A stretch of 49,774 nucleotides of DNA, from assembly GCA_003022125.1 (NCBI GenBank), contig PXQH01000043.1:1-49774 (forward strand), in the 5' to 3' direction. Both the position numbers and the translations under genes were made by a program. Origin of the DNA: Cyanobacteria bacterium QS_8_64_29. Its GTDB lineage: Bacteria > Cyanobacteriota > Cyanobacteriia > Cyanobacteriales > Rubidibacteraceae. A model generated the notes under the pieces. The model saw nothing but the letters and a program-made list of their open reading frames with translations. It was not told the DNA's origin and ran no database searches. Numbering within the stretch: the first letter of the stretch is position 1; every line of letters starts with the position of its first letter. Positions 1 to 49,774 of this stretch are shown here, piece by piece.

Positions 1-94
1 CCCGGCTGCCCAAGCTTGCCCCAGCTGGATACGGTTATGGCGTCCACGGATTGGCGAGCCCTCAATTGCCTGCCACAGCGATTGTAGAGCCAAT

Positions 95-112
95 CCGCGG
101 CTGTAGTACTAA
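95..112 (+). repeat. 18-bp terminal repeat, first copy
   Basis: CCGCGGCTGTAGTACTAA occurs here and again, identical and in the same orientation, at 288-305. A near copy (CCGCGACTGTAGTACTA) lies inverted at 2559-2575. It appears to be the end of a short repeat family. The 193-bp spacing between the two direct copies could mark a partial tandem copy. No gene is supported between position 1 and this repeat. Confidence 0.6.
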
Positions 113-214
113 GGGAACCCCCAGATTCAGGATGGGCGGGGCGCTCGCGCCGACTGGGGCCAGGTTAATACTGCAGTCGTGGAGCGGGAGCCGGCCATCC
201 ATCTTGGCAATGCA

Positions 215-305
215 CGACTGCTGGAGTTGGGGTATCTCAATGTGTCAGCAGAGGCAACATTGCTCTACCAATAGCTTCAGCCCCAAACCGCGGCTGTAGT
301 ACTAA
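215..305 (+). repeat. Short dispersed repeat (family 2), copy a
   Basis: About 90 bases align, by eye at roughly 80 per cent identity, with the reverse complement of 2559-2650. The block starts near GGCAATGCACGACTGCTGG and ends in the 18-bp terminal repeat. The 3' end of the methyltransferase remnant (minus strand) runs into it, so that gene's last codons are repeat-derived. One reading frame of the repeat looks protein-like in both copies (NARLLELGYLNV here, YARLLELEHLNL in the other). It may therefore be a fragment of an unidentified coding sequence rather than a pure non-coding element. Confidence 0.55.
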
Positions 306-1458
306 CCTGATAGGAATTTCTCCATGAAACCCGGTGAAGGGTCGCTTCTTGATGTTGGAAAAAGAGCCAGGCGATGGGGAAAAAAGTAAGATAGCTATTA
401 TAAGTCTCAAGGCTAACTAATTTTAGGGCTTTGTGTTGGTTGGCAGCTAATCGTTCGTACCAGGCACGAATTGTCGGTTTATAATCGTCGAGGGAGTCGT
501 GGGTGATTTTGAAGCCTGCGCGGTTGGCTGCTTCAAGATGTTTGTGATGTAAGACAAGCATCGATCCGGGAAAGAAAATTTGCAGCGCGAGCGCGCTTAC
601 CGGATAAGGTTCCTTATTAAAGGAGAAAAACTGATGTACTGCTATTCCCCCTGGTGTTAAAGCCTCGTAAATTTTACGATAAAGTCCATACAACTCCTGG
701 GGTCGGACATGCTCTAAGGCGCCGATGGAGAAGATGCGATCATAGCTTCGATTGTCAAAAGAATCAGTCACGAAATTCTTGAGCTTGACATCAAGGTTCA
801 GCTCCTGCTGAGCATATGCCAGTTGCTCTTTAGCAAGAGTGAGTCCGCATAACTTACCTTGATGGCCCGAATCTCGAAGGAATTTTAGCATTGCCCCCCA
901 ACCACAGCCTAAATCTACAGCAGTCATAGACCACATGTGAACGGAGCTAGCTTGTTGGGCAAAACTTTGGGATCCTCTCAAATGGGGATCGAAGCTTTCA
1001 GACACAAGCCCACTCGTCTGTTCACTATCCATGTGTTTTTGCTATAGAATTTTCTCTTGTCCACTGAGATTTAAAAGCTTACGCAGGTATTCCACTTTGT
1101 TTGCTTGTGCTTGTTCTAGAGTATCTTTTTCGCTGAGAAATCGGGCACAGGTATAAAAACGATATTGGGCATCGAGAAAAAGGGCGTAAAAATCATTGGA
1201 AACATCGTAGTGGGCTTCAATTCCAACTGCATGATCTGGCTTTAACATTTCATCAATATATGCCTTGCGCTTTGACTCTGAAGGATACCTTTTCGCAAAG
1301 TTCTCCAACCAAGTCGGTTTCGGGTTTTTCCAAAATTGCCAATTCTTAACGGGATCCAAAGGAAAAGGAGTCTGGATTCGGTATTGCGCGATTGCGTACA
1401 GCAATCCCCTATCGATGAAATCCGAAACAAGTTTTGAGAATCTTGCTAGTTGCACCAT
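277..1458 (-). pseudogene. Cyclopropane-fatty-acid-synthase-type SAM methyltransferase, split by a short insertion element
   Basis: Two minus-strand reading frames in the same phase form one methyltransferase. 1458-1042 (138 aa) holds the family's HYDVSNDFYALFLD stretch and ends at ...SGQEKIL followed by TAG. 1032-277 (251 aa) resumes with DLGCGWG (SAM-binding motif I), then FSIGALEHV and a proline/glycine turn LTPGG. Between IL and DLG lies a 127-bp element plus a duplicated TA. Deleting 129 bases joins EKIL directly to DLGCGWG, the normal family arrangement. Because 129 is a multiple of three, the only in-frame stop is the TAG at 1042-1044, and the element offers a new ATG at 1032. The C-terminus runs into a second repeat at about 304. 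The region is visibly more AT-rich than its neighbours, which suggests acquisition. The original enzyme would methylate a lipid double bond or similar substrate. The present halves are probably inactive unless the TAG is read through or the downstream half is re-initiated. Confidence 0.8.
918..1044 (-). mobile_element. MITE-like element (family 1), copy 1, inside methyltransferase gene
   Basis: This 127-bp element is flanked by TA on both sides (916-917 and 1045-1046). Read on the minus strand it begins TAGCAAAAACACATGG and ends CACATGTGGTCTATGACTGCTG, so its two ends are imperfect inverted repeats: TATAGCA..CACATG..GTGAAC against TACAGCA..CACATG.TGAAC. A second copy, about 85 per cent identical by eye, is at 42501-42628. 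The host gene is restored exactly if element plus one TA is removed, so this is an insertion. TA duplication is typical of IS630/Tc1-mariner-mobilised elements; that assignment is an inference. No transposase is encoded. On this strand the element is open from an ATG at 1032 to its end, fusing 39 codons to the downstream methyltransferase half. Confidence 0.8.
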
Positions 1459-1553
1459 ACTCCAAACTCCAATTGAGGCATTGCTCTGAGCTCAACTTTT
1501 GTCCTTTTGGATTTTAAGCAGCGTAGCAGAGGCATTCCAGCAGCGTATCAATA

Positions 1554-1760
1554 ATACCAATTTGAGCAGCGGATGCACGCTTTCCAAAGAACATAACCCC
1601 CATATTGAGGAAATTTCGGAGATCAGAATCTAGCGCACAAGCCACGAGAATTGGTATAACTGGCGGTGGCGAATTCTGCCACAGTCGGGGATCTCGAAAA
1701 AAACACCGGCTATGGCTCTCGCCGGACAGCAGCTAGGGCGTCTTTTGCTCAAATTGGTAT
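1554..1760. mobile_element. ATACCAATT-ended inverted-repeat element (family 3), copy A
   Basis: ATACCAATTTGAGCA at 1554-1568 is repeated perfectly inverted at 1746-1760, giving a 207-bp unit with 15-bp terminal inverted repeats. An internal AATTGGTAT ends at about 1659, so 1554 to about 1659 could be a shorter complete unit in its own right. That shorter part is homologous to the reverse complement of 2072-2170. The unit cuts off the 3' end of the neighbouring IS5-type transposase. It has no coding potential. Together with the roughly 95 bases before it, it fills the gap between the methyltransferase and the transposase remnant. Confidence 0.65.
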
Positions 1761-2515
1761 GACGGCTCGCTCGATGCGGTTGCGCTTCCGGTAGCTGCTT
1801 CGGTCAGAGGGGCCTGTCCGGGACTCGTTGCGTTTGTGGGGGATGGTCAGTCGAATGTTGGTGAGCGTAACGGCGGATGGCCCGGCTGCTGTAGGCTTTG
1901 TCGGCGACGAGCCGGTGGGGCTGGCACTTGGGCCGGCCGGGACCGTGCCCGTTGAGCTGCACCGGGCGCATCAAGGGTAGGAACATGGACGCATCGTGCT
2001 GGTGGCCTGCGGTTAGGGCCAGGACCAGTGGCTTGCCCATGCCATCAGTGCGTAGGTGCACTTTGGTACTGATACCAATTCTCGTGGCTTGTGCACTAAA
2101 TTTCGACCTACAAAACTCCCTCAATATGGGAGTCATATTCTTTGGAAAGCGTGCATCCACTGCTCAAATTCGCTGCGCGCGAGCCTCGCGCGCAGTGCTG
2201 GTGAGCCTGGACCGCCGTGCTGTCGATGAAGTGCTGGTTCCAATCCAGCTGGCAGCGCTGCTGGGCCAGTTGCTGCAACTCCGTCCCAATGCGCTCCCAA
2301 ATACCGGCCTGGCGCCAGCGGTAGAAACGGTTAGCGACTGTGGGCTAGGGACCGTAGTGCCAGGGCAGCTCGCGCCAAGGTGCCCCAGTGCGCAGGATCC
2401 AGAAGATGCCGTTGAGAATGCGGCGGTGGTTGTGGGCCGGTCGTCCGGTGCTTGGCTGGGGCATCAGTGGCTGCAAGCGGTTTCACTCCCAATCGGATAG
2501 GTCAGATTCGCTCAT
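1761..2515 (-). pseudogene. IS5-family transposase remnant (two nonsense codons, internal insertion, lost 3' end)
   Basis: Reading the minus strand from ATG 2515 gives MSESDLSDWE[14 protein letters not shown], then [21 protein letters not shown]-stop-PTVANRFYRWRQAGIWERIG, then FIDSTAVQAHQH. These match the N-terminal half of IS5-type DDE transposases. Both stops fall where the family has tryptophan (TGG to TGA, TGG to TAG). Downstream the gene resumes with ISTKVHLRTDGMGKPLVLAL and AGHQHDASMF, then LVADKAYSSRAIR, a frameshift, and HKRNESRTGPSDR...RKRNRIERA before it runs into the repeat at 1760. A family-3 element sits between the two halves and replaces part of the usual ALGRSRGG region. Not functional. 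No intact IS ends were recognised. Confidence 0.8.
2072..2170 (-). mobile_element. ATACCAATT-ended element (family 3), copy B, nested in transposase remnant
   Basis: The stretch starting ATACCAATTCTCGTGGC and ending TGCTCAAATT aligns with the reverse complement of about 1561-1659 (shared blocks include AAGCGTGCATCC and CTCGTGGCTTGTGC). Its right end stops at AAATT without the GGTAT that completes the inverted repeat in copy A. It disrupts the transposase reading frame between the AHQH and ISTKVHL motifs, so it arrived after the IS or during its decay. Confidence 0.6.
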
Positions 2516-2558
2516 GCGGCCAACTTTAGGCCGCTCTACCTAGTTTGCGAATGCGCCC

Positions 2559-2660
2559 TAGTACTACAGTCGCGGTTTGCATCTGGAACTAGCCAGTAGA
2601 GCGATGTTGCATCTGCTGGCAAATTGAGATGCTCCAACTCCAGCAGTCGTGCATAGCCAA
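2559..2660 (-). repeat. Short dispersed repeat (family 2), copy b
   Basis: On the minus strand this runs from about CTACAACGGCTTTGGC to CCGCGACTGTAGTACTA and aligns with 215-305 along its length. The two ends can be drawn as a weak inverted repeat (CTACAACGGC..TTTGGC against CTACAGTCGCGGTTTGC). It replaces the 3' end of the signal-peptide gene beginning at 3112. Confidence 0.5.
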
Positions 2661-3112
2661 AGCCGTTGTAGGCGCGCTAGCTCGCGCTTGAGCTCGAACG
2701 AGCGAATGCCTTGAATGCTGTCGATGCTGCCCACATCGAGCAGCGACAGCTCTAAGGGGAGGCTTTTAGTTATACCGTCTGCAGGTGTTCGCCCAGCAGT
2801 CGGCAGCGGTGCCCGATACGCTACCAAATAGGTCGTGTCTTGGACTGAGACCTTTCGGCCGCGGGTATAGTAGACATTGGGCGCGAGTCCCAAAAGTGGC
2901 GCAACGCCAGAGAGCAGCCCTGAGGTGACATTTCCGGGCCGGCCGCCGATGCGGATGCTGCGCCAGCTCGGATCGAAGTTTTGCAACTGCCGTGTGAGCG
3001 GGAACCGGTTGCCGGCGAGCAGCTCGGTCAGCTGGGAGGCGCGGGCTGGCTGCCCCGCTGCAACTAGGGCAGCAGTGATCGCGGCCAGTCCAATGGCTGG
3101 CTAGCGGCGCAT
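2564..3112 (-). pseudogene. Signal-peptide protein of unknown function with an in-frame TAG at codon 4
   Basis: From ATG 3112 the minus strand reads MRR-stop-PAIGLAAITAALVAAGQ, then PARASQLTELLAGNRF, then QNFDPSWRSIRIGG and GLAPNVYYTRGRKVSVQDTT. The N-terminal part is a typical cleavable export signal ending in ARAS, so the protein was probably exported. A TAG interrupts it after three codons. No ATG, GTG or TTG lies between that TAG and the mature region; the first ATG-type restart (2986) is past the signal. The last residues come from the family-2 repeat, so the native C-terminus is lost. I do not recognise the family. The reading frame is otherwise clean over about 120 codons, so the damage looks recent. 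Confidence 0.55.
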
Positions 3113-3265
3113 GGGGAGGTTCGAGCGCAAGTGCCTGAGTTCGTCAAGAGACTAGCGCTCTGACCTTAGCACAGCTGGCGTCCTGACAAGCCTTGCGCGC
3201 TCCTGGGTCGTTGCTGCCAGCAATGGCGGTTAAGCTGGTGTCTATCGAGCGACCGCCCCAGCGCC

Positions 3266-5983
3266 ATGAGCGACAGTTCCCAACAAACGACGGATTTTGT
3301 CGGCCTGCACATCCACAGCGACTACAGCCTGCTCGATGGCGCCTCGCAGCTCCCGGCGCTTGTCGATCGCGCGGTCGAGCTAGGCATGCCCGCGATCGCG
3401 CTGACCGACCACGGCGTCATGTACGGCGCGATCGAGCTAATCAAGCTCTGCCGCAACAAAGGCATCAAGCCCATCATCGGCAACGAGATGTACGTCATCA
3501 ACGCCGATGACATCCAGACCAAAGGCCGCTACCGCAAGTACCACCAGGTGGTGCTGGCCAAAAACACCCAGGGCTACAAAAACCTAGTCAAGCTCACCAC
3601 CGAGTCCCACCTGCGCGGGGTGCAAGGGCGCGGGATCTTCGCTCGCCCCTGCATCAACAAGCACCTGCTGGCGCAATACAGTGAGGGACTGATCGTCACC
3701 AGTGCTTGCCTGGGTGGCGAGGTGCCCCAGGCCATCCTGGCGGGCGAGCTCAAGCGCGCGCGCGAGATCGCCCAGTGGTACAAAGCCGTCTTTGGCGAGG
3801 ACTATTACCTCGAAATTCAGGATCACGGCTCGCCCGAGGACCGCATCGTCAACGTGGAGCTGGTCAAAATCGCGCGCGAGCTGGATCTGAGCATCGTGGC
3901 GACCAACGACTCGCACTTTATCTCCTGCAACGACGTTGAGGCCCACGACGCGCTGATCTGCATCCAAACCGGCAAGCTCATCACCGAGGACAAGCGCCTG
4001 CGCTACAGCGGCACTGAATACCTCAAATCGGGCGAGGAAATGGCGCAGCTATTTCGCGATCACCTGCCCGATGAGGTCATCCAGCAAGCCCTGGCCACCA
4101 CCCGCGAAGTTGCCGAGAAAGTCCAGCCCTACGACATCCTGGGCGAGCCGCGCATCCCCGACTTTCCCGTACCGGCCGGCCACACCGCCGATAGTTACCT
4201 GGAAGAGCTTACCTGGCAGGGACTGCTCGAGCGCTTGGAGTGCAACGAGCTCAGCGAGGTCGGCAGCGACTACAAAGAGCGCCTGCAGCACGAGCTCAAA
4301 ATCATGCAGCAGCGCGGGTTCTCCACTTACTTTCTAGTGGTTTGGGACTACATCAAGTTCGCCCGCGACAACGACATCCCAGTCGGTCCGGGGCGCGGCT
4401 CGGCGGCCGGATCGCTGGTGGCCTACGCGCTGCGCATCACCAACATCGATCCCGTCCACCACGGCCTGCTGTTCGAGCGCTTTCTCAACCCTGAGCGGTC
4501 TTCCATGCCCGACATTGACACTGACTTTTGCATCGAGCGGCGCGAGGAAGTCATCGACTACGTAACCCGGCGCTACGGCGAAGATCGCGTGGCCCAGATC
4601 ATTACCTTCAACCGCATGACTTCCAAGGCCGTGCTCAAAGATGTGGCGCGGGTGCTGGGTATCTCCTTTGCCGAATCCAACCGCATGGCCAAGCTCATCC
4701 CAGTGGTACGCGGCAACCCCACGCCCCTGGCCACCATGGTCTCGGAGGAAACGCCCGAGCCGCAGTTCAAGCAGGAATACGAAAACGATCCCCAAATCCG
4801 CCGCTGGGTGGATATGGCCATCCGGATCGAGGGCACCAACAAAACCTACGGCGTCCACGCGGCCGGCATCGTTATCTCGGCCCAGCCGCTCGACGAAGTG
4901 GTCCCGCTGCAGACCAACAACGACGGGGCCACCATCACCCAGTACTTTATGGACGATCTGGAGTCGTTGGGCCTGCTCAAAATGGACTTTTTGGGCCTCA
5001 AAAACCTAACGACCATCCAGCGCACTACCGAGCTCGTGGCCAGCAACCGCGGCGTCAAACTGGATCCCGACGAGCTGACGCACCAGGAGCGCGAGGCCCA
5101 GCGGCTGGCGCTGGAGCAACAGCAGTCCCAACCGGACGACGTCCGCAAGGCCTACCAGCTGCTGCAAGACGGCTACCTGGAAGGGGTGTTTCAGCTCGAG
5201 TCGTCGGGCATGCTCAAGGTCGTCCAGGACCTGGGGCCCACCAGCGTTGAAGACCTATCCTCCATTTTGGCCCTGTACCGGCCCGGCCCGCTCGATGCCG
5301 GCCTTATCCCCAAATTCATCAACCGCAAGCACGGCCGCGAGGCCACCCAGTACGACCATCCCTGGCTGGAGCCCATCCTGAAAGAGACCCATGCGGTCAT
5401 GGTCTATCAGGAGCAGATCATGCGCATCGCGCAAGAGCTCGCCAGCTACTCGCTGGGACAAGCCGACCTGCTGCGCCGGGCCATGGGCAAAAAGAAAATC
5501 AAGGAGATGGAAAAGCACCGCGAGATGTTTATCGACGGTGCGACTCAAAACGGCATCGACCGCCAATTTGCCGAGGATCTGTTCGAGCAGATGCGGCTGT
5601 TCGCCGAGTACTGCCTCAGCTACGACACCGAGGTCGTCACCCTCGAGTACGGGTTGATGCCCATCGGGCGCATCGTTGAGGAGCGGATCGCGTGCCAGGT
5701 CGTCAGCGTGGATCCCAACGGCTACGTCTACACCCAGCCTGTGGCCCAGTGGCACTACCGCGGCCAGCAACCGCTCTACGCGTACGAGCTCGACAATGGC
5801 GCCTGCATCCGCGCTACCCCCGACCACGAGTTCATGACGGCCCAGGGGGACTGGCTGCCCATCGATGAGATCTTCGAGCGCGGCTTGGAGCTCAAATCCG
5901 TTGCCCGAGCCTCCCCTAGCGAGCCGCTGCCGCCAGCAGCGGCAGAACCCTTCACGGTGCCGGGGCGAACCGCTGCCAGTTGA
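3266..5983 (+). CDS. dnaE: DNA polymerase III alpha subunit, N-terminal part fused to the N-half of a split intein
   Basis: This is the replicative polymerase catalytic subunit as found in split-dnaE cyanobacteria. Residues 10-200 form the PHP domain ([13 protein letters not shown]). The polymerase core carries the catalytic aspartates at PDIDTDF (D416, D418) and KMDFLG (D574). The extein ends at FAEY (residue 782). Cys783 opens the intein N-fragment [14 protein letters not shown], with the block B histidine in RATPDHEFM and [13 protein letters not shown] near the end. The intein fragment is 123 residues, similar to known DnaE-n halves. The partner (intein-C plus the DnaE C-terminal extein) is not in this window and must be encoded elsewhere. 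Splicing in trans would rebuild the full subunit. The last residues after LKSVARAS are proline/alanine rich and not conserved. The 3' end overlaps nagA, on the other strand, by 32 bases. Confidence 0.97.
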
Positions 5984-7112
5984 GCTCGCCGCCCCCATCC
6001 GCAAACCAGCGCAGCAGCGCGGCCGGCTGCCCAGGGGCCAGTCCCGGCTCCCCGATCGCGGCCCGGGGCGCTTCGGTGGCGAGCGTGATCGCCACCTCGG
6101 GCGCGCAGGCGCCCCAGCGCACCAGGTTGCACGCCCCTTCCAGCAGCGGCAGCGTGGTGCCGGCGAGCGTGCCGTCGCTCAGTCGCGCTGTGCCGCCAGC
6201 CACGGTGACCGTGCGACCGTCCCAGGGGTAGTCCCCTTCAGGCAGACCCAGCGGTGCCAGGGCATCGCTGACTAAAAACGCCCCCCGCTCGCCCTGCACG
6301 GCGCGCAACAGCAGTTGCAGCATGGTGGGACAAACGTGGACGCCGTCGGCGATGGTGCCGCAGCGCACCCCAGAGGCGGTTAGCGTCGCTCCCAGCAGGC
6401 CCGGTTCGCGGTGGTGCAGGCCCGGCATGGCATTGAAGGCATGGGTCACCATGGAGGCCCCTTGCCCGAAGGCGGCGCGCGCTTGCAGCTCGTCGGCTAG
6501 CGAGTGGCCCAGACTGACGGTCGTGCCGCGCGCGCGCAACTCGGCAATGGCATGGCCGTCGGGATCGAGCTCTGGCGCTAGCGTGACGATGCGCACGGCA
6601 TCGCCGCGATCGCCCAGCAACTGCCGCACGCGCTGGGCCGTTAGCGGCTGCAGCCACTGTGCCGGGTGAGCGCCGCGCTTGTCCGGGTTGAGGAAGGGCC
6701 CTTCCAAGTGCGCGCCCAGGATGCGCGCCTCGCGCGCGGGTTGGGCTGCCCGGTACTGCGCGATCGCGGCCAGCGCTTGCTGCACCCGCTCCGGGGCGCT
6801 GGTGATGAGGGTGGGCGCGTAGGCATCGATGCCCTGCTGCCACAAAAAGGTGCCCACCTGGGCCAAGCGATCGCGGTTAGCCGGGGTTAGCTCGGGAAAG
6901 GCCAGGCCCAGCGCCCCGTTGACTTGCAGGTCTACCCCGCCGCGCGAGATCCAGTCGCCGGCGACATCGTACTGCGGCTGCGTTGGGGCTGAGGCCGGCG
7001 CTTGGGCCATGGGAGCAATTGCAGCGATCGCGCCATCGGCGCCGACGCTGATGCGCTGCCGGCCTTGCCCGCCAGGGACCCGCGCGTTGGTAATATCGAA
7101 ACCGCTTGCCAT
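5952..7112 (-). CDS. nagA: N-acetylglucosamine-6-phosphate deacetylase
   Basis: 386 aa, normal family length. It removes acetate from GlcNAc-6-phosphate, giving glucosamine-6-phosphate in amino-sugar and cell-wall recycling. Metal and substrate motifs are visible: [12 protein letters not shown] near the N-terminus, [34 protein letters not shown] with metal-ligand histidines, IADGVHV, and the catalytic aspartate region [10 protein letters not shown]. It is divergent from purE with only 29 bases between start codons, so the two promoters must lie largely within each other's coding sequence or in that gap. It converges on dnaE with a 32-base tail overlap. Confidence 0.93.
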
Positions 7113-7141
7113 TGCAGCCCTAGCGCCCCAAGGAAACGACC

Positions 7142-7675
7142 ATGCCCGCCAACGAGCCGGAAGTCGGCGTCATTATGGGCAGCGACTCCGACCTGCCCAC
7201 CATGCAGGGGGCCGTAACGGCCTGCGATGCCCTGGGCGTGGCGTGCGAGCTCGCTATTGTCTCCGCTCATCGTACCCCAGATCGGATGGTGGACTACGCC
7301 CGCAGTGCCAGCGATCGCGGGCTCAAAGTGATCGTGGCGGGCGCGGGTGGGGCCGCTCACCTGCCGGGGATGGTGGCCTCGCTCACGCCGCTGCCGGTGA
7401 TCGGCGTCCCCGTGCCCAGCCGGCACTTGCAGGGGATGGACTCGCTCTACTCCATCGTCCAGATGCCGCCGGGCATCCCAGTGGCGACAGTGGCCATCGG
7501 CAATGCCCGCAATGCCGGCCTGCTGGCCGTCCAAATCCTGGCAGCCCAACGCCCGACCCTGCAGCAAGTGCTGCAGCAGTACCGCCAGCAGCTCGGCGAT
7601 GCCGTGCGCGACAAGCAAGCCCAGCTCGAGCGCACCGGCATGCGCGAGTACCTGCGCCAGCAGGAGGGTCAGTAG
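7142..7675 (+). CDS. purE: N5-carboxyaminoimidazole ribonucleotide mutase
   Basis: 177 aa. It converts N5-CAIR to CAIR in de novo purine synthesis. Family signatures: IMGSDSDLPTM at the N-terminus, IVSAHRTPDRM, AGAGGAAHLPGM, and GIPVATVAIGNARNAGLLA. The start has a good ribosome site (AAGGAAACGACC before ATG). Its TAG is immediately followed, with no spacer, by the GTG of the betaine-binding protein gene, so the two are almost certainly co-transcribed. Confidence 0.95.
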   Translation: MPANEPEVGVIMGSDSDLPTMQGAVTACDALGVACELAIVSAHRTPDRMVDYARSASDRGLKVIVAGAGGAAHLPGMVASLTPLPVIGVPVPSRHLQGMDSLYSIVQMPPGIPVATVAIGNARNAGLLAVQILAAQRPTLQQVLQQYRQQLGDAVRDKQAQLERTGMREYLRQQEGQ

Positions 7676-8692
7676 GTGCTTGCGCGATCGCGCTGGGCCC
7701 GGCTAGGGCAACGCTGGGGGTGGCTGAGCGCGCTCGTAGCCCTTTTGGCGCTCGTCAGCGGCGCTTGCGAGCGCGAACCGCAGGTGCTCCAGCCCACCTA
7801 CAGTACCCGCGAGGAGATCTTTCAAACCGAAGTCGTCAACCTGGGGCTGGAGCGCTTGGGCTTTGCCGTGGATGCCCCCGGCAAGCAGTTGAGCTACGCT
7901 ACCGCGCACGCCGCCATTGCCGAAGGCAACTCCGATTACGCGGCCAACCACTGGAACCCGCTGCACGACCCCTTCTTTCAAAGCAGCGGCGGCGAGAGCG
8001 CCCTGCAGCGCTTGGACACCATCGTTGCGCCGGCGCTGCAGGGCTATCTGGTGGATGGGCAAACTGCTCGGGCTGTCGGCCTGAGCAGCCTGCAACAGCT
8101 GCGCCAACCCGAGATTGCCGAGCGCTTCGATACCGATGGCGACGGCCGCGCCAACTTGCTGGGCTGCAACCCGGGCTGGCAGTGCGAGTCCGTCATCGAG
8201 CACCACCTGCAGGAGTACGGCCTCGAGGACACGGTCGAGCAGGAGCAGGGCATCTACAGCGACATGATGGCTGATGCCATCGAGCGCTTCGAGCGCGGCG
8301 AGCCCATTTTGTACTACGGCTGGATTCCGTCTTGGGTTGGGGCCGTGCTGCAGCCTGGCAGTGACGTGCAGTGGCTGACCGTCCCTTATACCTCGCTGCC
8401 GCAGCGTCCCTTAACCGCCGAGAATACCCAAATGAACGGCCAAAATTTGGGCTTTCCGGCCAATCAAATCCAGACTCTGGCCAACGCTGGCTTTGCCCAG
8501 CGCCATCCGGTCGTGCGGCGCTGGCTGGAGCTAGTTGAGATTCCCATTAGCGATCTCAACGCCGAGTACCGCTACATGCGGCGCAACGATGCCACCCCAG
8601 CCGACATTCGCGATCGCGCCCAAGACTGGATCGCGCAGCACGAGCACCAGTTCGAGCGTTGGTTGGAGCGCGCCCGCAACGCCGCCCGGTGA
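7676..8692 (+). CDS. Glycine betaine/proline-type ABC transporter substrate-binding lipoprotein
   Basis: 338 aa from a GTG that abuts the purE stop codon. A hydrophobic signal (LSALVALLALVSGACE) places a lipobox cysteine near residue 31. The rest is a type II periplasmic binding fold of the ProX/OpuAC kind: YSTREEIFQTEVVNLGLERLGF, YAANHWNPLHDPFF and EPILYYGWIPSWV supply the aromatic residues expected to cage a quaternary amine. No permease or ATPase gene adjoins it. A separate OpuC-type system is at 34.7-37.1 kb, so this is an orphan binding protein that may share another transporter. Role inferred: compatible-solute uptake during salt stress. Confidence 0.8.
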   Translation: MLARSRWARLGQRWGWLSALVALLALVSGACEREPQVLQPTYSTREEIFQTEVVNLGLERLGFAVDAPGKQLSYATAHAAIAEGNSDYAANHWNPLHDPFFQSSGGESALQRLDTIVAPALQGYLVDGQTARAVGLSSLQQLRQPEIAERFDTDGDGRANLLGCNPGWQCESVIEHHLQEYGLEDTVEQEQGIYSDMMADAIERFERGEPILYYGWIPSWVGAVLQPGSDVQWLTVPYTSLPQRPLTAENTQMNGQNLGFPANQIQTLANAGFAQRHPVVRRWLELVEIPISDLNAEYRYMRRNDATPADIRDRAQDWIAQHEHQFERWLERARNAAR

Positions 8693-8721
8693 CGCGCGCT
8701 CTATCGGCCAGGGGCTTCAAC

Positions 8722-8735
8722 GTATCCAACGATAC
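8722..8735 (+). promoter_or_regulatory. NtcA-type binding site upstream of amt
   Basis: GTATCCAACGATAC is a perfect match to the cyanobacterial nitrogen regulator consensus GTA-N8-TAC. CAGAAT at 8759-8764, 23 bases downstream, can serve as the -10 box, which matches the usual class II NtcA promoter geometry. The next gene, starting at 8881, is an ammonium transporter, a classical NtcA target. The site is not inside a coding region. A hairpin (TAGCCCGC at 8795-8802 with GCGGGCTA at 8823-8830) lies in the leader between promoter and gene. Confidence 0.6.
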
Positions 8736-8880
8736 AGAAAAGCGCGCGCGCTGCCCGCCAGAATGAGCGCGACTGCGATTGTTGGTGCTTAGCTAGCCCG
8801 CTTAAATCGCCCCAGCTACTGGCGGGCTAACCTGCGGTGTCCGCGCCCAGCGCGCGTTTGGAGCGTTCAAGGAAACCTGC

Positions 8881-10377
8881 ATGTCTCTGCTCAGATCGAA
8901 AGTTGCAACATCAGCCGCAGCGCCGCCACACCGGCGCAGCGCTTACATAGAGCCGCTGGCAACGCTGCTGCGCTGGTTCTCCCCCGCTTGGCTGGGCTGC
9001 ATCCCGCTGGTCGCCGCGATCGTCGTTCTCTGGCACCAGGCGGCGGCCGCCCTGGGCGTCGACAACTACGACGCCCCCCAAAGCCCGCAAGAGTTGGGCG
9101 TGGTGCTCGACTCCATCTTTTTGACGCTGGCGGCAGTGCTCGTGATTTTCATGCACGTGGGCTTCGCCATGCTGGAGGCGGGCTTTAGCCGCCAAAAAAA
9201 TGCTGTCAACATCCTGGCCAAAAATGTGGTCGTGTTCAGCTTGGCCTCGCTTGCCTACTGGGCGATCGGCTATGCCTTGATGTACGGCGAGGGGAACCCG
9301 GTTATCGGCCTGAGCGGCTGGTTCCTGACGGGGTTGGACGATCCCTACCCGGAAGGCATACCGCTATCAATCGACTTTCTGTTCCAGATGGCGTTTGCCG
9401 CGACGGCCGCCACTATCGTCTCGGGAGCGGTGGCCGAGCGCGTCAAGCTGAGCTCGTTCATGGTCTTTAGCGTACTGCTAGTCGGGATTGCCTATCCCAT
9501 CACCGGCCACTGGGGCTGGGCCGGCGACGGCTGGCTCAGCCAGCTGGGCTTTGCCGATTTTGCCGGTTCCACGCTGGTGCACTCGGTAGGCGGCTGGGCT
9601 GCCCTAATGGGCGCTGCCATTTTGGGGCCGCGCGAGGGCAAGTACCGCGAGGACGGCACACCCACTGCCATTCCCGGCCACAACATGGCCCTGGCGACCC
9701 TGGGCGGCTTCATTCTCTGGATCGGCTGGTTTGGGTTCAACCCCGGTTCGGAGCTGGAGGCTACCGCCAATGTTCCCGGAATTGCGGTCATGACCAACTT
9801 GGCCGCCGCTGCCGGCGCCGTGGCCGCAACGCTGACTTCTTGGGCGCGGGACGGCAAGCCCGACCTTTCTATGATGGTTAACGGCTTTTTGGCCGGCCTG
9901 GTGGCCATCACCGCCGGCTGTGCCTACGTCACGGATCTGGGCGCCATCATCATTGGCGGCATTGCGGGCTTTATTGTCGTGCTCTCAGTGGCTTTTTTCG
10001 AGCGCGCCCAAATCGACGACCCGGTGGGGGCCATCTCGGTCCACCTGATTGCCGGCATTTGGGGCACCCTGGCCGTGGGCATCTTTGCAGTCGCGCCTGG
10101 TAAAGACGTAGAAGCCGGCATCGACCAGTTTCTGAGCCAGCTGCTAGGCGTCGGCGCCGTGGGGCTGTTTACGGTCGTGGTCACCGGGATCTTTTGGGCC
10201 CTGGTGCGTGCCATCATGGGCATTCGCGTTACGCCCGAAGAAGAAATCCAGGGCTTGGACATTGGCGAGCACGCCATGGAGGCCTATAGCGGCTTTGTCA
10301 AAGAAGCGGATGCTTTTAGCAGCAGCGGCAGCTTCGGCAGCATGGGCGCTAGCTCGCGCGGCTCCCAGGCCCGCTAG
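8881..10377 (+). CDS. amt: Ammonium transporter (Amt family)
   Basis: 498 aa integral membrane protein. A first hydrophobic segment ([15 protein letters not shown]) acts as signal/anchor, followed by about 11 membrane helices. Amt signatures: [54 protein letters not shown] (pore histidine), [14 protein letters not shown] and [15 protein letters not shown] (second pore histidine). The cytoplasmic tail is Ser/Gly-rich ([13 protein letters not shown]), which is unusual but harmless. Imports ammonium; likely gated by PII. Expression is probably under NtcA through the site at 8722-8735, so it should rise under nitrogen limitation. AAGGAAACCTGC precedes the ATG. Confidence 0.95.
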
Positions 10378-10497
10378 CAAACGGGACCGGATGTTCCGGC
10401 AAGTCCGCCGGGCGCATCCCTAAGTTTGAGCTGCCCGGCCAGAATGGCACCATTGGGAGCAAAGCCAGCGTCGAGGCAGCCCAGCCAGGAGCGGCCC

Positions 10498-11718
10498 ATG
10501 GATACCAAATCGTTCAAGCGCTCGCTTCAGCACTCGCCCAACTACCACCGCCGGGGCTTCGGCTATGAAGCCGAAGTCGCCGATGCCATGCAGTCGGAGT
10601 ACCAAAGCGAGCTCATCCGCGAAATTCGCAACAACGGCAATTGGCTGACGCGCGGCAACGTTACCATCCGCCTCGCCGAGGCATTCGGCTTTTGCTGGGG
10701 AGTCGAGCGGGCTGTGGCGATCGCTTACGAAAGCCGCGAGCATTTTCCCAACGAGCGCATTTGGATCACCAACGAAATCATCCACAACCCCGGCGTCAAC
10801 CAGAAGCTGCGGGATATGGAGGTGAGCTTCATTCCCGTTCGGGACGGCCAGAAGGATTTCTCGGTCGTTGACTCGGGCGATGTTGTGATCCTTCCGGCCT
10901 TTGGCGCGAGCGTGCAGGAGATGCAGCTGCTCAACGACAAGGGCTGCACCATCGTCGATACCACCTGTCCCTGGGTCTCCAAGGTTTGGAACTCGGTCGA
11001 GAAGCACAAAAAACGCCAGTTTACCTCCATCATCCACGGCAAGTACCAGCACGAGGAAACCATCGCCACCAGCTCATTTGCCGACAAGTACCTGGTCGTG
11101 CTCGACTACGACGAAGCCAGCTACGTTGCCGACTACATTCTCAACGGCGGCGACAAGGACGAATTCATGCGCAAGTTCGGCGAGGCCTGCTCGCCGGGCT
11201 TTGACCCCGACCGGGATCTGGAATACGTGGGGGTGGCCAACCAGACCACCATGCTCAAAAGCGAGACCGAGCAGATCGGTAAGCTGTTCGAGCGCACCAT
11301 GCTCAAAAAGTACGGCCCCAGCGAAGGGAGCCAGCACTTTATGAGCTTCAACACCATCTGCGACGCCACCCAGGAGCGCCAGGACGCCATGTTCGATCTG
11401 GTGGAGGAGGACCTATCGCTGATGGTGGTCATTGGCGGCTTCAACTCCTCCAACACCACCCACCTGCAAGAAATCGCCATCGAGCGCGGCATCCCCTCCT
11501 ACCACATCGATGGCGCCGAGCGCATCGGTCCGGGCAATCGCATCGAGCACAAGCCGCTGGGTCAGGGCCCCACCGTGACCGAGGGCTGGCTCCCCGAGGG
11601 GCACATCACCATCGGGGTTACCTCAGGTGCCTCCACCCCTGATCGCGCTGTCGAGGAGGTCCTGCAGCAGATCTTTGCGCTCAAAGCACCGGCCGAGCCG
11701 GCGCCCGCGCGCTCGTAG
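10498..11718 (+). CDS. ispH: 4-hydroxy-3-methylbut-2-enyl diphosphate reductase
   Basis: 406 aa, the long cyanobacterial/plant type of IspH. It makes IPP and DMAPP, the last step of the MEP isoprenoid pathway that feeds carotenoids, phytol and the hopanoids encoded downstream. The three [4Fe-4S] ligand cysteines are visible: C66 ([10 protein letters not shown]), C157 ([10 protein letters not shown]) and C288 ([12 protein letters not shown]). The catalytic glutamate/histidine stretch [12 protein letters not shown] is present. I chose the ATG at 10498 rather than one 24 codons earlier because [10 protein letters not shown] is where family members begin and CCAGGAGCGGCCC gives a ribosome site. 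Confidence 0.95.
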
Positions 11719-11731
11719 CCGGCGGGCGCGC

Positions 11732-13678
11732 TCAGCGCTCGCTGAGGTAGGTGCTGCGCTCGAGGCTGCGCCGGTAGTTGCGCAGCAGCCGCTGCGATGC
11801 CTGGGGATCCAGGCCGTGCCGTTCGGTGCGCTGGCGCAGGCGCTCGAGCAAATCGGCAGGGCTGTAGCCCACGGTTTGGAGGATGTCGGCGATCGTATCG
11901 CCCCCCTCGATGCGCTCGATGGAATAGCTATCGGCGGTGGCGCGGATGCAGGCCACGTTGGGATGGCCGAACAGGTTGTGGGCATTGCCCATGATTTGCT
12001 GGTAGGTCCCTACCAGGAACATGCCCAGGTAGTAGGGCTCGCGGCCATCGAGCGGATGGAGCGGCAGGACGCGCTCGGACTGGCCCGTCTGCGGCGAGAC
12101 GAAGCGGTCGATCTGGCCGTCGCTGTCGCAGCTCAGATCGCCCAGCACGCCGCGCTGCGTGGGTGCCTCGTCCAGGCGATGGAGGGGCATGATGGGAAAC
12201 AGCTGCTTGATCGCCCAGCTATCGGGGGCTGAGCGGAAGATGGAGCAATTGACGTAGTAAATCGCTGCCATGACCATCTCTAGGGCCGCGCGTTCCTCGC
12301 TGTTGGCAGCGCACTCGCGCACCAGCGCCAGCAGGCGATCGCAGCAGGCCCAGTAGAGCCGCTCGGCGCGCGCGCGCTCGGCCAGGCTGAGGTAGCCAAA
12401 ATCAAACAGCCCCACCGCTTCTTCTCGGAATTGAACGGCGTCGTGGTAGGCCTCTTGGTAGTTGCCCGCCCCAAGCGCATCGTAGGTCTCCCACAAGTTG
12501 CGGATGATGCGGGGATCGCCCGCTTCGCGGCGGGCCGGTAGCGCCGTTGGGGGTTCGCTGCTGCCCAGCACGTCGAACGCGAGCACGGCATGGTGGGCGG
12601 CAATGGCGCGGCCGCTTTCGCTAATGAGGGTCGGGACTGGGACCGAGCGCGCCTCGCACGCCTCTTTGACCTCCGCCACAATGTCGTTGGCGTAGTTTTG
12701 CATGTTGTAGTTTTTGGAGGCCTGCCCCTGGCGTTTGGAGCCGTCGTAGTCGACCGCCAGGCCGCCGCCCACATCCAGATAGCGCAGGGGGACGCCCAAC
12801 TGGCGCAGCTCGACGTACAGCTGGCTGGCCTCGCGGATGGCAGCCTTAATGGTGCCGATCGCCGCGATCTGAGAGCCGGCGTGAAAGTGCAGCAGCTGCA
12901 GGCAGTCCAGCATGCCAGCTTGCTGCAGCCGCTCGACTACCTCCAGCAACTGCGGCGCGGTGAGGCCGAACTTGGCGTGATCGCCGCTGGAGTGCCCCCA
13001 GTGACCCGAACCGGAGGCGCTGAGCTTGGCCCGAACGCCCAAAAGGGGGCGGATGCCCAAGTCGCGGCTGAGCTCGATGGCGGTTGCCAGCTCGCTGGGG
13101 TGCTCCAGCGTCAGTGCCGGCGTAGGACCCAAGCGCTGCGCCAGCAGGGCCATCTCGATGTACTCGCGGTCCTTGTAGCCGTTGCAGACCAGCAGCCCCG
13201 CCGTTCCGGGTTGGGCATCGAAGGTGGCCAGCGCAATTGCCAACTCGGGCTTGGACCCCACCTCCAGCCCGCAGCTTTGGGCGCTGCCAAATTGAGCCAG
13301 CGCCTGGCGGCAGTGGGCGTACTGGTTGCATTTGAGCGGAAAGACGCTGTAGTAGGCGCCCGGGTAAGCGTAGTGCGTGATCGCGCGCTCGAAGCAGGCC
13401 TGCAGCCGGGCCCAGCGATCCGCCAGGATGTCGGAGAAGCAAACCAGCAGCGGCGGGTTCAGGCCGCGCTCGCGCAGCGCGCCTACGATCTCGTACAAAT
13501 CCAGCTGCGGCCCGCGATCGCCGCAGGGCGAGACCGTCACGCGCCCGGCCGCATTGACGCTAAAGTAGGGCTCGCCCCACTGGCGCACGCCGTAGAGCGC
13601 CTCGCTGTCGGCGGCGTGCCAGGCGCCACCCGCTTGGTGATCGCTGGCGGCGGCCCGCGTGCTGGGATCGGCTGCCAT
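11732..13678 (-). CDS. speA: Biosynthetic arginine decarboxylase
   Basis: 648 aa PLP enzyme of the alanine-racemase fold. It converts arginine to agmatine at the head of polyamine synthesis. The PLP lysine lies in SVFPLKCNQY; the HFHAGSQI stretch and the YLDVGGGLAVDYDGS glycine loop bind the cofactor phosphate; ISESGRAIAAHHAVL follows. Length is normal for the SpeA family. It converges on ispH with a 13-base gap and is 19 bases from the sulfotransferase gene upstream on the same strand. Confidence 0.95.
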   Translation of the reverse strand: MAADPSTRAAASDHQAGGAWHAADSEALYGVRQWGEPYFSVNAAGRVTVSPCGDRGPQLDLYEIVGALRERGLNPPLLVCFSDILADRWARLQACFERAITHYAYPGAYYSVFPLKCNQYAHCRQALAQFGSAQSCGLEVGSKPELAIALATFDAQPGTAGLLVCNGYKDREYIEMALLAQRLGPTPALTLEHPSELATAIELSRDLGIRPLLGVRAKLSASGSGHWGHSSGDHAKFGLTAPQLLEVVERLQQAGMLDCLQLLHFHAGSQIAAIGTIKAAIREASQLYVELRQLGVPLRYLDVGGGLAVDYDGSKRQGQASKNYNMQNYANDIVAEVKEACEARSVPVPTLISESGRAIAAHHAVLAFDVLGSSEPPTALPARREAGDPRIIRNLWETYDALGAGNYQEAYHDAVQFREEAVGLFDFGYLSLAERARAERLYWACCDRLLALVRECAANSEERAALEMVMAAIYYVNCSIFRSAPDSWAIKQLFPIMPLHRLDEAPTQRGVLGDLSCDSDGQIDRFVSPQTGQSERVLPLHPLDGREPYYLGMFLVGTYQQIMGNAHNLFGHPNVACIRATADSYSIERIEGGDTIADILQTVGYSPADLLERLRQRTERHGLDPQASQRLLRNYRRSLERSTYLSER

Positions 13679-13697
13679 AGCAGCTCCAAATGCGGTC

Positions 13698-14816
13698 TCA
13701 GCTTAAGCTGACGGGGGGCTCGTAGCCCCAGCGCTCGATGAACGGATGCCAGCGATCGCGCACGCGCTGCGCGGTCTGGGCATCCAGGGCGTGCGGTTTT
13801 TTTTGGTACTGGCTGACCGAGTCGAGGTAGCGGGCAAAGGCGTCCCGGTCAATCTCAAAGCCATCCCAGTGCAACGTAGCGTAGATGCGCTCCAGCTCGC
13901 CCAGCGGATCGGCCTCAAACTGCTCGAAGCAGACCTCGGCCAGTTGCCCGGCCGGCAGCGCTGCCGTCTGCTGGAGGCACGCCTCCATCAGGCGCGGGTA
14001 GGTTTGCAAAATCCACTCGTCGCAATCCAGGCCCTCAACCGGTTGCAGGGCAAAGGTGCGAAACAGCTGGCGGTAGAAGGTCTGCATGGAGCTAAAGACG
14101 CGGTACGGGTTGCGATAGATGTGGATGAATTGGGCCTGGGGCCAGAGCGCCTGCAACAGGGCAACGCGCCCCGAATAGACCGGGTTTTTGATCAAAAGCG
14201 ATTGCTGGGGGTGCTGGCACCAGACCTTGCTCAAAAAGTAAACGAAGGTGCGCTGCCAGGCCTCGCTCTCATCGTTAGTGCAGCCGTCGAAAAAAACGCC
14301 GCGATTGAAGTTGCGGGCAAAGTGCTGCGGGAAGTAAATCCCGTGGTAAAAAGACAGCGGCGTCATGTTGGCCAGTGCAATCTCATCTTCTTGGGGCGAA
14401 TCCGGCTCGACCGGAATGCGGTCGATGAAGCGCTCGGCCGGCAGCGCGCGCTCCAGCAGCGGGCGCAGGGTGCGCGCCAGGCTCAACATTTCCCAGGGCA
14501 GCCCCGTCGCCAGCGGCGAGACGTAGTTGAAGGCCCGCGACTTGCTCAGGACGTTGTAGAGATGGGTCGTCCCGCTGCGCCAGTGACCGATGATGAACAC
14601 CGGCGCCGGCATGGCCTGGGCCCGGCGCGCCAGCCCCAGGGCAGCCGCGCGCTCGGCCAGCGTGAACGGCCAGCGCAGCAAGACGGCGCTGGCAATGGCA
14701 GCCAGCTGGGGCCACTGCTGGTGCGGGATGGGGCCGTTGCCGGCCAGTACCTTTAGCAGCGTTGCCGGGTTGCTGCCGCTGAGCGGATGGCGGAGGCCGG
14801 GGCGGGCAGCGGGCAT
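13698..14816 (-). CDS. Sulfotransferase-family protein
   Basis: 372 aa from ATG 14816 (an in-frame TTG at 14852 would add 12 residues). The PAPS 5'-phosphosulfate loop is APVFIIGHWRSGTTHLYNVL. The 3'-phosphate-binding region is probably FIHIYRNPYRVFSSM. Such enzymes transfer sulfate from PAPS to a hydroxyl or amine of a small molecule, lipid or sugar. The substrate cannot be read from sequence. It lies next to a terpenoid synthase and the hopanoid genes, which permits but does not prove a lipid substrate. It may be co-transcribed with speA, whose start is 19 bases further along. Confidence 0.85.
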   Translation of the reverse strand: MPAARPGLRHPLSGSNPATLLKVLAGNGPIPHQQWPQLAAIASAVLLRWPFTLAERAAALGLARRAQAMPAPVFIIGHWRSGTTHLYNVLSKSRAFNYVSPLATGLPWEMLSLARTLRPLLERALPAERFIDRIPVEPDSPQEDEIALANMTPLSFYHGIYFPQHFARNFNRGVFFDGCTNDESEAWQRTFVYFLSKVWCQHPQQSLLIKNPVYSGRVALLQALWPQAQFIHIYRNPYRVFSSMQTFYRQLFRTFALQPVEGLDCDEWILQTYPRLMEACLQQTAALPAGQLAEVCFEQFEADPLGELERIYATLHWDGFEIDRDAFARYLDSVSQYQKKPHALDAQTAQRVRDRWHPFIERWGYEPPVSLS

Positions 14817-14959
14817 GGCAAGGGCGGCGTTCGGCCCCGACGAGCCTAACAAGCCGCCCTGGGCGCGCGCGATCGCGGCAGCGATTCAGCGTCTGATAAG
14901 ATTCGAGCGCTAAATTCTGCTCGGATGTTGGAATCCATCGGTGGTGAGGAGCGGATGAG

Positions 14960-15808
14960 ATGAGTGCCCAGCAAGATGCCCTAAGCGTTCTCGAAGCGAC
15001 AAGCCGCACGTTCTACATTCCCATCGTGCGCTTGCCCGGCGAGCTGCAGGCCGCCGTGGCCTCTGGTTATTTGTGCATGCGCGCGATCGACGAAATTGAA
15101 GACTCGCCCCAGCTGCCCAACGCGGCCAAAGCCGAGCTGCTGCGCGGCATCAGCACCACGCTGCAGGCTTCCACCGAGCGCGATGCCCCAGGTAACTTTG
15201 CCCCAGTTTGGGGCGATCGCCGCGCGCAGCTAGCGGAAGTGACGTGTCGCATTGGCGAATGGGCAGTGCTGGCGCCGGCTTCCATCGCGCCGCGCGTTTG
15301 GGATGCCACGGCTGCCATGGCGGACCGGATGGCCTACTGGGCCGAGCGCAACTGGGCGGTACGCACCGAGGCCGATCTGGATCGCTACACGTTTGGGGTC
15401 GCCGGGGCGGTGGGCCTGTTGCTCTCGGATCTGTGGGCTTGGTACGACGCAACGCTCACCGATCGCACCCAGGCCATTGGGTTTGGTCGCGGGCTGCAGG
15501 CGGTCAACATCCTGCGCAACCGCAGCGACGACTGGGCGCGTGGCGTTGACTTTTTCCCCAATGGTTGGACCAGCAGCGACATGCACGCCTACGCGCAGCG
15601 CAACTTGCAGCTGGCGCGCGCCTACACGGCCGCTCTCCCGCAGGGGGCGGCGCGCGAGTTCTGCCAGATCCCGCTAGCGCTAGCCGAGTCCACGCTCGCG
15701 GTCCTGCAGCAGGGTCGCGAGAAGCTCACGCGCGCCGAGGTCGAAGCCATCGTCGAGGGTGCTACCGAGGCGACGGCGGACCCAGTGGCAGGCAGCGAAC
15801 GGGGCTAG
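14960..15808 (+). CDS. Squalene/phytoene-synthase-family protein, candidate squalene synthase
   Basis: 282 aa all-alpha prenyl-condensing fold. The first metal motif is present as [12 protein letters not shown]. The second motif reads [18 protein letters not shown], with Asn where classical enzymes have the first Asp (NILRD). I believe this variant is typical of one bacterial subfamily. It lies in the middle of a hopanoid gene set that otherwise contains no squalene-forming enzyme (no HpnC/D/E), so the best inference is head-to-head condensation of two farnesyl diphosphates to squalene. GTGAGGAGCGGATGAG before the ATG gives a ribosome site. The stop shares CTAG with the hpnH stop on the opposite strand. 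Confidence 0.75.
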
Positions 15809-16818
15809 CCGAACAGGCTCGCCAGAGAGCGCACCATGTTTTGGGGGTGCAGCGAGTCCTCGGCGGCAGTGGGCTCGTAGCCGCAGTGCACCATGCAGTC
15901 GGCGCACTTGGGATTGCCGCTGGCGCGCCCGTACTGGCTCCAGTCGGTTTGTTCCATTAGCTCCTGGAACGTATCGAAGTAGCCGTCATCCAGCAGGTAG
16001 CAGGGCTTTTGCCAGCCCAGCACGCTGTAGCTGGGACTGCCCCACGGCGTGCACTCGTAGTCCTTTTCGCCGGTGAGAAAGTCGAGAAACAGCGGGTTGT
16101 GGTTGAAGCGCCAGTTTTTCTCGCCGGCCTTGAACGGCGCTAGCATCTCGCGGAAGAGCGCGCGGGTCTGCTCGCGCTGCAGAAAATGGTCTTGATCGGG
16201 GGCTTTGTCGTAGCTGTAGCCGGGCGAGACCATCATGCCGTCGACGCCCAGGCTCATGACGTAGTCGAAAAACTGCTGCATCTCGTACGGATCGGCGCCC
16301 TCAAAGACCGTGGTGTTGGTGGTGACGCGAAAGCCCTTGGATTTGGCGGTCTGGATGGCTTGAACGGCTTTGTCAAAAACGCCTTGTTGGTTGACGCAGC
16401 TGTCGTGTTGCTCGCGCAGGCCATCGAGGTGGATGCTAAAGGTGAGGTGACTGGAGGGCTGGAACTTGTCCAGGTATTGCTCGAGCAGCACGCCGTTGGT
16501 GCACAGATAGACGAACTTGCCGCGCGCGATCAGCCCCGAGACGATCTCGTCAATTTGCGGGTGCAGCAGCGGCTCGCCGCCCGGAATGGAGACCACCGGC
16601 GCCCCGCAGGTCTCGGCCGCATCGAAGCACTCCTGGGGCGTGAGGTTGCGCTTGAGGACTTCCTTGGGGTGCTGGATTTTGCCGCATCCGGGACAGGCTA
16701 AGTTGCACCGAAACAGCGGCTCCAGCATGAGCACGAGCGGGTAACGCTTGCGCCCTTTGAAGCGCTGGGTAAGAATGTATTTGCCAACGGTAAGTGCTTG
16801 CTTGATATTGATTGCCAT
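15805..16818 (-). CDS. hpnH: Adenosyl-hopene transferase (radical SAM)
   Basis: 337 aa. HpnH attaches the 5'-deoxyadenosyl moiety to diploptene, making adenosylhopane, the first step of hopanoid side-chain extension. The iron-sulfur motif is C38-NLA-C42-PG-C45. PGGEPLLHP is the SAM-binding GGE motif. A C-terminal cysteine set ([13 protein letters not shown]) is typical of this family. Starts ATG with a good GTGAGGAGCGCAC ribosome site. It follows hpnA on the same strand after 47 bases, so the two probably form an operon (hpnA then hpnH). Confidence 0.93.
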
Positions 16819-16865
16819 AGTGCGCTCCTCACAATAGTGAATTTTTTAAAGATCGGGCGGGGGTA

Positions 16866-17861
16866 TTACTCAAGTTTGGCATAGCCGCGCTCGAGGAACC
16901 AGCGAACGGCATCCCGCAGGGCGCCCTCGAGCGGCGATTGGGGCAGGCCCAACTCGCGCACTGCCTTGGAGCAATCGCAGTAGAGCGGTCGGGCCGCCAT
17001 GCGCACCCCCTCCAGCGGAACTGAGGGAGATTTGCCCGCGAGCGCCAGGACGCGCTCGTCCGCCCAAGCTGCAATTGCGGGCAACCAGGGGGGCACGGCG
17101 ACCTTGGGGGCGGTCAGGCCTGTTAGCTCGGCCAGGCGATCCAGCAGCGCCTTGAGCGCCAGGTTTTGGCAACCGAGCAGGTAGCGCTCGCCCGAGCGCC
17201 CGCGCTCTAGCGCCAGCAAGTGCCCCCAGGCCGCATCGCGGACGTCGATGGCATTGAAGCCAGTGGGCATATAGACCGGCATCTGGCGCCGCAGGAACCG
17301 CAGCACGATATCGCCAGCTGGGGTGGGTTTGGCATCGCCGGGACCCAGTGGTGTGGTGGGAATGGCGACGACGACCGATTGGCCGCTGCTGGCGGCCGAG
17401 AGGGCGGCCTGTTCGGCCCAGTACTTGGAGCGCTCGTAGGGACTGGCCAACGACTGGGGGCTGGCTGAGTGAGCTTCGTTGGGGAGCGAAGCCCGCCGGC
17501 TCGTGTCGAGGTTGACAGCCGAGCCGGTAAAGACTGTGCGCTCGATCCCGGCCTGGCGGGCTGCCGCTAGCACGTTTTGGGTGCCGCGGACGTTGCTGGC
17601 ATGCAGCCGGTGGCGATCCGCCCACCACAGCGAGTTGCACGCAGCCAGATGGAACAGGTACTGGCACCCGCGCATGGCCCGGGCCAGCTCGGGATCGTTG
17701 AGATCGCCGGTGATGGTCTCGACTGCCAAGCCCTCGAGGTTGTCGCGCTGGCTCTGAGTGCGCACCAAGGCGCGCACGGCATAACCTTGCTGGCACAGCA
17801 GGTGGACCAGGTGGCTGCCAATAAAGCCGTTTGCGCCGGTGACGAACGCGCGCGCGCTCAT
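16866..17861 (-). CDS. hpnA: Hopanoid-associated NAD-dependent sugar epimerase/dehydratase
   Basis: 331 aa extended short-chain dehydrogenase. The NAD-binding glycine motif is at the very N-terminus (VTGANGFIGSHLVHLL). The catalytic tyrosine motif is SPYERSKYWAE. HpnA is named from its location in hopanoid clusters and is thought to act on the sugar or side chain of extended hopanoids. I chose ATG 17861, preceded by CAGGGGGCGCTC, over an in-frame ATG 18 codons earlier, because the dinucleotide fold then begins at residue 4 as usual. Upstream of hpnH on the same strand. Confidence 0.88.
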   Translation of the reverse strand: MSARAFVTGANGFIGSHLVHLLCQQGYAVRALVRTQSQRDNLEGLAVETITGDLNDPELARAMRGCQYLFHLAACNSLWWADRHRLHASNVRGTQNVLAAARQAGIERTVFTGSAVNLDTSRRASLPNEAHSASPQSLASPYERSKYWAEQAALSAASSGQSVVVAIPTTPLGPGDAKPTPAGDIVLRFLRRQMPVYMPTGFNAIDVRDAAWGHLLALERGRSGERYLLGCQNLALKALLDRLAELTGLTAPKVAVPPWLPAIAAWADERVLALAGKSPSVPLEGVRMAARPLYCDCSKAVRELGLPQSPLEGALRDAVRWFLERGYAKLE

Positions 17862-17950
17862 GAGCGCCCCCTGGTGGCAGCATCGCTCCTCCATGGAAGC
17901 AGATTGGGCTGCCATCCTAGAGGGGCCCGATTAGCGCTGGCTGAGTCCTG

Positions 17951-18661
17951 TTGAGCCCCGATGCGCCCATCGATGCCGTCTTGGTGCCCCAAGGCATGGA
18001 AGCGCGCGCCGTCCGGCGCGGCTTGCGGCGCGCTGGCGCACCGCAGCCAACGCTGGTTGCGCTCCCCATGGGGCCGAGCGCAACGGCCGCCTGCCTGGGG
18101 CAATGGTTGCAGCAGAGGGCGTTCTGGCATCCGCCCCGCTGCCTGCTGCTGGGGTTGGCCGGGAGCCTCAGCGATCGCTACCGCGTAGGCGATTTGGCCG
18201 TGTGTGCGACGGGCTACTGCCGCTGCGACCCGGACGGAGAGCGGCAAGCCAGTTACGATCGCGCGCTAACGGCCTGGCTGCAGCAGCGCCTCGGGGCTCG
18301 CGCGGGGGTAGCCCGCGCACTGACCCACGATCGCTTGGTCGCTTCGGCCGCGCGCAAGCGCGAGCTGGCGCGTGCCTATTGCAGTGACGTGGTGGAGATG
18401 GAGGGCTGCGCCGCCCTGCAGGCGCTGGGGGCAGGTGGCGCCCGACTGGCGATGCTGCGCACCATTGGCGATGGCTGCGATCACGACCTGCCCGATCTGA
18501 GCCCAGCGCTGGGTGCAGACGGCTCGCTGCGATCACTGCCGCTTGCAGGGTGCCTGCTGTGCCAGCCCATCCGCGCGGGCCGTTTGGTCCGCGGCAGCCT
18601 GCGAGGGGTGCGCGTTCTGGAGCGCGCGGTGGCCTATTTATTCTCGGGGGCGGCGGGATAA
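17951..18661 (+). CDS. hpnG: Adenosylhopane nucleoside phosphorylase-like protein
   Basis: 236 aa, purine/5'-methylthioadenosine phosphorylase fold. HpnG removes adenine from adenosylhopane to give phosphoribosyl-hopane on the way to bacteriohopanetetrol. Visible motifs: LLLGLAGSLSDRYRVGDLAV (phosphate/ribose site), VVEMEGCAAL (the EME ribose-binding motif) and LRTIGDGCDHDLPDL (position of the catalytic Asp). Start is taken as TTG 17951; no in-frame ATG occurs before the conserved VLVPQGMEARAV, so a non-ATG start is required. It is divergent from hpnA (89 bases) and its last 28 bases overlap the hpnB tail on the other strand. Confidence 0.8.
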   Translation: MSPDAPIDAVLVPQGMEARAVRRGLRRAGAPQPTLVALPMGPSATAACLGQWLQQRAFWHPPRCLLLGLAGSLSDRYRVGDLAVCATGYCRCDPDGERQASYDRALTAWLQQRLGARAGVARALTHDRLVASAARKRELARAYCSDVVEMEGCAALQALGAGGARLAMLRTIGDGCDHDLPDLSPALGADGSLRSLPLAGCLLCQPIRAGRLVRGSLRGVRVLERAVAYLFSGAAG

Positions 18662-19836
18662 ACGCGGCCCTTCCAAGCGCCACCGCGCCCCTGCCAGTGG
18701 CGGCGGGCCGAATCCAGCGCCATCAGCGCGTACAGCATCGCGATCGCCGGCAACAGCAGCGCCAGCGGCGCGGGTTGCCGGTAGTAGCGCAGCGTGGGCA
18801 CGTAGGCTGCCGCCATGAGCCCCCATCCCAGTGTGCCCGCCCCCGCAATGGCCGGTTTGCCCGCCATAGCACCGCCCATGGCGCCGGCCGGTGGGACAGC
18901 GTAAGCCAGCAGCAGGCCCAGGATCGCGGCTAGCAGCAAAATCAGGGAGCGGTGGAGCTGGACAAAGGCCGTGCGCGCCACGACGTGCCAAATTTGCCCC
19001 AGCGAGCCATAGGGCCGCAGGCTGCGCGTGGCAGTGCTCAACCCCAGCCAGATGCGGCCCGAGGGGCCGCGTTGCTTGATGGCGCGCGCCAGCGTGCAGT
19101 CATCGATTAGGGCGTGACGCACGGCCTCCAGCCCGCCCGCTTGCACCAGCGCCGCGCGGCGCACCAGCAGGCAACCGCCAGCCGCTGCGGCCGTCGGGCG
19201 CTGGGGATCGTTGGCCCAGCGGAAGGGATAGACCAGGCGAAAGAAAAACACGAAGGCCGGCACCAACAGCCGCTCCCAAACGCTGCGGCACTGCAGGCGC
19301 ACCATGACCGAGACCAAATCCCGGTTGCCGCTGCGGGCCTGGGCGACCAGCCGGCGGACGTTGACCGCATCGTGGGCGATGTCGGCATCGGTAAGCAGCC
19401 AGTAATCGGGCGGGTGCTCCCCAGCGCTGGCATGATGGATGCCTTGCTGCAGCGCCCAGAGCTTGCCGGTCCAGCCGGGGGGCGGCTCTCGGCCGGTTAC
19501 GACTGTAACCTGCTCCTGGGCGCCGACCTCGCGGGCTGCGGTGCGGGCAGCTTGGGCCGTTCCGTCCGTACTGCCATCGTCCACGACCGTGACCGTTAGC
19601 GATCCTGGGTAGCGCTGGGCCAGCAGCGACTGCAACGCCTGGGGCAAAAACGCTGCCTCGTTGCGGGCGGGCATGATGGCGCCCACCGAAGGGGGCGCCT
19701 CAGTGCCCAGCTCGGCCTCGGCGGGGACGGTCTCCTCCAGGATGGGTCGGGCGCGCCAGAATTGGCCCCACCCGAGCAGCAGGCCCACCCAAACAGCCAG
19801 CGCCATGACTGTCAGGCCTAGTGCGATTGCAGCCAT
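18634..19836 (-). CDS. hpnB: Hopanoid biosynthesis glycosyltransferase
   Basis: 400 aa membrane-bound GT2 enzyme. The N-terminal membrane anchor is followed by the GT-A core: IMPARNEAAFLPQALQSL, VTVVDDGSTDGT, WLLTDADIAHD (metal-binding DAD) and LIDDCTLARAIK. The C-terminus has about three to four membrane helices (LILLLAAILGLLLAY and LLPAIAMLYALMAL). HpnB-type enzymes are assigned to glycosylation of extended hopanoids. The fit is by motif order, topology and context. It is divergent from the squalene-hopene cyclase gene with 77 bases between starts. Confidence 0.87.
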   Translation of the reverse strand: MAAIALGLTVMALAVWVGLLLGWGQFWRARPILEETVPAEAELGTEAPPSVGAIMPARNEAAFLPQALQSLLAQRYPGSLTVTVVDDGSTDGTAQAARTAAREVGAQEQVTVVTGREPPPGWTGKLWALQQGIHHASAGEHPPDYWLLTDADIAHDAVNVRRLVAQARSGNRDLVSVMVRLQCRSVWERLLVPAFVFFFRLVYPFRWANDPQRPTAAAAGGCLLVRRAALVQAGGLEAVRHALIDDCTLARAIKQRGPSGRIWLGLSTATRSLRPYGSLGQIWHVVARTAFVQLHRSLILLLAAILGLLLAYAVPPAGAMGGAMAGKPAIAGAGTLGWGLMAAAYVPTLRYYRQPAPLALLLPAIAMLYALMALDSARRHWQGRGGAWKGRVYPAAPENK

Positions 19837-19843
19837 GGGACAA

Positions 19844-19873
19844 TTGCTAAGTTGCGAGCGCGGGCACTAGGAT
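19844..19873 (+). promoter_or_regulatory. Candidate sigma-70-like promoter for squalene-hopene cyclase
   Basis: TTGCTA (19844-19849), an 18-base spacer, then TAGGAT (19868-19873). It lies in the 77-base gap between the divergent hpnB and shc genes and would start transcription about 33 bases before the shc ATG. Pattern match only. Confidence 0.35.
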
Positions 19874-19913
19874 TGGCGCTGGTCTTAGGCTGTGGCAGGC
19901 GAGGAGCCCTTCC

Positions 19914-21842
19914 ATGCAAGCACCGAGTTCGGTCACCGCCGCCGCCCTCTTCAGCGCGATCGCAGCCGGCCAGGAATACCTGTTGGGGCTGCAGGCGCCA
20001 GCCGGGTACTGGCAGTCGGAGCTCGAATCCAACGTCACCATAACAGCCGAGATCGTCCTGCTCCACAAGATCTGGGGCACCGAGGGCGACCGCCCGCTGG
20101 ATAAAGCCGCGGCTTACCTGCGCCAGCAGCAGCTCGACAATGGCGGCTGGTCGCTGTTTTACGGTGATGGCGGCCACCTCAGCACTGCTATTGAGGCCTA
20201 CATGGCGCTGCGGCTGTTGGGGGTCCCCGCTAGCGACGCGGCCCTGGGGCGAGCGCGCGATTTCATCCTGGCGCGCGGCGGCATCAGCAGTGCGCGCATT
20301 TTTACCAAACTCCACCTGGCGCTCATCGGCTGCTACGACTGGCGCGGCGTCCCCTCCATTCCGCCCTGGCTGATGCTGCTGCCCGAGCAGTCGCCGTTTA
20401 CAATTTACGAGCTCTCCAGTTGGGCGCGCGCCAGTACAGTCCCGCTAATTGTGGTCTGCGATCGCAAGCCGGTCTTTGCCACAGACCCCGCCATTAAACT
20501 GGACGAGCTCTACGCCGAAGGCCGCGATCGGGTCCGCTTTGAGCTGCCCAAGCGGGGGGACTGGCGCGACGGCTTCGTGTGGCTGGACGATGCCTTTAAA
20601 GCCGCCGAGGACTGGAACCTCGTCCCCGGGCGCGAAGAAGGCGTCCGCGCGGCCGAGCGCTGGATCCTGGCGCACCAGGATCCCAGCGGCAACTGGGGCG
20701 GCATCATCCCGGCCATGCTCAACTCGCTGCTGGCGCTGCGCTGCCTGGATTACGACGTTGCCGATCCGGTGGTGCGGCGCGGCCTGCAAGCCGTGGACCG
20801 CTTCGCTATCGAAACGCCGCAGCACTACCGCGTGCAAGCCTGCATCTCGCCGGTGTGGGACACGGCTTGGGCGCTACGGGCCCTGCGCGATTCGGGGCTG
20901 GAGGCCGAGCGGCCCGAGCTGGTGCGCGCCGGCGATTGGTTGCTGGCCCAGCAAATTTTGGACTACGGTGACTGGGCCGTTAAGAACCCGCGCGGCGAGC
21001 CGGGCGGCTGGGCCTTTGAGTTTGACAACCGCCACTACCCCGATTTGGACGATACGGCCGCGGTGGTCATGGCGCTGCAGCGCGTGCGCTTGCCCGACGA
21101 GCGCCACAAGCGCGCTGCCATGGAGCGGGCAGTGCGCTGGCTGGCCTCAATGCAGTGCCAGCAGGGGGGTTGGGGCGCCTTCGATGTCGACAACAACCAG
21201 GCGTGGCTCAACGAGCTCCCCTACGGCGATCTGCAGGCCCTGATCGACCCCAACACCACCGATGTCACCGCCCGGGTGCTGGAGATGCTGGGCCACTGCA
21301 ACCTAGCCATGCACCCCGATAGAGTCCAGCGCGCGATCGCCTATCTGAGCGGCCAGCAAGAAAGCAATGGGGCCTGGTACGGCCGCTGGGGCGTCAACTA
21401 CATCTACGGCACCAGCGGCGCCCTGTCGGCGCTGTGCGAGACGGCGCCGCAGTCGCAGCAGCGCGTGATCGCGCGCGGGGCCGCTTGGCTCGCGGGCTGC
21501 CAGAACTCGGATGGCGGTTGGGGCGAGACCTGCCGCAGCTACGATGACCCCACGCTGCGCGGGCAGGGCAACAGCACCGCCTCCCAAACCGCTTGGGCGC
21601 TCATCGGCCTGATTGCTGCCGAGCGCACGGTGGGCGGGCTCGCGCGCGAGGCAATCGAGCGCGGCGCGGGCTATCTGCTCGCCACCCAGCAAGCCGATGG
21701 CAGCTGGGACGAGGCCGAGTTCACCGGCACGGGCTTCCCCGGCCACTTCTACATCCGCTACCGGCTCTACCCGCAGTACTTCCCGCTCAAGGCCCTGGGC
21801 GACTACCGCGCCTGGGCGGGCGCTAGTCCGCCAGCGGGCTAA
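19914..21842 (+). CDS. shc: Squalene-hopene cyclase
   Basis: 642 aa, the usual length. A monotopic membrane enzyme that cyclises squalene to hopene/hopanol, the committed step of hopanoid synthesis. The protonating DXDD motif is DLDD at residues 377-380 (in YPDLDDTAAVVMAL). Several QW repeats are visible: QQLDNGGWSLF, QDPSGNWGG, QCQQGGWGAFD, QQESNGAWYGRWG, CQNSDGGWGE and QQADGSWDE. The C-terminus YRLYPQYFPLKALG is typical. GAGGAGCCCTTCC before the ATG is a ribosome site. With hpnH, hpnA, hpnG, hpnB and the squalene-synthase candidate, it makes this a near-complete extended-hopanoid locus. Confidence 0.97.
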   Translation: MQAPSSVTAAALFSAIAAGQEYLLGLQAPAGYWQSELESNVTITAEIVLLHKIWGTEGDRPLDKAAAYLRQQQLDNGGWSLFYGDGGHLSTAIEAYMALRLLGVPASDAALGRARDFILARGGISSARIFTKLHLALIGCYDWRGVPSIPPWLMLLPEQSPFTIYELSSWARASTVPLIVVCDRKPVFATDPAIKLDELYAEGRDRVRFELPKRGDWRDGFVWLDDAFKAAEDWNLVPGREEGVRAAERWILAHQDPSGNWGGIIPAMLNSLLALRCLDYDVADPVVRRGLQAVDRFAIETPQHYRVQACISPVWDTAWALRALRDSGLEAERPELVRAGDWLLAQQILDYGDWAVKNPRGEPGGWAFEFDNRHYPDLDDTAAVVMALQRVRLPDERHKRAAMERAVRWLASMQCQQGGWGAFDVDNNQAWLNELPYGDLQALIDPNTTDVTARVLEMLGHCNLAMHPDRVQRAIAYLSGQQESNGAWYGRWGVNYIYGTSGALSALCETAPQSQQRVIARGAAWLAGCQNSDGGWGETCRSYDDPTLRGQGNSTASQTAWALIGLIAAERTVGGLAREAIERGAGYLLATQQADGSWDEAEFTGTGFPGHFYIRYRLYPQYFPLKALGDYRAWAGASPPAG

Positions 21843-22050
21843 ACGAGCGCACGGCCAGCACCGGCCCGATGGCCGCAACAGTCATGACCTCCGGGCGTAG
21901 CTCCCCGGTTACGCGCACCGGGGTTTGGGTCCGGCAGAGCTCGGCCGGCGGGTCCTGGAGCTCGTAGGCCTCGCCGTCGTCGGCGACCAGCGCCCAAGCC
22001 CCCGGGCCGATGTCGCGCCGCTCCACGCGGCCGGTAACCGTCACGCTCAC
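21823..22050 (-). CDS. Small conserved-looking protein of unknown function
   Basis: 75 aa from a GTG that overlaps the TGA of the upstream protease gene as GTGA, a standard coupled start. The sequence alternates short beta-type strands (VSVTVTGRVERRD, WALVADDGEAYEL, VRVTGELRPEVMT), suggesting an OB-like fold. No signal, cysteines or catalytic motif. Its tail overlaps the shc 3' end by 20 bases. Co-translation with the protease suggests a linked role, but no function can be assigned. Confidence 0.65.
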   Translation of the reverse strand: MSVTVTGRVERRDIGPGAWALVADDGEAYELQDPPAELCRTQTPVRVTGELRPEVMTVAAIGPVLAVRSFSPLAD

Positions 22051-23816
22051 GTTGCCGGCCGCTCCTGATGGCTCGCCAACCCGGCCAAGCCCACGCAGAG
22101 CATCGCATTGATCCCCAAAAAGCTGCGGGCGATCGCGCCGCTGCCCAGCCCCCAAACAGCCGGGTCGGCGACGGCACTAACGCCCAGGCAGGCTGCTGTC
22201 CCCAACGAGGCGCCCACGGCAAACCACCGCCAGCGCGGATGCCCCAGCAGCAGGGCCACCAGCGCGAACGGCAGCAGGACGCTGGCAAACAGGGGATTGA
22301 GCTGGGTCGTTCCGGGCACGGCATTGCCCAGCTCGGGGAGCGAGCTGCCCAGCAACCGCATGGGCCACTGCGGCGCGTCCCACAGATACACCCCGCGCAG
22401 GAAAAACAGCCCGGAGCTGCCCGCCAGCAGTCCGCCCGCCAGCGGCCAGCTCCAGTTGAGCGGAAAAACGGTGCGCAGCAACCACGCCAGCAGGTACGAG
22501 CCCACCACCATTGCCAGCTTGGGCAGCACCATGGTGGGGGCGCCATCGATCCAGAACCAGGGGTTGAGGTAGCCGTTGCGGCGCAGCCAGCGCCAAAAGT
22601 CGCGCACCCCGATGCGCCCCTGCTCCGCCCGCTGGACGGCCGAGGCGGCATCCAGCTGGCCGGCCCCAAAGTGATTGAGCGGATCCTCGGCCACGGCGCG
22701 GGCGCTGCGCGCGAGCGCCTGGCGAACGGCCGCCGGCTGCTCCAGCCCGCTGGCTTTCATGAGCGCGACCGCACCCGAGACGTGGGGGGCAGCGGTGCTG
22801 GTGCCCTGAAAGCCGGCGAAAACGGCGCCCTCGGTTTGGGGATCGATGGTGTTTTGGACGATCTTGCCCGCCTCGCTGCCGCCGGGGGCGGCAATGTCAA
22901 CGCCCGCGCCGAAGTTGGAGTAGGGCGTTTTTTCATCGGCCGGGTCCAGGGCCGAGACGCCAATGACCTGCGGGTAGCGGGCGGGGTAGGCTGCCGCGTT
23001 GCGGTTAGCGTTACCGGCAGCCGCCACCACGACAGCCCCCTTATCGGTGGCGTTGGCGATCGCATCTTCCAGCACGGCGCTTGCCCCCATGCCGCCCAGG
23101 CTTAGGTTGATGGCATCAGCGCCGCGATCAGCGGCCAACCGGATGGCTTCGGCAATGTCGGTTACCGTGCCGCTGCCGTTGCGCCCCAGCACCTTGAAGG
23201 GCATGATGGCGGCTTTGGGGGCAATCCCAGCAACGCCATAGTGATTGTTGGTCGATTGCGCGATGGTTCCGGCCACGTGGGTGCCATGCCCGACATCGTC
23301 GCTGGCTTGGGCGCGGTTGTTGACAAAGTCGTGCCCTTGCAGCAGCTCCGTCCGCGCCAGGTCGGGGACGCGGCTGACGCCCGTATCGATGACCGCCACC
23401 TTGATGCCGTCGCCTTTGGTCTCTTCCCAGGCGCGCTCTTGGTTGATGCTGCGCAGGTTCCACTGCTTGGGATAGCCCGGGTCGTTGGGGACCTCAAAGG
23501 CCCGGTAGCGGTAGTTGGGCGCAATCGCCTCGGTGAGCTCGCTGAGCTCGGAGCGCCGCAGCGCGGTCAGCCGTTCGGCATCGCCGCGGATGGTGTAGAG
23601 CCGCTCGCCGCGCGAGAACTGACTGTTGAGCTGCGGCTCGACCCCGTAGCGATCGCGCAGGGTTTCGAGCTCGCGCTCGACGGTGGCGGCCGGCACGCCG
23701 TCGCGAAAATCCAGGGCAATGGAGTCAAAAGGCGGGCGGTTGGGGGAGCCGGCCAGCCCGACTAACAGGCCTACAGCAACCAGCGCGAGGCCCCCAGTCA
23801 GCAGCAGCTTGCGCAT
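22047..23816 (-). CDS. Subtilisin-like S8 serine protease with C-terminal membrane helices
   Basis: 589 aa from ATG 23816, preceded by GGAGAGGATAGCC. An N-terminal signal/anchor (LLLTGGLALVAVGLLVGLAG) and a propeptide of about 100 residues are followed by the peptidase domain. The catalytic triad is Asp144 (VAVIDTGVS), His177 (GHGTHVAGT) and Ser340 (GTSTAAPHVSGA), with oxyanion Asn269. After residue about 400 come roughly six hydrophobic helices (MVLPKLAMVVGSYLLAWLL to SFLGINAMLCVGLAGL). Protease on the periplasmic side, anchored in the membrane, is the likely topology. The substrate is unknown. The fused multi-helix tail is less common than the protease domain itself. Confidence 0.9.
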   Translation of the reverse strand: MRKLLLTGGLALVAVGLLVGLAGSPNRPPFDSIALDFRDGVPAATVERELETLRDRYGVEPQLNSQFSRGERLYTIRGDAERLTALRRSELSELTEAIAPNYRYRAFEVPNDPGYPKQWNLRSINQERAWEETKGDGIKVAVIDTGVSRVPDLARTELLQGHDFVNNRAQASDDVGHGTHVAGTIAQSTNNHYGVAGIAPKAAIMPFKVLGRNGSGTVTDIAEAIRLAADRGADAINLSLGGMGASAVLEDAIANATDKGAVVVAAAGNANRNAAAYPARYPQVIGVSALDPADEKTPYSNFGAGVDIAAPGGSEAGKIVQNTIDPQTEGAVFAGFQGTSTAAPHVSGAVALMKASGLEQPAAVRQALARSARAVAEDPLNHFGAGQLDAASAVQRAEQGRIGVRDFWRWLRRNGYLNPWFWIDGAPTMVLPKLAMVVGSYLLAWLLRTVFPLNWSWPLAGGLLAGSSGLFFLRGVYLWDAPQWPMRLLGSSLPELGNAVPGTTQLNPLFASVLLPFALVALLLGHPRWRWFAVGASLGTAACLGVSAVADPAVWGLGSGAIARSFLGINAMLCVGLAGLASHQERPAT

Positions 23817-23913
23817 GGCTATCCTCTCCGGTTGGCACCCAGCCGGTGCCCTCAAAGCCGTACTGCCAGCTTAGCCAACGGCTGTGCGGCTGCCCACAAC
23901 CCTGGGGCTGGCG

Positions 23914-24801
23914 CTATTCGGGGTCGCGGTAGGCGCGAATCATGGCCTGGGTTCCCTGCTGGCGGCCGTCCTCGAGCTGGGCGACAGCCTGAAACAGGCG
24001 CTCGGCCAGCTGCGTGCCCGGGAGCTCGCTGGCATCGGGCACGCTCTCGCGCACCAACCGCAGGTCTTTGAGCATGTGGCCGATGGCAAAGCCAGGGGCC
24101 AAATCGGAATCGGCGGCGGCCAGTTTGGGGCCCAAGTTGGCCAGGATCCAAGACCCGGCAGCGCCGGTGCTGCAAACCTCTACCACCGTATTGGGATCGA
24201 GCCCCTGCTGGCGCGCTAGCTGCATGGCCTCGCACAGCGCGACCACGTGCAGCGAGGCCAGGGTTTGGTTGCAGAGCTTGACCGCCTGGCCGCTACCCAC
24301 CGGGCCGCAGTGGCGGATGGTTTGGCCCATGACCGCAAACAGCGGATAGCAGCGCTCGAACTCGGCCGGCTCGCCGCCAGCCATGACCGTCAGCGTGCCG
24401 TTCTGGGCACCCACATCCCCGCCCGAGACTGGCGCATCGACCAGCGATAGCTCCTGCTGCTGCAACTGGCCTGCTATCCGGCGCGTGGCCTCGGGCCCGA
24501 TGGTGGTCATATCCGCCACGAGCGTGCCGCGGCGGGCGTGGGTGGCGACCCCGCCCTCGCCCAGCAGGACGCGCTCGACATCGGGGACATCGCCCAGGCA
24601 AGTCACTACAATATCGGCCGCGGCGACCGCCTCGGGCAGCGAGGCAGCTACGGTCGCGCCAGCCTCGGCGGCCGTTTGGATGCCGGGGCGCTCGGGACTG
24701 CGATTCCAGGCTGTTACCGCGTACCCCGCCCGGGCGAGGTTGGCTGCCATGGGACCGCCCATGACGCCCAAACCGAGAAAGCCAACGTGGGGTGCGCTCA
24801 T
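23914..24801 (-). CDS. NAD(P)-dependent beta-hydroxyacid dehydrogenase (6-phosphogluconate dehydrogenase superfamily)
   Basis: 295 aa. The N-terminal Rossmann fold GFLGLGVMGGPMAANL is followed by the substrate-binding signature SLVDAPVSGGDVGAQNGTL and the catalytic lysine in GSGQAVKLCNQ. Family members reduce tartronate semialdehyde, 3-hydroxyisobutyrate-type acids or glyoxylate/succinic semialdehyde. In a photosynthetic organism a role in glyoxylate or photorespiratory carbon metabolism is plausible, but the exact substrate cannot be read. It lies 53 bases downstream of trpE on the same strand. Confidence 0.88.
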   Translation of the reverse strand: MSAPHVGFLGLGVMGGPMAANLARAGYAVTAWNRSPERPGIQTAAEAGATVAASLPEAVAAADIVVTCLGDVPDVERVLLGEGGVATHARRGTLVADMTTIGPEATRRIAGQLQQQELSLVDAPVSGGDVGAQNGTLTVMAGGEPAEFERCYPLFAVMGQTIRHCGPVGSGQAVKLCNQTLASLHVVALCEAMQLARQQGLDPNTVVEVCSTGAAGSWILANLGPKLAAADSDLAPGFAIGHMLKDLRLVRESVPDASELPGTQLAERLFQAVAQLEDGRQQGTQAMIRAYRDPE

Positions 24802-24854
24802 GGGGTTGCTCCGTGCGCGTCGCGTGCCAGCTTAGCTCGCCTGGCGCTTGCCCG

Positions 24855-26381
24855 TTACTGGCCCTGTAAGCCCCGGATGGCCTCCAGTAGGGCGCGCGCT
24901 TTGTTGAGGGTTTCTTGGTATTCCTGCTCGGGCTCGGAGTCGGCCACGACCCCAGCGCCCGCTTGCACCGAAACCCGCTGGCTGCCCTCGCCCGGTTGCA
25001 CCACCATGGTGCGAATGGCAATGGCGGTGTTGAGCTGGCCTTCAAAATCGTAGTAGCCGTAGGCGCCAGCGTAGGGACCGCGCGGTTCAGGCTCGAGCTC
25101 GTTGATAAGCTCCATGGCCCGGATCTTGGGGGTTCCGGTGACCGTCCCGGCCGGAAAGCAGGCAGCAAACAGGTCCCAAGCGCCGCGATCGGCGGCGAGC
25201 TTGCCCGCGATGTTGCTGACCAAGTGCATGACCCGGGAGTAGCGCTCGATCGCCATGAGCTCGTCCACGCGAACGCTGCCGGTTTGGCAGGCGCGGCCCA
25301 AATCGTTGCGGCCCAGATCCACCAGCATGACGTGCTCGGCGATTTCTTTGGGATCCGAGCGCAGCGCCTGGGCGAGGGCCTCGTCTTGGGCGGGGGTCTC
25401 GCCGCGCGGGCGCGTCCCGGCAATGGGGCGCAGCGTGGCTTGCAGCTCCCCGTCACCATCGCGGCTCGCTTTGACCATGACCTCGGGTGAGGAGCCGATG
25501 AGCTGCCAGTCGCCCAAGCTGTAGTAGGCCATGTAGGGGGACGGGTTGATGGCGCGCAGGGCGCGGTAGAGCTCGAAGGGATGCCCTGGGTAGGTGGCTG
25601 ACAGGCACTGCGATAGCGACACCTGGAAGATATCGCCCGCGCGGATGTAGGCTTGCGCCTGCCGAACGCTATCGCAAAAGCGCGCCTGGGTGGTGTTGCT
25701 GTCGTAGCGCGGCGGCGCGGCCGCTGGCGGCGGCGCCCAGCGCAACAGGGTAGCCTGGGCCGGCAGCGGTTGCTGGAGCTCATCCACCAGCTGGCGGACG
25801 CAGGCACTGGCCCGCTCGTAGGCGGCCTGGCACTCGGTGGTGGGATCGCGCAGGTCGGCATAGGTGATCGCCCAAATGCGGCGCTGGATTTGGTCGAAGG
25901 CAATCAGGCGATCGACCTGCATCCAGACGCCGTCCGGTAGCTCGCGCGCCGAGGTTGGGTGGAGGCTAATGCTGGGCTCGATCCAGCGAATGGCCTCATA
26001 GCCCCAAACCCCGAACAGGCCACCCAATCCGGGGGGTAGCTCGGCCAGCTTGACGGGCTGGATGTCGGCCAGGCAAGCCTGCAGGATTTGAAACGGGTTG
26101 CCCGAGTGCCGCTTGCAGGTGCCGTCGCGGTAGGTCTGGGTCGTGCCATCGCCGCTGGCGTGCAGCACCCAGATGGGATCGCAGCCCAAAAAGCTGTAGC
26201 GCCCCAGGCGCTCGCCGCCCTCAACCGACTCCAGCAAAAAGTTGTAGGGGTGACCGGCGCAGGTTCGGTACCAAGCGGAAACGGGCGTTTCCAGATCGGC
26301 GATCCAGGCCTGATAGACCGGGACGAAGTTGCCCTGTTGGGCCAGCGTGCGAAAGGTGGCGAAATCGGGCGCGATGGGCAT
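24855..26381 (-). CDS. trpE: Anthranilate synthase component I
   Basis: 508 aa. It converts chorismate plus ammonia/glutamine nitrogen to anthranilate, the first step of tryptophan synthesis. The feedback-site motif LLES (in YNFLLESVEGGERLGRYSF) is present. The chorismate-binding C-terminal domain contains IAGTRPRGETP, DLGRNDLGR, MHLVSNIAGKL, FPAGTVTGTPKIRAMELI and GAYGYYDF. It sits directly after psaD on the same strand, an arrangement I recall from other cyanobacteria (Synechocystis psaD-trpE). A terminator hairpin between them suggests trpE has its own promoter or depends on read-through. Confidence 0.95.
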   Translation of the reverse strand: MPIAPDFATFRTLAQQGNFVPVYQAWIADLETPVSAWYRTCAGHPYNFLLESVEGGERLGRYSFLGCDPIWVLHASGDGTTQTYRDGTCKRHSGNPFQILQACLADIQPVKLAELPPGLGGLFGVWGYEAIRWIEPSISLHPTSARELPDGVWMQVDRLIAFDQIQRRIWAITYADLRDPTTECQAAYERASACVRQLVDELQQPLPAQATLLRWAPPPAAAPPRYDSNTTQARFCDSVRQAQAYIRAGDIFQVSLSQCLSATYPGHPFELYRALRAINPSPYMAYYSLGDWQLIGSSPEVMVKASRDGDGELQATLRPIAGTRPRGETPAQDEALAQALRSDPKEIAEHVMLVDLGRNDLGRACQTGSVRVDELMAIERYSRVMHLVSNIAGKLAADRGAWDLFAACFPAGTVTGTPKIRAMELINELEPEPRGPYAGAYGYYDFEGQLNTAIAIRTMVVQPGEGSQRVSVQAGAGVVADSEPEQEYQETLNKARALLEAIRGLQGQ

Positions 26382-26405
26382 GGCCTAAGGCGTCATGGCT
26401 ACGCC

Positions 26406-26432
26406 AAAAAGGACTGGGGGTTACCCCAGTCC
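26406..26432 (-). terminator. Rho-independent terminator of psaD
   Basis: On the minus strand GGACTGGGG and CCCCAGTCC (26411-26419 with 26424-26432) form a 9-bp GC-rich stem with a 4-base loop, followed by TTTTT (26406-26410). It lies 28 bases past the psaD stop and ahead of trpE. Confidence 0.8.
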
Positions 26433-26459
26433 CAAACGGCTGGTTTTGGATGCGGGTGG

Positions 26460-26888
26460 CTAGACTTCGTAGGGCTCTTGCCCCGAGAACTTGAGGGTTG
26501 CCGGCTCGGGGTTTTTGCCGATGCTGCGATCGATTTTGCCCACGTAAGGACGCCCTTGGTTGGCCGTTTCGGGGAAGACCCCATCTTTGGGGTGGAGGTA
26601 TTCGATCTCGCCGTTGGGATAGATGCGATAGATCTTGAAGTCTTGAATTTTGGGCTTGAACTTGGTTTTGAGTTGGGTCCCTAGCGCCAGGCACTGTTCT
26701 TTGCGGGCAAAGTAGCAGACGTTTTGGCCCTCGTTCATGATGGCCGCACCACCGGTGGGCATCTCGAATGCCTGCTCCTTGGAGCTAGTCCAGGTAATGG
26801 CGTATTTTTCTTCAGTTTCGGCGGCGGTGAGCAGCCCGCCCGTGCTGCCGCCGAATTGGGGGAATTGTCCGGAAAACTGTTCCGCCAT
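26460..26888 (-). CDS. psaD: Photosystem I reaction centre subunit II
   Basis: 142 aa stromal-side (cytoplasmic) subunit that docks ferredoxin and stabilises PsaA/B/C. Family signatures: [69 protein letters not shown], and FPETANQGR near the C-terminus. The start is ATG 26888; a longer in-frame start would add a non-homologous 16 residues. Its presence shows the host is an oxygenic phototroph. Followed by a strong terminator. Confidence 0.97.
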
Positions 26889-26938
26889 GGTCCTACCGTC
26901 CAGTGCTAGAGCCTGTCTGTTCGTGCATACTACCACCG

Positions 26939-26980
26939 GCGGCGCGCGCCGCTCGTTGCAGGCGTTATCAAACGTAACGC
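26939..26980 (-). promoter_or_regulatory. Dyad symmetries in the psaD upstream region
   Basis: The 96-base gap before psaD holds a perfect 14-bp palindrome GCGGCGCGCGCCGC (26939-26952) and an inverted repeat GCGTTA/TAACGC (26962-26967 with 26975-26980). On the minus strand the second reads GTTACGTTTGATAACG. Its first half, GTTACGTT, resembles half of the high-light element HLR1 bound by RpaB upstream of photosystem I genes, but the second half does not match. The first palindrome could equally end the histidine kinase transcript. Confidence 0.35.
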
Positions 26981-26984
26981 GCCC

Positions 26985-29003
26985 TCAGCGCTGGAGGCGG
27001 TGTTGCCGGCTGGCGCGCTCGCGTGCCGATGGGTTGGCTTGCCGCTGCGCCACGGCACGCTCGGCTTGGCTGCCCGCAATGGGCACGGTAAAGCAAAACC
27101 GGGTGCCGCAGTCTTTGCCGGCCGACTGGGCCCAAATCGTCCCGTTCCAGCTTTTGACCGCCTGGCGGCAAATGGCTAGGCCCAGCCCCGTTCCGCCCGT
27201 GGTGCGCTGTAGCGCGCCTTCTTCCTGATAGAACCAGTCGAAGATGCGCTCGAGCTGCTCGGGTTCGATGCCGCGCCCGGTATCGGCGATGGCGACCTCA
27301 ACTCGTTCGCTGTCCTGTTGCCGGGCTTCAAGGGTGACCTGCCCGTCAGCTGGGGTGAACTTGCAAGCATTGTCCAGCAGCTTGGCCAGCACCTCGACCA
27401 GCCACTCGCCGTCGGCGCGAACGAAGGGCAGATCCGGGGAGATGGCCTGCTCGATTGGGGGCAGTTCGTTGCCCTCGGCACTGTTGGCGCCGATATTGCC
27501 GCACGCGAGCTGGGCGCACTCGGCCACCGAGACGGCCTCGGGGTTCCACTCCACGCGGCCGCTCTCGAGCTGGGAAAGGGTCAAAAAGTCCCGCACGAGC
27601 TTGCGCATGCGCTCGGCATCGGCGAGGGCGGTTTGCAGCATGGTCTGCCGCAGCTCCTCGCCCATGTCCGGCTCGCTGGCCAAGCTCTCCAGGCAGACTT
27701 GAACGGTCGAGAGCGGGGTCCGCAGTTCGTGCCCGGTAATGGCAACCAGATTGGAGCGGGCGCGATCGAGGGCCTCAAGTTGCGTATAAGACTCGGCCTG
27801 GACTAGAGCCGTGCCCACCTGGGTGGCGACCGCCTCGACCAGCTCGATGTCTTGCTGGTTCCACCCGGCCCGGTCGGCGCGGCCCCGATGCAGCTCCAGC
27901 ATGCCCTTGAGCCGGCCGCTGTACAGCACCGGCACCAGCAGCCAGGCATCGATCGAGTGGCGCTGAGCTAGCGATAGCAGGGATTCGTTCCACGGATCGC
28001 CCAATGGGCCCTCGGTGAGGCGCGCGTCCCGAGTGGCGCTCTCAACGTAAATTGACGCTTGTTGCGCCATGGCGGCCTGCGCGAGCGGATTGTCGCGCAG
28101 CGGCCACTGCACGCCGCGCAGCGCGCTGACCTGGGTGCCTAGGAACTCACTATCGATGGTGGCGGCCGCATCACTCTCGCTGCAGCGGTAAACGATGCAG
28201 CGCGACGCCTTGAGCGCTTCGCCCAAGCGTTGCACCGCGATCTCGAGGATTTCGTCCGGATCGAGCGAGCGCCGGATGACCGCGGTCATCGAGTGCACCA
28301 GGCGCTCTTTTTTCTCTTTGGCGGTGAGCGAGCGGTAGGCTTTGAGCAGCTTGTACTGGCCGGCCTGCAGGTAAGTCACCAACCGCTCGACAAAGGGATC
28401 GGGATTGGCAACGGGACGGCCGGCCCCATCGCCGCCGCTCGAACCCTGGCCCGGCAGCTGCAGGTAGGCCTTGCGGGCGCGCTCGGCTTTGTCTGCCAGC
28501 TCCGGCCGGTGCACCACGATGCGATCCAGCAGGATCCGGGCAGCGGTCTGGCCGACACTGGGGTCAAAAGTCCAGATGCCTTCAAAGCGCCGGGAGGGCT
28601 CGATGTCCAAATCGCTGCGCGACTCGGGACGCGCCCGCTCCCGGCAAATCAGGCAGGTGGCGTACTGCTGCCCCATGACCACCAGATGCCACTCGCGCGC
28701 GAGGGCATCGTCGGGGGCAAAGGCCACCGTTTCGTAGGTTTGGGAGCTGTTGCAAAACTCGGTCTCGGCCGCCGAGAGCACATAAACGTGATCGCTTTTG
28801 CGCGCGATGCGCTGGTAGCGGTGCGCTTCCTGCCGGTAGTAGCGCTCGCGCTGGAAGCTCGCAATGACCAACGGCTGCTCCGAGCCCGCCAGGACCCGAT
28901 CTTCCATGGCGTGGGAGAGCGCCGTAAGCGAGGATTTGAAATAAATTTGCGGGCGCAACTGGGGCAGAGCTTCAACTAACTCTGCCAGCACGGAGCTCGG
29001 CAT
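26985..29003 (-). CDS. Sensor histidine kinase with N-terminal DICT-type domain and GAF domain
   Basis: 672 aa from ATG 29003 (a longer in-frame start at 29168 adds 55 unconvincing residues). The N-terminal 250 residues (ALPQLRPQIYFKSSLTALSH onward) resemble the DICT sensory domain often found with light/redox signalling proteins. A GAF domain follows (DEILEIAVQRLGEALKASRC to DIELVEAVATQVGTAL). The kinase core has the phospho-acceptor His425 (ITGHELRTPLSTVQ), the N-box LLDNACKFTP, and the G-boxes DTGRGIEPEQ and GGTGLGLAI. No membrane helices, so it is probably cytoplasmic. No response regulator adjoins it. The ligand is unknown. Confidence 0.88.
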   Translation of the reverse strand: MPSSVLAELVEALPQLRPQIYFKSSLTALSHAMEDRVLAGSEQPLVIASFQRERYYRQEAHRYQRIARKSDHVYVLSAAETEFCNSSQTYETVAFAPDDALAREWHLVVMGQQYATCLICRERARPESRSDLDIEPSRRFEGIWTFDPSVGQTAARILLDRIVVHRPELADKAERARKAYLQLPGQGSSGGDGAGRPVANPDPFVERLVTYLQAGQYKLLKAYRSLTAKEKKERLVHSMTAVIRRSLDPDEILEIAVQRLGEALKASRCIVYRCSESDAAATIDSEFLGTQVSALRGVQWPLRDNPLAQAAMAQQASIYVESATRDARLTEGPLGDPWNESLLSLAQRHSIDAWLLVPVLYSGRLKGMLELHRGRADRAGWNQQDIELVEAVATQVGTALVQAESYTQLEALDRARSNLVAITGHELRTPLSTVQVCLESLASEPDMGEELRQTMLQTALADAERMRKLVRDFLTLSQLESGRVEWNPEAVSVAECAQLACGNIGANSAEGNELPPIEQAISPDLPFVRADGEWLVEVLAKLLDNACKFTPADGQVTLEARQQDSERVEVAIADTGRGIEPEQLERIFDWFYQEEGALQRTTGGTGLGLAICRQAVKSWNGTIWAQSAGKDCGTRFCFTVPIAGSQAERAVAQRQANPSARERASRQHRLQR

Positions 29004-29176
29004 GCTATCGATGGGGGGACTATCGCGCGCTATCGGGCATCGATCGCCCAGCCGGCCCCGGCTGCAGCGGCTCTCAAACGCCTTAAGGGCAACTGCTGCG
29101 GCATCCGCACGGGCTTTCGGGGGCTCAGGCCCTATCGTACAAAAAACGTCACAGCTGCCTTCGAGCACGGCCGCTT

Positions 29177-29740
29177 ATGGCTCGCTCCCCAACCACCGGC
29201 GCGATCACGCTCGTCACCGGCCCGGCCCACTCGGGCAAAAGCGAATGGGCCGAGCTGCTCGCGCGCCGCAGCTCGCGTGCGGTGACCTACGTTGCGACCG
29301 CCCGCGCCGACCCCGACGATCCGGACTGGCAAGCGCGCATCGCACGGCACGCGGCGCGGCGGCCTGCCAGCTGGCAGACTCAGCAGGTGCCCGTGGCACT
29401 CGCTGCAACGGTGGCGGCAGCCGAGCCGTCCCAGTGCTTGCTGATCGATTCGTTGGGCAGTTGGGTGACCAACCTACTGGCGCAGGAGCCTGCCGAGTGG
29501 CAGGCCAGCGTGGGAGGGCTGCTGCAGAGCCTGGAGCGAACGCCGGCCCAGATCGTGCTGGTGGCTGAAGAGACCGGATGGGGCGTCGTCCCGGCTTACG
29601 CTGCCGGTCGCACCTTCCGCGAGCGCTTGGGGGATGCCATCCGGCGGGTGGGCGCCGCGGCCGATGCCAGCTATTTGGTCGCCGGCGGCCGAGCGCTCGA
29701 GCTCAGCGCTTGGGGTACGCCGCTACCACCGCCCGATTAG
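29177..29740 (+). CDS. cobU: Adenosylcobinamide kinase/adenosylcobinamide-phosphate guanylyltransferase
   Basis: 187 aa. It phosphorylates adenosylcobinamide and then adds GMP in the nucleotide-loop assembly of cobalamin. The P-loop is VTGPAHSGKS (family form GxxxSGKS). YVATARADPDD is the switch region, and LLIDSLGSWVTNLL and EETGWGVVPAYAAGRTFRERLG are hallmark stretches. No other cob genes are near. Divergent from the histidine kinase (173 bases). Its stop overlaps the RNase Z stop by four bases (TTAG). Confidence 0.93.
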   Translation: MARSPTTGAITLVTGPAHSGKSEWAELLARRSSRAVTYVATARADPDDPDWQARIARHAARRPASWQTQQVPVALAATVAAAEPSQCLLIDSLGSWVTNLLAQEPAEWQASVGGLLQSLERTPAQIVLVAEETGWGVVPAYAAGRTFRERLGDAIRRVGAAADASYLVAGGRALELSAWGTPLPPPD

Positions 29741-30693
29741 CGGTGGCCCGCCAGCTGGCGGGCAGGCCGCCGCGGCACGGCGTAGCGCCAAAAGTCGCAA
29801 GCCAGGGTGGTGTTGGGAAAGATCGCCTGGGCTTCTTGGCGCAGGTCCTCAAGCTGGAGCGGATTGCCCGGGGCGTAGCGCGGACTGAAATGGGTCAGGA
29901 TCAGCTGCCGAACGCCTGCTCCCAGGGCCACTTGCGCCGCCATGGTGGAGGTGGCGTGCTGGCGCTCGAAGGCAAGCTGCGCGTCTTGGTGGGCGAAGGT
30001 GGCCTCGTGGATGAGCGCGTCGGCATCCTGGGCGAGTTCCAGGGCCGCGTCGCAATAAATCGTATCGGTGCAGTAGGCGATCTTGCGGCCCGGCTCGTCG
30101 GGCTCGCGCAGATCCGTGCCGCGGATTCGCCGCCCGTTGGGGAGCGTCACGGTCTCGCCGCACTTGAGGCGCCCGTAGATGGGCCCGGGTGGGATCCCCA
30201 AAGCCGAGGCCTTCTCCGGTTTGAAGCGCCCGGGGCGGTCCTTTTCGGCAATGCGGTAGCCAAAGGTAGGAACGCTGTGCGCCAGCGGGCGGCAGCTGAC
30301 GCTAAATTCGCTGTCTTCGTAAACTGTGCCGGTTGCCACGGCATGTACGCGCACCCGGTTGCCCCAGTTGATGCGAGCGTGCTTGCTGCAGGTTTGGAGG
30401 TAGTCGGCTAGCTCGGGCGGCCCGTAAACATCAATGGGCGAGCCCATTCCCGACAGGCCGCAGCTCGCCAGCAGCCCGGGCAAGCCAAAAATGTGGTCGC
30501 CGTGCATGTGGGTGATGAAGATCCGCCGGATCTGGGAGGGTTTGAGGTCGCTGCGCAGCAGTTGGTGCTGGGTGCCCTCGCCGCAGTCGAGCAGCCACAT
30601 CTCGCCCCGCTGGGGCAAGCGCAGCGCCACGCTGGAGACGTTGCGCGATCGCGTCGGAACGCCCGAACTCGTGCCTAGGAACGTGATCTCCAC
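29737..30693 (-). CDS. rnz: Ribonuclease Z
   Basis: 318 aa metallo-beta-lactamase-fold nuclease that trims tRNA 3' trailers. The N-terminus EITFLGTSSGVPTRSRN and the zinc motif HMHGDHIFGLPGL are diagnostic. The C-terminal TDTIYCD, LIHEATFA and LILTHFSPRY provide the remaining metal ligands and the catalytic region. Length matches bacterial short-form RNase Z. Confidence 0.95.
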   Translation of the reverse strand: MEITFLGTSSGVPTRSRNVSSVALRLPQRGEMWLLDCGEGTQHQLLRSDLKPSQIRRIFITHMHGDHIFGLPGLLASCGLSGMGSPIDVYGPPELADYLQTCSKHARINWGNRVRVHAVATGTVYEDSEFSVSCRPLAHSVPTFGYRIAEKDRPGRFKPEKASALGIPPGPIYGRLKCGETVTLPNGRRIRGTDLREPDEPGRKIAYCTDTIYCDAALELAQDADALIHEATFAHQDAQLAFERQHATSTMAAQVALGAGVRQLILTHFSPRYAPGNPLQLEDLRQEAQAIFPNTTLACDFWRYAVPRRPARQLAGHR

Positions 30694-30757
30694 AAATGGC
30701 TCCCAACGGCTCCCCGCAACTTATCCTGACACAGCCGGCTGTTTCCCCGCGCGTGGA

Positions 30758-30786
30758 TTGACGGTCCTGGCGCTCGCAACTAGAGT
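30758..30786 (+). promoter_or_regulatory. Sigma-70-like promoter for the spoIID-amidase pair
   Basis: TTGACG (30758-30763), a 17-base spacer, then TAGAGT (30781-30786). It lies in the intergenic gap with rnz (starting 30693, other strand) and about 80 bases before the spoIID start. The spacing is ideal and both hexamers are close to consensus. Confidence 0.5.
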
Positions 30787-30867
30787 TGGAGAGGTTCTGC
30801 GCCAGGCACCACCAGCGCGGTGCCGCCGTCGTGCAAGCGGAGGCGAGCGGCAAGCGAGGGAGTCACC

Positions 30868-32040
30868 ATGCGCACCAACCAAGCAACCGCCCGTAAGTGG
30901 TTATCGCGCTCGCTAGGCGGCGGGCTCGGTCTGGGGCTGCTCGGGCTGGCATGGGCTGCTCCAGCGCAAGCGCTCGAGCTCCGCGTGGCGATCGAGCGGC
31001 AGGCCCAGCAGGTGAAGGTGGGCGCCTCCACCAATGCCGTCGTTCGCAACGCCGCCGGCCGCAAGCTGGGCGAAATCGAGGCGCGTCAGCCGCTGCAAGC
31101 GCACCCGCAAGGCAATGGCATCGTACTCAAAGGGTGGCGCGCGTCCCAGCTGCAGATCGAGCCCAGCGGCGATGGCTACGTTTGGATCGGCGATCGCTGG
31201 TACCGCGGCAGCACGCAGCTGGTCGCCGGCGAGCAGGGGGTCACCGCCATCAACCGCATCGGGCTGCAACCCTATCTCTACAGCGTGGTCGGCGCCGAGA
31301 TGCAAGCGGAGTGGCCGCTGGCGGCGCTCAAAGCCCAGGCCGTGGCTGCCCGAACTTACGCCCTCTACCAGCGTGATCGCGCCCGGGCGCGCCCCTACGA
31401 CTTTGGCGACACCACAACTTCACAAGTGTATCGCGGGATTGCGAGCGAACACCCGCGCTCCCAGCAAGCCGTGCGCCAAACCTCGGGCCAGCTCGTGACC
31501 TACAACGGCGCCCCCATCTTGGCAGCTTTCCACGCTGCCTCCGGCGGCTACACCGCCAATGTGGAGGATGTCTGGAGCCAGCGCTTGCCCTACCTGCGCG
31601 GCGTGCGGGATTTCGACCGGCAATCCCCCTACTATCAGTGGCAGCAGACGCTATCCGCCCGCACCATCGGCCAGCGCTTGGCGGGGGTAGATGCGGTCCA
31701 GGCCATCGAGCCGCAGCAGCGCACGCCGCGGGGCCGCGTCGCCGCCCTCAAGGTAGTGGGCGAGGGCGCAACGGTGCGCCTGAGCGGTCCCGACTTTCGC
31801 GAGGCTCTCGATCTGCGCAGCACGCAGTTTCAAGTCACCGAAACGCCCCAGGACTTTCGCTTTCGCGGCCGCGGATTCGGCCACGGCATTGGCCTCAGTC
31901 AGTGGGGGGCGCGCGAGCTGGCCCAGCGCGGCAACAACTACCGCCAAATCCTGGGACACTACTACAGTGGGGTCAAACTGACTGCTTTGGAGCAGTTGGC
32001 CCGCAATCGCAACCCGGCAGCCGAGGATACGCGCTCTTAA
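30868..32040 (+). CDS. SpoIID/LytB-domain cell-wall protein
   Basis: 390 aa from ATG 30868, with GAGGGAGTCACC as ribosome site. A signal peptide (LSRSLGGGLGLGLLGLAWAAPAQA) gives export. The C-terminal half is the SpoIID domain: LQPYLYSVVGAEMQAEWPLAALKAQAVAARTYAL with the conserved glutamate of the lytic transglycosylase, AFHAASGGYTANVEDVW and RGFGHGIGLSQWGARELAQ. SpoIID enzymes cleave glycan strands already stripped of peptides. The gene just downstream encodes exactly such a peptide-stripping amidase. The organism shows no sign of sporulation, so this is likely a vegetative wall-remodelling enzyme. Confidence 0.92.
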   Translation: MRTNQATARKWLSRSLGGGLGLGLLGLAWAAPAQALELRVAIERQAQQVKVGASTNAVVRNAAGRKLGEIEARQPLQAHPQGNGIVLKGWRASQLQIEPSGDGYVWIGDRWYRGSTQLVAGEQGVTAINRIGLQPYLYSVVGAEMQAEWPLAALKAQAVAARTYALYQRDRARARPYDFGDTTTSQVYRGIASEHPRSQQAVRQTSGQLVTYNGAPILAAFHAASGGYTANVEDVWSQRLPYLRGVRDFDRQSPYYQWQQTLSARTIGQRLAGVDAVQAIEPQQRTPRGRVAALKVVGEGATVRLSGPDFREALDLRSTQFQVTETPQDFRFRGRGFGHGIGLSQWGARELAQRGNNYRQILGHYYSGVKLTALEQLARNRNPAAEDTRS

Positions 32041-32043
32041 CCC

Positions 32044-33816
32044 ATGCGCCCAGCTTGCTTGCTCGCGGCATCGGGGGCTGCCATCGCTGCCACCGGCAGC
32101 GGGATGGCGGTGGCTCAAGCCCAATCTGATGGCTTCCAGCTGACTTATCCGCCCAAGCAGCACGAAACCACGGCCGAGCGCATCTTTTTGCTGGGGACAG
32201 CCCCGCCCGCCGGGCAAGTCTATGTCAACGGCGACCCCATCGAGCGCAGCCAAGCCGGCCATTTTGCCCCCAGCTTTCCGCTCGAGCCCGGGGTCAATCG
32301 CTTCGAGCTGCGCTACCGCGATCACACCATCCAGCGCCAAGTGACGCGCCTCGAGCGGGGGCCTAAGCCCCCCGAAGGCTTGGGGTTTGTTGAGGGCTCG
32401 CTCGCCCCCAGCCGCAACATCGCCCGCTTGCCTGATGAGCCGGTTTGCTTTAGCGCCGCGGCGCCGCCGGGGGTCGAGGCCCAGGTGCAACTGGCCGGGC
32501 GCGAGATTCCGCTCTACGAGCGATCGCAGGCGGTCGAGCTAGCTCCCAGCCACGCTGTGCTGACCGGCCAAAACGCCCCCGAGCGCTCGCAGGCCCGCCG
32601 CTATCGCGGTTGCACGACATTCGCGCAAGCGGGGCGCCTGGGACAACCCACCTTCGTGCTGCGCCAGGGGGGCAATCGCGCCACCCAGACTGCCGAGGGC
32701 CAGGTCGCGATCCTGCCGCCCACCCAGCTGGATGTGGTGGCGGTTACTGCCGAATCGGGCGATACGCGCACCGGCCCCGGCGATAACTACGCCCGCCAGA
32801 CCCCGCTGCCGCAAGGCACCCAGGCCCAAGTCACCGGCACCCAGGGCAAGTGGCTGCGCCTGGGCTACGGCAACTGGATCCGCGAGGCCGAGGTGGAGCG
32901 CATCGGGCGCGGTCCTACCCCCGAGACACGCATCGCCAGCATCCGCTCCCGCCAAGCCCAAGGCGCCACCGAGTTCGTCTTTCCGCTGCAGGTGCCGGTT
33001 CCGGTGAGCGTGCGCCAGCGTGATCACAGCCTGACCCTGACCCTGCACAACACCACGGCCCGCACCGACACCATCCGCATCGATAGCCCCATCCTCAAGC
33101 GCCTAGATTGGGAGCAGCTCGATGGCGAGCGCGTCCGCTACCAGCTGCAGTTCCAGGGCTCGCAGCAGTGGGGCTACCAGCTGCGCTACGAGGGCACCCA
33201 TTTAGTCCTGAGGTTGCAGCACCCGCCCGAGCGGAGCGGCACGGACTCTTCGCAGCCGCTGGCGGGGGTCGCTATCCTGCTCGATCCCGGACACGGTGGC
33301 GAGGAGCTAGGTGCTCGGGGGCCCAACGGCCGTCCTGAAAAAGCCGTCAATCTGAACGTCTCCCAGCGGTTGCGCGCTGCGCTCGAGCAACGCGGCGCCA
33401 ATGTTGTCATGACCCGCCGCCGCGATCGCGCGGTCTCGCTGCAGGCGCGCGCCGATCGCATTGCCGCTGCCCAGCCCGCGATCGCGCTCTCGCTCCACTA
33501 CAACGCCCTCCCCGACGGCGGCAAACCGGCGCAAACGGCGGGTGTTGGGGCCTTTTGGTACCACCCGCAGGCCCAGGGGTTGGCTCAGTTCCTGCACGAC
33601 TGGCTGGTCTCGGAGGCCGGGCGCCCCTCCTATGGGGTGTTTTGGAACAACCTGGCCCTAACTCGCCCCAGCGCGGCCCCGACTGTGCTGCTGGAGCTGG
33701 GCTTTATGACCAACCCGCAGGAGTTTGAGTGGGCCACCGACCCGCAGCAGCAACAGCAGCTCGCGCAGTCGCTGGCTGAGGGCATTGCGGCTTGGTTTGC
33801 CCGCCAGCAGCGCTAG
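32044..33816 (+). CDS. N-acetylmuramoyl-L-alanine amidase (Amidase_3) with SH3-like domain
   Basis: 590 aa, three bases after the spoIID stop. A short signal peptide (CLLAASGAAIAATGSGMAVAQA) is followed by a beta-rich N-terminal region, a bacterial-SH3-like part (VVAVTAESGDTRTGPGDNYARQTPL...VTGTQGKWLRLGYGNWI) and a C-terminal zinc amidase (VAILLDPGHGGEELGARGP, EKAVNLNVSQRLRAAL, AIALSLHYNALPDGG, VLLELGFMTNPQEFE). It cuts peptide stems from peptidoglycan in the periplasm. Pairing with SpoIID suggests sequential degradation during division or growth. The stop shares CTAG with the next gene on the other strand. Confidence 0.93.
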   Translation: MRPACLLAASGAAIAATGSGMAVAQAQSDGFQLTYPPKQHETTAERIFLLGTAPPAGQVYVNGDPIERSQAGHFAPSFPLEPGVNRFELRYRDHTIQRQVTRLERGPKPPEGLGFVEGSLAPSRNIARLPDEPVCFSAAAPPGVEAQVQLAGREIPLYERSQAVELAPSHAVLTGQNAPERSQARRYRGCTTFAQAGRLGQPTFVLRQGGNRATQTAEGQVAILPPTQLDVVAVTAESGDTRTGPGDNYARQTPLPQGTQAQVTGTQGKWLRLGYGNWIREAEVERIGRGPTPETRIASIRSRQAQGATEFVFPLQVPVPVSVRQRDHSLTLTLHNTTARTDTIRIDSPILKRLDWEQLDGERVRYQLQFQGSQQWGYQLRYEGTHLVLRLQHPPERSGTDSSQPLAGVAILLDPGHGGEELGARGPNGRPEKAVNLNVSQRLRAALEQRGANVVMTRRRDRAVSLQARADRIAAAQPAIALSLHYNALPDGGKPAQTAGVGAFWYHPQAQGLAQFLHDWLVSEAGRPSYGVFWNNLALTRPSAAPTVLLELGFMTNPQEFEWATDPQQQQQLAQSLAEGIAAWFARQQR

Positions 33817-34079
33817 CGGCCCAGCAGTTGTTCCTGCTGCTTTTCTTTGAGCGTGCCGCGCCAGGTTTCGCGATCGATGCCGATGGCCATGCGCTCGTAG
33901 GCTTGCATTGAGGCCTCGGGGTCAAAGGGATCGAAGGCGCCTTCTACAATTGCCTGGTCCACGAGCGCGCGCGCGTAATCGCGATCGCGCTGGCGTGGGA
34001 ATTGCGCGCCGGCCAAAAACACGCCGTAGAGCGTGCAAACCACCCCCAGCAAAAAGCCCAGCGTAAAAATGCTTATCAT
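33813..34079 (-). CDS. Small single-pass membrane protein of unknown function
   Basis: 88 aa. One N-terminal membrane segment (ISIFTLGFLLGVVCTLYGVFLAG) is followed by a charged helical tail (RQRDRDYARALVDQAIVEGAFDPFDPEASMQAYERM) that ends in KEKQQEQLLGR. I do not recognise a family. Convergent with the amidase, overlapping by four bases. The next gene on the same strand (34604-34131) ends 51 bases upstream of it, so the two could be co-transcribed. Confidence 0.7.
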   Translation of the reverse strand: MISIFTLGFLLGVVCTLYGVFLAGAQFPRQRDRDYARALVDQAIVEGAFDPFDPEASMQAYERMAIGIDRETWRGTLKEKQQEQLLGR

Positions 34080-34130
34080 GCCCAGCCCCGAGCGCTTGCC
34101 GGCTGTTGGTATTGTCGCGCGCGCTGGCGG

Positions 34131-34604
34131 CTAGGGCCCATCCAGCTGCCAGGCATTGCCGTTGGGGACCGCGCTCAGCACGCGCTGCTCGGCCGCTAGC
34201 GGCAATGTGCGCGCCTCGATGGGCGCGTACTGCCAGCCTTGGATCCGGTCGCAGCCCGCGAGCAGCTCCAGCCACAGTTGGGCCAGATCGTCTTGAAAGC
34301 CCTCGAGCGCGCTGCCGCTGGGCTCGGCCATGGGCGGGGCCCAGATGCGGGCGAACAGACCGGTTGACTGCCCGGGGGCGCGCTCGCCTTCTAGGCCAAC
34401 GTAGCGATCAAGCTGGGCTTGGGCCTCCCCCTGCCAAACCAACAGAGCCCAATACCCCGGCTGGAGGTCTGCCCCCTGGGGCGAGCGGGTCAGCAGGTGG
34501 GGCGGCGGCTCGCCCGCGATGGCGTGGCGCAGGCGCTCGCGGTGGCGCGGTTCGGGCGAGGTGGGGTAGGGGATGGCGTAAACGTAAAAGCTCTGCTCGG
34601 GCAT
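34131..34604 (-). CDS. Hypothetical protein
   Basis: 157 aa from ATG 34604 (MPEQSFYVYAIPYP); 55 further in-frame codons upstream look non-coding. Soluble, with no signal or membrane segment. Notable stretches are QPGYWALLVWQGEAQAQLDRYVGLEGE and DDLAQLWLELLAGCDRIQGWQYAPIEART. No catalytic motif is recognisable. It lies between an ABC transporter operon and the small membrane protein, all on the minus strand. Confidence 0.65.
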   Translation of the reverse strand: MPEQSFYVYAIPYPTSPEPRHRERLRHAIAGEPPPHLLTRSPQGADLQPGYWALLVWQGEAQAQLDRYVGLEGERAPGQSTGLFARIWAPPMAEPSGSALEGFQDDLAQLWLELLAGCDRIQGWQYAPIEARTLPLAAEQRVLSAVPNGNAWQLDGP

Positions 34605-34669
34605 GGACGCTGGGGCAGCGTTCGCTTGTGCGGCGTTCGCGCAGAAGGAGGTCGGTTCTGCCTTCGATC

Positions 34670-35296
34670 CTAGATACGGGGAGCGCCCGCCTTCAATTGC
34701 CGCTCTAGCGCCAGTAAGGCGCCATTGAGTGCCAGCGCCAACCCCGCCAGCGCGATCGCCCCGGCCCAAATTTGGGCCGGCTGGTTTTGCTGCACCCCAT
34801 CAAACAGCAGCGTTCCCAGTCCGCCAGCGCCGAACTTGGCCCCGATGGCTGCGATCGCCAGCGTCACGGTCGCTGCCAACCGCACCCCAGCCAAAAACGG
34901 GTTCAAAATCAGCGGGAACTCCACCCGCCACCAGCGCTGCCAAGCCGTCATGCCCATGCCGCGGGCGGCTTCGCGCACCCCCGGATCCAGCGAGGCCAGC
35001 GCCGTTGCCGTTTGGCGCACCAAGATGGCCTGGGCGTAGAGCACCATGGCAGCCACGGCGGTGCGCGCCGATAGGCCCAGCAGCGGAACGAGCAAGACCG
35101 CCAGTGCCAGGCTAGGCACCGTGTAGAGCATCCCCAGCGCGCCCAGCACGGGCAATTGCAGCCAGCGGTAGCGCTCGATCGCCCAAGCCAGCGGCAGGGC
35201 CAGGGCTACCGCGACAGGCAGCGCCGAGGCAATCAGCTGCAGGTGCGCCAGCAGCAGTTCCCCAACTTCGCGCGGATGCTGCAGCAGGTACGCCAT
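34670..35296 (-). CDS. OpuC/ProW-type ABC transporter permease
   Basis: 208 aa, about five to six membrane helices (LLLAHLQLIASALPVAVALALPLAWA at the N-terminus). The EAA-type loop that contacts the ATPase is VREAARGMGMTAWQRWWRVEFPL. LAIAAIGAKFGAGGLGTLLFDGV is characteristic of quaternary-amine/osmoprotectant permeases. Third gene of a binding protein-ATPase-permease operon; its start overlaps the ATPase stop by one base. Confidence 0.87.
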   Translation of the reverse strand: MAYLLQHPREVGELLLAHLQLIASALPVAVALALPLAWAIERYRWLQLPVLGALGMLYTVPSLALAVLLVPLLGLSARTAVAAMVLYAQAILVRQTATALASLDPGVREAARGMGMTAWQRWWRVEFPLILNPFLAGVRLAATVTLAIAAIGAKFGAGGLGTLLFDGVQQNQPAQIWAGAIALAGLALALNGALLALERQLKAGAPRI

Positions 35297-36255
35297 CAGG
35301 TTGGCTGGGTGGCGGCCGCCAGCGCGCGGATCTGCTCGAGCCCGATGGCCCCCACGCGCTCCCCCCCATCGAGCACGGCAAGCCGCTCGGCACCGGCGGC
35401 AAGCAGCTGCGCCAGGGCGCGGTATAGGTCATCGTGGCGGGCGAGGGTGGGGGAGGCCGGGAGATCGCCGGTGGGCGGGATCATGGCAGCCTCGACGGCG
35501 TGTGATCGCAGCCACCGCAGCTCCCCATCGCCGGCGATCAGATCGCGTACGAAGGCGCTGTTAGGCGCAGCCAGCAGGCGATGGGGGGTGTCGAACTGCT
35601 CGATCTGCCCTTGGCGCAAAACCAGCACGCGATCGGCGAGGTAAAAGGCTTCTGCTACATCGTGGGAGACGAACAAAACCGTTTTGGGCAGCTGCTGCTG
35701 CAGAGCGCGCACCAGCTGCTGCAGCGTTCGGCGGGTAATGGCATCCAGCGCCCCGAAGGGTTCGTCCATGAGCAAAACCCCCGGATCCCCAGCCAGGGCG
35801 CGCGCGATGCCCACCCGCTGCCGCTGCCCGCCCGAGAGTTGGGCCGGGTAGCGGTGGCGGTACTCGCGCGGCGGCAGCTGCACCCACCCCAGCAGTTGCT
35901 CGGTGCGCGCCCGCTGCCGGGCGCGGGACCAATCCAGCAGCCTAGGGACGACGGCCACGTTCTGGGCAACGGTCATGTGCGGGAATAGCCCGCCCTGCTG
36001 GATGACATAGCCCATGCGCCGCCGCAGTTGGGTGACCCGGAGAGTGCGGATGTCGGTCCCGTTGAGATAGATGCGGCCGCTGCTGGGCTCGCAGAGGCGA
36101 TTGACCGTTTTGAGCAGCGTCGTTTTGCCGCAGCCTGAAGGCCCTAGCACCACGACGAACTCGCCGGCCGCCACGGCCAGGCTGCAATCGCGCAGGGCCG
36201 GCTGGCTGGCCTGCCGAAAGCGCACGCTGACGCCGTCAAAGGTGATCGCGCTCAT
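35296..36255 (-). CDS. OpuC/ProV-type ABC transporter ATP-binding protein
   Basis: 319 aa. Walker A is GPSGCGKTTLLKTVNRL; the signature motif is LSGGQRQRVGIARAL; Walker B is VLLMDEPFGALDAITRR; the switch histidine is in LFVSHDVAEA. The C-terminal 60 residues (LARHDDLYRALAQLLAAGAERLAVLDGGERVGAIGLEQI) form a single CBS-like motif, as in osmotically regulated betaine transporters, where it senses ionic strength. Start overlaps the binding-protein stop by four bases. Powers uptake of glycine betaine/choline-type solutes (inference from family). Confidence 0.9.
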   Translation of the reverse strand: MSAITFDGVSVRFRQASQPALRDCSLAVAAGEFVVVLGPSGCGKTTLLKTVNRLCEPSSGRIYLNGTDIRTLRVTQLRRRMGYVIQQGGLFPHMTVAQNVAVVPRLLDWSRARQRARTEQLLGWVQLPPREYRHRYPAQLSGGQRQRVGIARALAGDPGVLLMDEPFGALDAITRRTLQQLVRALQQQLPKTVLFVSHDVAEAFYLADRVLVLRQGQIEQFDTPHRLLAAPNSAFVRDLIAGDGELRWLRSHAVEAAMIPPTGDLPASPTLARHDDLYRALAQLLAAGAERLAVLDGGERVGAIGLEQIRALAAATQPT

Positions 36256-37133
36256 GGGGCAGGCAGCAAATAGGCCTCGGTCAGCAGGGAGCGGGCCACG
36301 GCGGCCGGTTCCTGTTGCTTGCCCGTGACCCGGTAGTTGAGCTGCCGCATGCGCTCGGTGGTGATGTGGGGTGCCAGCTTGTTGAGAGTTGCCTGCAGCC
36401 CGCGCCGCTGCGCCAGCAGTTGGGCGCGCACCACGGGCGCAACTTGGTAGGGCGGAAACAGGTTGCGATCATCGGCCAGTACGACCAGATCGCGGGCGGC
36501 AATCTCGCCGTCGGTGGTAAAGCCCACGACGGCATCGGCCTCGCCGGCCAGCAGCGCGCGGTAGCGCAGGCCCGGGTCGACCGCTTTATAGGCTGCCAGC
36601 TCGAAGTTGCCATAAGCCTGCTTGAGCCCGGGCAGGCCGTCCGCGCGCGCTCGAAACTCGGGTGGCCCCGCCAGGATCAGCTCGCTGGCGCGAGCGGCAA
36701 AATCGGAAACGGTCTCGAGCCCGTATTGGCGTGCGGTGGCAGTCGTAGTGACCAACGCCTGGCTGTTGCTCATGGGCGAAGGTTGCAGCCAGCGCAGGTC
36801 GTAGCGCTGGCGGTACGCTTGCGCCACCCGGCGGTAGACCGCTTCCCGGTCGGCACTGGGTTCGCCCTCCAAGACGGTCAGCAGGGCCGTCCCCGTATAC
36901 TCGGGGTAGCAGTCGATCTCGCCGCTGGTTAGGGCCGCGTGCGCCACAGGGGTCCCCCCCAAGTTGAACTCGCGCTCGACGGCGTAGCCGTTAGCGTCTA
37001 GCAGTTGCGCGTACGCCTCACCCAGGATGCGCTGCTCGGCAAAGTCTTTGGACCCAATGCGGATGGGCTCGCGCGCGGTCTCGCTCCCGCTGCCGCAGGC
37101 AACCGCCACGAGCGCGACTGCTACCGCCAGCAC
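36252..37133 (-). CDS. OpuC/YehZ-type osmoprotectant-binding lipoprotein
   Basis: 293 aa from GTG 37133. Lipobox VAVACGSGS; the mature part begins PIRIGSKDFAEQRILGEAYAQLL, then EREFNLGGTPVAHAALTSGEIDCYPEYTGTALL, the family's ligand-loop signature. The start is uncertain. The GTG leaves an unusually short signal with no positive charge. The in-frame codons just upstream read IFGRLGRWG, a proper signal-peptide head, but offer only ATT as initiator (37154). Either an ATT start or a lost ATG is possible. First gene of a three-gene operon with overlapping stop/start codons. Confidence 0.85.
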   Translation of the reverse strand: MLAVAVALVAVACGSGSETAREPIRIGSKDFAEQRILGEAYAQLLDANGYAVEREFNLGGTPVAHAALTSGEIDCYPEYTGTALLTVLEGEPSADREAVYRRVAQAYRQRYDLRWLQPSPMSNSQALVTTTATARQYGLETVSDFAARASELILAGPPEFRARADGLPGLKQAYGNFELAAYKAVDPGLRYRALLAGEADAVVGFTTDGEIAARDLVVLADDRNLFPPYQVAPVVRAQLLAQRRGLQATLNKLAPHITTERMRQLNYRVTGKQQEPAAVARSLLTEAYLLPAP

Positions 37134-37271
37134 GCCCCAGCGCCCGAGCCGTCCGAAAATGGCCCCTGCCTCGTTGCGCTCTCCGAGCCCTTTGTTATAA
37201 CAAAAGTAAAACCGATCGGGGGCAGTCCCCCAGATCGAGCGAGCGCTGTCGAGCTTGCGGGAGAGGGACCG

Positions 37272-37811
37272 ATGCTAGCGCGCATTCTGGCTGCTGTGGA
37301 TCGCTCGCCCGTCAATGAGGTCGTCTTCGAGCAGGCGCTCTATCTGGCGCGCCTCTCGGGCGCGACGCTCTATCTGCTCCACGTGCTGACCTCGCGCGAG
37401 CGTGCGGCCCCCAACCTGCAACCGGGCCTGTCCGTGACCAACCTCTACTTCCCGCAGTACGGCGGCGAGATGATTCGCGACTACCGCCACGAGTGGGGAA
37501 GCTTCGAGCGCGAGAGCCTGGATCGCCTGCAAGCGTTGGTGGGGCGCGCGCAAGCCCAAGGCATCTCGGCGGAGTACGTGCAGGTTGCCGGCAAGCCCAG
37601 CCGCCGCATTTGCGAGTTTGCGCGCGATTGGAACGTCGATTTGGTGGTGGTGGGCCGGCGCGGCCGGGCCGGCCTGCGCCGCCTGTCATTGGGTCGGGTT
37701 AGCAACCACGTGGTCAACCACGCCCCCTGCGCCGTCTGGGTTGCCGATGCCTCGCGCCCGTCCCAGGCTGAGGCTGAGGCCGATGGAGCAGCAGCCCTCG
37801 CCCAGCCTTAG
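37272..37811 (+). CDS. Universal stress protein
   Basis: 179 aa UspA fold. N-terminal RILAAVDRSPVNEVVFEQAL and C-terminal DLVVVGRRGRAGLRRLSLGRVSNHVVNHAPCAVWV include the ATP-binding G-2x-G-9x-G-S/N-type motif (GRRGRAGLRRLSLGRVSN). A 20-residue insertion with PQYGGEMIRDY is common in cyanobacterial members. Cytoplasmic; stress-related nucleotide-binding protein of unknown precise role. The start is ATG 37272, after GAGAGGGACCG. Divergent from the osmoprotectant operon, which fits a stress-response neighbourhood. Confidence 0.88.
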   Translation: MLARILAAVDRSPVNEVVFEQALYLARLSGATLYLLHVLTSRERAAPNLQPGLSVTNLYFPQYGGEMIRDYRHEWGSFERESLDRLQALVGRAQAQGISAEYVQVAGKPSRRICEFARDWNVDLVVVGRRGRAGLRRLSLGRVSNHVVNHAPCAVWVADASRPSQAEAEADGAAALAQP

Positions 37812-37901
37812 GCCTGAGCGCGACAGGCCGCAGCCATGTGCTACCGTCGGCTGCCGAGGTGCGCCACCGCGCCCGCGATCGCGGACAGCAAGAGAGCGCT
37901 C

Positions 37902-40343
37902 ATGCCACGCGGAACGCGAAGCCTGTTTGCGCTGGCGCTGCGAAGCAGCCTGGTTTTCTCCGTGTGTTTCCTGTCGGTGGGCGTGGCCGATGCCTCGGCT
38001 TCGCCGGATCCGCTGCTCAATCAGGAGTCCTCGCTACCGGCAGGCCAACCCGATTGGGTGCAGCTGCAGTCTGAGGGCCAAGCGCAAGCCGAAGCTGATC
38101 GCGCCCTGGAGCAGACGGTAACGCTGCTCAACGTTCTGTTGGGCGTGCTGGCGCTGCTGCTGGCGATTTTTATTGCCACCCTCTGGTTGCTGCGGCGCGC
38201 GATCGTCCGCGAGGTGGTAGCAACGGTCCAAAGCCACCTGCAAGAGGTGGATGCGTTGCAAAAGCGCGTCGCCGAGGCCGATCGGCAAGCCAGCGAGCTG
38301 CTCGAGAGCGCCCAGCAGCGCATCCAACAGCTCAGTCGCGAGGCCGAGCAGCTGCAGCAAGAAATCGGCACTCAGCGCGAGACGCTCTCGCAGCTGGTCT
38401 CGGAAGCCTCGCAGCAGCAGTCACAGGTCCTTGGCGATCTCGGCACCCACCGCAGCAGCACCGCCCAAAAGCTGCAGGACTGGGAGGCGACCTTCGGCCA
38501 GCAGCTGAGCGAGCTGCAACAGACTGCCCAGCAGCGCAAGGACGAGCTGCTGGCGCAGCTGCAGCAGTCCCAGGACGGGTTCGAATCGCAACTGGCCCAG
38601 CTGCGCGAGGCGTTGCAAGCCCAACAGCAGCAAGCAGCCCAGCAGCTGCAGTCGCACGCGCAGCAGCTGACTCCCCAGCTGGATGAGGCCGAGCAACAAG
38701 CCCAACAACAGCTCATCCAAGCCCGCGATCGCCTACTCGAGACCCTGCAGCAGCGCGAGCGCGAGCTCACCGAGCAGGCCTCGCAGCTGCAATCGGAGCT
38801 GCAGGCGCGCCAAAGCAGCAGCCTGGAAGAGATCGAGCGCGCGCGCACCGACTTTCAGAACCGCTTCTCGGGCTTCCAGACCGAAATCGAGCAGCACAAA
38901 GACCGCCTCATTCAGGGCTTTGACAGCGCCAAGGCTGACTTTGACACCCAGCTCGAGCAGCAGCAGTCGGCGGTCCAAACCCGCCAGAGCCAAGCCCAGG
39001 AGGCGATCGAGAGCGCTCAATCCCACTTTTCGCAGCGCGCCTCGCAGCTGCAGGCGGATCTGGAGCAGCAGCAAGATCGCATCCGCCAGACGCTGGCGGG
39101 GCTGGAGTCCGAGTTTAAAGAGCGCCTGGACCAGCTGCAGTCGGATGCCGACGGCCACAAAGACCAAACCATCCGCCAGCTGCAAGCGTTCCGCGCCGAG
39201 ACCGAATCGCAGAAAAACACCATCGGCGAAAAGCTCGATGCCCTGGTTGCCGAGCTCAAGCAACGCCTGGACGAGCTGCGCTCGAGCGCCGAGTCGCGCC
39301 AGGGCCAGACCCTACAGCAGCTAGAGCAGTGGGAGCGCGAGACCAGCGAGCGCCTCTCGCAGCTGCAGGCCGAGGCCCAGAGCCAGAAAGACAAAATCCT
39401 GCAAGAACTGGCCGAGTTTTCGCCGCAGTTTGTGGCGGAGTCGTTTGCCAGCGAGACGCAGCAGCAGCTGCGCGAGAGCAAGGAGCAACTGCAAGCGCTC
39501 TCCGGCGAGCTGGAGACGCTCAAATCCCTCCACCCCGAGCTGTTCTGGCGGATCGAGGACTACATCCAGCAAGGGGACGCCCAGCTGGCCGAGGGGCAGC
39601 CCGAGCGCGCGCTAGCCCAATATGAGGGCGCGCTGGAGCGCCAGCCCGAGGGTCCCGAGCTGCACTACCGGCGCGGGATTGCCCTGGAGGAGCTGCAGCG
39701 CTACGAGCAGGCGCTGGAAGCCCTGGATGGGGCCCTCAAGCGCAAGCCCGACCACGCCAAGGCCCTGTTTCACCGCGGCGTGGTGCTGGGACGGCTGCAG
39801 CGCTCCCAAGACGCGATCGCTAGCTTCGATGAGGCCCTGGAAGTCCAGCCCGACTACGCCGAGGCCTGGATCAATCGCGGCGTGGCCTTTGGCAAGCTCA
39901 AGCAACCGGAGCAGGCCTTGCAGTCGTTCGATCGCGCCCTAGAGTACCGCAGCCAGGATCCCATTGCCTGGCGCAATCGCGGCTGTGCCCTCCAGGAGCT
40001 GGAGCGCTACGAGGAAGCGGTCGCCGCCTTCGATCGGGCCCTGGCGCATCGCCCCAAGGCCATCAAGACCTGGGAAAACCGCAGCTACGCCTGCTACCAG
40101 CTGGGCAACTACAACGAGGCCATCCAGAGCCTGGATCGCGTGCTAGAGCTGGACCCCGAGCGTGCCAGCGCGCACTACAACAAAGCAGCCTACTACGCCC
40201 TGCAATCCCAACTCGAGCCGGCCTTGGCTAGCTTGCAAAAGTCCATCGAGCTCGAGCCGCGTTACCGGGAGACGGCCGAGCGCGATTCCGACTTCGATGC
40301 GCTGGGCGAGAGCGAGCGGTTCTGGGATCTGATCGAGGGGTAG
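37902..40343 (+). CDS. Membrane-anchored coiled-coil protein with 29-residue repeats and C-terminal TPR domain
   Basis: 813 aa from ATG 37902 (AGAGAGCGCTC upstream). Order: signal peptide (SLFALALRSSLVFSVCFLSVGVADASA); one membrane helix (LLNVLLGVLALLLAIFIATLWLL, about residues 80-105); a Gln/Glu-rich coiled coil to about residue 506; and about seven tetratricopeptide repeats (LHYRRGIALEELQRYEQALEA, LFHRGVVLGRLQRSQDAIAS, WINRGVAFGKLKQPEQALQS and so on). Within the coil, units of 29 residues are obvious from residue 198: FGQQLSELQ.., FESQLAQLR.., FSQRASQLQ.., FKERLDQLQ.., LKQRLDELR.. A scaffold or tether role is likely. I know no named homologue. Its stop TAG directly abuts the ppk stop on the other strand. 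Confidence 0.85.
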   Translation: MPRGTRSLFALALRSSLVFSVCFLSVGVADASASPDPLLNQESSLPAGQPDWVQLQSEGQAQAEADRALEQTVTLLNVLLGVLALLLAIFIATLWLLRRAIVREVVATVQSHLQEVDALQKRVAEADRQASELLESAQQRIQQLSREAEQLQQEIGTQRETLSQLVSEASQQQSQVLGDLGTHRSSTAQKLQDWEATFGQQLSELQQTAQQRKDELLAQLQQSQDGFESQLAQLREALQAQQQQAAQQLQSHAQQLTPQLDEAEQQAQQQLIQARDRLLETLQQRERELTEQASQLQSELQARQSSSLEEIERARTDFQNRFSGFQTEIEQHKDRLIQGFDSAKADFDTQLEQQQSAVQTRQSQAQEAIESAQSHFSQRASQLQADLEQQQDRIRQTLAGLESEFKERLDQLQSDADGHKDQTIRQLQAFRAETESQKNTIGEKLDALVAELKQRLDELRSSAESRQGQTLQQLEQWERETSERLSQLQAEAQSQKDKILQELAEFSPQFVAESFASETQQQLRESKEQLQALSGELETLKSLHPELFWRIEDYIQQGDAQLAEGQPERALAQYEGALERQPEGPELHYRRGIALEELQRYEQALEALDGALKRKPDHAKALFHRGVVLGRLQRSQDAIASFDEALEVQPDYAEAWINRGVAFGKLKQPEQALQSFDRALEYRSQDPIAWRNRGCALQELERYEEAVAAFDRALAHRPKAIKTWENRSYACYQLGNYNEAIQSLDRVLELDPERASAHYNKAAYYALQSQLEPALASLQKSIELEPRYRETAERDSDFDALGESERFWDLIEG

Positions 40344-42512
40344 CTAGCCGCGCTCCTGCACGCTACGGGCGGCCTCGAGCGCCATCTCGCACAGGATCTG
40401 GTGGCTGCTTTGGGCGCGATCGGTGGAGGGAGGCTGGCGCTGCTGGTAGCTGCCATCGGACTGCAGCTCCCAAGCCTGGCAGTTGTCGGCCAGCATGATG
40501 CCCAGAATTTCGGCCAGCTCTTGCTGAATGTTGGCATCCAAAACTGGGGTCACGGCTTCCACGCGCCGGTCGAGGTTGCGCTGCATCCAATCAGCGCTGC
40601 CCAGGTAGTACTCGCTCTCGCCAGCGTTGTAAAAGTAAAAAATGCGCGAGTGTTCCAAAAAGCGCCCGACAATACTAATGACGCGGATGTTGTCGCTGAC
40701 GCCTTCTACCCCCGGGCGCAGGCAGCAGATGCCGCGCACGATCAAATCGATGCTGACCCCGGCGCACGAGGCCCCGTAGAGGGCGGCAATAATTTGGGGA
40801 TCCACCAGCGCATTCATCTTGGCGACAATGCGCCCCGACCCCCCATTGCGGCAGTTTTGCGCCTCGCGCTGGATTAGGGCGACCATGCGATCGCGCAAGT
40901 TCACCGGCGCCACCAATAGCTGGCGGTACGCCCGCTGGTGCGAGTAACCGGTGAGGTAGTTGAACAGGTCGGTGAGATCGGCCCCCAACTCCGTCCGGCA
41001 GCTGAGAATGCCCAAATCCGTGTAGAGGCCAGCGGTTTTGGGGTTGTAGTTGCCCGTGCCGATGTGGAAGTAGCGGCGGATGCGATCCGACTCGCGCCGG
41101 ACCACCAGGGCAACTTTGGTGTGGGTTTTGAGCCCCACCAGCCCGTAGATGACGTGGACGCCTGCCTGCTCGAGCTTGCGCGCCCAGATGATGTTGTTTT
41201 CCTCATCGAAGCGCGCCCGCAGCTCGACCAGGACCGCGACTTGCTTGCCCCGCTCGGCCGCTCGGATTAAGGCATTGACAATCGCCGAGTCCCCCGAGGT
41301 GCGGTAGAGCGTCATTTTGATGGCCAGCACCTGGGGGTCCTCGACCGCTTCTTGGATGAAGCGCTGCACGGTCGTTCTAAAGTCGTGGTAAGGGGGATGG
41401 ATTAGCAAGTCCCCCGCGCGAATGACCGAAAAGATATCCTGGCCGACCTCTAGCCGCCGTTGGGGGTCGTCCTCGCTGAGGGAGTCGCTAGCACTGGACT
41501 GCGCGCGCTCGGTGCGCTGCAAGCGAGGCGGCGTTACCGGCGTCCAGGGGGCATCTTTGAGCTGGGGCAGCGGCAGCTCTGCCAGCGACATCAGATCGTT
41601 CAAGCCCAGCAGGCCGTCGAGTTCGTAGACATCGCCCTGGGCCAAGCCCAGCTCGCGCATCAGCATGTTGCGGACGTTGGTTGGGGTGGAGGCATGCAGC
41701 TCCATCCGCACGGCCGAGCCGCCACGGCGCCGCTTGCACAGCTCCTGCTCGATCGCCAGCATGAGGTCGTCGGCCTCGTCCTCTTCGACGGTGAGGTCGG
41801 CGTTGCGGGTAATGCGGAACGGGTAGCACTCCTGCACCTGCATTCCGGGGAACAACGACTCCAGGTTGTGGGCAATCGCCTGCTCGAGCGGGACCCCCGT
41901 CCAGACCGAGACGGACTGCTCCGGGTCTTGGGGCGAGTGACCCAACTCCTCGGGGAGCTGGATGAAGCGCGGCAGCACCTTGGGGACCTTGATGCGCGCG
42001 AACAGCTCCTGGTCCGTCTCGGGCGAGCGCACCACTACTGCCAGGTTCAAGCTCAGGTTGGAGATGTAGGGGAAGGGGTGACTGGGATCCACCGCTAGCG
42101 GCGTGAGCACCGGGAAGATCTGCTCTTCAAAAAACGCTTGCAAGTAACTGCGCTGCTCCTGGTGCAGGTCCACATAGTCGATCAGGTGGATGCCTTCCGA
42201 GGCCAGCTGCAGCCGCAGGTTGTACTCAAAGTGCTGGTCCTGCTGCTCCACGGTGGGATGCAGACGCTCTCTGATCGCCTCGAGCTGCTGCGACGGCGTC
42301 CGCCCGTCGGGCGTCAGCTGGGTAACGCCTGCCTCCACCTGCTGCTTGAGCCCGGCCACGCGCACCATGAAAAACTCATCCAAATTGGAGCTAAAAATGG
42401 CCATAAATTTGAGGCGCTCTAGCAGCGGAGTGCGCGAATCGAGTGCCTCGTGCAGAACGCGCTCGTTAAAGGCTAGCCAACTCAGCTCCCGGTTGAAGTA
42501 TAGCAAAAACAC
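40344..42512 (-). CDS. ppk: Polyphosphate kinase with an element-supplied 5' end
   Basis: 722 aa. It polymerises the ATP gamma-phosphate into polyphosphate. YFNRELSWLAFNERVLHEAL, FSSNLDEFFMVRVAGLKQQ, FPVLTPLAVDPSHPFPYISNLSLNL and the phospho-histidine region YFHIGTGNYNPKTA are diagnostic. The N-terminus is odd: the gene now starts at GTG 42512, inside a short mobile element, giving VFLL before YFNRELSW. Beyond the element, the minus strand from ATG 42684 reads MTVSLTSQSLPKLRDPQY, the canonical beginning that would run straight into YFNRELSW. The insertion (element plus TA, 130 bases) also shifts frame, so translation from the old start ends at a TGA inside the element. Catalytic domains are intact, so activity is possible if GTG 42512 is used; no clear ribosome site precedes it. 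Confidence 0.93.
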   Translation of the reverse strand: MFLLYFNRELSWLAFNERVLHEALDSRTPLLERLKFMAIFSSNLDEFFMVRVAGLKQQVEAGVTQLTPDGRTPSQQLEAIRERLHPTVEQQDQHFEYNLRLQLASEGIHLIDYVDLHQEQRSYLQAFFEEQIFPVLTPLAVDPSHPFPYISNLSLNLAVVVRSPETDQELFARIKVPKVLPRFIQLPEELGHSPQDPEQSVSVWTGVPLEQAIAHNLESLFPGMQVQECYPFRITRNADLTVEEDEADDLMLAIEQELCKRRRGGSAVRMELHASTPTNVRNMLMRELGLAQGDVYELDGLLGLNDLMSLAELPLPQLKDAPWTPVTPPRLQRTERAQSSASDSLSEDDPQRRLEVGQDIFSVIRAGDLLIHPPYHDFRTTVQRFIQEAVEDPQVLAIKMTLYRTSGDSAIVNALIRAAERGKQVAVLVELRARFDEENNIIWARKLEQAGVHVIYGLVGLKTHTKVALVVRRESDRIRRYFHIGTGNYNPKTAGLYTDLGILSCRTELGADLTDLFNYLTGYSHQRAYRQLLVAPVNLRDRMVALIQREAQNCRNGGSGRIVAKMNALVDPQIIAALYGASCAGVSIDLIVRGICCLRPGVEGVSDNIRVISIVGRFLEHSRIFYFYNAGESEYYLGSADWMQRNLDRRVEAVTPVLDANIQQELAEILGIMLADNCQAWELQSDGSYQQRQPPSTDRAQSSHQILCEMALEAARSVQERG

Positions 42513-42628
42513 ATGGATCGTGAACAGATAAGTGGGCTTGTCTCTGAGAGCTTCAACTCCTAGTTCGAGAGAGCCCCAGAGTTTTGCCCAACAAGCTAGC
42601 TCCGTTCACATGTGGTCTACGACTACTA
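42501..42628 (+). mobile_element. MITE-like element (family 1), copy 2, inserted in the 5' end of ppk
   Basis: 128 bp, flanked by TA (42499-42500 and 42629-42630), about 85 per cent identical to the minus strand of 918-1044. Both share TAGCAAAAACACATGG at one end and the block CAACAAGCTAGCTCCG near the other. The other end reads GTCTACGACTACTA. Relative to copy 1 it has one extra base and a TAG in what was the open frame. It is oriented opposite to its host gene, whereas copy 1 is in the same orientation as its host. Confidence 0.82.
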
Positions 42629-42830
42629 TAGTACTGGGGGTCGCGCAGCTTGGGGAGGGATTGCGAGGTGAGCGAAACGGTCATAGCGCACCAGCGGTAG
42701 CAGCTAGTTGCCCATCTAGTGTAGTGCGGACGTTTTTTGTTAACTTGATAGAAGCCAATGCTGCCGCGATCGCGGCGTGTCCGCCGATCGCCGGCGTTGC
42801 GCTTGGCAGGACGCGTTCGGGTAAAAAAAC
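42629..42830. other. Stranded original ppk start and sodN leader region
   Basis: 42631-42684 (minus strand) is the displaced first 18 codons of ppk, with ATG at 42684. The rest, 42685-42830, is the intergenic leader of sodN. It contains the T-rich GTTTTTTGTTAACTTGATAG (42733-42752 region) and one HIP1-like GCGATCGC. I see no small gene or RNA in it. Promoter elements for sodN and, formerly, ppk must lie here. Confidence 0.7.
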
Positions 42831-43307
42831 ATGCTCAAGCAAGCAATCGCTCAGGTCAAAGCTTGGTTCCCGGCTCCGGCGGCAAGCGCCCACTGCGACG
42901 GGCCTTGCGGCGTCTACGATCCGGCTTCCGCACGCATCGCGGCTGAGGCGGTCGTCTCGCTAACCAACAAGCTACTCAACCTGGAGCCGCCGCAGGGCAA
43001 CGACCAGCGCTCGCTGGTGGACTACCACAATACCATGTCGCGCTTCATCAAAATTAAGGAAGAGCAAGCCGAGATCGCCAAGCGCGAGCTGCTGATCCTG
43101 TGGACGGACTACTTCAAGCCCCATCACCTCGAGCAGTATCCCGACCTGCACGACAAAGTGTGGAAGGCTACCAAGCTCTGCTCCACCTGCAAGCAGCAAG
43201 TGGATCTCGATAGCGCCAATCAGCTCATGAGCTACGTCAAAGAGATCCACGACATCTTCTGGACCACCAAGGAGCGCAGCGACGTCGTCTGGTACAAGGC
43301 CAGCTAA
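42831..43307 (+). CDS. sodN: Nickel-containing superoxide dismutase
   Basis: 158 aa. It dismutates superoxide using nickel held by the N-terminal hook. The precursor has a 20-residue leader (MLKQAIAQVKAWFPAPAASA) before His21-Cys22-Asp-Gly-Pro-Cys26-Gly-Val-Tyr, the diagnostic HCDGPCGVYDP hook; removal of the leader exposes His1. The rest is the four-helix bundle (SRFIKIKEEQAEIAKRELLILWTDYF and so on). The maturation protease gene follows at 43351. NiSOD instead of or beside FeSOD suits marine or saline cyanobacteria that economise on iron. Confidence 0.96.
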   Translation: MLKQAIAQVKAWFPAPAASAHCDGPCGVYDPASARIAAEAVVSLTNKLLNLEPPQGNDQRSLVDYHNTMSRFIKIKEEQAEIAKRELLILWTDYFKPHHLEQYPDLHDKVWKATKLCSTCKQQVDLDSANQLMSYVKEIHDIFWTTKERSDVVWYKAS

Positions 43308-43350
43308 CGGCTCCCTAGCGCGCTGCAGCTACGGGGAGCTGCTGCTGTGG

Positions 43351-43656
43351 TTGTTGCGGCGCCGGCGGCGCTTTCGCGTCGCCGGCCATTCAATGGCGCC
43401 GCTGCTGCAGCCCGGCGAAGAAATCCTCGTTGACCCCCAAGCCTACCGGCAGGCCGAACCGGCCGTGGGGGATCTGGTGCTAGTGCAGCACCCCCAGCGG
43501 GAGGGGCTGCAGCTGCTCAAGCGCGTGACGGCCGTGCAGTCCGATGGGGACTGCTTCGTTGAGGGCGAGAACCCGGCGCACAGCACCGACAGCCGCACCT
43601 TCGGCTGGATTCCGCCCGGCTGCCTGCTCGGTCGCATTACCAGCCGCTTTGCGTAA
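43351..43656 (+). CDS. sodX: Nickel-type superoxide dismutase maturation protease (S26 signal-peptidase-like)
   Basis: 101 aa from TTG 43351. The catalytic serine is in VAGHSMAPLLQPGEEILVD and the lysine in LQLLKRVTAV. EGENPAHSTDSRTFGWIP is the usual S26 box E. It cleaves the SodN leader before His21. The start is uncertain: codons just upstream in frame (SYGELLLW) also resemble the family's N-terminus, yet no ATG, GTG or TTG is available there back to an in-frame stop at 43228. A CTG start or the TTG must therefore be used. It follows sodN by 43 bases. Its 3' 177 bases are covered by the antisense tail of the nuclease frame. Confidence 0.88.
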   Translation: MLRRRRRFRVAGHSMAPLLQPGEEILVDPQAYRQAEPAVGDLVLVQHPQREGLQLLKRVTAVQSDGDCFVEGENPAHSTDSRTFGWIPPGCLLGRITSRFA

Positions 43657-44355
43657 TGCCCCCTGACTTGGGGGCTCCGGCAGCTGCCAGAACTGGTGCA
43701 GCCGCCCCTGCCACTGCTGCCAGTAGGCAGCGAGCTCGCGGCGATCGAACCAAAACACCTCCGCCGGCATCTCGGGCAGCGCAACGACCAACAGCGCCCC
43801 CTCCAGCGCGAGCGCGCAATCCCGATAGCACTGCCAGGCAGCGCCCCAGTAGGCAGCCAACTGCAGCGGCGCATCGTACAGGCGCTGCACTGACCCTTTG
43901 GGGCGATCGGCAGTTTTCCACTCGCACAGGCAGGGGGTGCTGCGATAGCTGGCAATGCAGTCGATGCGGCCGCCGTACTGCCACTGTGGGTGGGCGACAA
44001 AGCCCTCGACCAGCTGCACCCGCTCGATCGCGGCCAGCACGGGCTGCACGCTCTCCCAATAAGGGCGGACGCCTTCCGGACAGCTTGGGGGTTGGCCCCG
44101 CAAGTAGCGCCGAATTTGGGCGTGCGTCCCCGTTCCGCGGCGGCTGGCCTGCGCGGCAATGCGCTGCGCCCGGGCAGGGCCCTGGCGCTGCCGCCAGCGC
44201 GCCAACGCTTCCCGCTGGGCTTGCGGCTTGGTCGCTTGCAGTACAGTGGTGACACTGGGCCAGTGCCGGCCGCGCTCGTCGACCAAGTAGGCGCGACTGC
44301 CCCGACGGAAACTGCGGGCGCGGTAGTGGGGCAGTTGGGCGCTAGGACCCGACAC
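43480..44355 (-). CDS. PD-(D/E)XK-family nuclease, C-terminus extended antisense through sodX
   Basis: 291 aa as an open frame. The nuclease core is residues about 20-230: WPSVTTVLQATKP, then HAQIRRYLRG, VEGFVAHPQWQYGGRIDCIA (catalytic Asp), LCEWKTADRPK (E-x-K) and LYDAPLQLAAYWGA (motif with Q and Y). This matches RecB-like/MGME1-like exonucleases. The last 59 codons (43480-43656) lie opposite sodX and look like its shadow, so the native stop was probably near 43660 and has been lost, or the extension is real but non-conserved. It begins 14 bases inside the upstream peptidase-like gene on the same strand. Role inferred: DNA end processing. Confidence 0.78.
   Translation of the reverse strand: MSGPSAQLPHYRARSFRRGSRAYLVDERGRHWPSVTTVLQATKPQAQREALARWRQRQGPARAQRIAAQASRRGTGTHAQIRRYLRGQPPSCPEGVRPYWESVQPVLAAIERVQLVEGFVAHPQWQYGGRIDCIASYRSTPCLCEWKTADRPKGSVQRLYDAPLQLAAYWGAAWQCYRDCALALEGALLVVALPEMPAEVFWFDRRELAAYWQQWQGRLHQFWQLPEPPSQGALRKAAGNATEQAAGRNPAEGAAVGAVRRVLALNEAVPIGLHGRHALEQLQPLPLGVLH
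43658..43675. terminator. Hairpin after sodX
   Basis: GCCCCC (43658-43663) and GGGGGC (43670-43675) form a 6-bp all-GC stem with a 6-base loop, starting one base after the sodX stop. No T-tract follows on either strand, so it is a candidate attenuator or processing site rather than a textbook terminator. The nuclease frame reads through it. Confidence 0.4.
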
Positions 44356-45073
44356 GCTCGCTTGCCCCCGGGCAGTGCGCTTGGATGGCGCGGCAGCATT
44401 CGTCCACTGGGGCGCGCTGGGCCATGGCGGCCACTAGGGCTTCGTAAGCGCGCCAGTACTGCTCGAGCAGCTCGCTGGCTCGTAGAGTCGCCCAGCGTTC
44501 CTTGCGCTGGCATGCCTGCGCCGAGCAGCCCGCGTCGCCGAGCGCTGCACGGATGCGGGCGTGATCGTCGCGCCCGCCGCGGGCGTCGCCGTAGACCTTG
44601 CGCTCAGCGGCCTGCCCGGCCATCCACACGGCGCAAAACCGATCCAGCAGCAACCTAACCTCGCGGCCGTCGGCCAGGCCCGCATCCAGCGAGGCCGTGT
44701 CGAATGCCACACCACCGACGCCGGGGTACTGCCGGCGGAGCGCCTCCCAGGCCGAGAGCGTATAGCCCGTGATGGGAATGCCCAAAAAATAGGCCACTAA
44801 GAAATGGCCGGCTTCGTGGCGAACGACTCGCTCGCGGTGCTGGGGCGAGAGCCGGGCCAGCCCATCGCGCAGCAGCAGCGCGCCGCGCCCCTGCCAGGCC
44901 AGGGTGTCGGCAGTGGCGGCCGCCAGGACCGCCCCAACCGTAGCCGCCGGAACGACCGGTGAGATGCCCGATGCCGGCCCAAACGTGCCCAGCAGCGCCA
45001 GGGCAAAAATGCCCACCGCTAGCAGGTTTAGCGCACTCGATGCCACGGTCGCGCTCCGGCTCTTGGGAGCCAT
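44342..45073 (-). CDS. Membrane protein with FtsH-peptidase-like HEAGH zinc motif, no ATPase domain
   Basis: 243 aa. Two N-terminal hydrophobic segments (LLAVGIFALALLGTFG and PAATVGAVLAAATADTLAW) are followed by ERVVRHEAGHFLVAYFLGIPI, which carries HEXXH with the M41-type HEAGH form. Downstream are CAVWMAGQAAERKVYGDARGGRDDHARI, echoing the FtsH region that supplies the third zinc ligand, and a helical tail. No AAA domain is present, so this is a stand-alone peptidase-like protein. Comparable proteins occur in cyanobacteria and plastids; substrate unknown. Co-oriented with pheT (18 bases) and overlapping the nuclease start. Confidence 0.75.
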   Translation of the reverse strand: MAPKSRSATVASSALNLLAVGIFALALLGTFGPASGISPVVPAATVGAVLAAATADTLAWQGRGALLLRDGLARLSPQHRERVVRHEAGHFLVAYFLGIPITGYTLSAWEALRRQYPGVGGVAFDTASLDAGLADGREVRLLLDRFCAVWMAGQAAERKVYGDARGGRDDHARIRAALGDAGCSAQACQRKERWATLRASELLEQYWRAYEALVAAMAQRAPVDECCRAIQAHCPGASERVGS

Positions 45074-45091
45074 TATGCCCGAGCGGCGCCG

Positions 45092-47539
45092 CTAGCTGCG
45101 CAGCTCGGCGCCGAATTGCGTCACCAGCGCCGAGCGCACGCGCTCCTGGCAGGCCTCGATCTCGGGCTCGGTCAGGGTGCGATCGCGGGCGCGATAGCGC
45201 AAGCGGAAGGCCAGGCTGCGCTGGCCCTCGGGCGCGCGCTCGCCGCGGTACTCGTCGAATAGCTCGACGGCCTCTAGTAGTTCGCCCCCCGCCGCGTGCA
45301 GGGCGTGGGTCAGCTCGCCCACCGAGCGCGCTAGGGAGACAAAAAAGGCCAGATCGCGCTCGGCAGCCGGGTAAGCCGAGACGGGCTGAAAGCGCGGGCA
45401 CTGCTGCTCCTCGGCCCCAAGCGCTTGCTGCAAGACGCTCAGGTGCAGGCTAAAGGCGTAGGTGGCTTCGGGTAGCTCGCGCTGCTGGCAGAGCTCGGGA
45501 TGGAGCTGCCCGAACGCGCCCAAATAGCGCTCCTGCCACCACAGGGCCGCCGTGCGGCCCGGGTGCAGCCGCGCATCGCTGTCGCTGGGCTGGTAGGTAA
45601 CGGTCAGTTGCAGGCGCGCGAACGCGCTCTCGAGCAGGCCCTTGGCCTCAAACCAGCTCATGGGAGCGCTTTGGCCCGAGCGCTGCCAGCGGCCCTGGGG
45701 GAAGCGCTCGCCGCCCATGATGCCGGCCAGCATGCTTTCCTCTTGCAGCTGCGTTGGCCCGCGCCAAAAGCGGCGGCCGATTTCAAAGGCGTTGAGCGCC
45801 CCGTTGCCGCGGGCGTGATTGAGCGCGCACGCCTCAATGGCACTGCCGATCAGATCCGGGCGCAGCGCCGAGTATTCGCGAAAGAAGGGATTGGCCAGTT
45901 GGATCTCGTCACCTTGCGGTTTGACCAGCGAGTAGTGGACCGCTTCGGTCAAGCCAATGGCGCGAAAGGCCTCGCGCAGCCGATGGTTGATGCGCTGCTG
46001 GAGCGAGAGCCCCCCGGGCTGGGTCCGCGCCGGCAGCGTCTCGCAGAAGTGATCGTAGCCGTAGAGGCGGGCTACCTCCTCGACCAGATCCACCTCGCGC
46101 GTCAAGTCGCGGTAGCGGTGGGCCGGCACGGTCACCGTCCAGCTCAGCGCCCCATCGCGGTCTTGTTTTTGCAGCTGGCAGCCCAGTGCCCCCAAGGTCC
46201 GCTCGACGGCTTCCGGCGGGAGGGGCTCGCGCGAGTCCCCTTGCCGGATGGGGCCCAGCAACCGCTGGAGGTAGGCATGGCGCAGCTCGATGCGCTGGCG
46301 CCAGTCCTGCTCCTCGGGACGAGTGCCAGCAGCGGCTTGGCCCCCAACGTCCCCACCGGCCAGCGACTGCAACAGCTCCGCGGCGCGCCGGTTGGCAACC
46401 TCGAGTGCGGCCGGGTTGACGCCGCGCTCGTAGCGGGTTGAGGCCTCGGTCCGCTCGCCCTGGCTGCGCGCGGAGCGCCGGACGGTCGCGGGGTCAAACA
46501 CTGCCGCTTCCAGCACGATGGTGCGGGTGGTGGCATCCACCTCAGTGGCTTCGCCGCCCATGACCCCCGCTAGGGCCACGGGGTGATCGTTGGCCGTAAC
46601 CAGCAGCGCTTGTGGCGAGAGGGTGCGCTCGCTCCCATCCAGGGTGCGCAGCGACTCGCCCTCGCGGGCAAAGCGCACCCCTAGAGTCAGGTCATTACTA
46701 CCGGTAACCGCTTGCAGGCGATCGTGATCGAAGGCATGGAGCGGCTGACCCCACTCCAGCAGGACGTAATTGGTGGCATCCACCACGTTGTTGATGGGGC
46801 GAATGCCAGCTGCTTGCAACTGCCGCTGCAACCACTGGGGCGAGGGGGCCACTTGCAAATTGGCAATGAGCGTGCCGATGTAGGCGGGACAGGCCTGGGA
46901 GGAGGCAACGGCAGCTTGCAGCGGTTCCGGCTCGGCAGCCGATGGGGTCACTGCCGGCGGATTGGGCAGGTGCAAGGTTGCGCCGGTCAGCGCTGCCACC
47001 TCCCGCGCAATCCCCACCATGCTGAGCGCATCCGCCCGATTGGCGGTTGTGGTGACATCCAAAATGACGTCATCGAGTCCCAACCAGGGGCGGGCATCGC
47101 TGCCCAACTGCTGCGGGGCTTGGGCAAAGGTATAGATGCCCTCAGCCGATTGAGCCAATCCCAACTCGGCCAGCGAGCAAATCATGCCCTCGGAGCGAAC
47201 GCCGCGCAGCTCGCTGGCACGAACGGTTAGCTCGGCAGCCGGCAGGTCGGTGCCCACCGTCGCGACCGGCACGATCTGGCCGGCCCGGACGTTAGGGGCG
47301 CCGCAGACGATCTGCGCGGGCTCGGTGCCTCCTAGCTCGACGCGGCACACGCTCAAGCGGTCGGCGTGCGGATGGGGCTGGCAGTCTTGTATGCGACCCA
47401 GGACGACGCCATCTGCCCAGGTTCTCAAATCCTCAATGGCCTCGACCTCAAAACCGGCCAGGGTTAGGGTCTCGGCCAGCGCTTGCGGCGAGCGCTCGGT
47501 TGCCACCAGCTCCCGCAGCCAATTGACAGAGATGCGCAT
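45092..47539 (-). CDS. pheT: Phenylalanyl-tRNA synthetase beta subunit
   Basis: 815 aa, normal length. Domains in order: tRNA-binding OB fold (DCQPHPHADRLSVCRVELGG, about residues 40-150), B3/B4 editing domain (AFDHDRLQAVTGSN... and EATEVDATTRTIVLEAAVFDP), B5 (DLVEEVARLYGYDHF), catalytic-like core (ALNHARGNGALNAFEIGRRFWRG) and a C-terminal anticodon-binding FDX-ACB domain (FDEYRGERAPEGQRSLAFRLRYRA). Works with PheS, which is not in this window. Divergent from comB (90 bases between starts). Confidence 0.96.
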   Translation of the reverse strand: MRISVNWLRELVATERSPQALAETLTLAGFEVEAIEDLRTWADGVVLGRIQDCQPHPHADRLSVCRVELGGTEPAQIVCGAPNVRAGQIVPVATVGTDLPAAELTVRASELRGVRSEGMICSLAELGLAQSAEGIYTFAQAPQQLGSDARPWLGLDDVILDVTTTANRADALSMVGIAREVAALTGATLHLPNPPAVTPSAAEPEPLQAAVASSQACPAYIGTLIANLQVAPSPQWLQRQLQAAGIRPINNVVDATNYVLLEWGQPLHAFDHDRLQAVTGSNDLTLGVRFAREGESLRTLDGSERTLSPQALLVTANDHPVALAGVMGGEATEVDATTRTIVLEAAVFDPATVRRSARSQGERTEASTRYERGVNPAALEVANRRAAELLQSLAGGDVGGQAAAGTRPEEQDWRQRIELRHAYLQRLLGPIRQGDSREPLPPEAVERTLGALGCQLQKQDRDGALSWTVTVPAHRYRDLTREVDLVEEVARLYGYDHFCETLPARTQPGGLSLQQRINHRLREAFRAIGLTEAVHYSLVKPQGDEIQLANPFFREYSALRPDLIGSAIEACALNHARGNGALNAFEIGRRFWRGPTQLQEESMLAGIMGGERFPQGRWQRSGQSAPMSWFEAKGLLESAFARLQLTVTYQPSDSDARLHPGRTAALWWQERYLGAFGQLHPELCQQRELPEATYAFSLHLSVLQQALGAEEQQCPRFQPVSAYPAAERDLAFFVSLARSVGELTHALHAAGGELLEAVELFDEYRGERAPEGQRSLAFRLRYRARDRTLTEPEIEACQERVRSALVTQFGAELRS

Positions 47540-47629
47540 TGCTTCAGTGCCCGAGCGGCAGCCTGCTTATTTTAGCCGATCCGGCGGCTGGCCCGTAAAA
47601 TGGGCCATGCTGCTAGCACCGCTTGCCCC

Positions 47630-48367
47630 GTGAAGCTATTTGTCTACCACACCCCCGAGCAGACGCCGGCCGACGCGCTCCCCGACTGCGCGGTCGTGAT
47701 CGATGTCCTGCGCGCCACCACAACCCTGGCAACGGCGTTGCACGCCGGCGCCCAGGCCGTTCGGGTCTTTAGCGATATTGACAGCCTCATGCAGGCCAGC
47801 GAAGCCTACCCATCGGCCAGCTGCGTTCGAGCCGGTGAGCGCGGCGGCGCCAAGGTGGAAGGCTGCGATCTGGGCAACTCCCCGCTCGATGCCACCCCCG
47901 AGCACGTTGGCGACAAGCAGCTACTTTTGAGCACTACCAACGGCACTCGCGCGTTCCAGCGCGTCGAACGGGCAGCCACGGTCATTGGCGCCGCCCTAAT
48001 CAACCGCGAGCGCTGCGTGTCCTACCTGCGGCAAGCGCAACCCCAAACCGTCTGGCTGGTGGGCTCTGGCTGGCAGGGCAGCTACTCGCTCGAGGACACG
48101 CTCTGCGCCGGCGCGATCGCGGATGCGCTGCTGGGAGACGGCCCGGAGGCCCGCGATGGCATTGGCAACGACGAAACCGTCGGCGCGATCGCGCTCTACC
48201 GGCAGTGGCAGAACGCGCTGCTGGAGATGTTCCGCTACTCCAGCCATGGGCAGCGCCTGCTCGGGCTGGGCGGCGACGACGACTTGGCCTACTGCGCCCG
48301 CCTGGACGCGCTGGCGGTACTCCCCATCCAGCAAGCGCCAGGGGTGTTGGTGGCCCAGTCTTCCTAG
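47630..48367 (+). CDS. comB: 2-phosphosulfolactate phosphatase family protein
   Basis: 245 aa from GTG 47630 (family members begin [10 protein letters not shown]); an in-frame ATG at 47600 adds ten residues without homology. Conserved stretches: [50 protein letters not shown] and [13 protein letters not shown]. ComB hydrolyses 2-phosphosulfolactate in coenzyme M synthesis in archaea. The cyanobacterial homologues are widespread but the host does not make CoM, so the true substrate is unclear. The stop shares CTAG with ogt on the other strand. Confidence 0.9.
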
Positions 48368-48891
48368 GCCCAATCGAGCCCATCGGGGCCGAAGGATGGC
48401 CCAACAGCAGCGCCTTCCAGCGCCAGCAGCCATTGCTTGCGCCACACTCCGCCGCTGTAACCGGTTAGCCGGCCATCGGCCCCAATGGCTCGGTGGCAGG
48501 GAATCAGGATGGGAAGGCAATTGTCGCGATTGGCTCGGGCCACGGCGCGCGTTGCCTTGGGACGGCCGATGCGCCGGGCCAACTTGCCGTAGCTGACCGT
48601 TTCGCCGTAGGGCACTTGCCCTAGGGCGTGCCAGACAGCCTGCTGGAAGGGCGTCCCGGCGAGCTGCAACGGTAAGTCAAAGCGTTGCCGTTGGCCGCTA
48701 AAGTACTCGCCCAGCTGCCGTTCGGCAGCGGCTGTGGGGGCGGGGCGACCGGTTAAAAAGCAGCAACCCAGCCTGGCTTGCAAGCGCGCCAGCTGAGTCT
48801 CGTGCTGCTGGCCATCGGCAAAGGCGAGCAGGTAGAGGGTTCGTTCAGTTGCCCCGGCCAGTAATGGTCCCAGCGGCGTGGCAATCGCCAC
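48364..48891 (-). CDS. ogt: Methylated-DNA--protein-cysteine methyltransferase, 5' end at a sequence junction
   Basis: About 175 aa if GTG 48891 is the start. It removes alkyl groups from O6-alkylguanine to its own cysteine. The active site [12 protein letters not shown], the recognition helix [26 protein letters not shown], and [16 protein letters not shown] are all present. The N-terminus ([26 protein letters not shown]) coincides with the point where sequence style changes. The gene may thus be complete with a GTG start, or it may have lost upstream sequence. The [11 protein letters not shown] form also occurs in Ada proteins that carry a preceding AraC domain. Confidence 0.85.
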
Positions 48892-49543
48892 CGATGATGG
48901 CGAGTACGAGGGCCGGGCGCTGCTTTCGACCGTGCCATTGCCGTTGCTCGTGCAGCTCGCCGACCCTGCCACCGCCGGGCGCCTCGGTGTCGACCGTCTC
49001 CGGTTCCGAGCGATGACGTTGGTCTATCTCGCGTTCGACGCTGACCGGGTCACGACTTTCGACGCCCATTACTTCCCGGAGGAAGACACCCCGGTAACCC
49101 GCATCTCGGAACCGAAGAACTACCGGAGGACCCGCGAGCCGGGGGGCCGGACCGTGCTGTGCGCCGAAATTCCGTGCGAGGTCAGCGACGGGACATGGGA
49201 GGCGTCGGAGACGACGCTCGCTGCGACCGTGGTCGCCACCCTGCGCGACCGCGGTATCGCCATCCCGGAACCGGTCGCGGTGACCGTCCGGCGGCTCCGG
49301 CGCGCGTACCCCGTGGCCTACCGCGGAACACCCGAACGGCTGATGCAGGTCGCGGACTGGGCGGGGTCGCAGCCCAGCCTCGTGACGTTCGGGCGGCAGG
49401 GCGCGTTCGCCCACAACAACACCCATCATTCCATGGCTATGGCGCGCGATGCGGTCTCCGCCCTGCGCCCAGACGGTTCGATCGACTCTGCCGCATGGCT
49501 CGACGCCCAACGCCACCACGCGGCGTTCGTGGTCGAGGACTAG
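48878..49543 (+). CDS. FAD-dependent amine-oxidase-type oxidoreductase, N-terminally truncated
   Basis: C-terminal about 220 residues only. DDGEYEGRALLSTVPLPLLVQL is the usual end of the substrate region before a flavin domain. RVTTFDAHYFPEEDTPVTRISEPKNY and RRAYPVAYRG match protoporphyrinogen-oxidase/UDP-galactopyranose-mutase-like flavoproteins. The N-terminal dinucleotide fold (GxGxxG) is absent: the frame begins at the junction palindrome 48878-48891, and the sequence before it belongs to the cyanobacterial ogt on the other strand. Codon choice (GTC, CTC, CGG, ACC; no HIP1) differs from the rest of the window and resembles actinobacterial DNA. Confidence 0.7.
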   Translation: MAIATDDGEYEGRALLSTVPLPLLVQLADPATAGRLGVDRLRFRAMTLVYLAFDADRVTTFDAHYFPEEDTPVTRISEPKNYRRTREPGGRTVLCAEIPCEVSDGTWEASETTLAATVVATLRDRGIAIPEPVAVTVRRLRRAYPVAYRGTPERLMQVADWAGSQPSLVTFGRQGAFAHNNTHHSMAMARDAVSALRPDGSIDSAAWLDAQRHHAAFVVED

Positions 49544-49572
49544 CCCGGGCAACGGACCCCTCAGTCCCGCTG

Positions 49573-49774
49573 TCAGGCTGTGGAGCGCGGCGTAGCGGTG
49601 CGAACCTCACGGAGGACCGCGGGGACCACCGCCCGCAGGTACCGCCCGAGGCGCACGAACGAGCGCCCCTGCTGGCGGAACCGGTAGGTGATCGGTACCT
49701 CGGCGTAGCGGTAGCCCTTGCCGAGCAGGTCGAGCGTCAGGACCTGAGCGTAGTTGTAGTCGTGGATGATCTCG
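49573..49774 (-). CDS. Glycosyltransferase (GT2-like), C-terminal fragment
   Basis: 67 codons visible; the gene enters from beyond the window end. The minus strand reads EIIHDYNYAQVLTLDLLGKG, then YRYAEVPITYRFRQQGRSFV, then RLGRYLRAVVPAVLREV and stops with TGA at 49573-49575. The pattern of plausible sugar-transferase C-termini (VPITYRFRQQGRSFVRLGRYL) is typical of dolichol-phosphate-mannose-synthase-like GT2 enzymes in polysaccharide clusters. It converges on the oxidoreductase gene with a 29-base gap and has the same non-cyanobacterial codon style. Confidence 0.6.
   Translation of the reverse strand, partial: EIIHDYNYAQVLTLDLLGKGYRYAEVPITYRFRQQGRSFVRLGRYLRAVVPAVLREVRTATPRSTA

Follow-up and report, generated by a model that had tools for sequence, protein, structure and literature searches.

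ISY100 of Synechocystis, an element of the IS630/Tc1 type, targets TA dinucleotides and carries 24-bp imperfect repeats (PMC2170065). For the cyanobacterial MITE Nezha (Zhou et al. 2008, cited in PMC3049150), mobilisation by ISNpu3-like elements has been proposed. PMC3049150 also describes RUP of Streptococcus pneumoniae, which is 107 bp long and has ends like those of IS630-Spn1. Rickettsia palindromic elements (RPEs) are short palindromic mobile elements found inside coding genes (PMC3733652).

Here we describe a short element in the ppk gene of Cyanobacteria bacterium QS_8_64_29, a cyanobacterium related to salt-loving species. The gene lies in a stretch of 49,774 nucleotides (contig PXQH01000043.1), which is called the window below. 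The element resembles IS630/Tc1-mariner elements such as ISY100 in its TA target, its TA duplication and its imperfect end repeats of ~24-27 bp (PMC2170065); in addition, an IS630-type transposase with matching ends is present in a relative, and such ends are present in its own genome. Unlike ISY100, the ppk element has no transposase, and the likeness of the ends is one of description rather than letter by letter. Like Nezha, to which it was likewise compared by description only, it is a short non-coding cyanobacterial element with end repeats attributed to an insertion sequence with like ends. It shares with RUP the character of an IS630-type MITE that also disrupts genes, but the hosts are unrelated, and the available sections of PMC3049150 mention no RUP copy that hands a start codon to a housekeeping enzyme. 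It is also, like the RPEs, a short palindromic mobile element within a coding gene. Whereas RPEs are in-frame inserts, insertion of the ppk copy causes a frameshift and introduces a stop, which sets it apart from them; the only in-frame member of its family is a copy in a transposase gene (C16). MITE insertion is an ordinary event that has here occurred in an unusual place. Events of this kind are known, and neither the family nor the ppk site was found described in the literature.

On the minus strand, ATG 42684 is followed by MTVSLTSQSLPKLRDPQY, by a 128-bp segment with a TA on each side (132 bp counting both), and then by TACTTCAACCGG, which encodes the YFNR of the Ppk motif YFNRELSW (Table 1). 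The insertion point is the TA of the Tyr codon directly after ppk codon 18, and excising the element together with one TA gives DPQYYFNRELSW, in which DPQY is again joined to YFNRELSW. The original prediction of a 128-bp inverted-repeat element after codon 18 was borne out in its coordinates, its TGA and the shared frame of GTG-TTT-TTG-CTA. Its claim that removal of the element and one TA rejoins YFNRELSW exactly also holds, and relatives show the empty site. The net gain at ppk is 130 bp, with a TGA inside the element; this shifts the frame, so that ppk is split into a leader ORF and a body ORF.

Table 1. Positions of the element, the split ppk gene and other copies of the family. Plain coordinates refer to the window; those with an L prefix refer to other loci of the same genome.
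Feature	Position	Strand	Basis
MITE copy in ppk, TATAG...CTATA, including both TA target duplications, 132 bp	42499..42630	.	multi-copy family in own genome, 25-copy alignment, empty site in relatives
Terminal inverted repeat, A-end TATAGCAAAAACACATGGATCGTGAAC	42499..42525	+	genome end searches, copy alignment, IS end comparison
Terminal inverted repeat, B-end TATAGTAGTCGTAGACCACATGTGAAC	42604..42630	-	genome end searches, copy alignment, IS end comparison
TA target duplication, ppk-body side	42499..42500	.	direct reading
TA target duplication, old-start side	42629..42630	.	direct reading
Old ppk start, now 43-codon leader ORF, ATG 42684 to TGA 42555-42553 within the element	42553..42684	-	reading, ATG position in relatives
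ppk body ORF, 722 codons from GTG 42512 within the element	40344..42512	-	ORF reading, domain profiles, PDB comparison
GTG, the sole standard start keeping all of YFNRELSW besides TTG 42506	42510..42512	-	reading of start regions
Second copy in window, in a cyclopropane-fatty-acid-synthase-like (CMAS-type methyltransferase) gene on the minus strand, between KI and LDLGCGWG	916..1046	.	DNA match, joining test
Copy C1 in pilT, 61 C-terminal codons cut off	L210:1017-1147		joining test
Copy C27 in pilQ-type secretin gene	L220:1153-1284		joining test
Copy C23 in HEPN gene			joining test
Copy C16, 131 bp, in IS630-like transposase gene	L232:169-299		joining test
Copy C25, 78-bp variant, in another DDE transposase gene			joining test

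The two 27-bp ends of the ppk copy are identical at 14 of 27 positions, a value equalled by 0.5% of letter shuffles. A repeat finder run at default settings reported no inverted repeat in the element and just a 9-bp arm was seen, because the inverted repeats are imperfect and the full ends were therefore missed. Folded alone, the element is predicted to form a hairpin of -45.2 kcal/mol (z -3.3), for which no supporting covariation was found. No Rfam family matches the stretch 42400-42900, and the plasmid collection contains no match to the inserted segment. The element has no coding capacity, and a transposase gene is absent from it.

Copies were located by DNA-similarity and end-pattern searches of the organism's own genome (2.22 Mb in 69 contigs, G+C 65%). 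The DNA search with the segment returned 22 matches including itself, and the best of the 21 others is 95% identical to the ppk copy across all 132 bp (E 7.5e-56). The end pattern TATAG-N15..17-GTGAAC occurs at 54 sites in this genome, mostly paired. Two-ended copies number 25, ppk included, with partial ones in addition, and they are scattered over many unrelated sites; two more are in the relative G001, the only one of 39 related genomes searched in which the MITE is present. In an alignment of 23 of the 25 own-genome copies with the two from G001, identity to the ppk copy is 60-96%. The length is 129-132 bp in full copies and 78 bp in one variant. Their outer TATAG/CTATA and GTGAAC/GTTCAC are near-invariant, with TATAG-N16-GTGAAC at both ends in most copies, and the middle is variable. 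Terminal inverted repeats at two ends, TA duplication, a length below ~300 bp with no transposase, and multiple copies together identify the element as a MITE, and judged from its letters the family is a non-coding, TA-flanked one of IS630/Tc1 type. At one locus (C2, L211:1187-1448) two copies, 95% and 79% like the ppk copy, stand end to end and share one TA, an arrangement expected when a copy inserts into the TA of one already present. Three one-ended copies (L214:1022, L222:1011, L223:1056) have no B-end: they break off ~35 bp short of it, and two of the three do so at the same base (..TATCGCTG).

The ends of the ppk element match IS630-type ends of its own genome, the A-end at 19-20 of 27 positions. 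Those ends are located at the ends of contigs C26, C42 and C22 (TATAGCAATCACAACTTACACGTGAAC) and C45 (TATAGCAGAACAACTTTACTCGTGAAC), and behind them lie the last (..NPIEKVWLRGKETMRKLAGLCPSFERVKALF..) and first (MDQTITHTVKLLELFINDKPSAEELKRALAVKLSWEGY) codons of a transposase-like protein. A search of these short fragments alone against Pfam gave no match. In G001 a whole 1137-bp insertion sequence with such ends is present; its frame is broken, and it encodes HTH and DDE_3 domains, the make-up of IS630-family transposases. The fragment on C45 and the beginning of the G001 transposase share 61% identity. In its own genome the IS630-type element is represented by its ends, with the body missing from the assembly, most likely through collapse of near-identical copies. 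The ppk MITE was probably mobilised by the IS630-family transposase of such a matching insertion sequence.

A search of 40 genomes, own genome included, detected Ppk in 38, and further ppk loci were taken from GTDB contigs, with a few loci present in both collections and so counted twice. Of the 67 readable ppk start regions, 45 place the ATG precisely 18 codons ahead of YFNRELSW, as is the case for ATG 42684 once the flanks are joined, and 63 have it 10-35 codons before the motif. The insertion site is a conserved Tyr-Tyr pair, TA(T/C)TA(T/C), which offers TA targets. Relatives share these codons without interruption; in G001, for example, MTKAKTAATEINLDDPQY runs directly into YFNRELSW. The element was in none of the relatives' ppk genes read, and in no relative does the segment form an ancestral ppk leader, in agreement with the original prediction.

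Seven genes, ppk included, regain their frame when the element and one TA are removed. The copy in the IS630-like transposase gene is a net insert of 129 bp that is in frame and open throughout, adding 43 codons. The intact flanks suggest that the MITE family was active fairly recently. The breaks in pilT and the pilQ-type gene suggest that this cyanobacterium, whose genome is small, may have lost type IV pilus function.

The ppk gene is single-copy, with no second copy found in its own genome. Its 722-codon ORF contains neither a stop nor a frameshift and encodes complete PP_kinase_N, middle, C1 and C2 domains, which places it in Ppk1. The PP_kinase_N profile is matched end to end (positions 1 to 107) at ORF residues 5-111. 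In a solved Ppk in the PDB, LYIEKELSW is found at chain residue 2, and since this chain starts just before the motif, the long N-terminal arm appears dispensable. By these comparisons the predicted loss is limited to the poorly conserved N-terminal arm, and no conserved Ppk residue is removed. A functional protein from the 722-codon ORF is plausible because every domain is kept and solved chains start just before a YFNRELSW-type motif.

Where translation of the body would begin is constrained by its start region. The candidates are GTG 42512 (MFLLYFNR), which shares its frame with YFNRELSW through GTG-TTT-TTG-CTA, TTG 42506, and an ATG ~35-40 codons in, use of which would drop conserved sequence. 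Upstream of GTG 42512 the in-frame stop is TGA 42608-42606, with no other ATG, GTG or TTG in between, and no obvious ribosome-binding site precedes the GTG. The original prediction that the element supplies the ppk start is partly supported, in that the old start is cut off and GTG 42512 is the sole standard option besides TTG 42506 that keeps the whole conserved region; formally, a start at this GTG is what the letters best suggest. In the predicted transcript fold, GTG 42512 lies in the right paired arm of the element hairpin, with a mean unpaired probability of 0.22 over 30 nt, compared with 0.42 around the old ATG 42684 in the same fold. This position in a predicted paired arm argues for weak or coupled initiation.

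We consider it somewhat probable that an IS630/Tc1-type MITE split the single ppk1 and that synthesis of near-full-length Ppk (MFLLYFNRELSW...) continues, in reduced amount, from GTG 42512. A non-autonomous MITE would have inserted at the TA after codon 18, and translation of the leader ORF would unfold the left arm of the element hairpin; having terminated at TGA 42555-42553, the ribosomes would re-initiate downstream at GTG 42512, yielding near-full-length Ppk at a lowered dose. Such coupled, lowered translation is favoured because the leader ends within the element, 78 nt in, and would thus open the left arm, with the GTG only 40 nt beyond the stop. Simple inactivation of ppk is nearly as likely as reduced translation. 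By this account, taken alone a substantial possibility, the promoter and start have been separated from a body that is not usefully translated, and the intact frame reflects nothing more than a recent insertion. It is a strong rival because copies also interrupt pilT, pilQ, the CMAS-type and HEPN genes and two transposases; as frames are intact on both sides of these broken genes, an unbroken ppk body does not prove that the gene works. The burial of GTG 42512 in the predicted hairpin points the same way, whereas the retention of every conserved Ppk residue, an in-frame start right at the join and 722 codons free of stops and frameshifts speak against inactivation.

Ribosome hopping was examined because all interrupted genes rejoin exactly. 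Recovery of the ppk frame could proceed by -1 slippage on the TTTTT that follows ATG 42514 (M-C-F-L-L-YFNR) or by a bypass from TAT at the left TA to TAC at the right one, giving the ancestral DPQYYFNRELSW, and is highly improbable. ATG 42514 does overlap GTG 42512 with the T5 run next to it, and Tyr is encoded at both copies of the duplicated TA in ppk and pilT (TAT to TAC), with the element in the same orientation and a stable predicted hairpin between the two codons. However, the other in-gene copies occur in both orientations and all three codon phases, their take-off and landing codons are mismatched (CTA/GTA in the CMAS-type gene, CTA/ATA in pilQ, ACT/TAT in the HEPN gene), and the hairpin has neither covariation nor an Rfam match. 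Bypass or frameshifting as a general explanation was rejected, since the orientation, phase and codons of the seven in-gene copies do not fit it. The bolder proposal, that in-gene copies are tolerated as tRNA-Tyr hops from TAT to TAC over the hairpin in ppk and pilT and that the MITE is a mobile bypass element, is barely credible. The byp sequences of some yeast mitochondria are comparable bypass elements. An artefact, with the element misjoined in assembly or present in part of the sampled population, is very unlikely. The assembly is a draft, with copies at or close to the ends of several contigs, but a chimera is improbable because the flanks are two parts of a single ppk that fit together exactly at one TA, and the ppk copy has private differences, being 95.5% identical to its nearest copies. 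A native origin of the segment as a long-standing ppk leader, with no insertion at all, can be dismissed almost entirely: relatives lack the segment and have their ATG at -18 (45/67) or between -10 and -35 (63/67), and copies elsewhere in the genome refute it.

With empty sites in all relatives read, the locus clearly illustrates the takeover of a conserved single-copy enzyme's start by a short mobile element, and it allows one to ask whether a split gene can be rescued by translation of a leader ORF. Polyphosphate metabolism would be predicted to be altered in the organism.

Both ends of the element resemble outward-facing sigma-70 promoters, with GTTCAC-16-TATA plus flank at 42605-42632 (+) and 42524-42497 (-). 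The latter (TTCACG-16-TATACT, with TG before) is directed toward ppk and was rejected as the source of near-full Ppk because its transcript start would fall past GTG 42512. The (+) site (10/12) points at the divergently oriented gene for nickel superoxide dismutase (42831-43307); after this gene comes an ORF resembling a signal peptidase (43351-43656).
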